DNA of 42,751 nt from Bacteroidota bacterium (lineage in GTDB: Bacteria > Bacteroidota > Bacteroidia > Bacteroidales > UBA5342): assembly GCA_003249935.1 (NCBI GenBank), contig QKHT01000315.1:1-42751 (forward strand), written 5' to 3'. How positions within the stretch are numbered: the first letter of the stretch is position 1; every line of letters starts with the position of its first letter. Below, piece after piece: positions 1-42,751 of this stretch. The position numbers were made by a program, and so were the translations under genes. Below the pieces are notes generated by a model. That model ran no database searches, was not told the origin of the DNA, and was given only the letters and a program-made list of their open reading frames with translations.

Positions 1-1
1 A

Positions 2-631
2 CTATCCGAACGCGAAAACGATTCGTTATCGAAATCGATCAATGCGTTGCTTCAGGAGGTAAAAGGCAAAGGCGAACAAGGGCTAATCGAAACGTTAACC
101 ATTCGCAGCATGGCCAAAGCAGTGTATACCACGCACAATATTGGCCACTATGGCTTGGGGTTTAAGTTCTACACGCACTTTACTTCGCCCATACGCCGAT
201 ACCCCGACATGATGGTTCATCGCTTATTGCAACACTACCTCGATAATGGCAAAAGTGTCAATCAGGATGAGTACGAAGAAGCGTGCGAACACAGTTCGGG
301 TCGTGAAATTCTTGCTGCACAGGCCGAACGCGCCTCGATTAAATATAAACAGGTGGAGTTTATGAGCGACAAACGGGGACAAAAGTTTGCCGGCACTATT
401 TCGGGTGTTACCGAATGGGGTATTTATGTTGAAATAACCGAAAATACCTGCGAAGGCATGGTTAGTGTACGCGATTTGAAGGACGATTTTTATGCGTTCG
501 ACGAAAACAACTACTGCCTCATTGGCCGCAAATATGGCCGTATGTATCGTTTGGGCGATAAAGTTACTATCGAAGTAGTGGGTACAAACCTTGCCAAACG
601 CCAGCTCGACTTTTTATTAGTAGAAAAGTAA
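2..631 (+). CDS. rnr: Ribonuclease R, C-terminal part (5' end outside window)
   Basis: RNase R is a processive 3'-5' exoribonuclease that degrades structured RNA in the cytoplasm. The reading frame is open from base 2, so only about the last 209 residues are present and the catalytic aspartate cluster of the RNB domain lies outside the window. Visible are the end of the RNB domain, with the signature HFTSPIRRYPDMMVHR near residues 59-74, and then a C-terminal S1 RNA-binding domain (roughly residues 125-207, starting RGQKFAGTISG). The TTG at 47 is an internal codon, not the start. The protein ends shortly after S1, without the long basic tail of proteobacterial RNase R. A hairpin terminator follows within 60 bp. 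The family assignment is firm. Confidence 0.95.
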   Translation, partial: LSERENDSLSKSINALLQEVKGKGEQGLIETLTIRSMAKAVYTTHNIGHYGLGFKFYTHFTSPIRRYPDMMVHRLLQHYLDNGKSVNQDEYEEACEHSSGREILAAQAERASIKYKQVEFMSDKRGQKFAGTISGVTEWGIYVEITENTCEGMVSVRDLKDDFYAFDENNYCLIGRKYGRMYRLGDKVTIEVVGTNLAKRQLDFLLVEK

Positions 632-656
632 CCGCTTGAGGTTCAGCCAAAATAAC

Positions 657-690
657 AAAAAAGAGGAATGCGAAATGTTCCTCTTTTTTT
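657..690 (+). terminator. Rho-independent terminator after rnr
   Basis: The arms AGAGGAA (662-668) and TTCCTCT (678-684) are followed by a run of T. The A-tract before the stem pairs with the T-tract after it, extending the helix. It lies about 30 bp after the rnr stop codon. Confidence 0.85.
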
Positions 691-699
691 GTGCTTAAT

Positions 700-779
700 G
701 TTGTAAGGATAACTCAAGTTTGTTATAAGGATAACTCAGGTGCGTTGTAAGGATAACCCGACCGGGTTATAAGGATAAT
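700..779 (+). repeat. Four-copy tandem array with 22-bp period
   Basis: The 14-bp core GTTRTAAGGATAAY begins at 700, 722, 744 and 766, an exact 22-bp period, with 8-bp variable linkers. Each core has GTTRT and ATAAY arms around an AAGG loop. In plus-strand RNA every arm can pair in all four copies: where the left arm reads GTTGT, or the right arm ends in T, a G-U wobble forms. On the other strand those positions would be A-C mismatches. The array lies just beyond the rnr terminator, in the convergent gap before the next minus-strand gene. Its function is unknown. Confidence 0.85.
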
Positions 780-815
780 GTAATTGTGAACTTAATAGCT
801 TTTTAAAAACGCACA

Positions 816-850
816 AAATAAAAGAGGACACCCGATACCGAATGCCCTCT
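816..850 (-). terminator. Terminator of the first T9SS-exported protein
   Basis: On the minus strand AGAGGGCA (850-843) pairs with TGTCCTCT (830-823), with one G-U pair, followed by a U-rich tract (822-816). It lies 33 bp after the stop codon of the T9SS gene. Confidence 0.8.
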
Positions 851-882
851 CTTAATACTAAGGAATTATTGAATATTGAAAT

Positions 883-3800
883 TTATCTTACAACCTTAAA
901 TTTAGCCACTGAAGAACCGTTGTCCGAATCGGCTTTTACAAAGTAAACACCCTGAGATAATCCGGATACATTTACCTCGCCGTCAGTTTTATTAATCCGG
1001 CCTTTCAAAATAGTTTTTCCGGACAGGTCGAGGATGGCATAATTACCGATAACAGCTCCCGATTTTATTTTGAGTACACTGTTAACTACCGAAGGATAAG
1101 CCGTAAAGCTTACAAGCTTGTTATCGGCTACCTTGGTGTACAATGCAAATGCATCGGCATTCCCTACAACAAATACATCGTTGGCAGTAAGCGAAGCAGG
1201 GCAATTAACAGTAATGGTGTAAGGGTCGGAACCGGTTACGGTACCGGACAATAATGTAGCACTGCTAAACGGATTGGTAACATCGTTAAACGCTACAACC
1301 ACGTTATTAGTACGATCGAAGCCGCCATTTTCTGCCGAAGCCGGCCATTGCAAGGTAATAGTACCTGTATTTGCACCCGGAGTGGTATTAACAACAGTCC
1401 ATTGCAACTGCACTATTTTATCGCTAAGCGATACCGGACCGGCCAGTGTATTGCTAACCTTGGCCGAAATGGCATCGTTGGCGGTATTGCCGGTAAATGT
1501 AAACGGCGCGTAGGTGGTTGCAGTACCAATAGGGAATGTTTTGTCGCCATTTACGGTAGAAGTAACAACCCCTGCGCCATTGGTTTGAACGTAACCCGTA
1601 CCATTTACAGTACCATTAAGTGTCATAGTACCAGCATTTGCCACCGCACCATTAATACTTAGCGTAGCATCCGTTGGAACTGAAACGACGGCAGTGGAAG
1701 GTAAGTTAAGCGTTTTGCCAGATGCAATAGTGAGTGATTTGGAGGCATTAACATTCAAAGTTCCATTGATAGTCACGTTACCATCAAAGGTCACATTGTT
1801 GTTAATGGTCATTACCGAACCACTACCGTTGTTAAACACACCATTATCTTCCAAAAGTACTGTTTGTGGAGAGGTACCATTAAATATTACAGGTGAAATA
1901 ACACCCGGATTAAGCCCGAATCGGAATAACCCATTAGTACCCACAGTAACATTACCTTTAATATACGTTACAGCTCCGGCAGTATTACCGCCAATAGCCC
2001 ACTGCGTTCCGTACACTTTTACGATATTAAAGTTGCAATCTGAAGCAGGATTTGAGTTGCCTATTACATTTCCTCCATTGCTGGTATTAATCTCGAATAT
2101 CCCATCGTAGGTTTTTCCACCAACACCTGGCTTAGCTGAAATGCCGGCCTGATTTCCATCAAACAGATAGTAACTTCCGGCCTGGAATACGGCAACATTT
2201 GTGGCATTGGTACCACCAAACGGAGTGTCGCCCGATGAATGACGGTAAGTAGAACCCGATTCAAACACTACACCACCATTTGGAGAAGAACCAAATGGAT
2301 AACTCGCAAAACCGGTTGTTGCATGAAATACAGAACCACTTACAAAATGTAATGCATCAACTTTGGAGTTTATTTTATGGTTTGAACCCGTTGTGATTTC
2401 GTCGCACATTACCGAAATCTGACCGGCAATTATACCCGTAGCACCTGTATTGAGGGTAATGTTCATTGTGGTTGAAGCAGCATTACTGTTCAATATCAAA
2501 TGGCTACCAGCCTCAACACTTAAGTCGGTTCCGGCACCACCACTTAGCGAAAGGGTTATATTAGAAGATGCCGTGTTGTTACTCAAAGTAACTACTGCAC
2601 CGTTTTTAACCATCAATTGGCCAATAGTTTGGTTTGGAATGTTGGTAACCGTAGACGTTGTACCATCGAAAATAATACCATCGGTTGAAAGGGAAGTTGT
2701 TCGGTTTGGTGTCCAGTTGCCTGCAACGGTGTAATCGGTGCTTACGCTTCCATTCCATGTATAAGAAGCAGGAACATTTACCGTACCGGTACATTGAACA
2801 GTTGCACCCGATGTACCACCATCGGCACTTATGGTAATATTTTCATTAAGCGATCCTGCGGAAGCAGAAGCCTTAACCCTTACATAAACATTTACACCGG
2901 CTAAAGTATTAACAGAAGCGACAGGAAGCGTAACAGAATTTCCAAAGGTTGTATTATCGGTCGAAACTTCGAAGTTTGCAGAACCGGTTACTGCGAAATC
3001 ACCGGAACCAGTAAGCATGGCACCTGCAACATTCAGAACTTTTGACGAAGATTCAGCTCCGGCAACAGTCAGAAATCCTGTAAGCGGACTATTAGTATAA
3101 AGAATTGGTGCATCGGCTACCCTTTGAAAGGTGAAACCACCAATACCACCAGTTGCCGAACCGACAGTTTGTGAAATTTTTACTACGTATTCGCCTGGGG
3201 TAGCAATATTAACAGCACTGGTGCCGCGTACCCACTCAGGTCTTGATTGATTTGCTGCGATAAGAAAATCGCCATCGGCAGCGTATTCTGCCGATCCATC
3301 GGTTGATGTATTACCGATAAGACCAGTACCATAAGTTCCATCAAGTTTCAGATTGTATTTCATTCCGTCAATCTTGATCGTTTTTGTAGCAAGAGGAGTA
3401 GAAATATTGCTTTTGCTGTACAGCGTAACCACAACCGTAGAATTTGTTACCACGCCGGTTGTTGCATTGGCATTTCCCCTGATACGAAATAAAAACTTGT
3501 AATCGCCGGCTTGTGTAAAATTTACAGTATGAAAAAAATATGCCCCCACACAACCTTCAAGCGTCTCAGGATTAGGATTCCATTTACCAACTTTCGGATC
3601 GTAAGTACCGGTACCCCAATCCGTTCTGAAGTTCGAATATGATGCCGCAGTTCCTGCGGGTGAAGCACCGCAAGTAACACCATATTCAGCAGCATAGGTC
3701 GAACCTCCAGCCGTAGCACTTACCTGATCGAAAAGAACAATTTCTCGTCCCGGTATTCCGGCAACATTACCGGAATATCCCTTGTTTTTAAAGTTTTCGA

Positions 3801-3945
3801 TTTCGTACAATTGGTCGCATGTGGCATCGGGCACAGCATAAGCGGCGGCGGCACTACCTCCGTATGGATAGTACGCCCAGGGCGTTTGTGCAAATAAATT
3901 AACTGCTAAAAATGTAAGCAATACTAAAAGAAAAGATTTTCTCAT
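883..3945 (-). CDS. T9SS type A sorting domain-containing secreted protein
   Basis: This is a large surface or secreted protein of about 1020 aa. The start at 3945 (MRKSFLLVL) opens a clear signal peptide ending at LFAQ; a further in-frame upstream ATG at 4014 would put about 23 residues before it and is less likely. The order is: a Gly/Thr-rich N-terminal region that may bind carbohydrate (about residues 22-280), a beta-sandwich module with a VYVRVKASA-like strand (about 285-390), a module opening TWNGSVSTDYTVAGNW, a long Asn/Thr/Gly-rich repetitive beta-helix-like region, and a final ~75-residue T9SS sorting domain ending AKFKVVR. The downstream neighbour in sequence order (4188-6881) is a paralogue sharing everything except the N-terminal module. 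No catalytic motif was recognised; adhesion or polysaccharide binding is an inference. Confidence 0.9.
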   Translation of the reverse strand: MRKSFLLVLLTFLAVNLFAQTPWAYYPYGGSAAAAYAVPDATCDQLYEIENFKNKGYSGNVAGIPGREIVLFDQVSATAGGSTYAAEYGVTCGASPAGTAASYSNFRTDWGTGTYDPKVGKWNPNPETLEGCVGAYFFHTVNFTQAGDYKFLFRIRGNANATTGVVTNSTVVVTLYSKSNISTPLATKTIKIDGMKYNLKLDGTYGTGLIGNTSTDGSAEYAADGDFLIAANQSRPEWVRGTSAVNIATPGEYVVKISQTVGSATGGIGGFTFQRVADAPILYTNSPLTGFLTVAGAESSSKVLNVAGAMLTGSGDFAVTGSANFEVSTDNTTFGNSVTLPVASVNTLAGVNVYVRVKASASAGSLNENITISADGGTSGATVQCTGTVNVPASYTWNGSVSTDYTVAGNWTPNRTTSLSTDGIIFDGTTSTVTNIPNQTIGQLMVKNGAVVTLSNNTASSNITLSLSGGAGTDLSVEAGSHLILNSNAASTTMNITLNTGATGIIAGQISVMCDEITTGSNHKINSKVDALHFVSGSVFHATTGFASYPFGSSPNGGVVFESGSTYRHSSGDTPFGGTNATNVAVFQAGSYYLFDGNQAGISAKPGVGGKTYDGIFEINTSNGGNVIGNSNPASDCNFNIVKVYGTQWAIGGNTAGAVTYIKGNVTVGTNGLFRFGLNPGVISPVIFNGTSPQTVLLEDNGVFNNGSGSVMTINNNVTFDGNVTINGTLNVNASKSLTIASGKTLNLPSTAVVSVPTDATLSINGAVANAGTMTLNGTVNGTGYVQTNGAGVVTSTVNGDKTFPIGTATTYAPFTFTGNTANDAISAKVSNTLAGPVSLSDKIVQLQWTVVNTTPGANTGTITLQWPASAENGGFDRTNNVVVAFNDVTNPFSSATLLSGTVTGSDPYTITVNCPASLTANDVFVVGNADAFALYTKVADNKLVSFTAYPSVVNSVLKIKSGAVIGNYAILDLSGKTILKGRINKTDGEVNVSGLSQGVYFVKADSDNGSSVAKFKVVR

Positions 3946-4122
3946 ACCATGAATATTAAAAGTAAATAGATAAAAAACAATTTGTTTCAAAAACACAACG
4001 GTGATTAGACCCAATACAAATTAAAAGCACCCATCAATATTTTTAAGTGTACTCCTTACACAATATTACAGTTTAATAAGTAAATAAAAATCACCAGAAA
4101 ATAGTTCTAATAAATATCTAAC

Positions 4123-4157
4123 AAAAAAAGGAGTGTCCGTTAAAGAACACCCCTTTT
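4123..4157 (-). terminator. Terminator of the second T9SS-exported protein
   Basis: In minus-strand RNA GGGGUGUUC (4153-4145) pairs with GGACACUCC (4138-4130), including G-U pairs, followed by seven U (4129-4123). It lies 31 bp after the stop of the 4188-6881 gene and suggests that the two paralogues are transcribed separately. Confidence 0.8.
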
Positions 4158-4187
4158 ATATACTAAAGAAAAATTAAATTACAGAAA

Positions 4188-6881
4188 TTACTTAACAACC
4201 TTAAATTTAGCCACTTTCAGGCCATCTTCAGTTTCAAATTTAACCATATAAACGCCTTTGTTCAGGTTCGACACATTAATAGTTCCCGCGTTTTTATTAA
4301 CCTTTGAATTAAACACGGTTCTTCCCGAAATATCATAAACAGTATAACCGTTTACGTTACATGGCGATTTAAAGTTCACTTCGGTAGAAGCAAATGTTGG
4401 GAACAGGCTAAACTCTTTTACTGCGTTACTGTTTATTTTGGTGTATACGGTAAATGCATCAGCATTTCCCACAACAAACCGACTGCCACCGGTTGTAAAC
4501 GAAGCAGGCGCATTAAATGTTACGGTGTACGGACCTGAACCTGAAACAGTTGCATCGGTAATTGAGGCAGGCAAACTGCTCAAACCTTCGTACATAGCCA
4601 CTTTAACATCGGTTGTACGGTCGAACGTTGCACCTTCGTTGGCAAGTGCCCACTGTAAAGTAATGGTACCATCGTTTCCGCCATCTACCGCTTCTTTAAC
4701 CACCCATTCGAGACCAACTGTGCGGCTAAGTGTAATATCGTTTGCAGCGGCAGACAAAGCACCTTGCAAATTAACCGAAATGATATCGGCCGATGTATTT
4801 GAAGCAAAGGTAATTGGGGCTGAACCTAAATCCGTACCAACTAAAAATGCGCCGGATGACAAGTGTTTAAGAACACCGGTGCCATTGGTTTTAAAATAAC
4901 CTGAACCTGATAGTGTTGCAACCTGAACCATTTTACCTGTGGATATTGTGGCCATTTTACCAGCAGCAATATTTACTGTCCCGGGCAAAGTAAGGTCCGA
5001 ATTAATTTCAACATTATTATTTATGCTTAAAACAGAACCAGTGCCCTGAACCAAAGATCCATTGCCTGAAAGGGTAATACTCTGTGTTGCAGTTCCGCCA
5101 ATAGTTATTGGCGCAACAGCGGCATCCGTTCCCCAAACCAATACGCCATCAGTTCCTACCACAATATTGCCTTTAACGATAAAAGCTGCCGAATTGCCCG
5201 AAATGGTATATGTACCACCAGAGATTGTTAAATCATTTACAGTGCATGGATTTGTAATCACAGCTGCCCCGGCCGAATTGGCACTGCTAATTTCAAAATT
5301 AGCATACGTTTTCTGGTGCATAATAGGCGCAACGGTAATAGGAGCAAGACCTGTTCCTCCTACAGAACCTGTAAATTTAAATAAGCTTCCGGTTTGAAAA
5401 ACAGCTACGTTGGTAGCCTGTAAACCTCCAAAAGGCGAATCGCCCGAGGCCTGAACGTAGGTCGAACCAGCCTGAAAAATAACGCATCCACTTGGTGCTG
5501 TACCAAAAGGAAATCCGGTAAAATTGGTTCCACCGGTAACCACTGCACCACTTAAAATATTTAAGCTTGCAGGATCAAGCGACCGGATTTGGTGATTAAG
5601 GCCTTTGGCAGGATCGGTACCGGTTAAAATTATATTTCCACCCACAGAACCACTGGCTCCAACGGCTAACGAAATGGCGATTTTTGCATTTGTACCTGTT
5701 AATGTTAAAGATGACCCTGAGCCTACCACAAAATCTTCACCGGTTGAACCGTTGAGGGTAATGGTCGCATCTGCCGCAGCCTGAAGTGAAACACTTGTAT
5801 TATTTTCAATTATAAACTGACTCAAGGTTTCTGTTGAAGGCACGTTATTTATTGTAACAATTCCTCCACTATTAAAAATCAATTTATCCGATGCAACAAC
5901 AGCAGACCGCGTCGGACTCCAGTTGCCGGCAACTTGCCAGTCGTTATCTACACTCCCCGTCCAGGTATATTCAACAGGAACATATCCACTACATGGAATA
6001 GGCAAAGCCGTTGCTAAACCTCCGCCTGTAACTGTTACATTTTCACTGTATACAGCTTTTGCCAAACCCTGTTTCAGCCTTACATATACTGGCGTACCAG
6101 CCAATACTGCCGAAGCATACGGGATAGATGCCGTTGCACCAAAGCTAATATTATCGGCCGAAACCTCATAATTGGTACTTCCATTGATGGTGAGATTGCC
6201 CGGACTGCCGGTAAGATTAATTGCAGATAAACTCACACTTTTAGATGCAGAAGGACCATTACCAAAAGTATAACTAAAGTTGGTTAGTTGAAGCGGTGCA
6301 ATGGTGGCCGTAGGCGTAGCTGCAGCTTCAACAATACTTATATCATCCAAATACAGGGTGGTTCTGTTCCAATACATTTCAAAAAATAATCGGTCTACAC
6401 CGGCTGGGGCAGTTACAAATGAAGAAAACTCAGTCCAGCTACCGGGAACAGGGGCAGTAGGATAAGGAATCCAGTATTCCTTCGAACCGGTAGTTGTTTC
6501 GGCTTTGGTATAATCTACAGTTGCAGTAAACGTTTCGCCAACAGGGATAAAGTAAAATGCGTTGTAAGGTGTGGTTGAACCGGTTCCGCCAATAAATTTA
6601 TAGTTAATTGTAACCTTGTAGGTTTTTCCGGCCGTAACATTTACCACCTGTGCTCTTCGTACCGCATTTTGAGACGCTTTGTTCCAGTAGTACCCAAACA
6701 ACCCACTTTTAGCATAAGTAGCATTAAAATTATCACCTCCCGACGTTGTGTTTGTTACCACAATCCATGGGGAAAGTGCGCCCGTTTCGAAATCACCATT
6801 GGTCAATAGGTTCTGACCATAAACACCTACCCAACTAAATAACATTGGGATAAGGAAAAATAAAGCGTAAAGTTTTTTCAT
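4188..6881 (-). CDS. T9SS type A sorting domain-containing protein with N-terminal CBM-like module
   Basis: This is an 897-aa exported protein. MKKLYALFFLIPMLFSW followed by GVYGQ is a signal peptide. Residues about 24-185 start NLLTNGDFETG and look like a carbohydrate-binding jelly roll of the CBM4/9 kind. Then come a beta-sandwich module (about 195-300), a module opening YTWTGSVDNDWQVAGNW at about residue 304, a repetitive Asn/Gly/Thr-rich beta region, and a C-terminal T9SS sorting domain of about 75 residues ending AKFKVVK. From residue 195 on it parallels the 883-3945 protein module by module, whereas the N-terminal module differs. No enzymatic motif was seen. T9SS export to the surface is well supported; the ligand is unknown. 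Confidence 0.9.
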   Translation of the reverse strand: MKKLYALFFLIPMLFSWVGVYGQNLLTNGDFETGALSPWIVVTNTTSGGDNFNATYAKSGLFGYYWNKASQNAVRRAQVVNVTAGKTYKVTINYKFIGGTGSTTPYNAFYFIPVGETFTATVDYTKAETTTGSKEYWIPYPTAPVPGSWTEFSSFVTAPAGVDRLFFEMYWNRTTLYLDDISIVEAAATPTATIAPLQLTNFSYTFGNGPSASKSVSLSAINLTGSPGNLTINGSTNYEVSADNISFGATASIPYASAVLAGTPVYVRLKQGLAKAVYSENVTVTGGGLATALPIPCSGYVPVEYTWTGSVDNDWQVAGNWSPTRSAVVASDKLIFNSGGIVTINNVPSTETLSQFIIENNTSVSLQAAADATITLNGSTGEDFVVGSGSSLTLTGTNAKIAISLAVGASGSVGGNIILTGTDPAKGLNHQIRSLDPASLNILSGAVVTGGTNFTGFPFGTAPSGCVIFQAGSTYVQASGDSPFGGLQATNVAVFQTGSLFKFTGSVGGTGLAPITVAPIMHQKTYANFEISSANSAGAAVITNPCTVNDLTISGGTYTISGNSAAFIVKGNIVVGTDGVLVWGTDAAVAPITIGGTATQSITLSGNGSLVQGTGSVLSINNNVEINSDLTLPGTVNIAAGKMATISTGKMVQVATLSGSGYFKTNGTGVLKHLSSGAFLVGTDLGSAPITFASNTSADIISVNLQGALSAAANDITLSRTVGLEWVVKEAVDGGNDGTITLQWALANEGATFDRTTDVKVAMYEGLSSLPASITDATVSGSGPYTVTFNAPASFTTGGSRFVVGNADAFTVYTKINSNAVKEFSLFPTFASTEVNFKSPCNVNGYTVYDISGRTVFNSKVNKNAGTINVSNLNKGVYMVKFETEDGLKVAKFKVVK

Positions 6882-7019
6882 TATAAAAGAAATTTTTAAA
6901 TTAAAAGAATGGATTTACAACCTTTGTATGATGTAGTAAGGCTAAAAGTCCGCAATGTTATAGTTGCACGAGAACGGAACGATTCGCCAACCTCAACACT
7001 TAATTGTATTTCCAACACT

Positions 7020-7054
7020 CAAATTTAAAAACTATCCTTCACAGGTAACACAAA
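7020..7054 (-). promoter_or_regulatory. Putative Bacteroidota-type promoter for the 4188-6881 gene
   Basis: On the minus strand TAAATTTG (7027-7020) matches the -7 consensus TAnnTTTG, with TTTG (7054-7051) upstream. The spacing is 23 bp, longer than the usual ~19, so the call is tentative. The predicted leader is about 130 nt. Confidence 0.4.
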
Positions 7055-7072
7055 TCAATTGTTAATAATCGA

Positions 7073-7088
7073 AGTATTGTACAATACT
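7073..7088. promoter_or_regulatory. Perfect 16-bp palindrome, candidate operator
   Basis: AGTATTGTACAATACT equals its own reverse complement. It sits just upstream of the putative promoter at 7020-7054, between the T9SS gene and the histidine-kinase gene. Its position would suit an activator of the T9SS gene, but no regulator is identified. Confidence 0.5.
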
Positions 7089-7162
7089 ATAAGTGAAACG
7101 ATTAATTACAACAGTCAAAAAAATTTATCGCGATAAAAAAACAACTAAATCCAACAAAAAAA

Positions 7163-9688
7163 TTAACTTCGCTTAATGGTGAAATAAAAAGAAGCCCCTT
7201 CGCCGGGTTGCGAATCGACCCAAATACGGCCACCAAGTTTTTGAATTAGCCGTTTACAAATAGCCAGCCCAAGGCCCGAACCACCATACTTGCGGGTATT
7301 ACCTTCGTCGAGTTGCTTAAACAAATCGAATATAATAGGAATTTTGTCCTGCGGTATTCCTATGCCCTTATCGTGTACATAAAACTCATATTCATCGGCC
7401 TTGATGCAATAGCCATAAGTAATGTTGCCTTTATGCGAAAATTTAATAGCGTTACCCACAAGATTGGCAAGAATCTGGTTTACACGACTCTCATCGGAAT
7501 GAACCACCTCTTCGCCATTGTGGGGTTTTTCGCATATTAACTTTAAATCTTTTTCCTTTCTATACAATACCAGCATTTGATCAAATTCAGGCTGAAGATT
7601 ATCAAGCATTTCATTAATATCGAACAACGAGGAACGAATACGCAATTCTCCGGCTTCAATTTTCGAAATATCAATAATATCATTAATTAGTTTGAGTAGT
7701 TGGTCGCTGTTTTTTGCGATAAGCCGAACCATATTTGCCCGCTCTTCGACGGTCATCTCCTCTTCGATAATTAAGTCGGTAAAGCCCACAATTGCATTTA
7801 GCGGAGTTCTGATTTCATGACTCATATTTGCCAGAAAAATAGATTTTAACCGATCCGATTCCTGAGCAAGTTCTTTGGCCCCTATCAAATCTATTTCTAT
7901 CTGCTTTTGATTGGTAATATCATAAGATGAACCAATAATGAGCATCCGGTTGTTTTCGAGGTCCATTATCGGGACTAAGCTGGTAAGTAAATACTTCTGT
8001 TTACGAGCAACTTTAATAACCTCTTCAAAAACTTTCGGACTCATGTTTCTTACACTGTTGGTAATACGCTCAAAGAGATTCTGATAACCACTACCAATGT
8101 AACTCCGTTTTAATACGTTAAGCTGTAGCCCTTCGGTAAATTTTTGTTGAAAAAGATTCTCGAATGCCTTATTCAACAATACAAATTCAACCACGCCATC
8201 GTGTTTTATTTCTGCCACCCAAAGTGGCACACTAACACCATTAACAATATTCTCGAGAAATTCTTTTTGGTTAAGAATTTCGCGCCGATGAATTTCGAGA
8301 TTAAGTTCGTACTCTTTGCGCTGTGTTATATTTCGCACAATACACGCCACTTTTTTATCTTCTAATGGAATGAAGCGCGCGTCGTAATATTTTTCTACAG
8401 CCCCATTATTAATCGAAAACTGGTATTCCTGTATTAAATTCATGAAAATTGCATTCTCGATTTTAGCGGCAGTTACCGAGGCCAGATAGGCCGGCATCAC
8501 ATCAAACACAGATCGGCCCAGCACATCCTTCTTTGATGCAAACAACTGCTCGTTTTCGGGGGTATTACATTCGAGATACACCCCGTTTGCATCAAACACA
8601 TAAAACAAATCGGGAATAATATCTATTAGTTTCTGAGCATACGAACCTACTTTACGCGCTTCATTTATTGCATCAACCTTATCCGAAATATCGTTAAATG
8701 TACAAGCAAAAAGTCCCGATTCCGGAGAAAAAACACTTACCTCAAGAAATTTTCCAATTGTAATATCATAATCGGTAAAACGGTATGGCACTTGGGTATT
8801 TACCACTTCATTAAATATATCGAGCCAGTTTTTATCCACTTTTCCAAAAACCTGCAAACAAGTTCGGCCGATTAAATCCTCCTTTTCTTTCGAAACATAT
8901 TCTTCGAAGGCCGGATTTACAGTTACAAATTCATAATCAACGGGGTTATCCGCTGAATTAAAATGAAGCCTGGCAATAAAAACGCCGGCATTCATACGAC
9001 TTATAAGGTGCCGGTAATTTTTTAAATTACGTAATAGCATTAACCTTTGGCGGTATTCGATAGTAATATCGCGAAAAAAACCGGACAAATTTTCGCACGA
9101 GGATACAAATACACGCAAAAACCGTTGATGTCCAATGCTATTTTTAATCCCAATTTCTACAAAACTATCCCTCTTATTTTGCAAAATCAAGCGGTTAAGC
9201 ACACCCAATTTCTTAAAATCAAAATCAGACACCCAAGCTCTAAGGCTTGTTACTGAAAGTTCAAGCATCGGTTCGGCCAGACCCAGAAACTCGCACAAAC
9301 TATCGTTCAGACTAATTGTTAGCCTATCATCTGCCGCTTGCCATGCCATCAGGGTAGCATCCGACAACCCCAATTCCGCATCATTGCCAACAACCTGAGC
9401 TTTCGGTTCAGCCATAAATGACACAACGTAGCAATCCAAAGCCTTATCGAATTTTACAAGAGCCAAACCACTAACTCGCTCACCATTAATGGTTTTTACA
9501 ATTTTGGTTGACCCTGAAGTTCTGGCATTGGCCCACTCGGGCAATATATCGGTAGCAAACAATGCACCGCTCACTTCGCAGTCAATCCCCAATAAACCAT
9601 TGGCTAATGTGTTACCGAAAACAATTTCGGCACCTTTAACAACCAAAATGGGCATTGGTACGCTTTCGAGTATACTGGAATAATTCAT
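7163..9688 (-). CDS. Multi-PAS sensor histidine kinase
   Basis: This is an 841-aa sensor kinase, probably cytoplasmic because no membrane segment or signal peptide is evident. The start at 9688 (MNYSSILESVPMPILVV) begins directly with a PAS-like domain; an in-frame ATG at 9763 adds an unlikely 25 residues. About five PAS or PAS-like sensor domains occupy the first ~600 residues. HisKA carries the phospho-acceptor in FLANMSHEIRTPLNAI (His about 624). The HATPase domain has the N box (NQILANLVGNAIKFS), G1 (DKGIGIP) and G2 (GGSGLGLAI). It ends after GASFYFTIKRS with no receiver domain. No response regulator lies beside it, so it is an orphan kinase in this window. Its signal is unknown. Confidence 0.93.
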   Translation of the reverse strand: MNYSSILESVPMPILVVKGAEIVFGNTLANGLLGIDCEVSGALFATDILPEWANARTSGSTKIVKTINGERVSGLALVKFDKALDCYVVSFMAEPKAQVVGNDAELGLSDATLMAWQAADDRLTISLNDSLCEFLGLAEPMLELSVTSLRAWVSDFDFKKLGVLNRLILQNKRDSFVEIGIKNSIGHQRFLRVFVSSCENLSGFFRDITIEYRQRLMLLRNLKNYRHLISRMNAGVFIARLHFNSADNPVDYEFVTVNPAFEEYVSKEKEDLIGRTCLQVFGKVDKNWLDIFNEVVNTQVPYRFTDYDITIGKFLEVSVFSPESGLFACTFNDISDKVDAINEARKVGSYAQKLIDIIPDLFYVFDANGVYLECNTPENEQLFASKKDVLGRSVFDVMPAYLASVTAAKIENAIFMNLIQEYQFSINNGAVEKYYDARFIPLEDKKVACIVRNITQRKEYELNLEIHRREILNQKEFLENIVNGVSVPLWVAEIKHDGVVEFVLLNKAFENLFQQKFTEGLQLNVLKRSYIGSGYQNLFERITNSVRNMSPKVFEEVIKVARKQKYLLTSLVPIMDLENNRMLIIGSSYDITNQKQIEIDLIGAKELAQESDRLKSIFLANMSHEIRTPLNAIVGFTDLIIEEEMTVEERANMVRLIAKNSDQLLKLINDIIDISKIEAGELRIRSSLFDINEMLDNLQPEFDQMLVLYRKEKDLKLICEKPHNGEEVVHSDESRVNQILANLVGNAIKFSHKGNITYGYCIKADEYEFYVHDKGIGIPQDKIPIIFDLFKQLDEGNTRKYGGSGLGLAICKRLIQKLGGRIWVDSQPGEGASFYFTIKRS

Positions 9689-9841
9689 TTTACAATGGTT
9701 GAACCGATAGTTTACAATAATATGAGCATAAAAATACAATGTTTTGTTACATTTTAAACACACATAGGCATTTAATTACGGTTCATGCAAAAAGAAAAAA
9801 CAATGGAAAAATATATTTCATTATTTTTACAAACAAAAACG

Positions 9842-10132
9842 ATGGTCAAACATATTGTATTATTCAGGCTAAACACCGAGGAGAATGCTGCAGATTTACT
9901 TTCTTCGTTTAAGCAACGATTAGAATCACTGCCTGCAACAGTGCCCGGGCTCATAAGCATAGAAGTAGGGATTAATGGCAATGCAAACGAAAAATTCAGT
10001 TTCGGTCTCACCTCAACGCATACCGATTGGGAGGCATTACAGGGATATGCCACACACCCCGACCATCTGGCCGTGGCGGTTGACATTCGTAAGGTGGTTA
10101 CCGAAAGGGCTTGTATCGACTACGAATGCTAA
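9842..10132 (+). CDS. Dabb (stress-responsive A/B barrel) domain protein
   Basis: This 96-aa protein begins MVKHIVLFRLN and has the typical Dabb layout: the first strand KHIVLFRL, a helix with SFKQRLESLPATVPGL, then SIEVGINGN, and the conserved tail of the HTDWEALQGYATHPDH type. Dabb proteins are small dimeric alpha/beta barrels, and most are functionally uncharacterised. The start at 9842 matches the family N-terminus; in-frame ATGs at 9785 and 9803 would add residues outside the domain. It diverges from the histidine kinase and ends at a bidirectional terminator. Confidence 0.85.
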   Translation: MVKHIVLFRLNTEENAADLLSSFKQRLESLPATVPGLISIEVGINGNANEKFSFGLTSTHTDWEALQGYATHPDHLAVAVDIRKVVTERACIDYEC

Positions 10133-10133
10133 C

Positions 10134-10170
10134 AAAAAAAGGCGGACACGATGTAAAGTGTCCGCCTTTT
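10134..10170. terminator. Bidirectional terminator between convergent genes
   Basis: GGCGGACAC (10141-10149) and GTGTCCGCC (10158-10166) form a perfect 9-bp stem, with A-tract before and T-tract after, so it can serve both the Dabb gene (+) and the OmpP1-like gene (-). Confidence 0.9.
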
Positions 10171-10185
10171 TAAATTTCGTAATTA

Positions 10186-11754
10186 TCAGAACCGTAATCC
10201 CAGAGTAACTACAAATGAGTTAAGCTTATGATTGCCTTTGGCTTCGTTTATAACCCTATTCGATGCCGCATCGGCATATGAATAAATTAAATTGCTTTTA
10301 TCGAATTTAGTTTGCGAAAAAGCAGCATCCACATAAAATGTTGCAGAGCGATACCCGGCACCAAACGAATAGGTTGTTTCGTCGAACCAACGGTCTACAC
10401 CAATTGTTTTTGAGTAAGCAGACATTGGCGACTGAACCAGGTTAGCACCTGCCCGTAAGGCAAAATTAGCATCGAGACGATACTCGCCACCCAAACGAAC
10501 ATTTATCGTATTGCGATAAAAGTTTTTGATATCCTGATTCTCATATTGAAATTCAGATGAGCCAAAATCCTTATTGCGTAACTCCATCGACTTATACCAT
10601 ACATTCTCTATGTCGGCACTTAGTATTCCGCTCTGACCGGCAATATAGGCCACACTAAAAGTCTGTTTACCCGGTGCAATAACCGAATAATCGAAATGAC
10701 CTTCGGGCGAGAGCACCTCGCCAACGACTGACTTAAAAGTATTGTATTCTTTCGCTTGGGCATTATACACATAGGCATTAACATTGCTATAAATATCAGC
10801 CGTATAGGTTTCGGTCACTGATAAAATAGTGGGTGTTTTAACCGAATAACCAACGCGAAGATTATCCAATATTCTGGCAATACCCCCAAAAGTGGCACTT
10901 ACACCAGTACCTGTTGTTTTCAGGTTATCGTAATAAGTAAAATCGCCTTCCGATGCATTTTCAAATCCACCATTATTCGGGTTATAAATCTGATATGTAG
11001 GATTTGTATTCAGAAATACTTCATCGTGAGTTATTTTTCTTCGATAGTACAAATCCTGAATATTTAACGACGCGCCCAAATAGTACTTCGAATCAATATT
11101 GCCGGAAACAGACATATTCCATTCATTCAAGTACCCTTTTTCTTCGTAGGTTCTTGTCTGCAATGTTTTGGTATCACCAAACAAAATTGGTTCATAACCG
11201 CCATTCCCGGTTTCGTTTAATAAGTAACTGTTGTAACCAATCGAACCCGCATTAAAATCGCCCTTAACACCATTATTATTGGCATTATACGACATAAAAT
11301 CGATGTATGAATTACCAAGACCATTCAACGGTCCGCTAATTTTTTCGTTGTTATCGAAATTACGCAGGTTAGTAAATCCTATGGCAAAATTCAGACCCGA
11401 AAATTTCGAGGCCTCGTCTTTAAACATATTCACTACCAACCCAAACTGGTTCATATTTAACGAAATATTATTATCAACACCCAAACCACCTAGGTAATTC
11501 GTTTCCACATTTCCAAAATTAAGACTTGGCGTTAGCGACAATTCCGATCCACGATAAACGCCCAGACCACCGGGATTAATAGCTATTGCAGAAAAATCGC
11601 CACCTAATGCACCAAATGCGCCACCCATCGAAATCGAACGTGCAGTGCCTGTATAACGACTCAATGAATAATTTAAAGCATCGGCGGCACCTTGTGCATT
11701 TAACCACTGTGAACCAACAGCAAGTATGACCGACAAAATTATTTTCGTTTTCAT
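10186..11754 (-). CDS. OmpP1/FadL-like outer-membrane beta-barrel protein
   Basis: This 522-aa protein starts at 11754 (MKTKIILSVILAVGSQ) with a signal peptide ending near LNAQ. The N-terminal segment SISMGGAFGALGGDFSAIAINPGGLG resembles the OmpP1/FadL/TodX and PorV-type barrels, where it forms the plug-like region. The remainder alternates in the way expected of beta strands, with Asn/Tyr-rich loops, and the C-terminus LNSFVVTLGLRF ends on a terminal aromatic as outer-membrane barrels do. Hydrophobic-substrate transport is known for FadL itself, but the substrate here is unknown. It lies 47 bp downstream of the Tyr/Gly-rich secreted protein and is probably cotranscribed. An extended start at 11793 is possible but would place residues before the signal peptide. 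Confidence 0.85.
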   Translation of the reverse strand: MKTKIILSVILAVGSQWLNAQGAADALNYSLSRYTGTARSISMGGAFGALGGDFSAIAINPGGLGVYRGSELSLTPSLNFGNVETNYLGGLGVDNNISLNMNQFGLVVNMFKDEASKFSGLNFAIGFTNLRNFDNNEKISGPLNGLGNSYIDFMSYNANNNGVKGDFNAGSIGYNSYLLNETGNGGYEPILFGDTKTLQTRTYEEKGYLNEWNMSVSGNIDSKYYLGASLNIQDLYYRRKITHDEVFLNTNPTYQIYNPNNGGFENASEGDFTYYDNLKTTGTGVSATFGGIARILDNLRVGYSVKTPTILSVTETYTADIYSNVNAYVYNAQAKEYNTFKSVVGEVLSPEGHFDYSVIAPGKQTFSVAYIAGQSGILSADIENVWYKSMELRNKDFGSSEFQYENQDIKNFYRNTINVRLGGEYRLDANFALRAGANLVQSPMSAYSKTIGVDRWFDETTYSFGAGYRSATFYVDAAFSQTKFDKSNLIYSYADAASNRVINEAKGNHKLNSFVVTLGLRF

Positions 11755-11801
11755 GACTTTAATTTTTAACAATTGACAGAACAAATTAAACACACCACAT
11801 T

Positions 11802-13391
11802 TTATCGTCTACCACCACTACTCGATGGACGCGAACTTGAACCACCACCCGATGAAGAGCCTCCGTAAGAACCCGAAGAAGAGGGACGACTACTACCCGA
11901 ATACGAACCACCGGAAGAGGACCCTGATGAATTGTAAGAAGGCGACGAAGAGGGCGCAGGTGTATATGTAGGTCTGGAAGATGAACCGTTACTACCGCTG
12001 CTGCTTGTACCGGGGGTGTAAGTAGAGCGTGAACTGGGTTGTGGTACATAAGCTGGTCGCGACGACGAACTTCCACTATTGTATTGTGGCGTAGCCGAAC
12101 TATTGCTCCCGGAGGTTGCGGGGGCATTGTAGGCAGGACGTGAGTTGGATTGCGGACGACTAAACCGGGGGGTTGGATTGTTGTAAGAACCGCCTGTTGA
12201 ACCGGGAGAACCGCTACTTACTCTACTGCTGCTGCCTGTAGAAACCGATGGGCGTATAGTGCCGGCAGCAGGCCTAATGGTTGCACCCGGATTATAGGAC
12301 CTTGCTGAAGAACGAACCGTTTCACTGCCAGAATTAACCGAAGAACCCATACCTGGACGTGCATTACTAAAATTACCGGAACTTACAGCTTGCCGCGTAC
12401 CCGAACTTGTACCTGTTGAAGCAGGACGAGCCGAAGAACTTACGGCAACTCTTCCAACCGATGGACGTGCATTGCTGCCGGCAGCAGACATCGAAGGCCG
12501 TGCCGATGCGTTATATTGCACGCCTCTGTTAGATGCGCCATAAGCACTTGGTCGCGAATTAGTACCAAAATCACCACTTTCGCGACGACCATAATACCTG
12601 TCGCGAGTAGTATAGGTTCCACCACCACCATGATAGTAATAATTATCGTAGTAATAAGGCGAATAGCCATAATATGAACCACCAAAACCTATACCCCAAT
12701 GGCCGTAATTATAGCCATAACCATAGCCAAAACCATAGTAAGGCGTGTAAAACGGATCGTAACCCCAGCCATAATATCCATAATAACGCGGATACCCAAA
12801 GCCACCATAATATCCAAAAGGATAGTTCCAGCTATAGTCCCAGTAATAACGGTTGGACCATGTAGGCGTAACCCAGGCATAAAATCCATCGGAATACACA
12901 TTCCAGTCATTGTTATTCATGTAATACACATCGTAATAACCCGGATCGCCAACGAAAATTGCACCTCGTACGCCATGGTAACGCCGAAGTCTTTCGGCAT
13001 ATTCAAAATCCTCGCGACTCCCATTAAACCCATTCAGGTATTCGCCCTGCTGATCGTTAAGATATACCACGGTATCTACCTCGCGAAGTTGGTTATTGTC
13101 AATTACCGACATATAACTATTTGTAATTGCGTCATAATCTATCCCCTTTGTGGCCCTTTCGTATTCATCTACATTATTACGGGCCTGAGATTCTAATACC
13201 TGATATTCGCGACGTTCTGTTTGCGTTGCAGCCGGCACTTCTGAAACAGGTTTCTGTTTCTTTACCGCTTTTCCTTCATCCCCTTTTTTATAGTAAATAT
13301 CATCAATCAGGGAGGTTGAAATATCCTGTGCACCGATTCCGGCTATAATCAGCGACCAAAAAGCGATTGTTGTTAAAATGTGAGTTTTCAT
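11802..13391 (-). CDS. Secreted Tyr/Gly-rich protein with Ser-rich disordered C-terminus
   Basis: This is a 529-aa exported protein of unknown function. The start at 13391 (MKTHILTTIAFWSLI) is fixed by GGGAGGAA seven bases upstream, an unusually good Shine-Dalgarno for this genome; the signal peptide ends at IGAQ. After an ordered charged segment (about residues 22-160) comes a stretch of about 110 residues dominated by Tyr, Gly, Phe and Trp (about 165-275). It is followed by about 250 residues rich in Ser, Arg, Pro, Gly and Thr with recurring SSSRPxY and ARP units, ending GGSSSRPSSSGGRR. Such composition suggests an intrinsically disordered, possibly adhesive or matrix protein; this is inference. 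It is followed by the OmpP1-like gene. Confidence 0.8.
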   Translation of the reverse strand: MKTHILTTIAFWSLIIAGIGAQDISTSLIDDIYYKKGDEGKAVKKQKPVSEVPAATQTERREYQVLESQARNNVDEYERATKGIDYDAITNSYMSVIDNNQLREVDTVVYLNDQQGEYLNGFNGSREDFEYAERLRRYHGVRGAIFVGDPGYYDVYYMNNNDWNVYSDGFYAWVTPTWSNRYYWDYSWNYPFGYYGGFGYPRYYGYYGWGYDPFYTPYYGFGYGYGYNYGHWGIGFGGSYYGYSPYYYDNYYYHGGGGTYTTRDRYYGRRESGDFGTNSRPSAYGASNRGVQYNASARPSMSAAGSNARPSVGRVAVSSSARPASTGTSSGTRQAVSSGNFSNARPGMGSSVNSGSETVRSSARSYNPGATIRPAAGTIRPSVSTGSSSRVSSGSPGSTGGSYNNPTPRFSRPQSNSRPAYNAPATSGSNSSATPQYNSGSSSSRPAYVPQPSSRSTYTPGTSSSGSNGSSSRPTYTPAPSSSPSYNSSGSSSGGSYSGSSRPSSSGSYGGSSSGGGSSSRPSSSGGRR

Positions 13392-13450
13392 TACTATTCC
13401 TCCCAATATTATATTTACTTGATAAAAAGCAATTTTTATGCCACGTTTAG

Positions 13451-14566
13451 TTAATTGTATTTGATCTCAACTTTTTTTGTAGGATTCATTTCATTATTAC
13501 GACGCTCGGTTTGTTCTATTACCTTTTGAGCCAATTCGGCAAAAGCCATACCGGTAACCGATTCGGGATTAAGCGCAACCGGACTTCCGGTATCGCCACC
13601 TTCGCAGATACTTTGTACCAAAGGAATATGACCTAAAAACGGCAATCCAAGTGATGCCGCCAAAGCCTCACATCCGCCTTTACCAAAAATATAGTATTTA
13701 TTATCAGGCAATTCGGCAGGGGTGAACCAAGCCATATTTTCGATTAAGCCCAAAACCGGAACATTTATTTTATCACCGGTAAACATACTAATACCTTTTC
13801 GGGCATCGGACAATGCCACTTCCTGCGGCGTACTTACAATTACCACGCCTGTAATTGGTATGGTTTGAACCAATGTGAGATGAATATCGGATGTACCCGG
13901 TGGCATATCGATTACAAAATAATCGAGTTCGCCCCAGGCCGCTTCGGTAATAAGTTGTTTAAGCGCACCAGTGGCCATAGCACCGCGCCACACCAACGCA
14001 TCGTTTTTATCCACAAAAAAACCGATAGAGAGTATCTTAATTCCAAATTTTTCGACCGGAATCACGCCTTTAATACCATCTACATCGCCCACAACAGGTC
14101 GTGCGCCTTCGAGACCAAACATTAATGGTGCCGATGGGCCATATATATCGGCATCAAGAAACCCGACTTTGTAACCCTCCATGGCAAGAGATACGGCCAA
14201 ATTACTTGCTACCGTAGATTTTCCCACACCACCTTTACCCGAAGCTACTGCAATAATATTTTTTACTTTTGGCAGAACCGCACGCTCGGGTTTTGGAGCC
14301 TGTTCTTTAACCTTTATCGCAATATTGCCTTTAATGTCAATATCTTTAGCAACATACGTAAGAATAGCTGTTTCGCAGGCTTTTACCAACGAATTACGAA
14401 ATGCATCGTTTGGTTTGTCGAACAACAACGAAAAGCTCACTTTACGACCATCGATTTTCATATCGTCGTAAACCATACCATTCGTAACTACGTCTTTGCC
14501 ATTTCCGGGATACTTTACCTTTCGCAGAGCATCTAAAATAAGATTCGGATATAATTCTTGTGACAT
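13451..14566 (-). CDS. mrp: Mrp/ApbC-family P-loop ATPase (iron-sulfur carrier family)
   Basis: This 371-aa Mrp/NBP35-type P-loop NTPase works in the cytoplasm; the family assembles and transfers Fe-S clusters. An N-terminal MIP18/DUF59 domain (about residues 4-85) is followed by a deviant Walker A, ASGKGGVGKST (109-118 plus Thr), a switch-like FLDADIYGPSAP, and YFVIDMPPGTSD. The segment after IENMAWF, where classical Mrp proteins carry a CxxC pair for the bridging cluster, reads TPAELPDNKYY and contains no cysteine. The start codon follows the MGMT-like gene by 16 bp, indicating one operon with trmB and gldH upstream. Confidence 0.92.
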   Translation of the reverse strand: MSQELYPNLILDALRKVKYPGNGKDVVTNGMVYDDMKIDGRKVSFSLLFDKPNDAFRNSLVKACETAILTYVAKDIDIKGNIAIKVKEQAPKPERAVLPKVKNIIAVASGKGGVGKSTVASNLAVSLAMEGYKVGFLDADIYGPSAPLMFGLEGARPVVGDVDGIKGVIPVEKFGIKILSIGFFVDKNDALVWRGAMATGALKQLITEAAWGELDYFVIDMPPGTSDIHLTLVQTIPITGVVIVSTPQEVALSDARKGISMFTGDKINVPVLGLIENMAWFTPAELPDNKYYIFGKGGCEALAASLGLPFLGHIPLVQSICEGGDTGSPVALNPESVTGMAFAELAQKVIEQTERRNNEMNPTKKVEIKYN

Positions 14567-14582
14567 ATAATATTCGTTTTAA

Positions 14583-14912
14583 TTACAATTCCAGTTCAGT
14601 CAACGGATTCCAGAACAGGTGTTCAAAATCCACAATTTTATCATCTATTACAACAATGCCTTCTTCTTCCAAGAGTTTCTGCATTGGTGCTACCGCCGGA
14701 AAATGGTGTTTTCCTGTCAGCATTCCATTTCGGTTTACCACCCTGTGAGCAGGCACTGCCGGATGCACGCCATGGGCCGCATTCATGGCCCACCCTACAA
14801 AGCGGGCACCACCGCCTACGCCTAAACTTTTAGCGATTGCGCCATACGAAGTTACTCTACCGTATGGTATTAATCTAACAATATCGTATATGGCATTGTA
14901 TATCTGGTTCAT
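14583..14912 (-). CDS. MGMT-family alkyltransferase-like protein lacking the acceptor cysteine
   Basis: This 109-aa protein consists only of the DNA-binding C-terminal domain of O6-alkylguanine-DNA alkyltransferases. It shows PYGRVTSYGAIAK, the arginine-finger region GARFVGWAMNAA (Arg37), and PAHRVVNRNG. In true alkyltransferases the last motif is PCHRV, with Cys accepting the alkyl group; here Ala55 replaces it. Alkyltransferase-like (ATL) proteins of other bacteria and yeast, usually with Trp here, bind O6-alkylguanine and hand lesions to nucleotide excision repair, so that role is inferred. The gene starts 2 bp after trmB and lies 16 bp before mrp. Confidence 0.88.
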   Translation of the reverse strand: MNQIYNAIYDIVRLIPYGRVTSYGAIAKSLGVGGGARFVGWAMNAAHGVHPAVPAHRVVNRNGMLTGKHHFPAVAPMQKLLEEEGIVVIDDKIVDFEHLFWNPLTELEL

Positions 14913-14914
14913 TA

Positions 14915-15670
14915 CTAAACACCAGAGCTCTTTTCGCTCCTTTTATCGCGATGATAGCTTCGATATTCGTCAAACGGTATTTCGATTTCGGGTTCAGAAA
15001 GGGCTTTTGCTTGCGGAATAAATGCAATATATTTAATTGTAATGCCCCTTGAGAGCCATTGTTGTTCGTAGTGCGTTTTTACATTCAGAATATCATCCAA
15101 ATCCGTTTGTGCATAAATATCGTCAAATTGAGTAACAATTTCAAACCCATTATGTTTTACCATTTCGCAGGTATAAGTATACATAAACAGGCTATCGGTT
15201 TTAAGATGCACCACACCACCCGGCTTTAGCACTGCGGTGTACTTTTCGATAAAATTAGTAGCGGTAAGCCTGTTACGAAGTTTTTTCATTTGCGGATCGG
15301 GGAATGTAATCCAAATTTCGCTCACTTCGCCGGGGGCAAAAAAACGATCAAGCCATTCGATTTGTGTACGTAAAAAGCCGGCATTATTTAGCCCTTCGGC
15401 AAAAGCCTCTTTTGCACCTTTCCACATTCGGGCACCTTTAATATCGATACCAATATAGTTTACATGCTTTTCCCTTCGTGCCAGTCCAACGGTATATTCT
15501 CCCTTACCACAGCCTAATTCGAGTACAATCGGATGATCGTTTTTAAAAAAGCCGGCATTCCATTTTCCTTTGCCTTCAAACTTTTCGGTTTTCAACCGGC
15601 TCAACGGATACTCAATTACATTTGGCAATTGAGCCATTTCAGCAAACTTCTCTAATTTCCCTTTTCCCAC
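14915..15670 (-). CDS. trmB: tRNA (guanine-N7-)-methyltransferase
   Basis: TrmB methylates G46 of tRNAs using S-adenosylmethionine. The SAM-binding motif VLELGCGKGEY lies near residues 49-59, then IGIDIKGARMWKGA and the family signature WITFPDPQMKKLRNRLT; the C-terminus contains the conserved TDLDD-type segment (AQTDLDDILNVKTHYE). The start is taken as GTG at 15670, giving MGKGKLEKFAEM, which matches the family N-terminus and begins 11 bases past the gldH stop. The ATG at 15715 gives 266 aa but adds 15 atypical residues and overlaps gldH by 35 bp. Confidence 0.92.
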   Translation of the reverse strand: MGKGKLEKFAEMAQLPNVIEYPLSRLKTEKFEGKGKWNAGFFKNDHPIVLELGCGKGEYTVGLARREKHVNYIGIDIKGARMWKGAKEAFAEGLNNAGFLRTQIEWLDRFFAPGEVSEIWITFPDPQMKKLRNRLTATNFIEKYTAVLKPGGVVHLKTDSLFMYTYTCEMVKHNGFEIVTQFDDIYAQTDLDDILNVKTHYEQQWLSRGITIKYIAFIPQAKALSEPEIEIPFDEYRSYHRDKRSEKSSGV

Positions 15671-15680
15671 CTGATTTCTA

Positions 15681-16160
15681 CTATTTTTTGCCCGAAAAGA
15701 CAATATATAACCCAATATTACTAATACCTGTCAACAACGAATCGCGCATTCCCTGCTCAATTCTGAACACATAATTTCCCTTACGCGAAAACCTGACAAA
15801 ACTCCGGTATTTGGCCATAGATGTGTATAGCCCACTACTGCCACTGCCCAACCAGCGACCTTCATTATTGGCCAAAAAATATTCAAAAGTATCGCGATGA
15901 CTTTTCCCGTCGGGCCCGTTTAAATCGGCAAATAGCCATAGATTACGGTACTTATAGGCCGAACTGTTTCGCACACCAATCGACAAATCGTAATAGTTTA
16001 CGGTATCTGTAACCGGAACTGTAAAGCTAATACCCGAACCTTCGTGCCAGCCCTTTGCATCAATTGGATACCACTGATCGTATAATGATGGCGAGGAACA
16101 ACCGGCATGAATGAGTAAAAACGCGATAAAAACCAGACCCAAAGATCTAATTGGCTTCAT
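15681..16160 (-). CDS. gldH: Gliding motility lipoprotein GldH
   Basis: GldH is a Bacteroidota lipoprotein needed for gliding motility in Flavobacterium and associated with the T9SS/gliding machinery. The start at 16160 (MKPIRSLG) is followed by a hydrophobic segment and lipobox IHAGC, so the mature protein is lipid-anchored through Cys. The body has YDQWYPIDAKGW and the NLWLFADLNGPDGKSHRDTFEYFLA segment typical of GldH, with LGSGSSGLY and a beta-rich end. ATGs at 16181 and 16175 are alternatives. The chosen start overlaps the end of the ricT-like gene, indicating translational coupling. It is consistent with the T9SS substrates found elsewhere in the window. Confidence 0.88.
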   Translation of the reverse strand: MKPIRSLGLVFIAFLLIHAGCSSPSLYDQWYPIDAKGWHEGSGISFTVPVTDTVNYYDLSIGVRNSSAYKYRNLWLFADLNGPDGKSHRDTFEYFLANNEGRWLGSGSSGLYTSMAKYRSFVRFSRKGNYVFRIEQGMRDSLLTGISNIGLYIVFSGKK

Positions 16161-17514
16161 TGTTTTGCGGTTCATTCCCATTTTTATTTTTTGGACTAAA
16201 ATTTAATCTTCTTTTTCCTTCTGAATTGTTAGGCGCAGGATTTTGATTTACCTGTCCGCCCGGTTTTGCTTCGCGTCGTTGGTTGTTGTGCCGCAGATTA
16301 TTGTTACGTTGACCCGCAGGTGCTCCGGCATTATTCTGCATTTGAGGTTTTTCGTTTGAACCACGTTCGTTGCCACCCCGGTCATTTCCACCACGTTGGT
16401 TAGCCACTTTGCGGTTTTTATTCTTGTTGTTAGGTCTGTTGCGTTTATCGAACCTTGTTAAATCATCCTGACCGACCACGTTCTCATAAGTCATTTCGGG
16501 CACCACTACCGGCGCAGGCATTACATCCTCGAGTTTGAATGGACGAATCCCCTTACGGTTCATTGCCTGAATTTCGCGTACCTTATCGGCATGGATACTG
16601 ACTAAGTTTTCGGATGTTCCCGGACGTGTTACATACGTAATCATTTCGCGAAACACATCGGTTTTGGAGTGGTAGTAAGTAAATTTTTCGGTATAGAGCG
16701 GTACCGAGCGATCGGGCAAATTATTTTGTGCTTCGGCGTAGGCATCTATTTCGTAATTCATACAGCATTTAAGTTTTGCACACATCCCGGCCAATTTTTG
16801 CGGATTGAGCGACAACTCCTGATACCTTGCCGAGGTAGTGCTTACCGAAACAAAACGCGTCATCCACGATGCACAACAGAGCTCGCGTCCACATGGGCCA
16901 ATGCCCCCAATCCGACCAGCTTCCTGTCGGGCACCAATTTGTCTCATTTCAATTCTCACCTTAAACTCATCGGCTAACACTTTAATTAAGGTACGGAAGT
17001 CGACCCTGTCTTCGGCTATATAATAAAAAATGGCCTTATTTCCATCGCCCTGAAATTCCACATCACCAATTTTCATATCCAAACGGAGATCTGCGGCAAT
17101 TTCGCGGCTACGAATCATCGTTGCATGTTCACGGGACTTTGCCTGTTCCCACTTTTCCACATCAACCTGTTTGGCTTTTCGGTAAACCCTACGAAATTCG
17201 TAACGCGAAGGATCGATATTATTTTTACGAATCTGTTTCCAAACTAATTCTCCGGTGAGTGTTACCACACCAATATCGTGTCCGGGACTCGATTCTACTG
17301 CAACCACATCGCCTTTTTCTATTTTTAGAAAATTTGAATTTACAAAGTAAGCTTTTCGTGTATTTTTAAACTGAACCTCAACTAAATCGGTTGTAATAGC
17401 TGCGTCGCCCAAATCATAAAGCCAATCGGTAACATTAAGCTTAAGCGAATCGGTACGAAGTGTAATACCTGCGTTGGGATCGATATATGGGGCGTTTATT
17501 TTATCGTCTTCCAT
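16147..17514 (-). CDS. ricT: PSP1-domain protein (RicT-like) with cysteine cluster and basic tail
   Basis: This 455-aa cytoplasmic protein has a PSP1 domain spanning about residues 40-255. RicT (YaaT) of Bacillus belongs to an Fe-S complex that promotes RNA maturation. Six cysteines lie in two groups, Cys208, 213 and 214 (GPCGRELCC) and Cys245, 250 and 251 (CAKLKCC), in the arrangement that binds an Fe-S cluster in the family. The last ~110 residues are low complexity, rich in Asn, Arg, Gly and Gln with RGG-like units, and are likely a disordered RNA-binding tail. It lies 58 bp after holB and overlaps gldH, a linkage common in Bacteroidota. Confidence 0.85.
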   Translation of the reverse strand: MEDDKINAPYIDPNAGITLRTDSLKLNVTDWLYDLGDAAITTDLVEVQFKNTRKAYFVNSNFLKIEKGDVVAVESSPGHDIGVVTLTGELVWKQIRKNNIDPSRYEFRRVYRKAKQVDVEKWEQAKSREHATMIRSREIAADLRLDMKIGDVEFQGDGNKAIFYYIAEDRVDFRTLIKVLADEFKVRIEMRQIGARQEAGRIGGIGPCGRELCCASWMTRFVSVSTTSARYQELSLNPQKLAGMCAKLKCCMNYEIDAYAEAQNNLPDRSVPLYTEKFTYYHSKTDVFREMITYVTRPGTSENLVSIHADKVREIQAMNRKGIRPFKLEDVMPAPVVVPEMTYENVVGQDDLTRFDKRNRPNNKNKNRKVANQRGGNDRGGNERGSNEKPQMQNNAGAPAGQRNNNLRHNNQRREAKPGGQVNQNPAPNNSEGKRRLNFSPKNKNGNEPQNNEAN

Positions 17515-17572
17515 TATAATACTGTATATATAGCTTTTAATCTAAAATTTGACACACAAAGGTAGTTTTTAG

Positions 17573-18697
17573 TTAAGACTTTAACAACATGATGACTTTT
17601 ACCGCCAAATCGAAAAACACAAATCGGCCGTTTACATTTTGTTCAATATGTTTAATTGCCAGATCTATTTCGTTGTTAAATGATTCGATGTTGTGTTCGC
17701 GCACAAAATTTTTGATTTTTGCCGCCAATTCATTTTCTTCGGGAGTGAGATAGTTTAGTTGTGATACGCCAAAATTAAGGATAAAACTTTCGCGAATTAA
17801 CCGTCCAAAAAATGAAAGAAAATGCTTTTGTCGTTCCCGTCCGAGTGTTGTCATACCATCGGCCCATTTCCTCATTTCCAAAATATTACGCTGATATGAA
17901 GCGTTGAGCAAATTGCGGAGAATAGCCACATTTTGTATATTCTGATCGGCCAGTTCAACCATTTCACGTGCTTTTAACCAGTTACCACCAGCAATATGAG
18001 CAATATCTGTGGCACGTTGAATTTCTATCCCATAATTTTTCTGCAACGACTGAACCATGTCCACAGATTCGATGGCAGGCACAACCACGGCCTGACAGCG
18101 CGACAAAATGGTTGTTATAATTGCATCCGGATCTTCCGAAATTAAAATAAAACAGGTTTTTTCGGGTGGATCTTCAATCAGTTTAAGCAATTTATTTGCA
18201 CACCCTACATGCATACGTTCGGGCAGATACATCACCATAAACTTATAAGGTGCCTCGTAAGATTTAAAACCAAGTTTGTGCGAAATATTGTCGGCTTCCT
18301 CGGTATAAATCATAAGTTGCTTGTTTTCTATGTCCAGATAGGAGAGCCAACGTTCGAACGATTCGTACGGAAAATCGACAAGCATTTTTCGCCACTTTTC
18401 CAACGAATCGTCGCTGACTGCCTTTTTACCTCCGGCCGGCTTAACCACCGGAAAAGAAAAATGTAAGTCGGGATGCTGTAACTTACTTATTTTAACACAC
18501 GAACTACATTTACCACACCCTTCGCCATTTTGTGGCGTTTTACAATACAATAATCGGACAAAGGCAAGGGCAAGAGCAAGTTTTCCAACACCTTCGGGAC
18601 CGGCAAAAAGCTGAGCATGCGGCACCCGGTTTTCGAGTGCCATACGTATCAATCGTTCTTTTACAGCGTGTTGTCCGATAATATCTTTAAAATACAT
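17573..18697 (-). CDS. holB: DNA polymerase III subunit delta'
   Basis: Delta' is a clamp-loader subunit, part of the cytoplasmic replisome. The 374-aa protein starts MYFKDIIGQHAVKERLIRM and has the P-loop GPEGVGKLALAL near residue 33, a zinc-binding cysteine group (CGKCSSC), and LLKLIEDPPEKTCFILISEDPDAIITTILSRCQ, including the SRC motif that supplies an arginine finger. The C-terminal region is helical and less conserved. Length and layout fit delta' rather than DnaX. It is the first gene of the minus-strand series that continues with ricT, gldH and trmB. Confidence 0.9.
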   Translation of the reverse strand: MYFKDIIGQHAVKERLIRMALENRVPHAQLFAGPEGVGKLALALAFVRLLYCKTPQNGEGCGKCSSCVKISKLQHPDLHFSFPVVKPAGGKKAVSDDSLEKWRKMLVDFPYESFERWLSYLDIENKQLMIYTEEADNISHKLGFKSYEAPYKFMVMYLPERMHVGCANKLLKLIEDPPEKTCFILISEDPDAIITTILSRCQAVVVPAIESVDMVQSLQKNYGIEIQRATDIAHIAGGNWLKAREMVELADQNIQNVAILRNLLNASYQRNILEMRKWADGMTTLGRERQKHFLSFFGRLIRESFILNFGVSQLNYLTPEENELAAKIKNFVREHNIESFNNEIDLAIKHIEQNVNGRFVFFDLAVKVIMLLKS

Positions 18698-18789
18698 AGC
18701 TTCAAATACATTTTGGCAATTAGCACTTTAAAAATTGCCTTTTGTTCATTCGTAAAGATAGTAAATATGATTAAAATGCGAGTGAACCA

Positions 18790-18826
18790 CAAAAAAAAGA
18801 GACAGGAAAACTCCTGCCTCTGTTTT
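18790..18826 (-). terminator. Terminator of the PiT-type transporter
   Basis: On the minus strand AGAGGCAGGA (18821-18812) pairs with TCCTGTCTCT (18807-18798), with one G-U pair, followed by at least eight T. It lies 28 bp beyond the stop codon. Confidence 0.88.
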
Positions 18827-18848
18827 TTATGACGTTTCTTTCTTAGTA

Positions 18849-21092
18849 TTAATTCACAAAATCGCGTTGTGCTTTAACCAATTTCAAACCGTCGAGAATC
18901 ATATTTTTTGTTTCCTGCATAATATTAAGATACAACACACTTACTTTGGTACTACCTTTTTCAGACTTAAGTCTTTTGAGCTGTCCTTTAACCAATTCGG
19001 CGTTTATATCGTTTAATTGATTATGTTGGTTTATAATTTCGGTAATATTACTAAAATCACTCACCAGAATTGAAGAGGCGCAAAGTTTAAGATACCGTTC
19101 TACTTGTTGAATATATTCGGAGATTTCGGCCTTCTGACTATCTGTAAATGGTTTGTGATTGTTACTTACATGCACCGAAGCAGGTTCAACAATATATTGT
19201 ACGGCATGAACCATTTCGCGAAGGTAGTCGACCACCTGAATGTAGTGCAACCCCGAATCGATGGAGTTTTCTTCCAAAAGTCTAAGGCGATGATAGCTTG
19301 TTTTTCGCAACCTTTTGGCCCTGCCATGCAAACCGGTAGATTCTGCAAGGTCTTCATCCAGTTGCTTTCGGTCTTCGGAAAGGAGTGCCGAAACACTGGA
19401 AGAAAGGACTCTCGAAAAATCGGTAATAAATCCGGCAACTTCGCTATTGCACTGTTTCATCAATTCGTCGCGATCCATCAGACCAAAATCCAGCACTTTG
19501 CGCTTGGTTTCAACTTCTTCGGTCTTTTCCTTTTTATTAAAATATCTTTGGGTTCGAACCACCATAAAAATTGCCAGCGCAATAAGCAAAACAATGCCTA
19601 CCGATCCACTAAAGTAAATGATGGTTGCCATAATTGCCGATACCAAAAACGCCACAATAGCCGTTAAAAACCAACCACCAATTACCGAAAACACACCGGT
19701 AATACGATATACAGCACTATCACGCCCCCATGCCTGATCGGCTAACGAAGTACCCATTGCCACCATAAATGTAACATAAGTTGTAGACAATGGCAGTTTA
19801 AGCGACGTAGCGAAAGCAATTAACGTACTGGCTACCACCAGATTATTTGCGGCACGCAATAAATCAAATGCCGGCGGATTGGTCATAGCAGCCACCCGGC
19901 TGTTATATTTAGAGGCATCGAAACGTTTTTCGATTTTTGCCCGAACCGAATCGGGAAGTACATTTTTAAGCCACTTACCCGAATTGAGCGACCCCCTTAC
20001 CACCCCACGCGCAAGTGCCGAAGATCCAAAACGCTCTTCACCCTCTTCCTGACGAGATAAATCGAGTGATGTACGTACCACAGCACGCGCTTTTTTCGAT
20101 GTCCAGAGCGTAATAACCATAATTGCCCCGGCTATAATAAGCATATAACCATGCGTAGGAACCTGACCCGAAAGTGCCGTCATCTGAAATGCATGCGGAT
20201 CGGTTGCTCCTGATCCGAAAAAATTTTGAAACGAGGCCAAACCTGCCAATGCTACACCAATAAAGTTTACTAAATCGTTGCCCGAAAAGGCCATTGCAAG
20301 GCTAAACGTTCCGGCCAGTACAATAAACTTAAGAATATTAAATTTGAATAAAAGATGCAGAAGTTGGAGCAGAACCGTCCAAAAAACAAATGAAATTAAC
20401 AACATAAGGCTTATATTACCTGCAATCCAATCCTTTACTTCCGCCGGTATAAATGATGCATCTTTTGCCCCTTTAAATATGATAAAATACCCGATGAGCG
20501 AAAGCGACAACCCACCAAATATTGCACCAATGTACTTTAACTTTTTATCGTAATCGAAAGTAAAAATAAGCCTTACTATATACTGAAGAATGGCACCCAC
20601 AGTAAAAGCCACCACCACAGAAATAAGAATGCCGGATATAATAGCCAACGCTTTGGTCGTATTGATATACTCGGCCAGTGGTAATGCATTAGGATCGTGC
20701 GAAATTTTAAGCAACGAAATAGCCACCGCAGCACCAAGCAACTCGAACACAATAGATACTGTTGTAGATGTAGGTAATCCGAGTGTATTAAAACCATCCA
20801 GCAAGATCACATCGGTGATCATTACGGCCAAAAAGATGATCATAATCTCATCGAAATAAAAATTACCCGGGTTAAACACCCCCTTACGTGCCACTTCCAT
20901 CATTCCACCGGCAAAAATTGAGCCGATTAAAATACCAAAAGCCGCTACAATCATAATGGTTTTAAACCCGGCTACCTTCGACCCTACAGCCGAATTCAGA
21001 AAATTGACAGCATCGTTTGCAACCCCAACCACCAAATCGGAGGCGGCTAAAAGAAACAAAACAACGACTACAAAAATGTAAAATGTTTCCAT
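18849..21092 (-). CDS. PiT-type inorganic phosphate transporter fused to a PhoU-like domain
   Basis: This is a 747-aa inner-membrane transporter. Two inverted family signatures are visible: GVANDAVNFLNSAVGS (residues 23-38) and GNDLVNFIGVALAG (271-284), with many hydrophobic segments up to about residue 520. From about residue 540 there is a soluble helical domain of the PhoU/DUF47 type, which in other bacteria is a separate regulator of Pit. The start at 21092 (METFYIFVVV) begins directly with a membrane segment; an ATG at 21128 is an alternative. A good promoter lies at 21162-21192. The family moves phosphate with protons or sodium; the exact ion is not visible from sequence. Confidence 0.92.
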   Translation of the reverse strand: METFYIFVVVVLFLLAASDLVVGVANDAVNFLNSAVGSKVAGFKTIMIVAAFGILIGSIFAGGMMEVARKGVFNPGNFYFDEIMIIFLAVMITDVILLDGFNTLGLPTSTTVSIVFELLGAAVAISLLKISHDPNALPLAEYINTTKALAIISGILISVVVAFTVGAILQYIVRLIFTFDYDKKLKYIGAIFGGLSLSLIGYFIIFKGAKDASFIPAEVKDWIAGNISLMLLISFVFWTVLLQLLHLLFKFNILKFIVLAGTFSLAMAFSGNDLVNFIGVALAGLASFQNFFGSGATDPHAFQMTALSGQVPTHGYMLIIAGAIMVITLWTSKKARAVVRTSLDLSRQEEGEERFGSSALARGVVRGSLNSGKWLKNVLPDSVRAKIEKRFDASKYNSRVAAMTNPPAFDLLRAANNLVVASTLIAFATSLKLPLSTTYVTFMVAMGTSLADQAWGRDSAVYRITGVFSVIGGWFLTAIVAFLVSAIMATIIYFSGSVGIVLLIALAIFMVVRTQRYFNKKEKTEEVETKRKVLDFGLMDRDELMKQCNSEVAGFITDFSRVLSSSVSALLSEDRKQLDEDLAESTGLHGRAKRLRKTSYHRLRLLEENSIDSGLHYIQVVDYLREMVHAVQYIVEPASVHVSNNHKPFTDSQKAEISEYIQQVERYLKLCASSILVSDFSNITEIINQHNQLNDINAELVKGQLKRLKSEKGSTKVSVLYLNIMQETKNMILDGLKLVKAQRDFVN

Positions 21093-21161
21093 ACAATAAA
21101 TTATCTTTACATTAACAGAAAATCCCAATCCGGAATTTTAATGTTATTTTAATTTGTGCGA

Positions 21162-21192
21162 CAAAGATATTTCATTTATGTTACCTTCCAAA
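21162..21192 (-). promoter_or_regulatory. Bacteroidota-type promoter of the PiT gene
   Basis: On the minus strand TTTG (21192-21189), 19 bp, then TATCTTTG (21169-21162): an exact match to the TTTG-N19-TAnnTTTG consensus. It predicts a leader of about 65 nt before the ATG at 21092. Confidence 0.75.
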
Positions 21193-21310
21193 TAATGTAA
21201 CATTCGAATATTCAAAAAAATACGGAAAATTGGTTCAACCAAAAAACAAATTTTATGTATTCAATTGGCCGGCATCGAACTATATTCCAAATTTATCTGT
21301 TTGTACAATC

Positions 21311-22189
21311 ATGACACATTCTCATCAACATACCGGTTCTAAGCTCCTTTTGAGTGCCATCCTTAACTACATAATAGCGTTAGTACAAATTGCAGGGGGC
21401 TTAATATCAAACAGTCTGGCACTTATTTCCGATTCGGTGCACAACATGGGCGATGCATCGGCCATTCTTGGCGCATGGATTGCCCACAGAATCGGGCACC
21501 GAAAGCCCGACAGTCAGAAGACTTTCGGGTATAAACGCATCGAAGTTATTACAGCATTCGCCAATGGCCTGTTTCTGCTTGTGATAAGTTTATACCTTAC
21601 CATCGAAGCCGTAATTCGGTTGTTTGAACCGCATGAAATTAAAGGCAGTTTTATGTTAACTGTGGCTATTATTGGGTTCGTGGCCAATCTCATTTCGGTT
21701 TTGCTATTACACCATGAACATCGGCACAATTTGAACGTAAAAGCCGCTTACCTGCATCTCATGAGCGACACGCTTTCGTCGGTAGCTGTAATGATTGGTG
21801 CACTAATTATTAAATACGCCGGCATATTTTGGGTCGATCCGGCATTAACAATAATAATCAACGGATTAATTTTGTACCAAACTTTCGGCATTCTTAAACC
21901 CGCATTTTCAATACTGATGCAAGCCATTCCCGATGGTAGCGATTTAAATGGCTTAAAAAACGAACTCGAAAAAACAGTTGGGGTAAAGGAAATTCACCAT
22001 ATCCATCTTTGGACAACAGATGGACATCAAAAATATTTTGAGTGCCATGTGGCTATCGACTACGATATACCTGTGAGTTTAACCGGCAATTTATCCACAC
22101 AATTACAAACCGTTTGCAAAAAATGGCATATTTCGCATTGCACCTTCCAATTCGAACACAACCAATGCAACAACACACTTCATCAGTAA
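21311..22189 (+). CDS. Cation diffusion facilitator family metal exporter (CzcD/ZitB type)
   Basis: This 292-aa inner-membrane antiporter probably exports Zn(II) or a related divalent ion. The start at 21311 gives MTHSHQHTGSK, a His-rich N-terminus typical of the family. Six membrane segments are followed by a cytoplasmic C-terminal domain. The transport-site HxxxD pairs are in SDSVHNMGD (His44, Asp48) and YLHLMSDTLSS. The C-terminal domain carries EIHHIHLWTTDGHQ. An in-frame ATG at 21230 would add 27 residues that do not resemble the family, and the palindrome TTGGTTCAACCAA overlaps that upstream start. It is divergent from the PiT gene. Confidence 0.92.
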   Translation: MTHSHQHTGSKLLLSAILNYIIALVQIAGGLISNSLALISDSVHNMGDASAILGAWIAHRIGHRKPDSQKTFGYKRIEVITAFANGLFLLVISLYLTIEAVIRLFEPHEIKGSFMLTVAIIGFVANLISVLLLHHEHRHNLNVKAAYLHLMSDTLSSVAVMIGALIIKYAGIFWVDPALTIIINGLILYQTFGILKPAFSILMQAIPDGSDLNGLKNELEKTVGVKEIHHIHLWTTDGHQKYFECHVAIDYDIPVSLTGNLSTQLQTVCKKWHISHCTFQFEHNQCNNTLHQ

Positions 22190-22294
22190 TATAGGTTGCT
22201 GATATTTTGGCTGAACCGGACACAAAATGATTGGCCATTTCGGCAGAATGTAGTACCTTTCGCAATGCACACAAGTTAAATAATGATATTTACA

Positions 22295-23437
22295 ATGAAA
22301 AAAGGCACAAAAATCATCGCAGGCTTGGCCATATTACTCGTAGTTCTTTATTTGGTACTTCCTAAATACACCTATAAAGCTTTGTGGTATAACTTTACCG
22401 ATATCGATGATTATAGAATATTTCACAACCGAACCCTTATGGCATCCGCGCCAAAAGCATGGCCGGTTCACACCAAATATGGTTCAACCAAAATACCAGC
22501 CGATTGCCTCGATAGCATGATGCAATACAAGCCGGTAGCATTTCTGATTATTCAGGACGGCAAACTACGGTTCGAACAATATTTCGAAGGTTACGATACC
22601 ACAACCATAAGCGGATCGTTTAGTGCAGCCAAAAGCATTGTTGGATTTGCTGTTCTAAAAGCTGTTGAGCTTGGTTTTATTGGTAGTTTGGATGAACCGG
22701 TTGCGAAATATCTGACCGACTGGAACAACCCGGCCAATGCAAATCTAACGATTCGCAACGTATTAACCATGTCGTCGGGGCTCGACTGGAAAGAGAGTTA
22801 TGCAGGACTTTTTAACACCACAACAGAAGCTTATTACGGCACCAACTTATGGTCGCAAATTGCCGGACTTAAAGTTACCGAAACACCCGGTAAAACATGG
22901 GAATACAAAAGCGGGAACACACAATTACTGGCCTTTCTGCTCGAAAAAGCCACAGGCATGCACCTTAGCGACTTTGTGGCAAAGTATTTCTGGGGTCCGC
23001 TTCATGCCCAAGAAGATGCATTATGGAGTCTTGACCATGCGGCTGGCATAGAAAAAGCTTATTGCTGCTTTAATGCGCCGGCTCGCGATTTTGCCCGGTT
23101 CGGCCAAATGATACTCGAAGGCGGCACCTTTATGGGCGACACAATTCTCGCACCATCGCTCATGGCCGAAGCACTGAAACCAGCCACCTACCTCAACGAC
23201 GAAGCAGGCAAACCAGTAGACTTTTACGGCTTTCAGATATGGATGATGAACTACAAAGGTCTGGATATAAAATATATGCGTGGCATAGGCGGCCAATACA
23301 TCTATGCTATTCCGGCTAAAAATATGGTAGTAGTGCGGTTAGGTCACAACCGCGACAAACAAAAAATGAACCACCATACCATAGATGCTTACTTCTATGT
23401 GCGCGCTGCGCTGGAGATGGTGGCCGAGGGGAACTAA
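22295..23437 (+). CDS. Serine hydrolase, beta-lactamase/NylB-like (PF00144 family)
   Basis: This protein of about 380 aa starts at 22295 (MKKGTKIIAGLAILLVVLYLVLP), one N-terminal membrane anchor or uncleaved signal; an ATG four codons earlier is possible. The active-site SxxK is SAAK in GSFSAAKSIVG (Ser110, Lys113). The general-base Tyr motif is YKSGNTQLL (Tyr204), like 6-aminohexanoate-dimer hydrolase and esterases of the class C fold. The family hydrolyses amides, esters or D-amino acid peptides; the substrate is not predictable, and the low similarity to true class C enzymes argues against assigning antibiotic resistance. The stop is followed by an ATPase remnant on the other strand. Confidence 0.88.
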   Translation: MKKGTKIIAGLAILLVVLYLVLPKYTYKALWYNFTDIDDYRIFHNRTLMASAPKAWPVHTKYGSTKIPADCLDSMMQYKPVAFLIIQDGKLRFEQYFEGYDTTTISGSFSAAKSIVGFAVLKAVELGFIGSLDEPVAKYLTDWNNPANANLTIRNVLTMSSGLDWKESYAGLFNTTTEAYYGTNLWSQIAGLKVTETPGKTWEYKSGNTQLLAFLLEKATGMHLSDFVAKYFWGPLHAQEDALWSLDHAAGIEKAYCCFNAPARDFARFGQMILEGGTFMGDTILAPSLMAEALKPATYLNDEAGKPVDFYGFQIWMMNYKGLDIKYMRGIGGQYIYAIPAKNMVVVRLGHNRDKQKMNHHTIDAYFYVRAALEMVAEGN

Positions 23438-23456
23438 AACAATTGAAAAGATAAAG

Positions 23457-23567
23457 GGGCATCATAGTCGTTTTTCCAACTTGTGGCGACCCGATTACCA
23501 CATGAATAAACTGACGAGGCTCTAAAATCACACGCTTAATTTGCAGTATTTCAATCTTTTCGAACAT
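23457..23567 (-). pseudogene. 5' remnant of an AAA ATPase (DUF4143-type) gene
   Basis: About 37 codons starting at 23567 read MFEKIEILQIKRVILEPRQF followed by VVIGSPQVGKTTMM. This is the N-terminus and Walker A (GSPQVGKTT) of the AAA_14/DUF4143 ATPase family, normally about 380-400 aa. After the Walker A the frame continues into residues unlike the family and runs antisense into the end of the serine hydrolase. The rest of the gene, including Walker B and DUF4143, is missing. It is best read as the surviving start of a deleted gene; the remaining ~165 bp up to 23733 holds nothing recognisable. Confidence 0.75.
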
Positions 23568-23733
23568 TTTTCATATTTTACTCAAAGACAGAATATATTG
23601 TAATTACACCAATCAAATACAACACAAATCGCTGTAATTCTAATTATTTTGAATGCTTTTTGCCGAAACCACACAGCATTGAATTTTTGCAAATCCGAAA
23701 CTTTATCAGCATTTTTACACTAAAATAGAAACG

Positions 23734-24492
23734 ATGTCGCACAAATCAATATACTTTGCATCCGATGTACATTTAGGGGCACCCTACATTGCCGATAAAA
23801 TTGCACACGAAAAACGTTTTACAGCGTGGCTCGACAGCATAATCGACGATTGCGGGGCACTGTATCTTGTGGGCGATATTTTCGACTTTTGGTGGGAGTA
23901 TAAGCGGGTAGTTCCTCGTGGATTTACACGAACTTTAGGTCGATTATCGGCATTTACCGACCGTGGCATTCCGGTTCATTTTTTTACCGGCAATCACGAT
24001 ATTTGGGTTTTCGATTACCTTGAAACCGAATGTGGCATTACGGTTCACCGCCACGCTCACTCGATTGAATTAAATGGCAAATCGTTTTTTATAGCCCATG
24101 GCGACGAATTTGCCTCGCACGACAAACTTTATCTTTTTATGCGGTCTTGTTTCCACAATAAAATTTTACAATGGTTATTTCAGAACCTGTTGCATCCTGA
24201 TTTTTCATTAGGTTTAGCATTGGGTTGGTCTAACGATTCGCGCAAGAACAATGCCCGAAACCATGCGCCGGAATACCGTGGTGAAGCGGACGAGTTCTTG
24301 GTAAAATTTGCAAAATCGGATTTAAAAAATAATGAAACAGACTTTTACATTTTTGGTCACCGGCATATTGCCCTCGACCTTATGCTAAACCGTAGCAGCC
24401 GTATAATAATACTTGGCGACTGGCTTACCCACTTTACATTTGGAAAGTTTTGTCAAGGTGAGTTTACACTCGAAACTTTCGAAAACAAATAA
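23734..24492 (+). CDS. lpxH: UDP-2,3-diacylglucosamine diphosphatase (LpxH-like)
   Basis: LpxH cleaves UDP-2,3-diacylglucosamine to lipid X in lipid A synthesis, at the cytoplasmic face of the inner membrane. The 252-aa protein has all calcineurin-like phosphoesterase motifs: DVHLG (Asp11, His13), GDIFDFWWEY (Asp48), GNHD (Asn87, His88), AHGDE (His122) and GHRH. The GDIFDFWWEY segment and the internal helical insertion starting HDKLYLFMRSCFHNK are characteristic of LpxH rather than generic phosphodiesterases. The length is typical. It is monocistronic here, with about 300 bp of non-coding DNA downstream. Confidence 0.9.
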   Translation: MSHKSIYFASDVHLGAPYIADKIAHEKRFTAWLDSIIDDCGALYLVGDIFDFWWEYKRVVPRGFTRTLGRLSAFTDRGIPVHFFTGNHDIWVFDYLETECGITVHRHAHSIELNGKSFFIAHGDEFASHDKLYLFMRSCFHNKILQWLFQNLLHPDFSLGLALGWSNDSRKNNARNHAPEYRGEADEFLVKFAKSDLKNNETDFYIFGHRHIALDLMLNRSSRIIILGDWLTHFTFGKFCQGEFTLETFENK

Positions 24493-24801
24493 GATATGAA
24501 CGTTGCAATTAAAAAGTTGCGCGGGTCGTATTGCTCTAAAGGCTCAAAACACTAAACATCGACCATTGCCAAAACGGTTCAGCCAAAACCCGAAATATGC
24601 CACAAACAACCCGGCATTTCTCTAAATTCCCCTTTCAAAGATTAAAGTATGCTAATTATCATGTTTTGGTGTATCGTTTTATAAAGGTCTTCGTTTTAAC
24701 ACTGTAAATAAATAGTTATACACTCTCTCTCGTTTTAGTTTTTAGTTAATAGTTAGTAGCAAGAAAATAGGCGGCCTTCCCGGGCCGCCTTATTTTTTTT
24801 A
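24493..24801. other. Non-coding gap after lpxH
   Basis: This stretch of 309 bp holds no credible gene. It contains one GGTTCAGCC site (24576-24584) and, at its right end, the hairpin at 24766-24800. The rest is AT-rich with no clear structure seen. Confidence 0.6.
24766..24800. terminator. Strong hairpin terminator, probably bidirectional
   Basis: GGCGGCC (24770-24776) and GGCCGCC (24783-24789) are flanked by ATA and TAT, followed on the plus strand by a T-tract (24791-24800). It lies directly after the stop of the minus-strand ureohydrolase-like gene; the T-tract is better for plus-strand transcripts coming from lpxH. Confidence 0.8.
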
Positions 24802-25932
24802 TCAGAACGCCATCCAACGGATATATCTGTCGGGCAAAACCGAGTTACAAGCTTCTTTATAATCGTCGGGAATACATGCTACAATGCGCCTTTCGTCGTT
24901 TTGCGACACATCCATCCACCAACGGTTATTATCGCTGTTATGGTAAAACACAATATCGCTGTCGGTATCGGTTTGGTGAACCACAAACTTCTGGTACGAA
25001 AGCCATGGCCGTTTGGGATGATCGCCGTACCGGTTGGCCAAGCCTTCGAGTAAATGCCACAGCGTTTGGGCACCAAGCTTTGCCGACAAACCACGCATAT
25101 CGGCTTCGGGGTTCATTTCGCAAAGATTAAACGACCACAACTTATCGCTAAAACCGGCAAAACGGGCCATTTGGCAAAACTCTTCGCCATACAAACCATT
25201 GGGTCCGGAGGTAAGGCAGCCCGGCGAATCGGAAAACCGCACCGCCGCCATATCGAACGAAATTACCTGACTATCGCGGAACAACGGTTCGGCCAGTTCG
25301 CGGTTCATTCTAATTTCGCCCAAACGCAATGCAAAATACGGAAAGCCGTCTAATTGCGTTAACGGTTCAATTTCGGTTTGATAATTTTGCCAACCAATAA
25401 GATTAAAAGCTGCCAAGCGGTTATTGGTCAACAACGATGTAAGAAACGACAAATGATCCACATCACCGGGGTTGCAAACATCGGCAAAGCCATCGACAAT
25501 GCTGAGTGTAAGTTTCGAATCCACAGAAAGTGCTTTGCATACTTCGGCCGTAAGATCGTGCGAACCGCCAATAATAACCGAAACAATATTCAGGTTTTTA
25601 AGGGTTTGAACCACATCGCGCAGGGCCTGATGGGCATTACTCAAAGAAAGCCCCGGATGTATATCGCCAAGGTCGGCCACTTTGATTGAACCAAAATCGT
25701 GCCTTAAACCATACAATTCGCGACGTACAGCATCGGGTGCTTTGGCCGAACCTCGGTTGGCCACCCCCTGAATGTCGTACGGAAAGCCTATAATAGCCAC
25801 ATCGGGCAAATCGGCATCCGAAGGATTTTCCATAAGTTTTGCAGCAACAGTCGATTGCTTTCTAACTGTTGATGTTTCGGAAAGTAATACATTCGACTTT
25901 TGAAAAAAATCGGTTAGTTCACTAAATATCAT
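24802..25932 (-). CDS. Ureohydrolase-superfamily (formimidoylglutamase/arginase-like) protein with incomplete metal site
   Basis: This 376-aa protein has the arginase/agmatinase/formimidoylglutamase fold. GGSHD (residues 122-126) matches the first metal motif GGDHS. The DAHxD motif reads DGFAD (147-151) and the SxDxDxxDP motif reads SFDMAAVRFSD (225-235). By analogy with arginase, the ligands of metal A (His125, Asp147, Asp151, Asp227) are kept, while the two ligands unique to metal B are replaced by Phe149 and Ala229. Normal dinuclear-manganese hydrolysis is therefore doubtful. It starts 3 bp after the flavoenzyme gene, so the two form an operon. Databases often label such proteins formimidoylglutamase; that activity is not supported here. 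Confidence 0.85.
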   Translation of the reverse strand: MIFSELTDFFQKSNVLLSETSTVRKQSTVAAKLMENPSDADLPDVAIIGFPYDIQGVANRGSAKAPDAVRRELYGLRHDFGSIKVADLGDIHPGLSLSNAHQALRDVVQTLKNLNIVSVIIGGSHDLTAEVCKALSVDSKLTLSIVDGFADVCNPGDVDHLSFLTSLLTNNRLAAFNLIGWQNYQTEIEPLTQLDGFPYFALRLGEIRMNRELAEPLFRDSQVISFDMAAVRFSDSPGCLTSGPNGLYGEEFCQMARFAGFSDKLWSFNLCEMNPEADMRGLSAKLGAQTLWHLLEGLANRYGDHPKRPWLSYQKFVVHQTDTDSDIVFYHNSDNNRWWMDVSQNDERRIVACIPDDYKEACNSVLPDRYIRWMAF

Positions 25933-25935
25933 ATC

Positions 25936-26877
25936 TTAAATAAGTGTTATTCTGTTTTTGGCTTGGTTGAACCCGTTGATAAGGGTTTGAAAAATTTCGG
26001 CCACGGGCTGAACCGACGAAATATGCGAAGCTACCTGGCCAATTTCCAATTCGCCCTCCACGATGTTTCCCTCAAAAATACCACGTTTGGAGCGACCTTT
26101 ACCAAGCAGCAATCTCAGATTTTCGGCATTTTCGCCACGGGCTTCGGCTTCGAGTACAGATTGACAGAAAGCATTTTTGAGCATACGAACCGGTGCCAGT
26201 TTTTTCAGGCAAAGCACCGTATCGCCTTCGTGGCTATCCACAACATACTGCTTAAACATTTCGTGTGCCGACGATTCCACACTTGTGGCAAACAACGACC
26301 CGATTTGCACACCATCGGCACCAAGAGCCAAGGCGGCCAGCATGGCCTCGCCCGAACCAATGCCACCGGCAGCAATTAACGGAATTTGAACCGCTTTACG
26401 TACTTCGGGAATAAGTACCATGGTCGTGGTTTCGTCGCGGCCATTATGTCCGCCGGCTTCAAAACCTTCGGCAACAACAGCGTCTACGCCGGCATCCCGG
26501 GCTTTTTCTGCAAACTTTGCACTACTTACCACGTGCACGACAGTAATTCCGGCCCTTTTTAATCGTGCAGTATATGTTTTAGGGTTTCCGGCCGATGTAA
26601 ACACTATTTTTACCCCTTCCTGCTCAACAATATCGATTAATAAATCGAGTTCTGGATAAAGCATCGGTATATTTACCCCAAAAGGTTTTTTTGTAGCTAA
26701 TTTAGTTTTAACAATATGTTCGCGAAAAGTATCGGGATGCATAGAACCTGCACCAATTAACCCAAGGCCGCCGGCATTACTTACAGCCGAAGCCAACCGC
26801 CAACCACTGCACCAAACCATACCACCCTGAATAATAGGATACTGTATTCCAAATAGTTGTGTAATCGAAGTGTTCAT
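25936..26877 (-). CDS. FMN-dependent nitronate monooxygenase / FabK-like enoyl-ACP reductase family
   Basis: This 313-aa TIM-barrel flavoprotein starts MNTSITQLFGIQYPIIQGGM. The FMN-binding segments IIQGGM, AAGGIGSGEAM and LGADGVQIGSLF are visible, and AEGFEAGGHNG carries His144, the residue that in FabK and in nitronate monooxygenases is near the flavin and catalytic. The EAGGHNG-TTTMVLIPEV stretch resembles FabK more closely than classical 2-nitropropane dioxygenase, so enoyl-ACP reduction is a real alternative. It is the first gene of a two-gene operon with the ureohydrolase-like gene. Confidence 0.85.
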   Translation of the reverse strand: MNTSITQLFGIQYPIIQGGMVWCSGWRLASAVSNAGGLGLIGAGSMHPDTFREHIVKTKLATKKPFGVNIPMLYPELDLLIDIVEQEGVKIVFTSAGNPKTYTARLKRAGITVVHVVSSAKFAEKARDAGVDAVVAEGFEAGGHNGRDETTTMVLIPEVRKAVQIPLIAAGGIGSGEAMLAALALGADGVQIGSLFATSVESSAHEMFKQYVVDSHEGDTVLCLKKLAPVRMLKNAFCQSVLEAEARGENAENLRLLLGKGRSKRGIFEGNIVEGELEIGQVASHISSVQPVAEIFQTLINGFNQAKNRITLI

Positions 26878-26984
26878 AAAACTGTTTTGTCAAAAATAAC
26901 AATAAAAAACGAGACAAAACCGACAACAAAACACCGGGTATAGACCAATTTTTGGCATTACAGCAAAATAACCGACCTTCAAAC

Positions 26985-29396
26985 TTAAATTTTTTGGCGC
27001 AACACGTTATAATCTATGTAGTACAAAACTTTAACCGACAGGCTGTTAACCTGGCTTAAACCAGCCAAATTTTGCATATTTCTAAAGTAACTCAATTCGG
27101 GGAATGAACTACTGCCAAAAATTTCATTTTTCCAGGCAACAGACAGTTCCGATCCCGGTGCAAACACCCATCGAAAGTTCAGGTCGATGTTTAAGATATT
27201 ATAGTTTTCGTTATAGTTTTCTGTGGTCGTAAAATCCGGATTAAGCGAACCATTGCCATTAAGCAGATAGTATTTACGGTTATCGCTGGCCGACCAGTAA
27301 TGGCGTGCTCTAAAAGTAAGCCCCAATTTTGTACTAAAAGCATAATCGGCATTTAGAATATTCGATACCGAATAAACATCACGGCCAGCGATAACGATAG
27401 AATCGCCGGAGCTGTTTTTATCGGCAAAACCAAAATCATTAAAATCGCGGTTCAACTCCAACTCGTGCGAAAGTCTGAGTTTTTGGCCAATACGCCAATT
27501 GGTTTCGGTAGACAACCAGTACCCTTTTTGATTTTTAGGTGGCTGCAAATAACCCCCTAATCGCACAAAAAAGTTAAGTTTTTTTCGGTTATCGGTGTGA
27601 TAGATCATGTTCAGCCAGTTAAACCGGTTTTCTTTAAGGTAACGGTTTTCGACGCGTGTCTCAAAGTAATCGTTGCGATCTGAGCCATAACCCGTATAAA
27701 GACCAAGTCCATGATTATTTAAGAACAGTGCTTCTACGCCGGCTTCACCCTCGTGACCCGATTCGACATTGGGCATATACAGTCGCTTATTGGTCAAATT
27801 GCCATAAAAATCTAATTCCCTGAAAATACCAAACGGTTCATTAATATTATAGCGGATATAAGCATTAGATTGTACCAGATTATTGTGCTTAAGATAACCC
27901 ATATCGTTCATATCGAACTTGTTATCGAAAAAGCTTTGCGAAGCTCCATATTGTAACTTTCCTTTATTTTTGGCCAACTCGAGGTAGCCGGCATAACCGG
28001 TAACTTTATCCGTTTCGCCCGTATAACTAATACCGCCTTTCCCCTTTATGGCAAACATTTTTGACTTGTTGCGAAGTTCGAAATCGGTTGCCACAACATT
28101 GGCCATAAAATCGCTGCCCTGCATCGACATGTTGGTATTAATAAGACTCACATACGAATTATTTTTCATAGACAGATCTACTACAGCTACGTTGTAATTG
28201 GTAAACGGCTGTGTTTTTACTTTTCGGGTTGAACCGTTTAAGGTATCGCGGATTTCGGCAAACGAAGCCAGCGTCATGGCGTTGAGTACGCCTACGCCTA
28301 CCCCGTTCGAGGTTCGACCCGAAATTTTTGTCGCATTAAGCATTTGTGTTGCAGTGGGATTTTTCGATATCACTTCGTTCGTATGCAAATCATTTTCGGC
28401 CTTATCCTTAAAAACCGGTTCGGCCCCTATCCTACGCGAATAAAAGATGCCTGCACGCTGAAAAAGTTCGGTTCCCTCATTAAAAAACTGTCGCTTTTCG
28501 TCGTAATAAATCTCATAAGGCGACAGATTCAGTTGCTTATCATCCGAACGAATTTGTCCGAAATCGGGCACTAACATCATGTCGAGCGTATGGCTGTCGC
28601 TCAGTCCGTATTTGAGATCCATACCTGCTTTATAAACAAATTCGGTGGAAGCATGGCTGCCACTCTTTTCGAGATAGGCAGCCGCATAAGGGCTCAACGA
28701 CAACCGTACAGGTGGTTTAATATTTTTAATTCCGAGCAGTTCGCCCTCCTGATGTATAAAACCCGATACATTTCGGTCAACAAAATTCCATGAGTTATTT
28801 GAATTATAACGCCGTATGTTTCTATAAAAATTCACACCCCAGGTTTGAACATCCTTTACCGGAAAACGCAAGGCCGAATAGGGAATACGCATTTCGAGAC
28901 TCCAACCTTTATCATTAATTTCTGTTTTACTTTCCCACACGGCATCCCACAAACCATCTTCGTTATCGCCGTCGCTCTTTATTGCTTTCATATCGAGCTG
29001 AGTACCGGCAGGACTCAAAAAGAAACCATAGGCTAACTGCCCCGAGTTGTACGGATCGAGATACACACCAAAATAGTCGAACATTCCAAAGTTATCGCGG
29101 GCGGTAAGCAGGTTAAAAATACTATCGGGTGCACTATCGTAACACTGCGCGCCCACATACACCGCAAACTGATCGTAGAAAATCCACACTTTGGTTGGCT
29201 GCATCGAAGGTTTTCCGTTGTAAGGTTGCACCTGGGTGAAATCTTCGGCGGGTTGAACCGATGAATAAACCGACTCAGTTAGTTTGGCATCTATTTTTAG
29301 AGGTTCGGTTAAAACACCGGCAGTCATTTGTTTTTTAATTTGGGCTGAACCAATTAGCGATGAGGCTAAAAGAACCAGTATTAAGATCACTCTCAT
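26985..29396 (-). CDS. DUF5916 outer-membrane protein with N-terminal CBM9-like domain
   Basis: This 803-aa exported protein has a signal peptide MRVILILVLLASSLIGSAQ. Residues about 25-220 form a CBM9-like domain (LKIDAKLTESVYSSVQPAEDFTQ, and WSLEMRIPYSALRFP). The rest has the DUF5916 barrel: WGVNFYRNIRR, YAAAYLEKSG, LMLVPDFGQIRSDD, and alternating beta strands to the C-terminus. The family is restricted largely to Bacteroidota and related phyla, and its function is not established; outer-membrane location is inferred from the barrel pattern. It is monocistronic, divergent from the haem-binding-domain gene. Confidence 0.88.
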   Translation of the reverse strand: MRVILILVLLASSLIGSAQIKKQMTAGVLTEPLKIDAKLTESVYSSVQPAEDFTQVQPYNGKPSMQPTKVWIFYDQFAVYVGAQCYDSAPDSIFNLLTARDNFGMFDYFGVYLDPYNSGQLAYGFFLSPAGTQLDMKAIKSDGDNEDGLWDAVWESKTEINDKGWSLEMRIPYSALRFPVKDVQTWGVNFYRNIRRYNSNNSWNFVDRNVSGFIHQEGELLGIKNIKPPVRLSLSPYAAAYLEKSGSHASTEFVYKAGMDLKYGLSDSHTLDMMLVPDFGQIRSDDKQLNLSPYEIYYDEKRQFFNEGTELFQRAGIFYSRRIGAEPVFKDKAENDLHTNEVISKNPTATQMLNATKISGRTSNGVGVGVLNAMTLASFAEIRDTLNGSTRKVKTQPFTNYNVAVVDLSMKNNSYVSLINTNMSMQGSDFMANVVATDFELRNKSKMFAIKGKGGISYTGETDKVTGYAGYLELAKNKGKLQYGASQSFFDNKFDMNDMGYLKHNNLVQSNAYIRYNINEPFGIFRELDFYGNLTNKRLYMPNVESGHEGEAGVEALFLNNHGLGLYTGYGSDRNDYFETRVENRYLKENRFNWLNMIYHTDNRKKLNFFVRLGGYLQPPKNQKGYWLSTETNWRIGQKLRLSHELELNRDFNDFGFADKNSSGDSIVIAGRDVYSVSNILNADYAFSTKLGLTFRARHYWSASDNRKYYLLNGNGSLNPDFTTTENYNENYNILNIDLNFRWVFAPGSELSVAWKNEIFGSSSFPELSYFRNMQNLAGLSQVNSLSVKVLYYIDYNVLRQKI

Positions 29397-29614
29397 TTTC
29401 TCCGTTTTTAATTTTTTTGATAAGTAAACGTCTAATCCAAAATAATGTTACGAAAGTGCATACTATTTTAACACGTCCAAATGATTTCTGCCATGAAAAA
29501 TTATCTAAAAAACCATATACCTGCACAATAACATTGACACATTGACAGATTTGGCAACCTGTGGTTAAACCTTTTTGTATGCAAATGGTTAAACAATAAA
29601 AAGACATTGAGATA

Positions 29615-30094
29615 ATGAAAAAAATAAACTGGAAAATATCAGCAGCCATCGTGGCCGTATCTGCTATTTTTATTCAGATAATTGCACAGGAAAAAACCGT
29701 ACAACCGGCAGATGCAAACAAAGATTTGTTGGTAATGACCAATCCGCCAGCCGAAATTCGCAACATGTTGCGCAAATCGTGCTACGATTGCCACTCGGTT
29801 CAAACCAAAATGCCGTGGTATGCGGGTCTGCCGGGGGTAAAGTCCATGATAAACGACCACATCGAAAGCGGCCGTAAGCATCTCAACTTTTCGAATTGGG
29901 GCTCTTACACCGATAAACGCATGGTTTCGAAACTAAACCAATGTGCCAACGAAATCGACAAAGGGGGCATGCCGTTAAAATCGTACACAGCCATCCATTG
30001 GGGAGCTAAACTCAACAGCACCGAAAAAGCCACATTGGTGGCCTGGTTTAAGGCCGAAGCCGACAGCGTAAAGGCAAAAATGGCGGTTCAATAG
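29615..30094 (+). CDS. Haem-binding domain-containing periplasmic protein
   Basis: This 159-aa protein has an N-terminal membrane segment or signal (KISAAIVAVSAIFIQIIAQ) and a c-type haem motif, CYDCH (Cys56, Cys59, His60), in RKSCYDCHSVQTKMPWYAG, followed by INDHIESGRKHLNFSNW. This is the small Haem_bd (PF14376) domain, found in Bacteroidota periplasmic or membrane-attached proteins. A sixth ligand could be one of the later His or Met residues (for example MPLKSYTAIHW), which is inference. A hairpin follows the gene at 30123-30159. Confidence 0.88.
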   Translation: MKKINWKISAAIVAVSAIFIQIIAQEKTVQPADANKDLLVMTNPPAEIRNMLRKSCYDCHSVQTKMPWYAGLPGVKSMINDHIESGRKHLNFSNWGSYTDKRMVSKLNQCANEIDKGGMPLKSYTAIHWGAKLNSTEKATLVAWFKAEADSVKAKMAVQ

Positions 30095-30122
30095 ATTATT
30101 TGCGGTTCAACCCAAAACAGAT

Positions 30123-30164
30123 TAGCCGTTTTACGACAGATTTTGTCGCAAAACGGCTATTTTC
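30123..30164 (+). terminator. Long hairpin after the haem-binding gene
   Basis: TAGCCGTTTT (30123-30132) pairs with AAAACGGCTA (30150-30159); after one A-C mismatch CGACA pairs with TGTCG around a GATTT loop. A short T-run follows. It probably ends the haem-binding transcript and lies 23 bp before the DUF2752 start. Confidence 0.7.
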
Positions 30165-30182
30165 GCAAAAAATAATATCGAA

Positions 30183-30548
30183 TTGAGCAGCAACGATTAT
30201 ATAAAATACAGTGTTGTGCTTATTTTACTGGTTATTGTCGCATTTTTGCCCGAACCGGTGCTATTCGGGTCCGGGTATTTTGGTTGTATCCATCTGCGCA
30301 TAACCGGCATTGAATGTCCGCTGTGTGGCTTTACGCATGCGGCCCGCGCCCTTACGCGGTTTCAATTTGCCGATGCCATACATTATAACTTCAACGCCAT
30401 TATTTTAGCCGCGCTCATTGTTACCGATTTTGCCTCCCGTTTCGGTTCAAACAAAAACCTATTCACAGCAAGAAATATACTGATTTGGACTCTGGCGTTT
30501 GGTCTGGCAGCCATTTATGTCTACCGAATCCGGCTGTTTTTTGGCTGA
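30183..30548 (+). CDS. DUF2752 membrane protein
   Basis: This protein of about 121 aa has three hydrophobic segments and the family motif ECPLCGFTHAARAL (CPxCG), plus the LTRFQFADAIHYNF segment typical of DUF2752. The function of the family is unknown. No ATG is available in frame upstream; TTG at 30183 is used as start, which is uncertain. The stop TGA lies inside a GGCTGAACC site, itself able to form a short hairpin (TTTTGG-CTGAA-CCAAAA). The neighbouring DUF58 gene converges on it. Confidence 0.8.
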   Translation: MSSNDYIKYSVVLILLVIVAFLPEPVLFGSGYFGCIHLRITGIECPLCGFTHAARALTRFQFADAIHYNFNAIILAALIVTDFASRFGSNKNLFTARNILIWTLAFGLAAIYVYRIRLFFG

Positions 30549-30577
30549 ACCAAAAGCAAAACATCCGATGGTTTTAA

Positions 30578-31918
30578 CTACACCACCCCACGTCGTTTAA
30601 GATCGATGTATTTATTGAGCAAATTACCGGTAAGATTTTCGGGGATGGTATACACCGACATAATGCCGTACTGATTTAACCGTTTTACCATCTGCTTTTT
30701 ATCGACAATAAACTTTTCGGCAATGGTTCGGCCATAAAGATCTTCCACATTTTTTACAGGCACATTGGCCAATCGGGCCAGTTCGCCATTTTCGAAAAAC
30801 ACCACCAAAAGCAGATGAAACTTCGACAGATGACGAAAATAATTCAGTTGTCGCTCCACGCTTTCGGCCGATTCGAAATTTGTAAATAAGACCAATAAGC
30901 TACGTTGCGGCACATTTTTGCGCACAAAGGCCGTGAGCCGTTCGTAATCCGACTCCTGAAACCGTGTTTGTGCCCGATACAGCACTTCGTAAAGCTTTTT
31001 AAGCGTGGTACGTCGGTTTTCGGCCGAAACATACCCTTCGATTTGGGTATTAAAAACCACCACACCAGCTTTGTCGTTCTTTTTCAATGCCACATTGGCC
31101 AGCATCACCATGGCGTTTACAGCATATTCGAGCAGCGGCATACCATCAATTGGCAGCATCATAGGGCGGCCCATATCTATCAGACCATACACCGGCTGGT
31201 CGCGTTCTTCCTGGTACGTATTTACCATCAACCGGTTGCGGCGTGCTGTGGCATTCCAGTTAATGGTGCGGTAGTTTTCGCCCGGTACATAGTGCTTAAT
31301 TTTGTCGAACTCGGTATGTTGGCCCGGTTGCCTAACCAATTTATGGCCGTTTCGGACTAAATTATCCGAAATAGCTTTCATCTCGAATTCTACCATGCGC
31401 AGGTACGATGGATACACCGGCACTTCGGTTAACTCGCGCCCAAAACTACACCGCCGCGCCCAAAGCCTCAGCGGCGTAGAGACTATGGCGTGGGTTCGAC
31501 CGAAAGCATATACACCACGTTGTTTGGGTATTAGCATATACCGTAGCGTTTTTTCTTCTTTTGGCTGAACCAATAGCTGCATGACAAAGTCGCGTTTTTG
31601 AAACTGAAGCGGCAATTCATCGATCACCGTGATATGCAATGGCAAATTGGCGGCACTTTTAACAAAAATAATCACTTCGTTTTCGTCGCCGTTCGACATG
31701 CGCAAGGGCAATTCGCGCACCAATAACAACAGCTCTTTTTGTGCAAAAAAGAGCAGCACGGCATCTGTGGCCAGCAAAACGGCTAACAGTCCAAACGCCA
31801 TTTTAGCCACAACGAACACCGGTTCGAAGAAATAACCAAATACAAACAGCGTAATTATAAAAGCCAATACAATGTATAACCGACTACACGAAAAGAGATT
31901 ACGGAACGGACGTTTCAT
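30578..31918 (-). CDS. DUF58 domain protein, last gene of the MoxR operon
   Basis: This 446-aa membrane-attached protein has two membrane segments within residues 10-55, a beta-sandwich region, and then the DUF58 core with QHTEFDKIKHYVPGENYRTINWNATARRNRLMVNTYQEE followed by PVYGLIDMGRPM. The core is a vWA-like fold; the metal-site Ser/Thr pattern appears incomplete (DMGRPM instead of DxSxS). DUF58 proteins occur next to MoxR ATPases in many phyla; MoxR is thought to act as a chaperone-like ATPase on vWA partners. It lies 6 bp after moxR. Confidence 0.9.
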   Translation of the reverse strand: MKRPFRNLFSCSRLYIVLAFIITLFVFGYFFEPVFVVAKMAFGLLAVLLATDAVLLFFAQKELLLLVRELPLRMSNGDENEVIIFVKSAANLPLHITVIDELPLQFQKRDFVMQLLVQPKEEKTLRYMLIPKQRGVYAFGRTHAIVSTPLRLWARRCSFGRELTEVPVYPSYLRMVEFEMKAISDNLVRNGHKLVRQPGQHTEFDKIKHYVPGENYRTINWNATARRNRLMVNTYQEERDQPVYGLIDMGRPMMLPIDGMPLLEYAVNAMVMLANVALKKNDKAGVVVFNTQIEGYVSAENRRTTLKKLYEVLYRAQTRFQESDYERLTAFVRKNVPQRSLLVLFTNFESAESVERQLNYFRHLSKFHLLLVVFFENGELARLANVPVKNVEDLYGRTIAEKFIVDKKQMVKRLNQYGIMSVYTIPENLTGNLLNKYIDLKRRGVV

Positions 31919-31924
31919 ATTTTG

Positions 31925-32929
31925 CTATCTGGGAATGGCTACCGTACGCACAATTTCGTCGATAATTTGTCGGGATTGAACCCCTTCGAGTTCCTTTTCG
32001 GGCGTAAGCGTTACCCTATGCACCAGTACCGGCTGTACAACAGCAACAATATCTTCGGGGATTACAAAGTCGCGCCCCTGAATGGCAGCAAAAACCTTGG
32101 CCGATTGCAAAATGCAGATGGAGGCTCGTGGCGAAGCACCCAAAAACAGCGCGCCGTGGTTGCGTGTTTTGTGCACAATTTCGGCAATATATCGCATCAG
32201 ATTGTCTTCAATGTGCACTTTCTGAATCAATTGGCGGAATGCGGCCAAGTCGTCGGGCGATATTATGGCCTTAACATCGCGCTCGGGTTTAGGGTTGGTA
32301 CGTCCATTTTCGTTCGCTAATATGGCACATTCGTCGTCGAGCGACGGATAGTCGATACAAATTTTAAACATAAACCGGTCGAGCTGCGCTTCGGGCAACC
32401 GGTAAGTACCTTCGTGCTCGATAGGGTTTTGTGTAGCCAAAACCAAAAATGGTGTGGCCATGGGGTAGGTATGCCCGTCGACAGTAATCTGCCGCTCTTC
32501 CATGACCTCGAAAAGTGCCGATTGCGTTTTGGCCGGAGCGCGGTTAATTTCGTCGATGAGGATCAGGTTCGAAAACAGCGGTCCGGGCTTAAATTCGAAC
32601 TCGCTGCGGGCCAGATTAAAAACCGTAGTACCTGTAACATCGGTTGGCATAAGATCGGGTGTAAACTGTATTCGCGAAAAACCGGTAGAAACAGCCTTTG
32701 CCAACACCTTAACCGAAAGCGTTTTGGCAATACCCGGAACCCCTTCAATAAGCACATGGCCATTGGCTAACAGAGCCACAACCAGCATTTCGACCAATGA
32801 CTCCTGACCAACAATCACCTTTCCGATTTCTTCTTTAAGCAGTGCTACTTTATGGGCCAGAGGCACCAGATTGAGCGTTGAGTCGGGTAATGTATGTGTT
32901 ACCTCAACATGTTCTTCGTGTTCACTCAT
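31925..32929 (-). CDS. MoxR-family AAA+ ATPase
   Basis: This 334-aa cytoplasmic AAA+ ATPase has Walker A GVPGIAKT (residues 63-70), Walker B LILIDE (122-127) followed by INRAPAKTQSALFEVMEE, sensor 1 LATQNPIEHEGTYRLPEAQLDRFMF, and a C-terminal lid with ASPRASICILQSAK. These are the complete MoxR signatures. The neighbours DUF58 (downstream) and DUF4350 (upstream, 7 bp) form one operon. Clients are probably the vWA-like DUF58 protein and membrane partners, inferred from the family. Confidence 0.95.
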   Translation of the reverse strand: MSEHEEHVEVTHTLPDSTLNLVPLAHKVALLKEEIGKVIVGQESLVEMLVVALLANGHVLIEGVPGIAKTLSVKVLAKAVSTGFSRIQFTPDLMPTDVTGTTVFNLARSEFEFKPGPLFSNLILIDEINRAPAKTQSALFEVMEERQITVDGHTYPMATPFLVLATQNPIEHEGTYRLPEAQLDRFMFKICIDYPSLDDECAILANENGRTNPKPERDVKAIISPDDLAAFRQLIQKVHIEDNLMRYIAEIVHKTRNHGALFLGASPRASICILQSAKVFAAIQGRDFVIPEDIVAVVQPVLVHRVTLTPEKELEGVQSRQIIDEIVRTVAIPR

Positions 32930-32936
32930 AATATTT

Positions 32937-34112
32937 TTAGTTATTACATTTTAATTTAAAATCGTCTATTTGCCGGCTAAAGTTCATCAGCTCCGGTTCG
33001 CTCACTATTTTTCGCTTTTCGAAAACCATAATAGTTTTAAGCACACGTTCTACTTCGACCTCGGGCAAACCGGTTTTGGCGGCTAAACTTTGGATCGTAT
33101 CCGGCGACAGATCGACCACGCGCAAGTAATATTTTTCTTTGAGAAACTCTTTAAAATAAACCGCCAGTTTATGCGCCAAATCTGCATGGTTGCCATTACG
33201 AAAATAGAGTTTACCCACCGCCTGAGCCAATTGCCACGAAAGGTTTTGCATTGGTTCAACCACAGGAACAATGCGTTGTTTACGTTTCGACTCCACCAAA
33301 AAGTAAACCAATACTCCAAACAATACCATATAATACGCATACCGCAGTGGTGGTTCAGCCAGAATAAACCGCATGGGCGAACCGGTATTTTCGGAGCCTG
33401 GCTTGTAAAAGTTGCACCAAACGACCGGTTGAGTTGGCAATACCGACAATGCCACAAAAGCGTACCGCGCATCGCCATACAAAATACCGTAATTACTAAA
33501 TGCCTTTGGCTCGCAATGGAGGTAAAGCATACCCTTTCCCACTTTATAAGCCACAAAATTGGTTTGCTTTTTTTGGTCGAACCCAAGCACTTGTACCGAA
33601 TCGTTGAAATTTACAAACCGGTTATGCGAAAGGGCCACTTTAAAACGACCGATATAGGCCGGCACAAAATCCAGAAATATTTCGTTTACAGTATCATTGG
33701 GTTTAACCAAATACCCGAAATCGGTTTTTGTTTCGAACCCAAGTGTATCTTTGAGACATTGTGGAAAATAATCGGCTGCGATAAATACATTGTTGCCACC
33801 GGCCACAAAACCAAGCATGGCTTTTACATCGTAAGAATCGCTGATAAACGAATTGGTAATAATAATAACGTTAGCCGCCGAATCGACCGGCAATTTGGCC
33901 GACACAAAACCCTGGTAAAGTTGCGAAACTTTTTGGCCGGGGAAAAGATGACCCAAATTATCGTACAACACATAACAACCGTATGCCGATTTGCTTTTAC
34001 TCCGGTAATCGGGTTGCCAGGTTTCGGCATTTTCCGAATTGTATTGCGCCAGAATCCACAATGCAAAAAGCAGCGCAGTAATAACCAATACTAATTTATT
34101 GCGCCGGTTCAT
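32937..34112 (-). CDS. DUF4350 domain-containing membrane protein
   Basis: This 391-aa protein has an N-terminal membrane segment (KLVLVITALLFALWILAQ) and a second one near residue 265 (YYMVLFGVLVYFLVES). Between them is an extracytoplasmic DUF4350 region with NVIIITNSFISD and NNVFIAADYF, resembling GATase-like folds. The C-terminal part after the second segment is a helical cytoplasmic domain (LAHKLAVYFKEFLKEKYYL). No enzyme function is known. Its start overlaps the end of the upstream gene by 17 bp, indicating translational coupling. Confidence 0.85.
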   Translation of the reverse strand: MNRRNKLVLVITALLFALWILAQYNSENAETWQPDYRSKSKSAYGCYVLYDNLGHLFPGQKVSQLYQGFVSAKLPVDSAANVIIITNSFISDSYDVKAMLGFVAGGNNVFIAADYFPQCLKDTLGFETKTDFGYLVKPNDTVNEIFLDFVPAYIGRFKVALSHNRFVNFNDSVQVLGFDQKKQTNFVAYKVGKGMLYLHCEPKAFSNYGILYGDARYAFVALSVLPTQPVVWCNFYKPGSENTGSPMRFILAEPPLRYAYYMVLFGVLVYFLVESKRKQRIVPVVEPMQNLSWQLAQAVGKLYFRNGNHADLAHKLAVYFKEFLKEKYYLRVVDLSPDTIQSLAAKTGLPEVEVERVLKTIMVFEKRKIVSEPELMNFSRQIDDFKLKCNN

Positions 34113-34827
34113 TCAATTGATTTTGGAATTGGTTAAAATCCTGTGCTATTGTGGCATACATGGTTGCATCTATGGCCATGTCGCCATACCAAATGTGGTT
34201 GTAGTACCAGGTAAGCATTTTAAAACGTTGTTTTAGTTCGGGATGAACCAACTCGCGATAGTAATCGAAGTTGGTTTTATTGGCTGCAACGGCAATCAAC
34301 TTTTTATTCTGCAGGGCATTGATGGCTCGCAAATGACCATAGCGCACCGCATTGCGATACTCGCCGGCCCTAACAAAACCGGCAATAACACCATCGAAAT
34401 CCAAGCCTTCGGTTTTTACGCCATCGATGGTATAATTGTGCTCGGCCATATCGGTTACGGTATAAAAAAACCGGTAGAACTTTGTTTTTACAACAACCCA
34501 AACGAGGCAACCAGCCGCAACAAACCACAGTACCCACTGCAAAACCAACGGAATACGGAACGATGGACCAAGCACCTTACCAAATTTGCCAAACAACCAT
34601 TTGAAAAAATCGGCAATAAAATTAGTCTCAACTATTTTTTTGCGACCATATTTAAAGTCGGCCTGAGATGTATATTTTGTTTCGAACCCATTTTGCGGGC
34701 CACGTTCGGTAACTACAATGCCGGCTTTGCCCGGATGCGAAACACTATCGGGTTTTGCAGATTGTGCAAAACCCAACAGGCCGCCAATTAGAAAAAATAA
34801 CAGATACAAAAACTGATTAAGCCTCAT
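34096..34827 (-). CDS. DUF4129-type membrane protein
   Basis: This protein of about 243 aa starts at 34827 (MRLNQFLYLLFFLIGGLLGFAQ), an apparent signal peptide, with a second membrane segment near residue 100 (VLQWVLWFVAAGCLVWVVV). The cytoplasmic C-terminus contains AGEYRNAVRYGHLRAINALQ and FKMLTWYYNHIWYGD, the DUF4129 pattern seen next to MoxR and transglutaminase-like genes. It overlaps both neighbours (11 bp with the preceding gene, 17 bp with the following one). An ATG at 34845 is an alternative. Confidence 0.82.
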   Translation of the reverse strand: MRLNQFLYLLFFLIGGLLGFAQSAKPDSVSHPGKAGIVVTERGPQNGFETKYTSQADFKYGRKKIVETNFIADFFKWLFGKFGKVLGPSFRIPLVLQWVLWFVAAGCLVWVVVKTKFYRFFYTVTDMAEHNYTIDGVKTEGLDFDGVIAGFVRAGEYRNAVRYGHLRAINALQNKKLIAVAANKTNFDYYRELVHPELKQRFKMLTWYYNHIWYGDMAIDATMYATIAQDFNQFQNQLNEPAQ

Positions 34828-35677
34828 CGCTATCCAATTCCTCAATTTTGCTCATCAATTCGGTCGGTTCTTTCTTTTCGGCCAGATTATTGAATTGGAA
34901 AACCAAAACAATATAAACAAATGCGATAATTACCAATTGCAGCATCTGAACCACTGAGTTTGCAATAATATAAATCGGCGATCTGGACATGGCAATCATC
35001 TCCTGCAAGCCATCTTTTGCACCCCAAAGCCAGGGTTTAAGCCCAAAAAGCATTAATGGTATAGTAAGAAGCAAAAATATACTGTACACCATAATACCTA
35101 CCACAAAAAAAAGCAAAAAGGTATTCCACCATTCGTGTTTAATAAGTTTAAAACTGCGACTAAAAGAGGCATCGAACGAGGCACCTTCAAAAACCGTCGA
35201 AACAGTAATCATACTGGTTGCCACTGCAAGATATATACCCGGTACAATACAAAGTATGGTACCCAAACCAGCCATAATGGTTACAAGCAGCGACACCAGA
35301 AATACAGGAAAAACCTTGCCTACGGCATACGAAAAAGTCTCTTCAGTACGAAAATTGCCTTTGCCTTTTTCGGCATACAATTTCATATAAGTAATCACCA
35401 TGGTTTGAATATAGTAGTAAGTAAAAATCGAAACCAATACTGACAAATAGTAGAAGGGCGACATAAAAACAGCCTTCGGATCGCCCGAAAATGTTGCATC
35501 CTGAATTTCGAACGAAAAATAGGCACCCAGCAAAACCGTTACAACAATCAATGGCAAAATTTGTGTTAGAAACAACCGCAATAGTTCGGGACCTTCCTGT
35601 TTAATAAATTCGAACGAAACGGTAATTACATCACCAAAACTGCGCTCACGGCGCAATTGAATAAAATCACTTTTCAT
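34817..35677 (-). CDS. Multi-pass membrane protein of the SpoIIM-MoxR operon
   Basis: This integral membrane protein of about 286 aa starts at 35677 (MKSDFIQLRRERSFGDVITVSFEF); MHMK at 35683 is an alternative start. It has about five to six hydrophobic segments, a Gly/Pro-containing segment (GTILCIVPGIYLAVATSMI) and an acidic C-terminus (KIEELDSDEA). The pattern resembles DUF975/YciC-like membrane proteins, but I do not assign a family with confidence. It lies 6 bp after the SpoIIM gene and overlaps the DUF4129 gene. The context suggests that it acts with them in the membrane. Confidence 0.8.
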   Translation of the reverse strand: MKSDFIQLRRERSFGDVITVSFEFIKQEGPELLRLFLTQILPLIVVTVLLGAYFSFEIQDATFSGDPKAVFMSPFYYLSVLVSIFTYYYIQTMVITYMKLYAEKGKGNFRTEETFSYAVGKVFPVFLVSLLVTIMAGLGTILCIVPGIYLAVATSMITVSTVFEGASFDASFSRSFKLIKHEWWNTFLLFFVVGIMVYSIFLLLTIPLMLFGLKPWLWGAKDGLQEMIAMSRSPIYIIANSVVQMLQLVIIAFVYIVLVFQFNNLAEKKEPTELMSKIEELDSDEA

Positions 35678-35683
35678 ATGCAC

Positions 35684-36640
35684 TTATTTTTGAGTTTTTA
35701 AAATACGACGCGGAAGAAGAAAAAAGTACCACACGATAAACCCCAGCGAAAGCCCTGCAATACCAAACCTTATAAAATAAGGTGCAGTAGTATAGCGTGT
35801 AACAAACCCCTCGAAGAATGCAGCCATAAGAAATACCGGCATTAGCCCGAACACAACCATTGCACCTTTGCGAACGCCGCGTGCAAACGATACGGTACGG
35901 GCATAACTACCCGGAAATAAAATACTGTTGCCGACAACAATACCGGCAGCACCAGCTACAATTATAGCAAATATTTCGAGCGTACCATGCACCCAAATCG
36001 TGGCCGACGAAGCGAGTAACAAACCATTTTGCGCTAAATACGATTGAAAAACGCCCAGCATAATTCCATTCTGAATAATCATAAAAGCGGTTCCGACAGG
36101 TGTTAGCAACCCGAACAGAAAGGTTATAAACGATACCCTGATGTTATTAATACTTATGCCCATAAACATATCGGCCCGGTTCATGCTTTTATACACAGCC
36201 ATGGCATCGCCCGAGGCAATATTGGCATTGGTCATATTAATATAGGCATCGCCCATAATAAGGCGGGCAAATGTTTCGTCGTTTTGGTTCGATACAATGC
36301 CAATAAGCATTGCTACTACAAAAATGGCAAACGATATGGCAATTTCTTTTCGAATGCTGTAATTGATGAGGGGCAATGTAACCATCCAAAAGTGTTTAAC
36401 CCCTTTTTTTGCTACCGGTTTGTGGCGGTAAATGGTGGCATGAACCTCGGATGTAAGCTGATTGAGGTATTTGGCGGCCTGACTGCCGGGAAAAAAGGTA
36501 TTGGCATACGATAAATCGTCGGTAATGCGAATGTACATTGCCGAAAGTTTGTCGGGATTCGACGATTCTCCGGACTTTATATCCCGTTCAAATGCCTCCC
36601 AATCCCTTATATTTTTTTGAAAAAAACGTATTTCATTCAT
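35684..36640 (-). CDS. Stage II sporulation protein M (SpoIIM/DUF95) family protein
   Basis: This protein of about 318 aa starts at 36640 (MNEIRFFQKNIRDWEAFE), the common SpoIIM-family N-terminus; an ATG at 36679 adds 13 residues. An N-terminal soluble helical domain (residues about 1-90) is followed by membrane segments, with SFITFLFGLLTPVGTAFMIIQNGIMLGVF and WVHGTLEIFAIIVAGAAGIVVGNSILFPG as family signatures. In Bacillus, SpoIIM acts in engulfment with SpoIID and SpoIIP; Bacteroidota do not sporulate, so the role here must differ. It is the first gene of the six-gene operon, divergent from the RDD gene. Confidence 0.9.
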   Translation of the reverse strand: MNEIRFFQKNIRDWEAFERDIKSGESSNPDKLSAMYIRITDDLSYANTFFPGSQAAKYLNQLTSEVHATIYRHKPVAKKGVKHFWMVTLPLINYSIRKEIAISFAIFVVAMLIGIVSNQNDETFARLIMGDAYINMTNANIASGDAMAVYKSMNRADMFMGISINNIRVSFITFLFGLLTPVGTAFMIIQNGIMLGVFQSYLAQNGLLLASSATIWVHGTLEIFAIIVAGAAGIVVGNSILFPGSYARTVSFARGVRKGAMVVFGLMPVFLMAAFFEGFVTRYTTAPYFIRFGIAGLSLGFIVWYFFLLPRRILKTQK

Positions 36641-36880
36641 AAAGTTCGCAACACAACCTAATTTTGTCGAAAGATGCAAAGAAAATTATAACTTCGCAAC
36701 ACTAATTGTATTTTTGTATTGTTTTACTGGCCATGCAATATCCATAGGGCGGATGCAAAGAAATAGATTCATTTCATTCATATAACCTCAGGATTGAACC
36801 GTTTGAAATAGCAGTTTGCGACAAATAAACAATATAAAAAACAAAATTTTACGCTTTACAAAAAGAACATAACATTAAAG

Positions 36881-37606
36881 ATGAAAAACATACATATTAA
36901 AACATCGCAAAACGTGGTATTCGAACATGCATCGGCCAGTGTAGGCGAGCGATTGCTGGCCACAGTAATAGATGTGGTGGTAATATACGTTGTATTTTTG
37001 CTGATGATATTTGCTTTTAGCTCGCTTAGAATATCAAATAAAAACTTTTTATTCTATCTGCTTTTAATGCCCGTTTTATTTTACAGTTTAATTTTCGAGG
37101 TATGGACCAAGGGCCAGTCACTTGGAAAAAAAGCATTAAAACTCAGGGTTGTTCGAATCGATGGTCGTCCCGCAGGATTTTTCGACTATTTTATCCGATG
37201 GATTTTCAGGCTCACAGATATTACCATTTCGCTGGGTAGCGTGGCTATTGTTTCGATTGTGGCCACCAAAAAATCGCAGCGTATTGGCGATCTTGCAGCA
37301 GGCACCACCGTTATTCGGTTCAACCCAAAAATAGTAAAAGGCGAATTGTATAAAGCGTTGCCCGACAATTACAGCCTTCAGTTTGCCGGGGTTGCAAACC
37401 TCAAGGCAAAAGACATTAATACCATAAACGAAATTGTAACCTATACTCAAACATCGCTTCGCAGTGCACAGTCGATGGAGCTGGCACAAAAAACCAAAGA
37501 GGCCATTTGTAAAAAACTGAACATAACGACCGACATGGGTTCAACCAAATTTTTAAAAACCATATTACAGGATTACAGCTATTTGCAAATGACCAACGGC
37601 CAATAA
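36881..37606 (+). CDS. RDD family membrane protein
   Basis: This 241-aa membrane protein carries an RDD domain over about residues 16-150: ASVGERLLATVIDVVVIYVVF (an RDD-like Arg/Asp start), GQSLGKKALKLRVV, and QRIGDLAAGTTVI. The C-terminal ~75 residues are soluble. The RDD family has been linked to ion exchange, but function is unproven here. It diverges from the SpoIIM operon, a layout repeated in many Bacteroidota, suggesting a shared process. A hairpin terminator follows at 37645-37680. A GGTTCAACC site lies at 37317 and another at 37538. Confidence 0.88.
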   Translation: MKNIHIKTSQNVVFEHASASVGERLLATVIDVVVIYVVFLLMIFAFSSLRISNKNFLFYLLLMPVLFYSLIFEVWTKGQSLGKKALKLRVVRIDGRPAGFFDYFIRWIFRLTDITISLGSVAIVSIVATKKSQRIGDLAAGTTVIRFNPKIVKGELYKALPDNYSLQFAGVANLKAKDINTINEIVTYTQTSLRSAQSMELAQKTKEAICKKLNITTDMGSTKFLKTILQDYSYLQMTNGQ

Positions 37607-37644
37607 TGGGCTTGGCCGAACCATGGCTTTTGCGAGGTGTGGCA

Positions 37645-37680
37645 AAAAAAAGAGTGTTGGCAGCCAACACTCTTTGCAAA
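37645..37680. terminator. Hairpin terminator between convergent genes
   Basis: AAGAGTGTTGGC and GCCAACACTCTT (37649-37674) are perfectly complementary. Minus-strand transcription meets a strong T-tract after the stem, so it serves the Spy-like gene best and may also end the RDD transcript. Confidence 0.85.
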
Positions 37681-37696
37681 TTTTTAAACCATACCG

Positions 37697-38149
37697 TTAT
37701 TTTTTAGGCCGTTGCTGTACTTTGTCGAATATTTCGCGATTAAATTGCTCTTCGGTACGGTATAGTTTCCAGAGTTTTTCGGACGGCAATATGGTTTTGA
37801 ACCGAACGTGATATTCCTGAAGCAGTGCAGCTTGTTTTACCTTTAGATCGACAAACTCGTCGGCCATTTTTTCGAAATCTTTGGCCGACATATTTACGGC
37901 AGGTGCCCGGAGTTCTTCTCCGGTTTTTTTTATTTCGCGCAATAAATCAATTTTTTTCTTTTCGTATTGGTTGTAAACCGGCCAAAATACCTGGGCTTCG
38001 TCGGGCGTAAGTTGTAATTTTTGTGTAAAAAATGCCACCTTTTGCGTACGGTACTGGTCGAGTTTTGCTTTATTGCCATTGTGTACCGATTGGGCACTTG
38101 CGGCCAAAGCAACATACATTACAATGATGGTAAATATATTACGTTTCAT
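37697..38149 (-). CDS. Spy/CpxP-like periplasmic protein
   Basis: This 150-aa exported protein starts at 38149 (MKRNIFTIIVMYVALAASAQ), with a signal peptide ending at SAQ. The body is highly helical and charged with the LTPDEAQVFWPVYNQYEKKK element, similar to LTXXQ-type proteins of the Spy/CpxP family, which bind unfolded proteins in the periplasm or sense metals. The link to the sigma factor upstream suggests a role as sensor or target of that ECF system; this is inferred from gene order (sigma, anti-sigma-like, this gene). Confidence 0.8.
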   Translation of the reverse strand: MKRNIFTIIVMYVALAASAQSVHNGNKAKLDQYRTQKVAFFTQKLQLTPDEAQVFWPVYNQYEKKKIDLLREIKKTGEELRAPAVNMSAKDFEKMADEFVDLKVKQAALLQEYHVRFKTILPSEKLWKLYRTEEQFNREIFDKVQQRPKK

Positions 38150-38161
38150 AAGCATCAGAAT

Positions 38162-38518
38162 TTAATTGTTAGTTGTTAAAGATTCATCGTCGAGACACAA
38201 ACCCAAAACCTGATACTCGTCGAGTGTAGAGTAGAGCATATCGGCATCGGGTTGCATTTTTATATTTTCGGCCACTGCGGGTTCGCTGGCCGTATTGTGC
38301 AAAATAATTTTATCGACCAACACAAACAGCGCAAAAGCTGCGGCCAGATACAACAATGGCCTTAGCGCACGCGAATAGGCCCCTTTGCCCACAGTATGCT
38401 TCACAAAAGTCTTGCGAAACAACTCATCTTCGAATTTATCGAAATAGTGATCCGGCACTTTAAACGGATTTTCACCGCTGTGGCTTTCGTTGTCGAAATG
38501 ATATTTTGTTGTTTTCAT
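38162..38518 (-). CDS. Putative anti-sigma factor, single-span membrane protein
   Basis: This 118-aa protein has a cytoplasmic N-terminal part (NPFKVPDHYFDKFEDELFRK), one membrane segment (LLYLAAAFALFVLVDKII) and a short periplasmic tail with acidic residues. The NPFKVPDxYF motif is seen in small Bacteroidota proteins encoded after ECF sigma factors. No zinc-binding anti-sigma motif (HxxxCxxC) is present. Assignment as anti-sigma factor rests on topology and on its place between sigma (63 bp upstream) and the Spy-like gene. Confidence 0.65.
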   Translation of the reverse strand: MKTTKYHFDNESHSGENPFKVPDHYFDKFEDELFRKTFVKHTVGKGAYSRALRPLLYLAAAFALFVLVDKIILHNTASEPAVAENIKMQPDADMLYSTLDEYQVLGLCLDDESLTTNN

Positions 38519-38580
38519 GCTCCGTATTGTTTTTCTATGTGTTTCTCAATGCATTATAGACCATAATATGGGCAAAAAGT

Positions 38581-39126
38581 TTAATCCTCTTCACTCAAAT
38601 AGCGTTCTAATTTTGCAACCGCATGGTGGTACGATGCTTTTAAAGCACCTACCGATGTTTGAAGGATTTCGGACATTTCCTCGTACTTTATTTCGTCGAA
38701 ATAGCGCATATTAAACACCAACCGCTGTTTTTCGGGCAGCAATAGAATCGCTTTTTGCAATTTTCGGGTCGCTTCGTCGCCATCGAAATATACATCCGAC
38801 TCCATATGGCGAAATAAATCGTCTTCGATTTCGTTGGCCGAAAAAATATTTTTTTTACGTTTTTCGGCCAAAAAGGTGAGCGATTCGTTTACAGCAATGC
38901 GATATAGCCAGGTAAAAAGCTGCGATTCTTCGCGAAACGAGTCTAACCCCTTCCAGGCTTTAATAAAAATATTTTGCAGAATATCGTCGGCATCGTCGTG
39001 CACCACCACCATTTTACGCACATGCCAATACAGCCGTTCGCGATAGGCTTTTACTAACAGTTTAAAACCGGCTTCGCGGTTGGTGTGTAGCAGACTGACT
39101 ATTTCGATATCGGATTTTGTTGCCAT
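38581..39126 (-). CDS. RNA polymerase ECF sigma factor
   Basis: This 181-aa ECF sigma factor starts at 39126 (MATKSDIEIVSLLHTNREAGF). Region 2 includes DADDILQNIFIKAWKGLDSFREESQLFTWLYRIAVNES, and region 4 is LPEKQRLVFNMRYFDEIKYEEMSEILQTSVGALKASYHHA, with the helix-turn-helix for -35 recognition. In-frame ATGs upstream would add residues outside the family. It heads a three-gene unit with a putative anti-sigma factor and a Spy-like protein. Upstream lies the repeat-rich non-coding region. Confidence 0.92.
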   Translation of the reverse strand: MATKSDIEIVSLLHTNREAGFKLLVKAYRERLYWHVRKMVVVHDDADDILQNIFIKAWKGLDSFREESQLFTWLYRIAVNESLTFLAEKRKKNIFSANEIEDDLFRHMESDVYFDGDEATRKLQKAILLLPEKQRLVFNMRYFDEIKYEEMSEILQTSVGALKASYHHAVAKLERYLSEED

Positions 39127-39334
39127 AATAATCGCAAATATAACGATTGATATTAAATTGCCGGCAGGCCAACCACATTTTATCATGGCCGAACCGCCGC
39201 GCCCCATTGGTGCATAGAATACAACACTTGGGTAGCCTGTTTTTAGGTTGAACCAAAATTTCTTGCTTCCATGCAACAGGATACCAATTTCGACAATAGT
39301 ACGCCCTTATTTATTCCATTCAGCACTAAAGTGC

Positions 39335-39647
39335 GCCATCGCAACGCGCGACGATGCCAACAAAATTCGGTTCAACCCATCGCAACACGCGATGCCATCT
39401 TTTTTTTCAATTTACCGCCATCGCAACACGCGACGGAGCTAACTAAGTTCGGTTCAACCCATCGCAACACGCGATGCCATCTTTTTTTTCAATTTACCGC
39501 CATCGCAACGCGCGACGATGCCAACAAAATTCGGTTCACCCCATCGCAACACGCGATGCCATCTTTTTTTTCAATTTACCGCCATCGCAACACGCGACGA
39601 TGCCAACTAAGTTCGGTTCAACCCATCGCAACACGCGATGCCATCTT
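39335..39647. repeat. 82-bp tandem repeat array of paired hairpins (3.8 copies)
   Basis: Units begin GCCATCGCAAC at 39335, 39417, 39499 and 39581, an exact 82-bp period; the fourth is cut off near 39647. Each unit has one CATCGCAACRCGCGA element, then GGTTCAACCC (GGTTCACCC in the third), then CATCGCAACACGCGATG, which forms a perfect 6-bp stem with loop AACAC, then a T-tract of eight. Units 1 and 3 resemble one another (CAACAAAATTC), as do units 2 and 4 (CTAACTAAGTTC or CAACTAAGTTC), suggesting that a two-unit block was duplicated. Because 82 is not a multiple of three, the repeats read in different frames and are not a coding repeat. Confidence 0.9.
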
Positions 39648-39838
39648 TAATGGCCCACCTCTTAATGTGGCGGGAGGCGGATTCGAACAGCGGGCTTCTG
39701 TGCTGAACGCGGAATGCCCCTTAAATGTCCAAAGCCCCTTGCTTGCTAAAGCTTTTCGCTAATACATCCATATTTGCCTCTCCCTGTGGCATGAGGCCTT
39801 TGCGCAATACAAAAATCACTTGCCGACATATAAAAAAA
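39648..39838. other. Unassigned block after the tandem repeat
   Basis: The stretch has higher GC than the repeat and no convincing gene. GGATTCGAAC at about 39669 recalls the T-arm of a tRNA read on the minus strand, but the stems do not pair well. The rest up to the terminator shows nothing recognised. Confidence 0.5.
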
Positions 39839-39862
39839 AGGTTCCGACAGAAGTCGGAACCT
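39831..39862 (-). terminator. Terminator of the PHP/DUF3604 gene
   Basis: AGGTTCCGAC (39839-39848) and GTCGGAACCT (39853-39862) form a perfect 10-bp stem with loop AGAA, and on the minus strand a T-tract follows. It lies about 50 bp past the stop codon. Confidence 0.92.
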
Positions 39863-39915
39863 AAATTCATTATAGTAATAAACCGGTTCAAAACACAGAA
39901 CCTATGAAGAGAGAG

Positions 39916-41757
39916 TTATTTTACAAGAAGTCTTTGAGTGGCATTATTCACAGTTACATTATAAATGCCTTTCGACCAATCTGCCACCGAAAAGGACGCA
40001 TTGTTGCCACTCACTTTATTTTTATAAACCACTGCCCCTGCAATATCGCAAACCCTAATCTCACCAGATTGGTTCGAAGCAAAAGATACATTTACAATAT
40101 CGGAAGAGGGATTTGGCGAAATTGAAAATGTCATCTCCCCGGCCGCATTAATACCTTCAGGCACATTTGTTCCATCAATTCCTTCTACAAAAATCGGGTT
40201 CGAATAGAACCATAAATCGGCAAATGCTTTTTCAGGGGTGTTTTCGCCTTCGGTATCCATAAGCGGGTTGCCCGAAGCGTCGGTTTCTCCCGGTGTGTTT
40301 ACCGCTACATTGGAACCACGTAGGCGGAAGTATAATTTGTCTCCTTTTTTAATAGAATATTTCATCGACATCTCTTTCCATCCACCTGATTTCGCGGTCC
40401 ATGGTTGCGTAATAATGTTTGAGGCATCGGCAACCGAAGGAGCTTTGCCAAATCGAGCAATAACTTTTGTAGTCAATACGGTATCTTTGTTATAGGCCTC
40501 CACATTAACCGGAAGTGCTTTCGGTCCAAATACACCGGCAATGATATCTACATGGTCTATTTCGGGATTGGTGTAATTACTGTAACGGTTAAAGTTGTTG
40601 GATTCAGGGTCGCGCAAACGAATGGTTACGGTAACTTCAGTTTTATCGGTTTTAAGGGTTGAACCCATTTTTGCAGTATCTACGTTAAATACCAAAGAGT
40701 CGATAAGGTCGCCCATTACTATCCAGTTATTTCCCGAGCGCAAACCATCGGCCACAGCTTGTGCATCCATCTTTTTGGCTACAAAAGTGTAGTTCTTTTG
40801 ATATTCGCCGGGGAAGAAATCGGCTCCCGATAGTTCGTTGTTGTGACAATCACTGTTAGCAAACAGCCAAAAATGACGGCCTTCGCTCAACATGGCATCC
40901 CATAAACCACCTACACGGGCACACATCCATCCGGCACCGCCGTAAGTTTCAATACCATACGATGGTCTTTTTGAACCATATTCGCCACGGTTGCTACCTT
41001 TTTGGTGACCGGGCACACTTTCGAAACCAAAAAACACATCGGGTGCTGCATCGTTCAGGTCGCGAAAGTGATTAATATTCCAGCCTGTTGAACCGTTGTA
41101 TTTGTAACGTTCGGGGTGAGCCGGTATAACCCAACTTTGTTTCGGATAGTATGTCTGTAACCATGTTACTGCTTCAATCGCCTTTTCGTGTCCGCTTTTT
41201 GTACTTTTCTTCCAGCCATTTGGCGATGTGTCGTCTTTGTCGCTATTATCGAACATATATTCGAACTGAGCCAAAGGTTCTACATCGGGTATGGCATCAA
41301 ACTGATTCGCAATTAAACCCATTGAGGCATGTTCATGTCCGGGAACATTCATCTCATATGCCTGAATCAGTAGTTTGTTTGGTAAAGCTTTACGCCATTG
41401 AAGCAGATCGGGAAACGAGAAATCGCTTAACGATTGCCAACGCCACATGTTCCCATTGTTAGGTTTTCCAAGCACTTTAACACTTGTGTTTTTCCACAAA
41501 ACGTTGCCGTCGATGTCGAGTCCCGACATCAACCCCCAGCTCGAAAAGCCACCACCGTGTTCACTGTTAGCCCACCAATCGAGACCAAACTTGTTGTTCA
41601 TGGTCATCATCTTTCCAAAAGTATAACTACCATCGGTGTAGGTAGTGTGTTGGTGGAAGTCACCCTTTACATAAACACCTTGGGCGTTGGCCGCCAAGCC
41701 TGTTGCGGCTCCTAAAACTAAAGCTGAAGCCAATTGTTTTTTTAAAATACTTAACAT
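39916..41757 (-). CDS. T9SS-exported PHP-domain (DUF3604-like) phosphoesterase-type protein
   Basis: This 613-aa exported protein starts at 41757 (MLSILKKQLASALVLGAATG), with a signal peptide ending at ANAQ. The PHP metal motif is DFHQHTTYTDG (His35, His37); further candidate ligands are NSEHGG, PGHEHASMG, IPAHPER and NSDCHNN. PHP domains hydrolyse phosphoesters with two or three metal ions. The DUF3604 arrangement follows, with a beta-rich C-terminal region and a T9SS type A sorting domain (about residues 540-613, ISPNPSSDIVNVSF, ending VNNATQRLLVK). Export to the surface as a phosphatase or phosphodiesterase is inferred. An upstream in-frame ATG at 41844 is unlikely. Confidence 0.9.
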   Translation of the reverse strand: MLSILKKQLASALVLGAATGLAANAQGVYVKGDFHQHTTYTDGSYTFGKMMTMNNKFGLDWWANSEHGGGFSSWGLMSGLDIDGNVLWKNTSVKVLGKPNNGNMWRWQSLSDFSFPDLLQWRKALPNKLLIQAYEMNVPGHEHASMGLIANQFDAIPDVEPLAQFEYMFDNSDKDDTSPNGWKKSTKSGHEKAIEAVTWLQTYYPKQSWVIPAHPERYKYNGSTGWNINHFRDLNDAAPDVFFGFESVPGHQKGSNRGEYGSKRPSYGIETYGGAGWMCARVGGLWDAMLSEGRHFWLFANSDCHNNELSGADFFPGEYQKNYTFVAKKMDAQAVADGLRSGNNWIVMGDLIDSLVFNVDTAKMGSTLKTDKTEVTVTIRLRDPESNNFNRYSNYTNPEIDHVDIIAGVFGPKALPVNVEAYNKDTVLTTKVIARFGKAPSVADASNIITQPWTAKSGGWKEMSMKYSIKKGDKLYFRLRGSNVAVNTPGETDASGNPLMDTEGENTPEKAFADLWFYSNPIFVEGIDGTNVPEGINAAGEMTFSISPNPSSDIVNVSFASNQSGEIRVCDIAGAVVYKNKVSGNNASFSVADWSKGIYNVTVNNATQRLLVK

Positions 41758-42135
41758 AACTCTAAAATTTGAAATGGTTTTATGGCGGCGAAGATATTCC
41801 CCGGATGTTGTAATAAAGTTACACAAATATTTATTTCTCGACATTACGAATTAAATAGTGGTATCATATATATTATCCTGATTGTGAAGAGATAGTCTAA
41901 ATAGATGAATGGAAAAATGAGGTACAAGTAATTGCGCCAATTGCTCCGGACTAATTGGAATACGAACAAAAATAAAGAAAGTGTCAAATTAGGGCCCATA
42001 TAAGGCGGCTTTTGGGCCTGAACCTAATACTGCAATAGTAGGGCATAAATTAGTCCAAAGTTTGAAATTGAAGATGAGCCCCTTAAATGATGTTGGGGCG
42101 ACAGATGAATTTGGGTTTGGCGTTGAAAGGATAAT
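41758..42135. other. Non-coding gap before the PD-(D/E)XK gene
   Basis: This stretch of 378 bp holds no credible gene. It contains the likely promoter region of the PHP gene (no exact consensus seen) and a weak inverted repeat GGCCCA/TGGGCC near 41993-42017 without a T-tract. Confidence 0.55.
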
Positions 42136-42750
42136 TTACTTCTCACCTAATCTGCGTTTTAGCTCTTCTATTTCTTTATCCTTTTCGCTTAGAGCTTGTC
42201 CCATTTTTGCAATAGAGTCTTTCATGTCCTCGATGCGGCGCTCTTTTTCTTCCAATTCGGCAATAATCTCATCTTCCACATCCATGGTGTTTTGGATGCC
42301 TTCATCCAAAATGGCGCGTTGTAGTTTGCGGATTATATCGCGGTATGCTTCCGGGAAATCGTTTTCGTTAATGCTGAGTATGTGGTTACTCTCCTTTTGA
42401 CTTTGGTCGAAAATGCTCAATATTTTTTCAAGTTCGTTGCGCCGTTTGCCCTTTAATTCGGGAATCTGAATCACGTAGCTATCGTGCGACAGGCTTTCGA
42501 TAAACTCCTCTCTGTTTTTTAGCTGTTCGCCGGTGGCCACATCGGTGTATTTACGGCTGACCTTGATGACCGGTGCGGTTTCGAAATCTAAATGATGGCC
42601 CAAAAAGTAGATGGATACAATCGGCAAAGCCGATTTCCGCTCTTTTCCTTTTATGGTACTTATGGTAGTATTATTCTCTGAGGCGTATTGCTGACCCAAA
42701 TATTTGCGAAACCGCATAATATCGGTGGGGAACTTTGCTTTTTGTATTTC
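42136..42750 (-). CDS. PD-(D/E)XK nuclease family (Rpn/transposase-associated) protein, C-terminal part
   Basis: The frame is open to the right edge, so the N-terminus is outside the window; the ATG at 42717 is internal. The first visible residues are EIQKAKFPTDIMRFRKYLG, where Glu-x-Gln matches the second half of the PD-(D/E)XK catalytic motif of the Rpn / PD-(D/E)XK transposase-associated family. Then come LPIVSIYFLGHHLDF, a basic central region and a long C-terminal coiled coil (about the last 45 residues, EEKERRIEDMKDSIAKMGQA). These proteins are widespread in Bacteroidota; cleavage and spread by recombination are known for Rpn in E. coli. Its activity here is inferred. Confidence 0.8.
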   Translation of the reverse strand, partial: EIQKAKFPTDIMRFRKYLGQQYASENNTTISTIKGKERKSALPIVSIYFLGHHLDFETAPVIKVSRKYTDVATGEQLKNREEFIESLSHDSYVIQIPELKGKRRNELEKILSIFDQSQKESNHILSINENDFPEAYRDIIRKLQRAILDEGIQNTMDVEDEIIAELEEKERRIEDMKDSIAKMGQALSEKDKEIEELKRRLGEK

Positions 42751-42751
42751 G

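Follow-up and report, generated by a model that had tools for sequence, protein, structure and literature searches.

The window (the whole stretch of DNA analysed, 42,751 nucleotides of a Bacteroidota genome) encodes a ureohydrolase-fold protein in which both ligands used only by metal B of the dinuclear centre are replaced. We propose, with confidence a little better than even, that this pseudo-ureohydrolase is a catalytically remodelled cytoplasmic protein with a binding or regulatory role, whose gene is ancestrally arranged with topA and the genes of the T9SS motor. One caution accompanies this reading throughout: linkage is not function. On this reading the protein would serve topoisomerase I, the T9SS motor or the two together. 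It is best read as a divergent member of a separate clade of pseudo-ureohydrolases rather than as a hydrolase minus one metal; its fold is already known, and the variant is uncharacterised.

Fold and metal centre of the window protein

The coordinates of the gene and of the residues discussed below are collected in Table 1. Pfam Arginase (PF00491) recognises the window protein at 77.6 bits, against a cut-off of 22, which makes it a member of the superfamily. The AlphaFold2 model (mean pLDDT 86.8, pTM 0.90) recovers what, as predicted, is a true ureohydrolase (alpha/beta arginase) fold; its best solved structural matches are T. cruzi formiminoglutamase (4myn, Z 36.5) and B. subtilis HutG. No signal peptide is evident by eye, so a cytoplasmic location is predicted. 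When the collection was first scanned with this protein, 37 stretches matched, but no relative was among them.

Table 1. Positions of the pseudo-ureohydrolase gene, its domains and ligand positions, and its upstream neighbour in the window
Feature	Position	Strand	Remarks
Pseudo-ureohydrolase CDS	24802..25932	-	intact ORF, 376 aa
Ureohydrolase-fold domain, residues 24-302	25027..25863	-	Z 36.5 and rmsd 1.9 over 275 residues aligned to T. cruzi formiminoglutamase
C-terminal extension, residues 303-376	24805..25026	-	predicted to form four strands and two helices; not present in the 17 near outside relatives
His125, metal-A position	25558..25560	-	direct reading; Gln in 82/120 members
Asp147, ligand position	25492..25494	-	direct reading; present in 111/120 members
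Phe149 replacing metal-B His	25486..25488	-	direct reading; Lys/Arg in 48/120 members
Asp151, metal-A position	25480..25482	-	direct reading; present in 102/120 members
Asp227, ligand position	25252..25254	-	direct reading; present in 108/120 members
Ala229 replacing metal-B Asp	25246..25248	-	direct reading; Asp in 5/120 members
FMN enzyme (nitronate monooxygenase / FabK-like), upstream neighbour	25936..26877	-	PF03060 210.8 bits; TIGR03151 302 bits

An earlier note on this DNA had assigned His125, Asp147, Asp151 and Asp227 to metal A and had seen the ligands used only by metal B replaced by Phe149 and Ala229. All six residues are as it claimed when read directly from the ORF, and all six fall at ureohydrolase ligand positions both in a profile alignment to solved formiminoglutamases and in an alignment of 120 family members with 17 near outside relatives. 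The positions of Asp147 and Asp227 are those of the bridging ligands in arginase. With Phe149 and Ala229, the window protein does not have the six ligands of a dinuclear centre, and the loss is family-wide: both B-only ligands are missing in 109 of the 120 members, residue 149 is His in seven and residue 229 is Asp in five, a single divergent row (L097) has both, and no member has all six ligands. The near outside relatives, by comparison, all carry His149 and Asp229 (17/17), and 13 of them have the complete set. These frequencies are specific to the sample, which consists of the window protein and 119 of 140 sequences kept after removal of duplicates, mostly best hits. Nor was another His or Asp found at the B site: the nearby His160 aligns to Ser in 17/17 outside relatives. 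Since the metal-B substitutions are family-wide and the Flavobacterium copies of the gene are under purifying selection, they are more than chance. A two-metal hydrolase mechanism is very unlikely in the window protein. In one family (f62), three loci (L165, L166 and L167) have a different pattern of loss, with Asn125, Ile149 and Asp229, and topA is still near the gene.

Metal A presents a less uniform picture. Residue 125 is Gln in 82 members, His in 19, and another residue or a gap in 19, and at least 16 changes between these three states are needed on the tree. The full metal-A set is found in 17/120 members, namely the window protein and 16 others. The Asp triad (147, 151, 227) is complete in 79/82 members with Gln125, in 17/19 with His125 and in 3/19 of the others; between His and Gln members, neither retention of the triad (Fisher p 0.24) nor the presence of Lys/Arg149 (p 0.44) differs. 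Because residue 125 has changed state at least 16 times and is Gln in most members, and the triad is kept equally well beside Gln and His, the triad argues only weakly for a bound metal. Judged from these alignments, a retained metal A is not the rule of the family; one metal could still bind, although the residues give no sign of it.

An A-like site built from Gln/His125, Asp147, Asp151 and Asp227 might hold a single metal and support new chemistry, in a mononuclear metalloenzyme or a one-ion binding protein, a reading that we rate as unlikely. All four positions are retained, with Gln or His at the first, in 96/120 members, and the triad is mostly lost from the 19 others, as if the four residues formed one unit; those 19 rows, however, include divergent or truncated members, and the unit-like loss may be a matter of alignment or ancestry. 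In wild-type T. cruzi formiminoglutamase the metal-A His is replaced by Asn (according to chain sequences and structure entry titles), which means that this enzyme tolerates a weaker ligand at site A. The Lys or Arg149 of 48/120 family members, however, would place a positive charge near the former second metal, and position 272, which aligns with the substrate-site Glu of the hydrolases, is not Glu in 46/120. The earlier note had suggested a mononuclear enzyme or a binding protein. Of the two, the binding protein is the more likely, and, given the prevalence of Gln125, a complete metal-A set is not supported as the mark of a mononuclear enzyme; with His125 exchanged for Gln and the Asp triad kept, the mononuclear enzyme was lowered from its place as main reading.

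A separate family with gained features

The family extends well beyond the window's genome. Of 60 related genomes, 45 gave matches in a protein search, with identities of 22-46%; a few of these matches are weak and may represent ordinary ureohydrolases. A profile search of the order gave matches in 210 of 295 genomes, with the window's own genome counted; no close relatives of the window gene were found in its genus. In a phylum set of 296 genomes, those of the matches listed that reach the end of the 388-position profile all belong to the window's class, which contains Flavobacterium-like genomes and so corresponds to Bacteroidia in GTDB usage, and those listed outside this class stop at or before profile position 323 and look like ordinary ureohydrolases. 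In a quick LG+G4 tree search with a single-matrix model and long branches present, a branch with an SH-aLRT of 100 separates 105 family rows, the window protein included, from the 17 near ureohydrolases and 12 canonical ones. This tree leaves out six rows that are truncated or divergent, as well as some Flavobacterium rows that are nearly identical. The divergent row L097 (profile E 7e-32) was dropped before one of the family counts. Three genomes of family f112 (G358, G461 and G553) contain two or three profile matches each, possibly paralogues or fragments.

Members are recognised by residues that they have gained as much as by the ligands that are gone. R203, E215, R219, C253 and W292 are present in 115, 119, 118, 112 and 119 of the 120 members, respectively, against 0, 1, 1, 0 and 0 of the 17 near outside relatives. 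The window protein carries all five as well as the C-terminal domain and so belongs to the family; with 28 other rows of the first alignment it shares these residues and W338, W339 and Y358. Going by the list of strands in the model, Gln182 and Arg203 would each stand at the end of a strand close to the former active site. The extension after position 302 has a median length of 82 residues in the family and is never longer than 3 in the 17 outside relatives, and in the window protein it is modelled as four strands and two helices with a pLDDT of 91.3. In four members no Pfam family scored above its cut-off for this domain (15.4 bits against 24.2 for the window protein), and Foldseek returned nothing at E <= 0.001 among 84 matches with E <= 10, negatives that are weak evidence of anything for a domain of only 74 residues.

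Gene neighbourhood and co-occurrence with the T9SS

We compared 79 of 81 loci, including the window; L081 and L162 were dropped, as the gene was not picked out in them. Neighbours were named in one locus, where TopA, PorP/SprF, GldK, GldL, GldM and GldN all score over the cut-offs of their NCBIfam models, and were assigned in the other loci by BLAST clusters. topA lies directly upstream of the family gene in 47/79 loci, separated from it by a median of 12 nt; in 36/79 the next gene downstream is porP or gldK, at a median distance of 163 nt. These gap sizes rest on starts guessed as the first ATG. Both sides are occupied in this manner in 33 loci, the topA side only in 14, the porP side only in 3 and neither side in 29, the window among them. 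The wide gap to porP or gldK makes a shared transcript with the T9SS genes less probable than one with topA. Where the gene stands apart from the T9SS block, its companions are specific to the lineage: in three loci of one family (L132, L134 and L138) it adjoins a divergent NAD-dependent epimerase-like gene and proteins of 370-390 aa that form one cluster, and in four loci of another (L144, L146, L150 and L151) an NqrF gene lies upstream of it.

The arrangement is most regular in Flavobacterium. Among the best 80 of 411 loci named in a search with a Flavobacterium alignment, nearly all of them titled Flavobacterium, 79 have topA, the family gene, gldK, gldL, gldM and gldN in this order on one strand; the order was scored for these genes, with intervening genes outside its scope. 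In the remaining locus the search recovered only topA, the family gene and gldK. The 79 include F. johnsoniae CI04. The excerpted text of PMC5445135 gives GldK of F. johnsoniae as Fjoh_1853 and GldL and GldM as Fjoh_1854 and Fjoh_1855. As gldK is Fjoh_1853 and the family gene stands just before it, the family gene of strain UW101 should be Fjoh_1852. The matches listed in open-licence PMC contain no occurrence of Fjoh_1850, Fjoh_1851 or Fjoh_1852 and no paper that treats a pseudo-ureohydrolase beside topA, gldK or the T9SS, and those listed for the T9SS, gldK or gliding do not name formimino- or formimidoylglutamase; those for arginase together with Flavobacterium johnsoniae are, by their titles and abstracts, unrelated. 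From the loci taken together we infer that the arrangement topA - gene - (porP) - gldK-gldL-gldM-gldN is ancestral.

The Flavobacterium copies are under purifying selection and clearly maintained. Median pairwise dN/dS (Nei-Gojobori, pairs with dS 0.1-1.5) is 0.044 for the family gene, with 1396 of 1770 pairs usable at a median dS of 1.16, which is near saturation, and 0.035 for topA, 0.033 for gldK, 0.050 for gldN, 0.102 for gldL and 0.119 for gldM. These values come from 60 of the 79 complete loci; 20 of the 80 were left out, one incomplete and 19 complete. Mean amino-acid identity is 0.911 for the family gene, 0.960 for topA, 0.964 for gldK and 0.895 for gldM. In many members of the order, and in other families of Bacteroidia too, a strongly constrained protein adjoins the genes of the T9SS motor.

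Across the 295 genomes of the order, a family-profile match is present in 204 of 268 GldM-positive and in 6 of 27 GldM-negative genomes (odds ratio 11, Fisher p 4e-8, ancestry ignored), some of these matches being weak, down to 1e-10, and perhaps other ureohydrolases. GldM scored above its cut-off in 261 of the 268, and the matches number 203 and 6 if the window's own genome is set aside. Among the six GldM-negative genomes with a match, G359 and G474 have GldK over its cut-off, the match in G378 is weak (7.6e-14), G518 is only 83% complete, and the GldK matches of G564 are all below cut-off; G517, a complete genome in one contig, has a family match at 4e-59 and no GldM or GldK match. In the phylum set, G249 and G308, which are of the window's class and have GldM, gave no family match, and G289 and G297, genomes of the order, gave neither GldM nor a family match. 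The gene mostly accompanies the T9SS without being tied to it, and since 64 of the 268 GldM-positive genomes of the order have no match, it is not a universal T9SS part. Six T9SS-bearing families represented by three genomes each (f3, f20, f22, f26, f29 and f31) have high GldM scores and no family match, and so offer a contrast from which the role of the gene might be deduced. With the T9SS core GldK-GldL-GldM-GldN the family shares its neighbourhood in Flavobacterium-type loci, as described above, but the core proteins are of other protein families, and GldM is present in many genomes that gave no pseudo-ureohydrolase match.

The above data show that the fold is kept in the family and that its dinuclear centre is dismantled, with the B-only ligands gone, the A-site His usually exchanged for Gln and the B-site His often for Lys or Arg; a polar Gln/His and Asp-Asp-Asp site, the new near-invariant residues and the C-terminal domain are maintained. 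We propose that hydrolysis of guanidino or formimino compounds by a two-metal mechanism has been lost and that the remodelled pocket accommodates a single ion, a small-molecule ligand or another protein. The protein would then regulate, or serve as a scaffold for, the processes with which its gene is arranged, those of the T9SS/gliding motor, of topoisomerase I or of both. A more specific and tentative version of this proposal, which we think possible but do not favour, is that the family is an overlooked cytoplasmic T9SS/gliding factor derived from a dead ureohydrolase, a sensor of a ligand or ion whose remodelled pocket controls how the GldKLMN motor is assembled, expressed or kept active. 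Should the gene prove to act on the T9SS or on gliding, a misleading family name will have hidden a component of a well-studied machine.

The same neighbourhood could also reflect a role in topoisomerase I function or nucleic-acid metabolism, with the proximity of the T9SS genes a side effect of gene order. The linkage to topA is both the commonest and the tightest, and 14/79 loci keep topA without an adjoining porP or gldK. Against this, topA is, to our knowledge, near-universal in bacteria, yet the full-length family matches listed for the 296 phylum genomes are confined to the window's class; presence of the gene follows GldM in the order, and the gene survives apart from topA, as it does in the window. 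We consider this explanation improbable.

The window copy, its genome and related systems

In the window, the neighbourhood usual for the family, which is frequent and not defining, is absent: neither is topA upstream nor porP or gldK downstream, and GldM, topA and the pseudo-ureohydrolase lie on three contigs of the genome (C309, C179 and C61). The partner gene was rightly described by the earlier note as encoding an FMN enzyme, given its PF03060 score, with TIGR03151 below its cut-off of 453 bits; its stop codon lies 3 nt before the ATG of the pseudo-ureohydrolase. This partner clusters with no protein at the other 78 loci, and a function for the pseudo-ureohydrolase deduced from it was dropped on account of that 0/78 recurrence.

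Neither of the two flanking proteins tested with Pfam is a hut protein. Model scores support the view of the earlier note that the window protein is not a formimidoylglutamase: the equivalog model TIGR01227 gives the window protein 90.8 bits, below its cut-off of 229.15. It shares with HutG (TIGR01227; T. cruzi 4mxr/4myn, B. subtilis 3m1r) the fold over residues 24-302, at 26% identity with 4myn, and recognisable GG-x-(H/N/Q)-D, DxxxD and SFD motifs, but it differs in the absence of both B-only ligands, in the extra C-terminal domain and in the new near-invariant residues. A working formimidoylglutamase or other ureohydrolase with an altered metal centre would fit the nearest solved fold, a formiminoglutamase, and the PF00491 score well above cut-off; set against the TIGR01227 score, the missing ligands and the flanking genes, it is highly improbable. 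The genome also has an FTCD domain (PF02971, 165.7 bits), through which formiminoglutamate may be handled without HutG. We note that resemblance to the superfamily may invite the name formimidoylglutamase, by which a step of histidine degradation would be wrongly filled.

Other ureohydrolase-fold proteins have lost metal ligands. MetCb, the metal-free subunit of metformin hydrolase, appears in the excerpted text of PMC11271267 as a pseudo-ureohydrolase with lost metal ligands that works as the partner of an active paralogue. The window protein resembles it in the loss of ligands but differs in that its genome (4.27 Mb, 97.5% complete) has a single PF00491 match; a MetCb-like partner subunit was dropped for this genome, since no second PF00491 protein was found. 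Hai et al. (2015), cited in PMC11271267, reportedly described an arginase-like protein of T. brucei that lacks a binuclear cluster; it shares with the family a non-catalytic arginase fold and differs in being eukaryotic. The one paper found to mention both arginase and type IX secretion concerns a genome of Prevotella intermedia, whose arginase is an accessory gene carried by mobile transposons.

That the window copy is a decaying relic, as its different neighbourhood, its end branch of 1.18 against a median of 0.29 and changes at 7 of 45 highly conserved positions might suggest, is scarcely credible against an intact 376-aa frame that retains 38 of the 45 positions 90% conserved among 112 other members (seven rows dropped) and the eight residues common to 28 other rows. 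The window copy stands away from topA and the T9SS genes and has diverged fast, with its conserved positions largely kept. The T9SS genes themselves form a compact porP-gldK-gldL-gldM-gldN block on contig C309 (L173:479-7902), without topA or the pseudo-ureohydrolase, in which GldM was named by model and all other genes by eye. Two further genes named by eye, one HD-domain-like and one for an LptB-like ABC ATPase, come before this block on the same strand.
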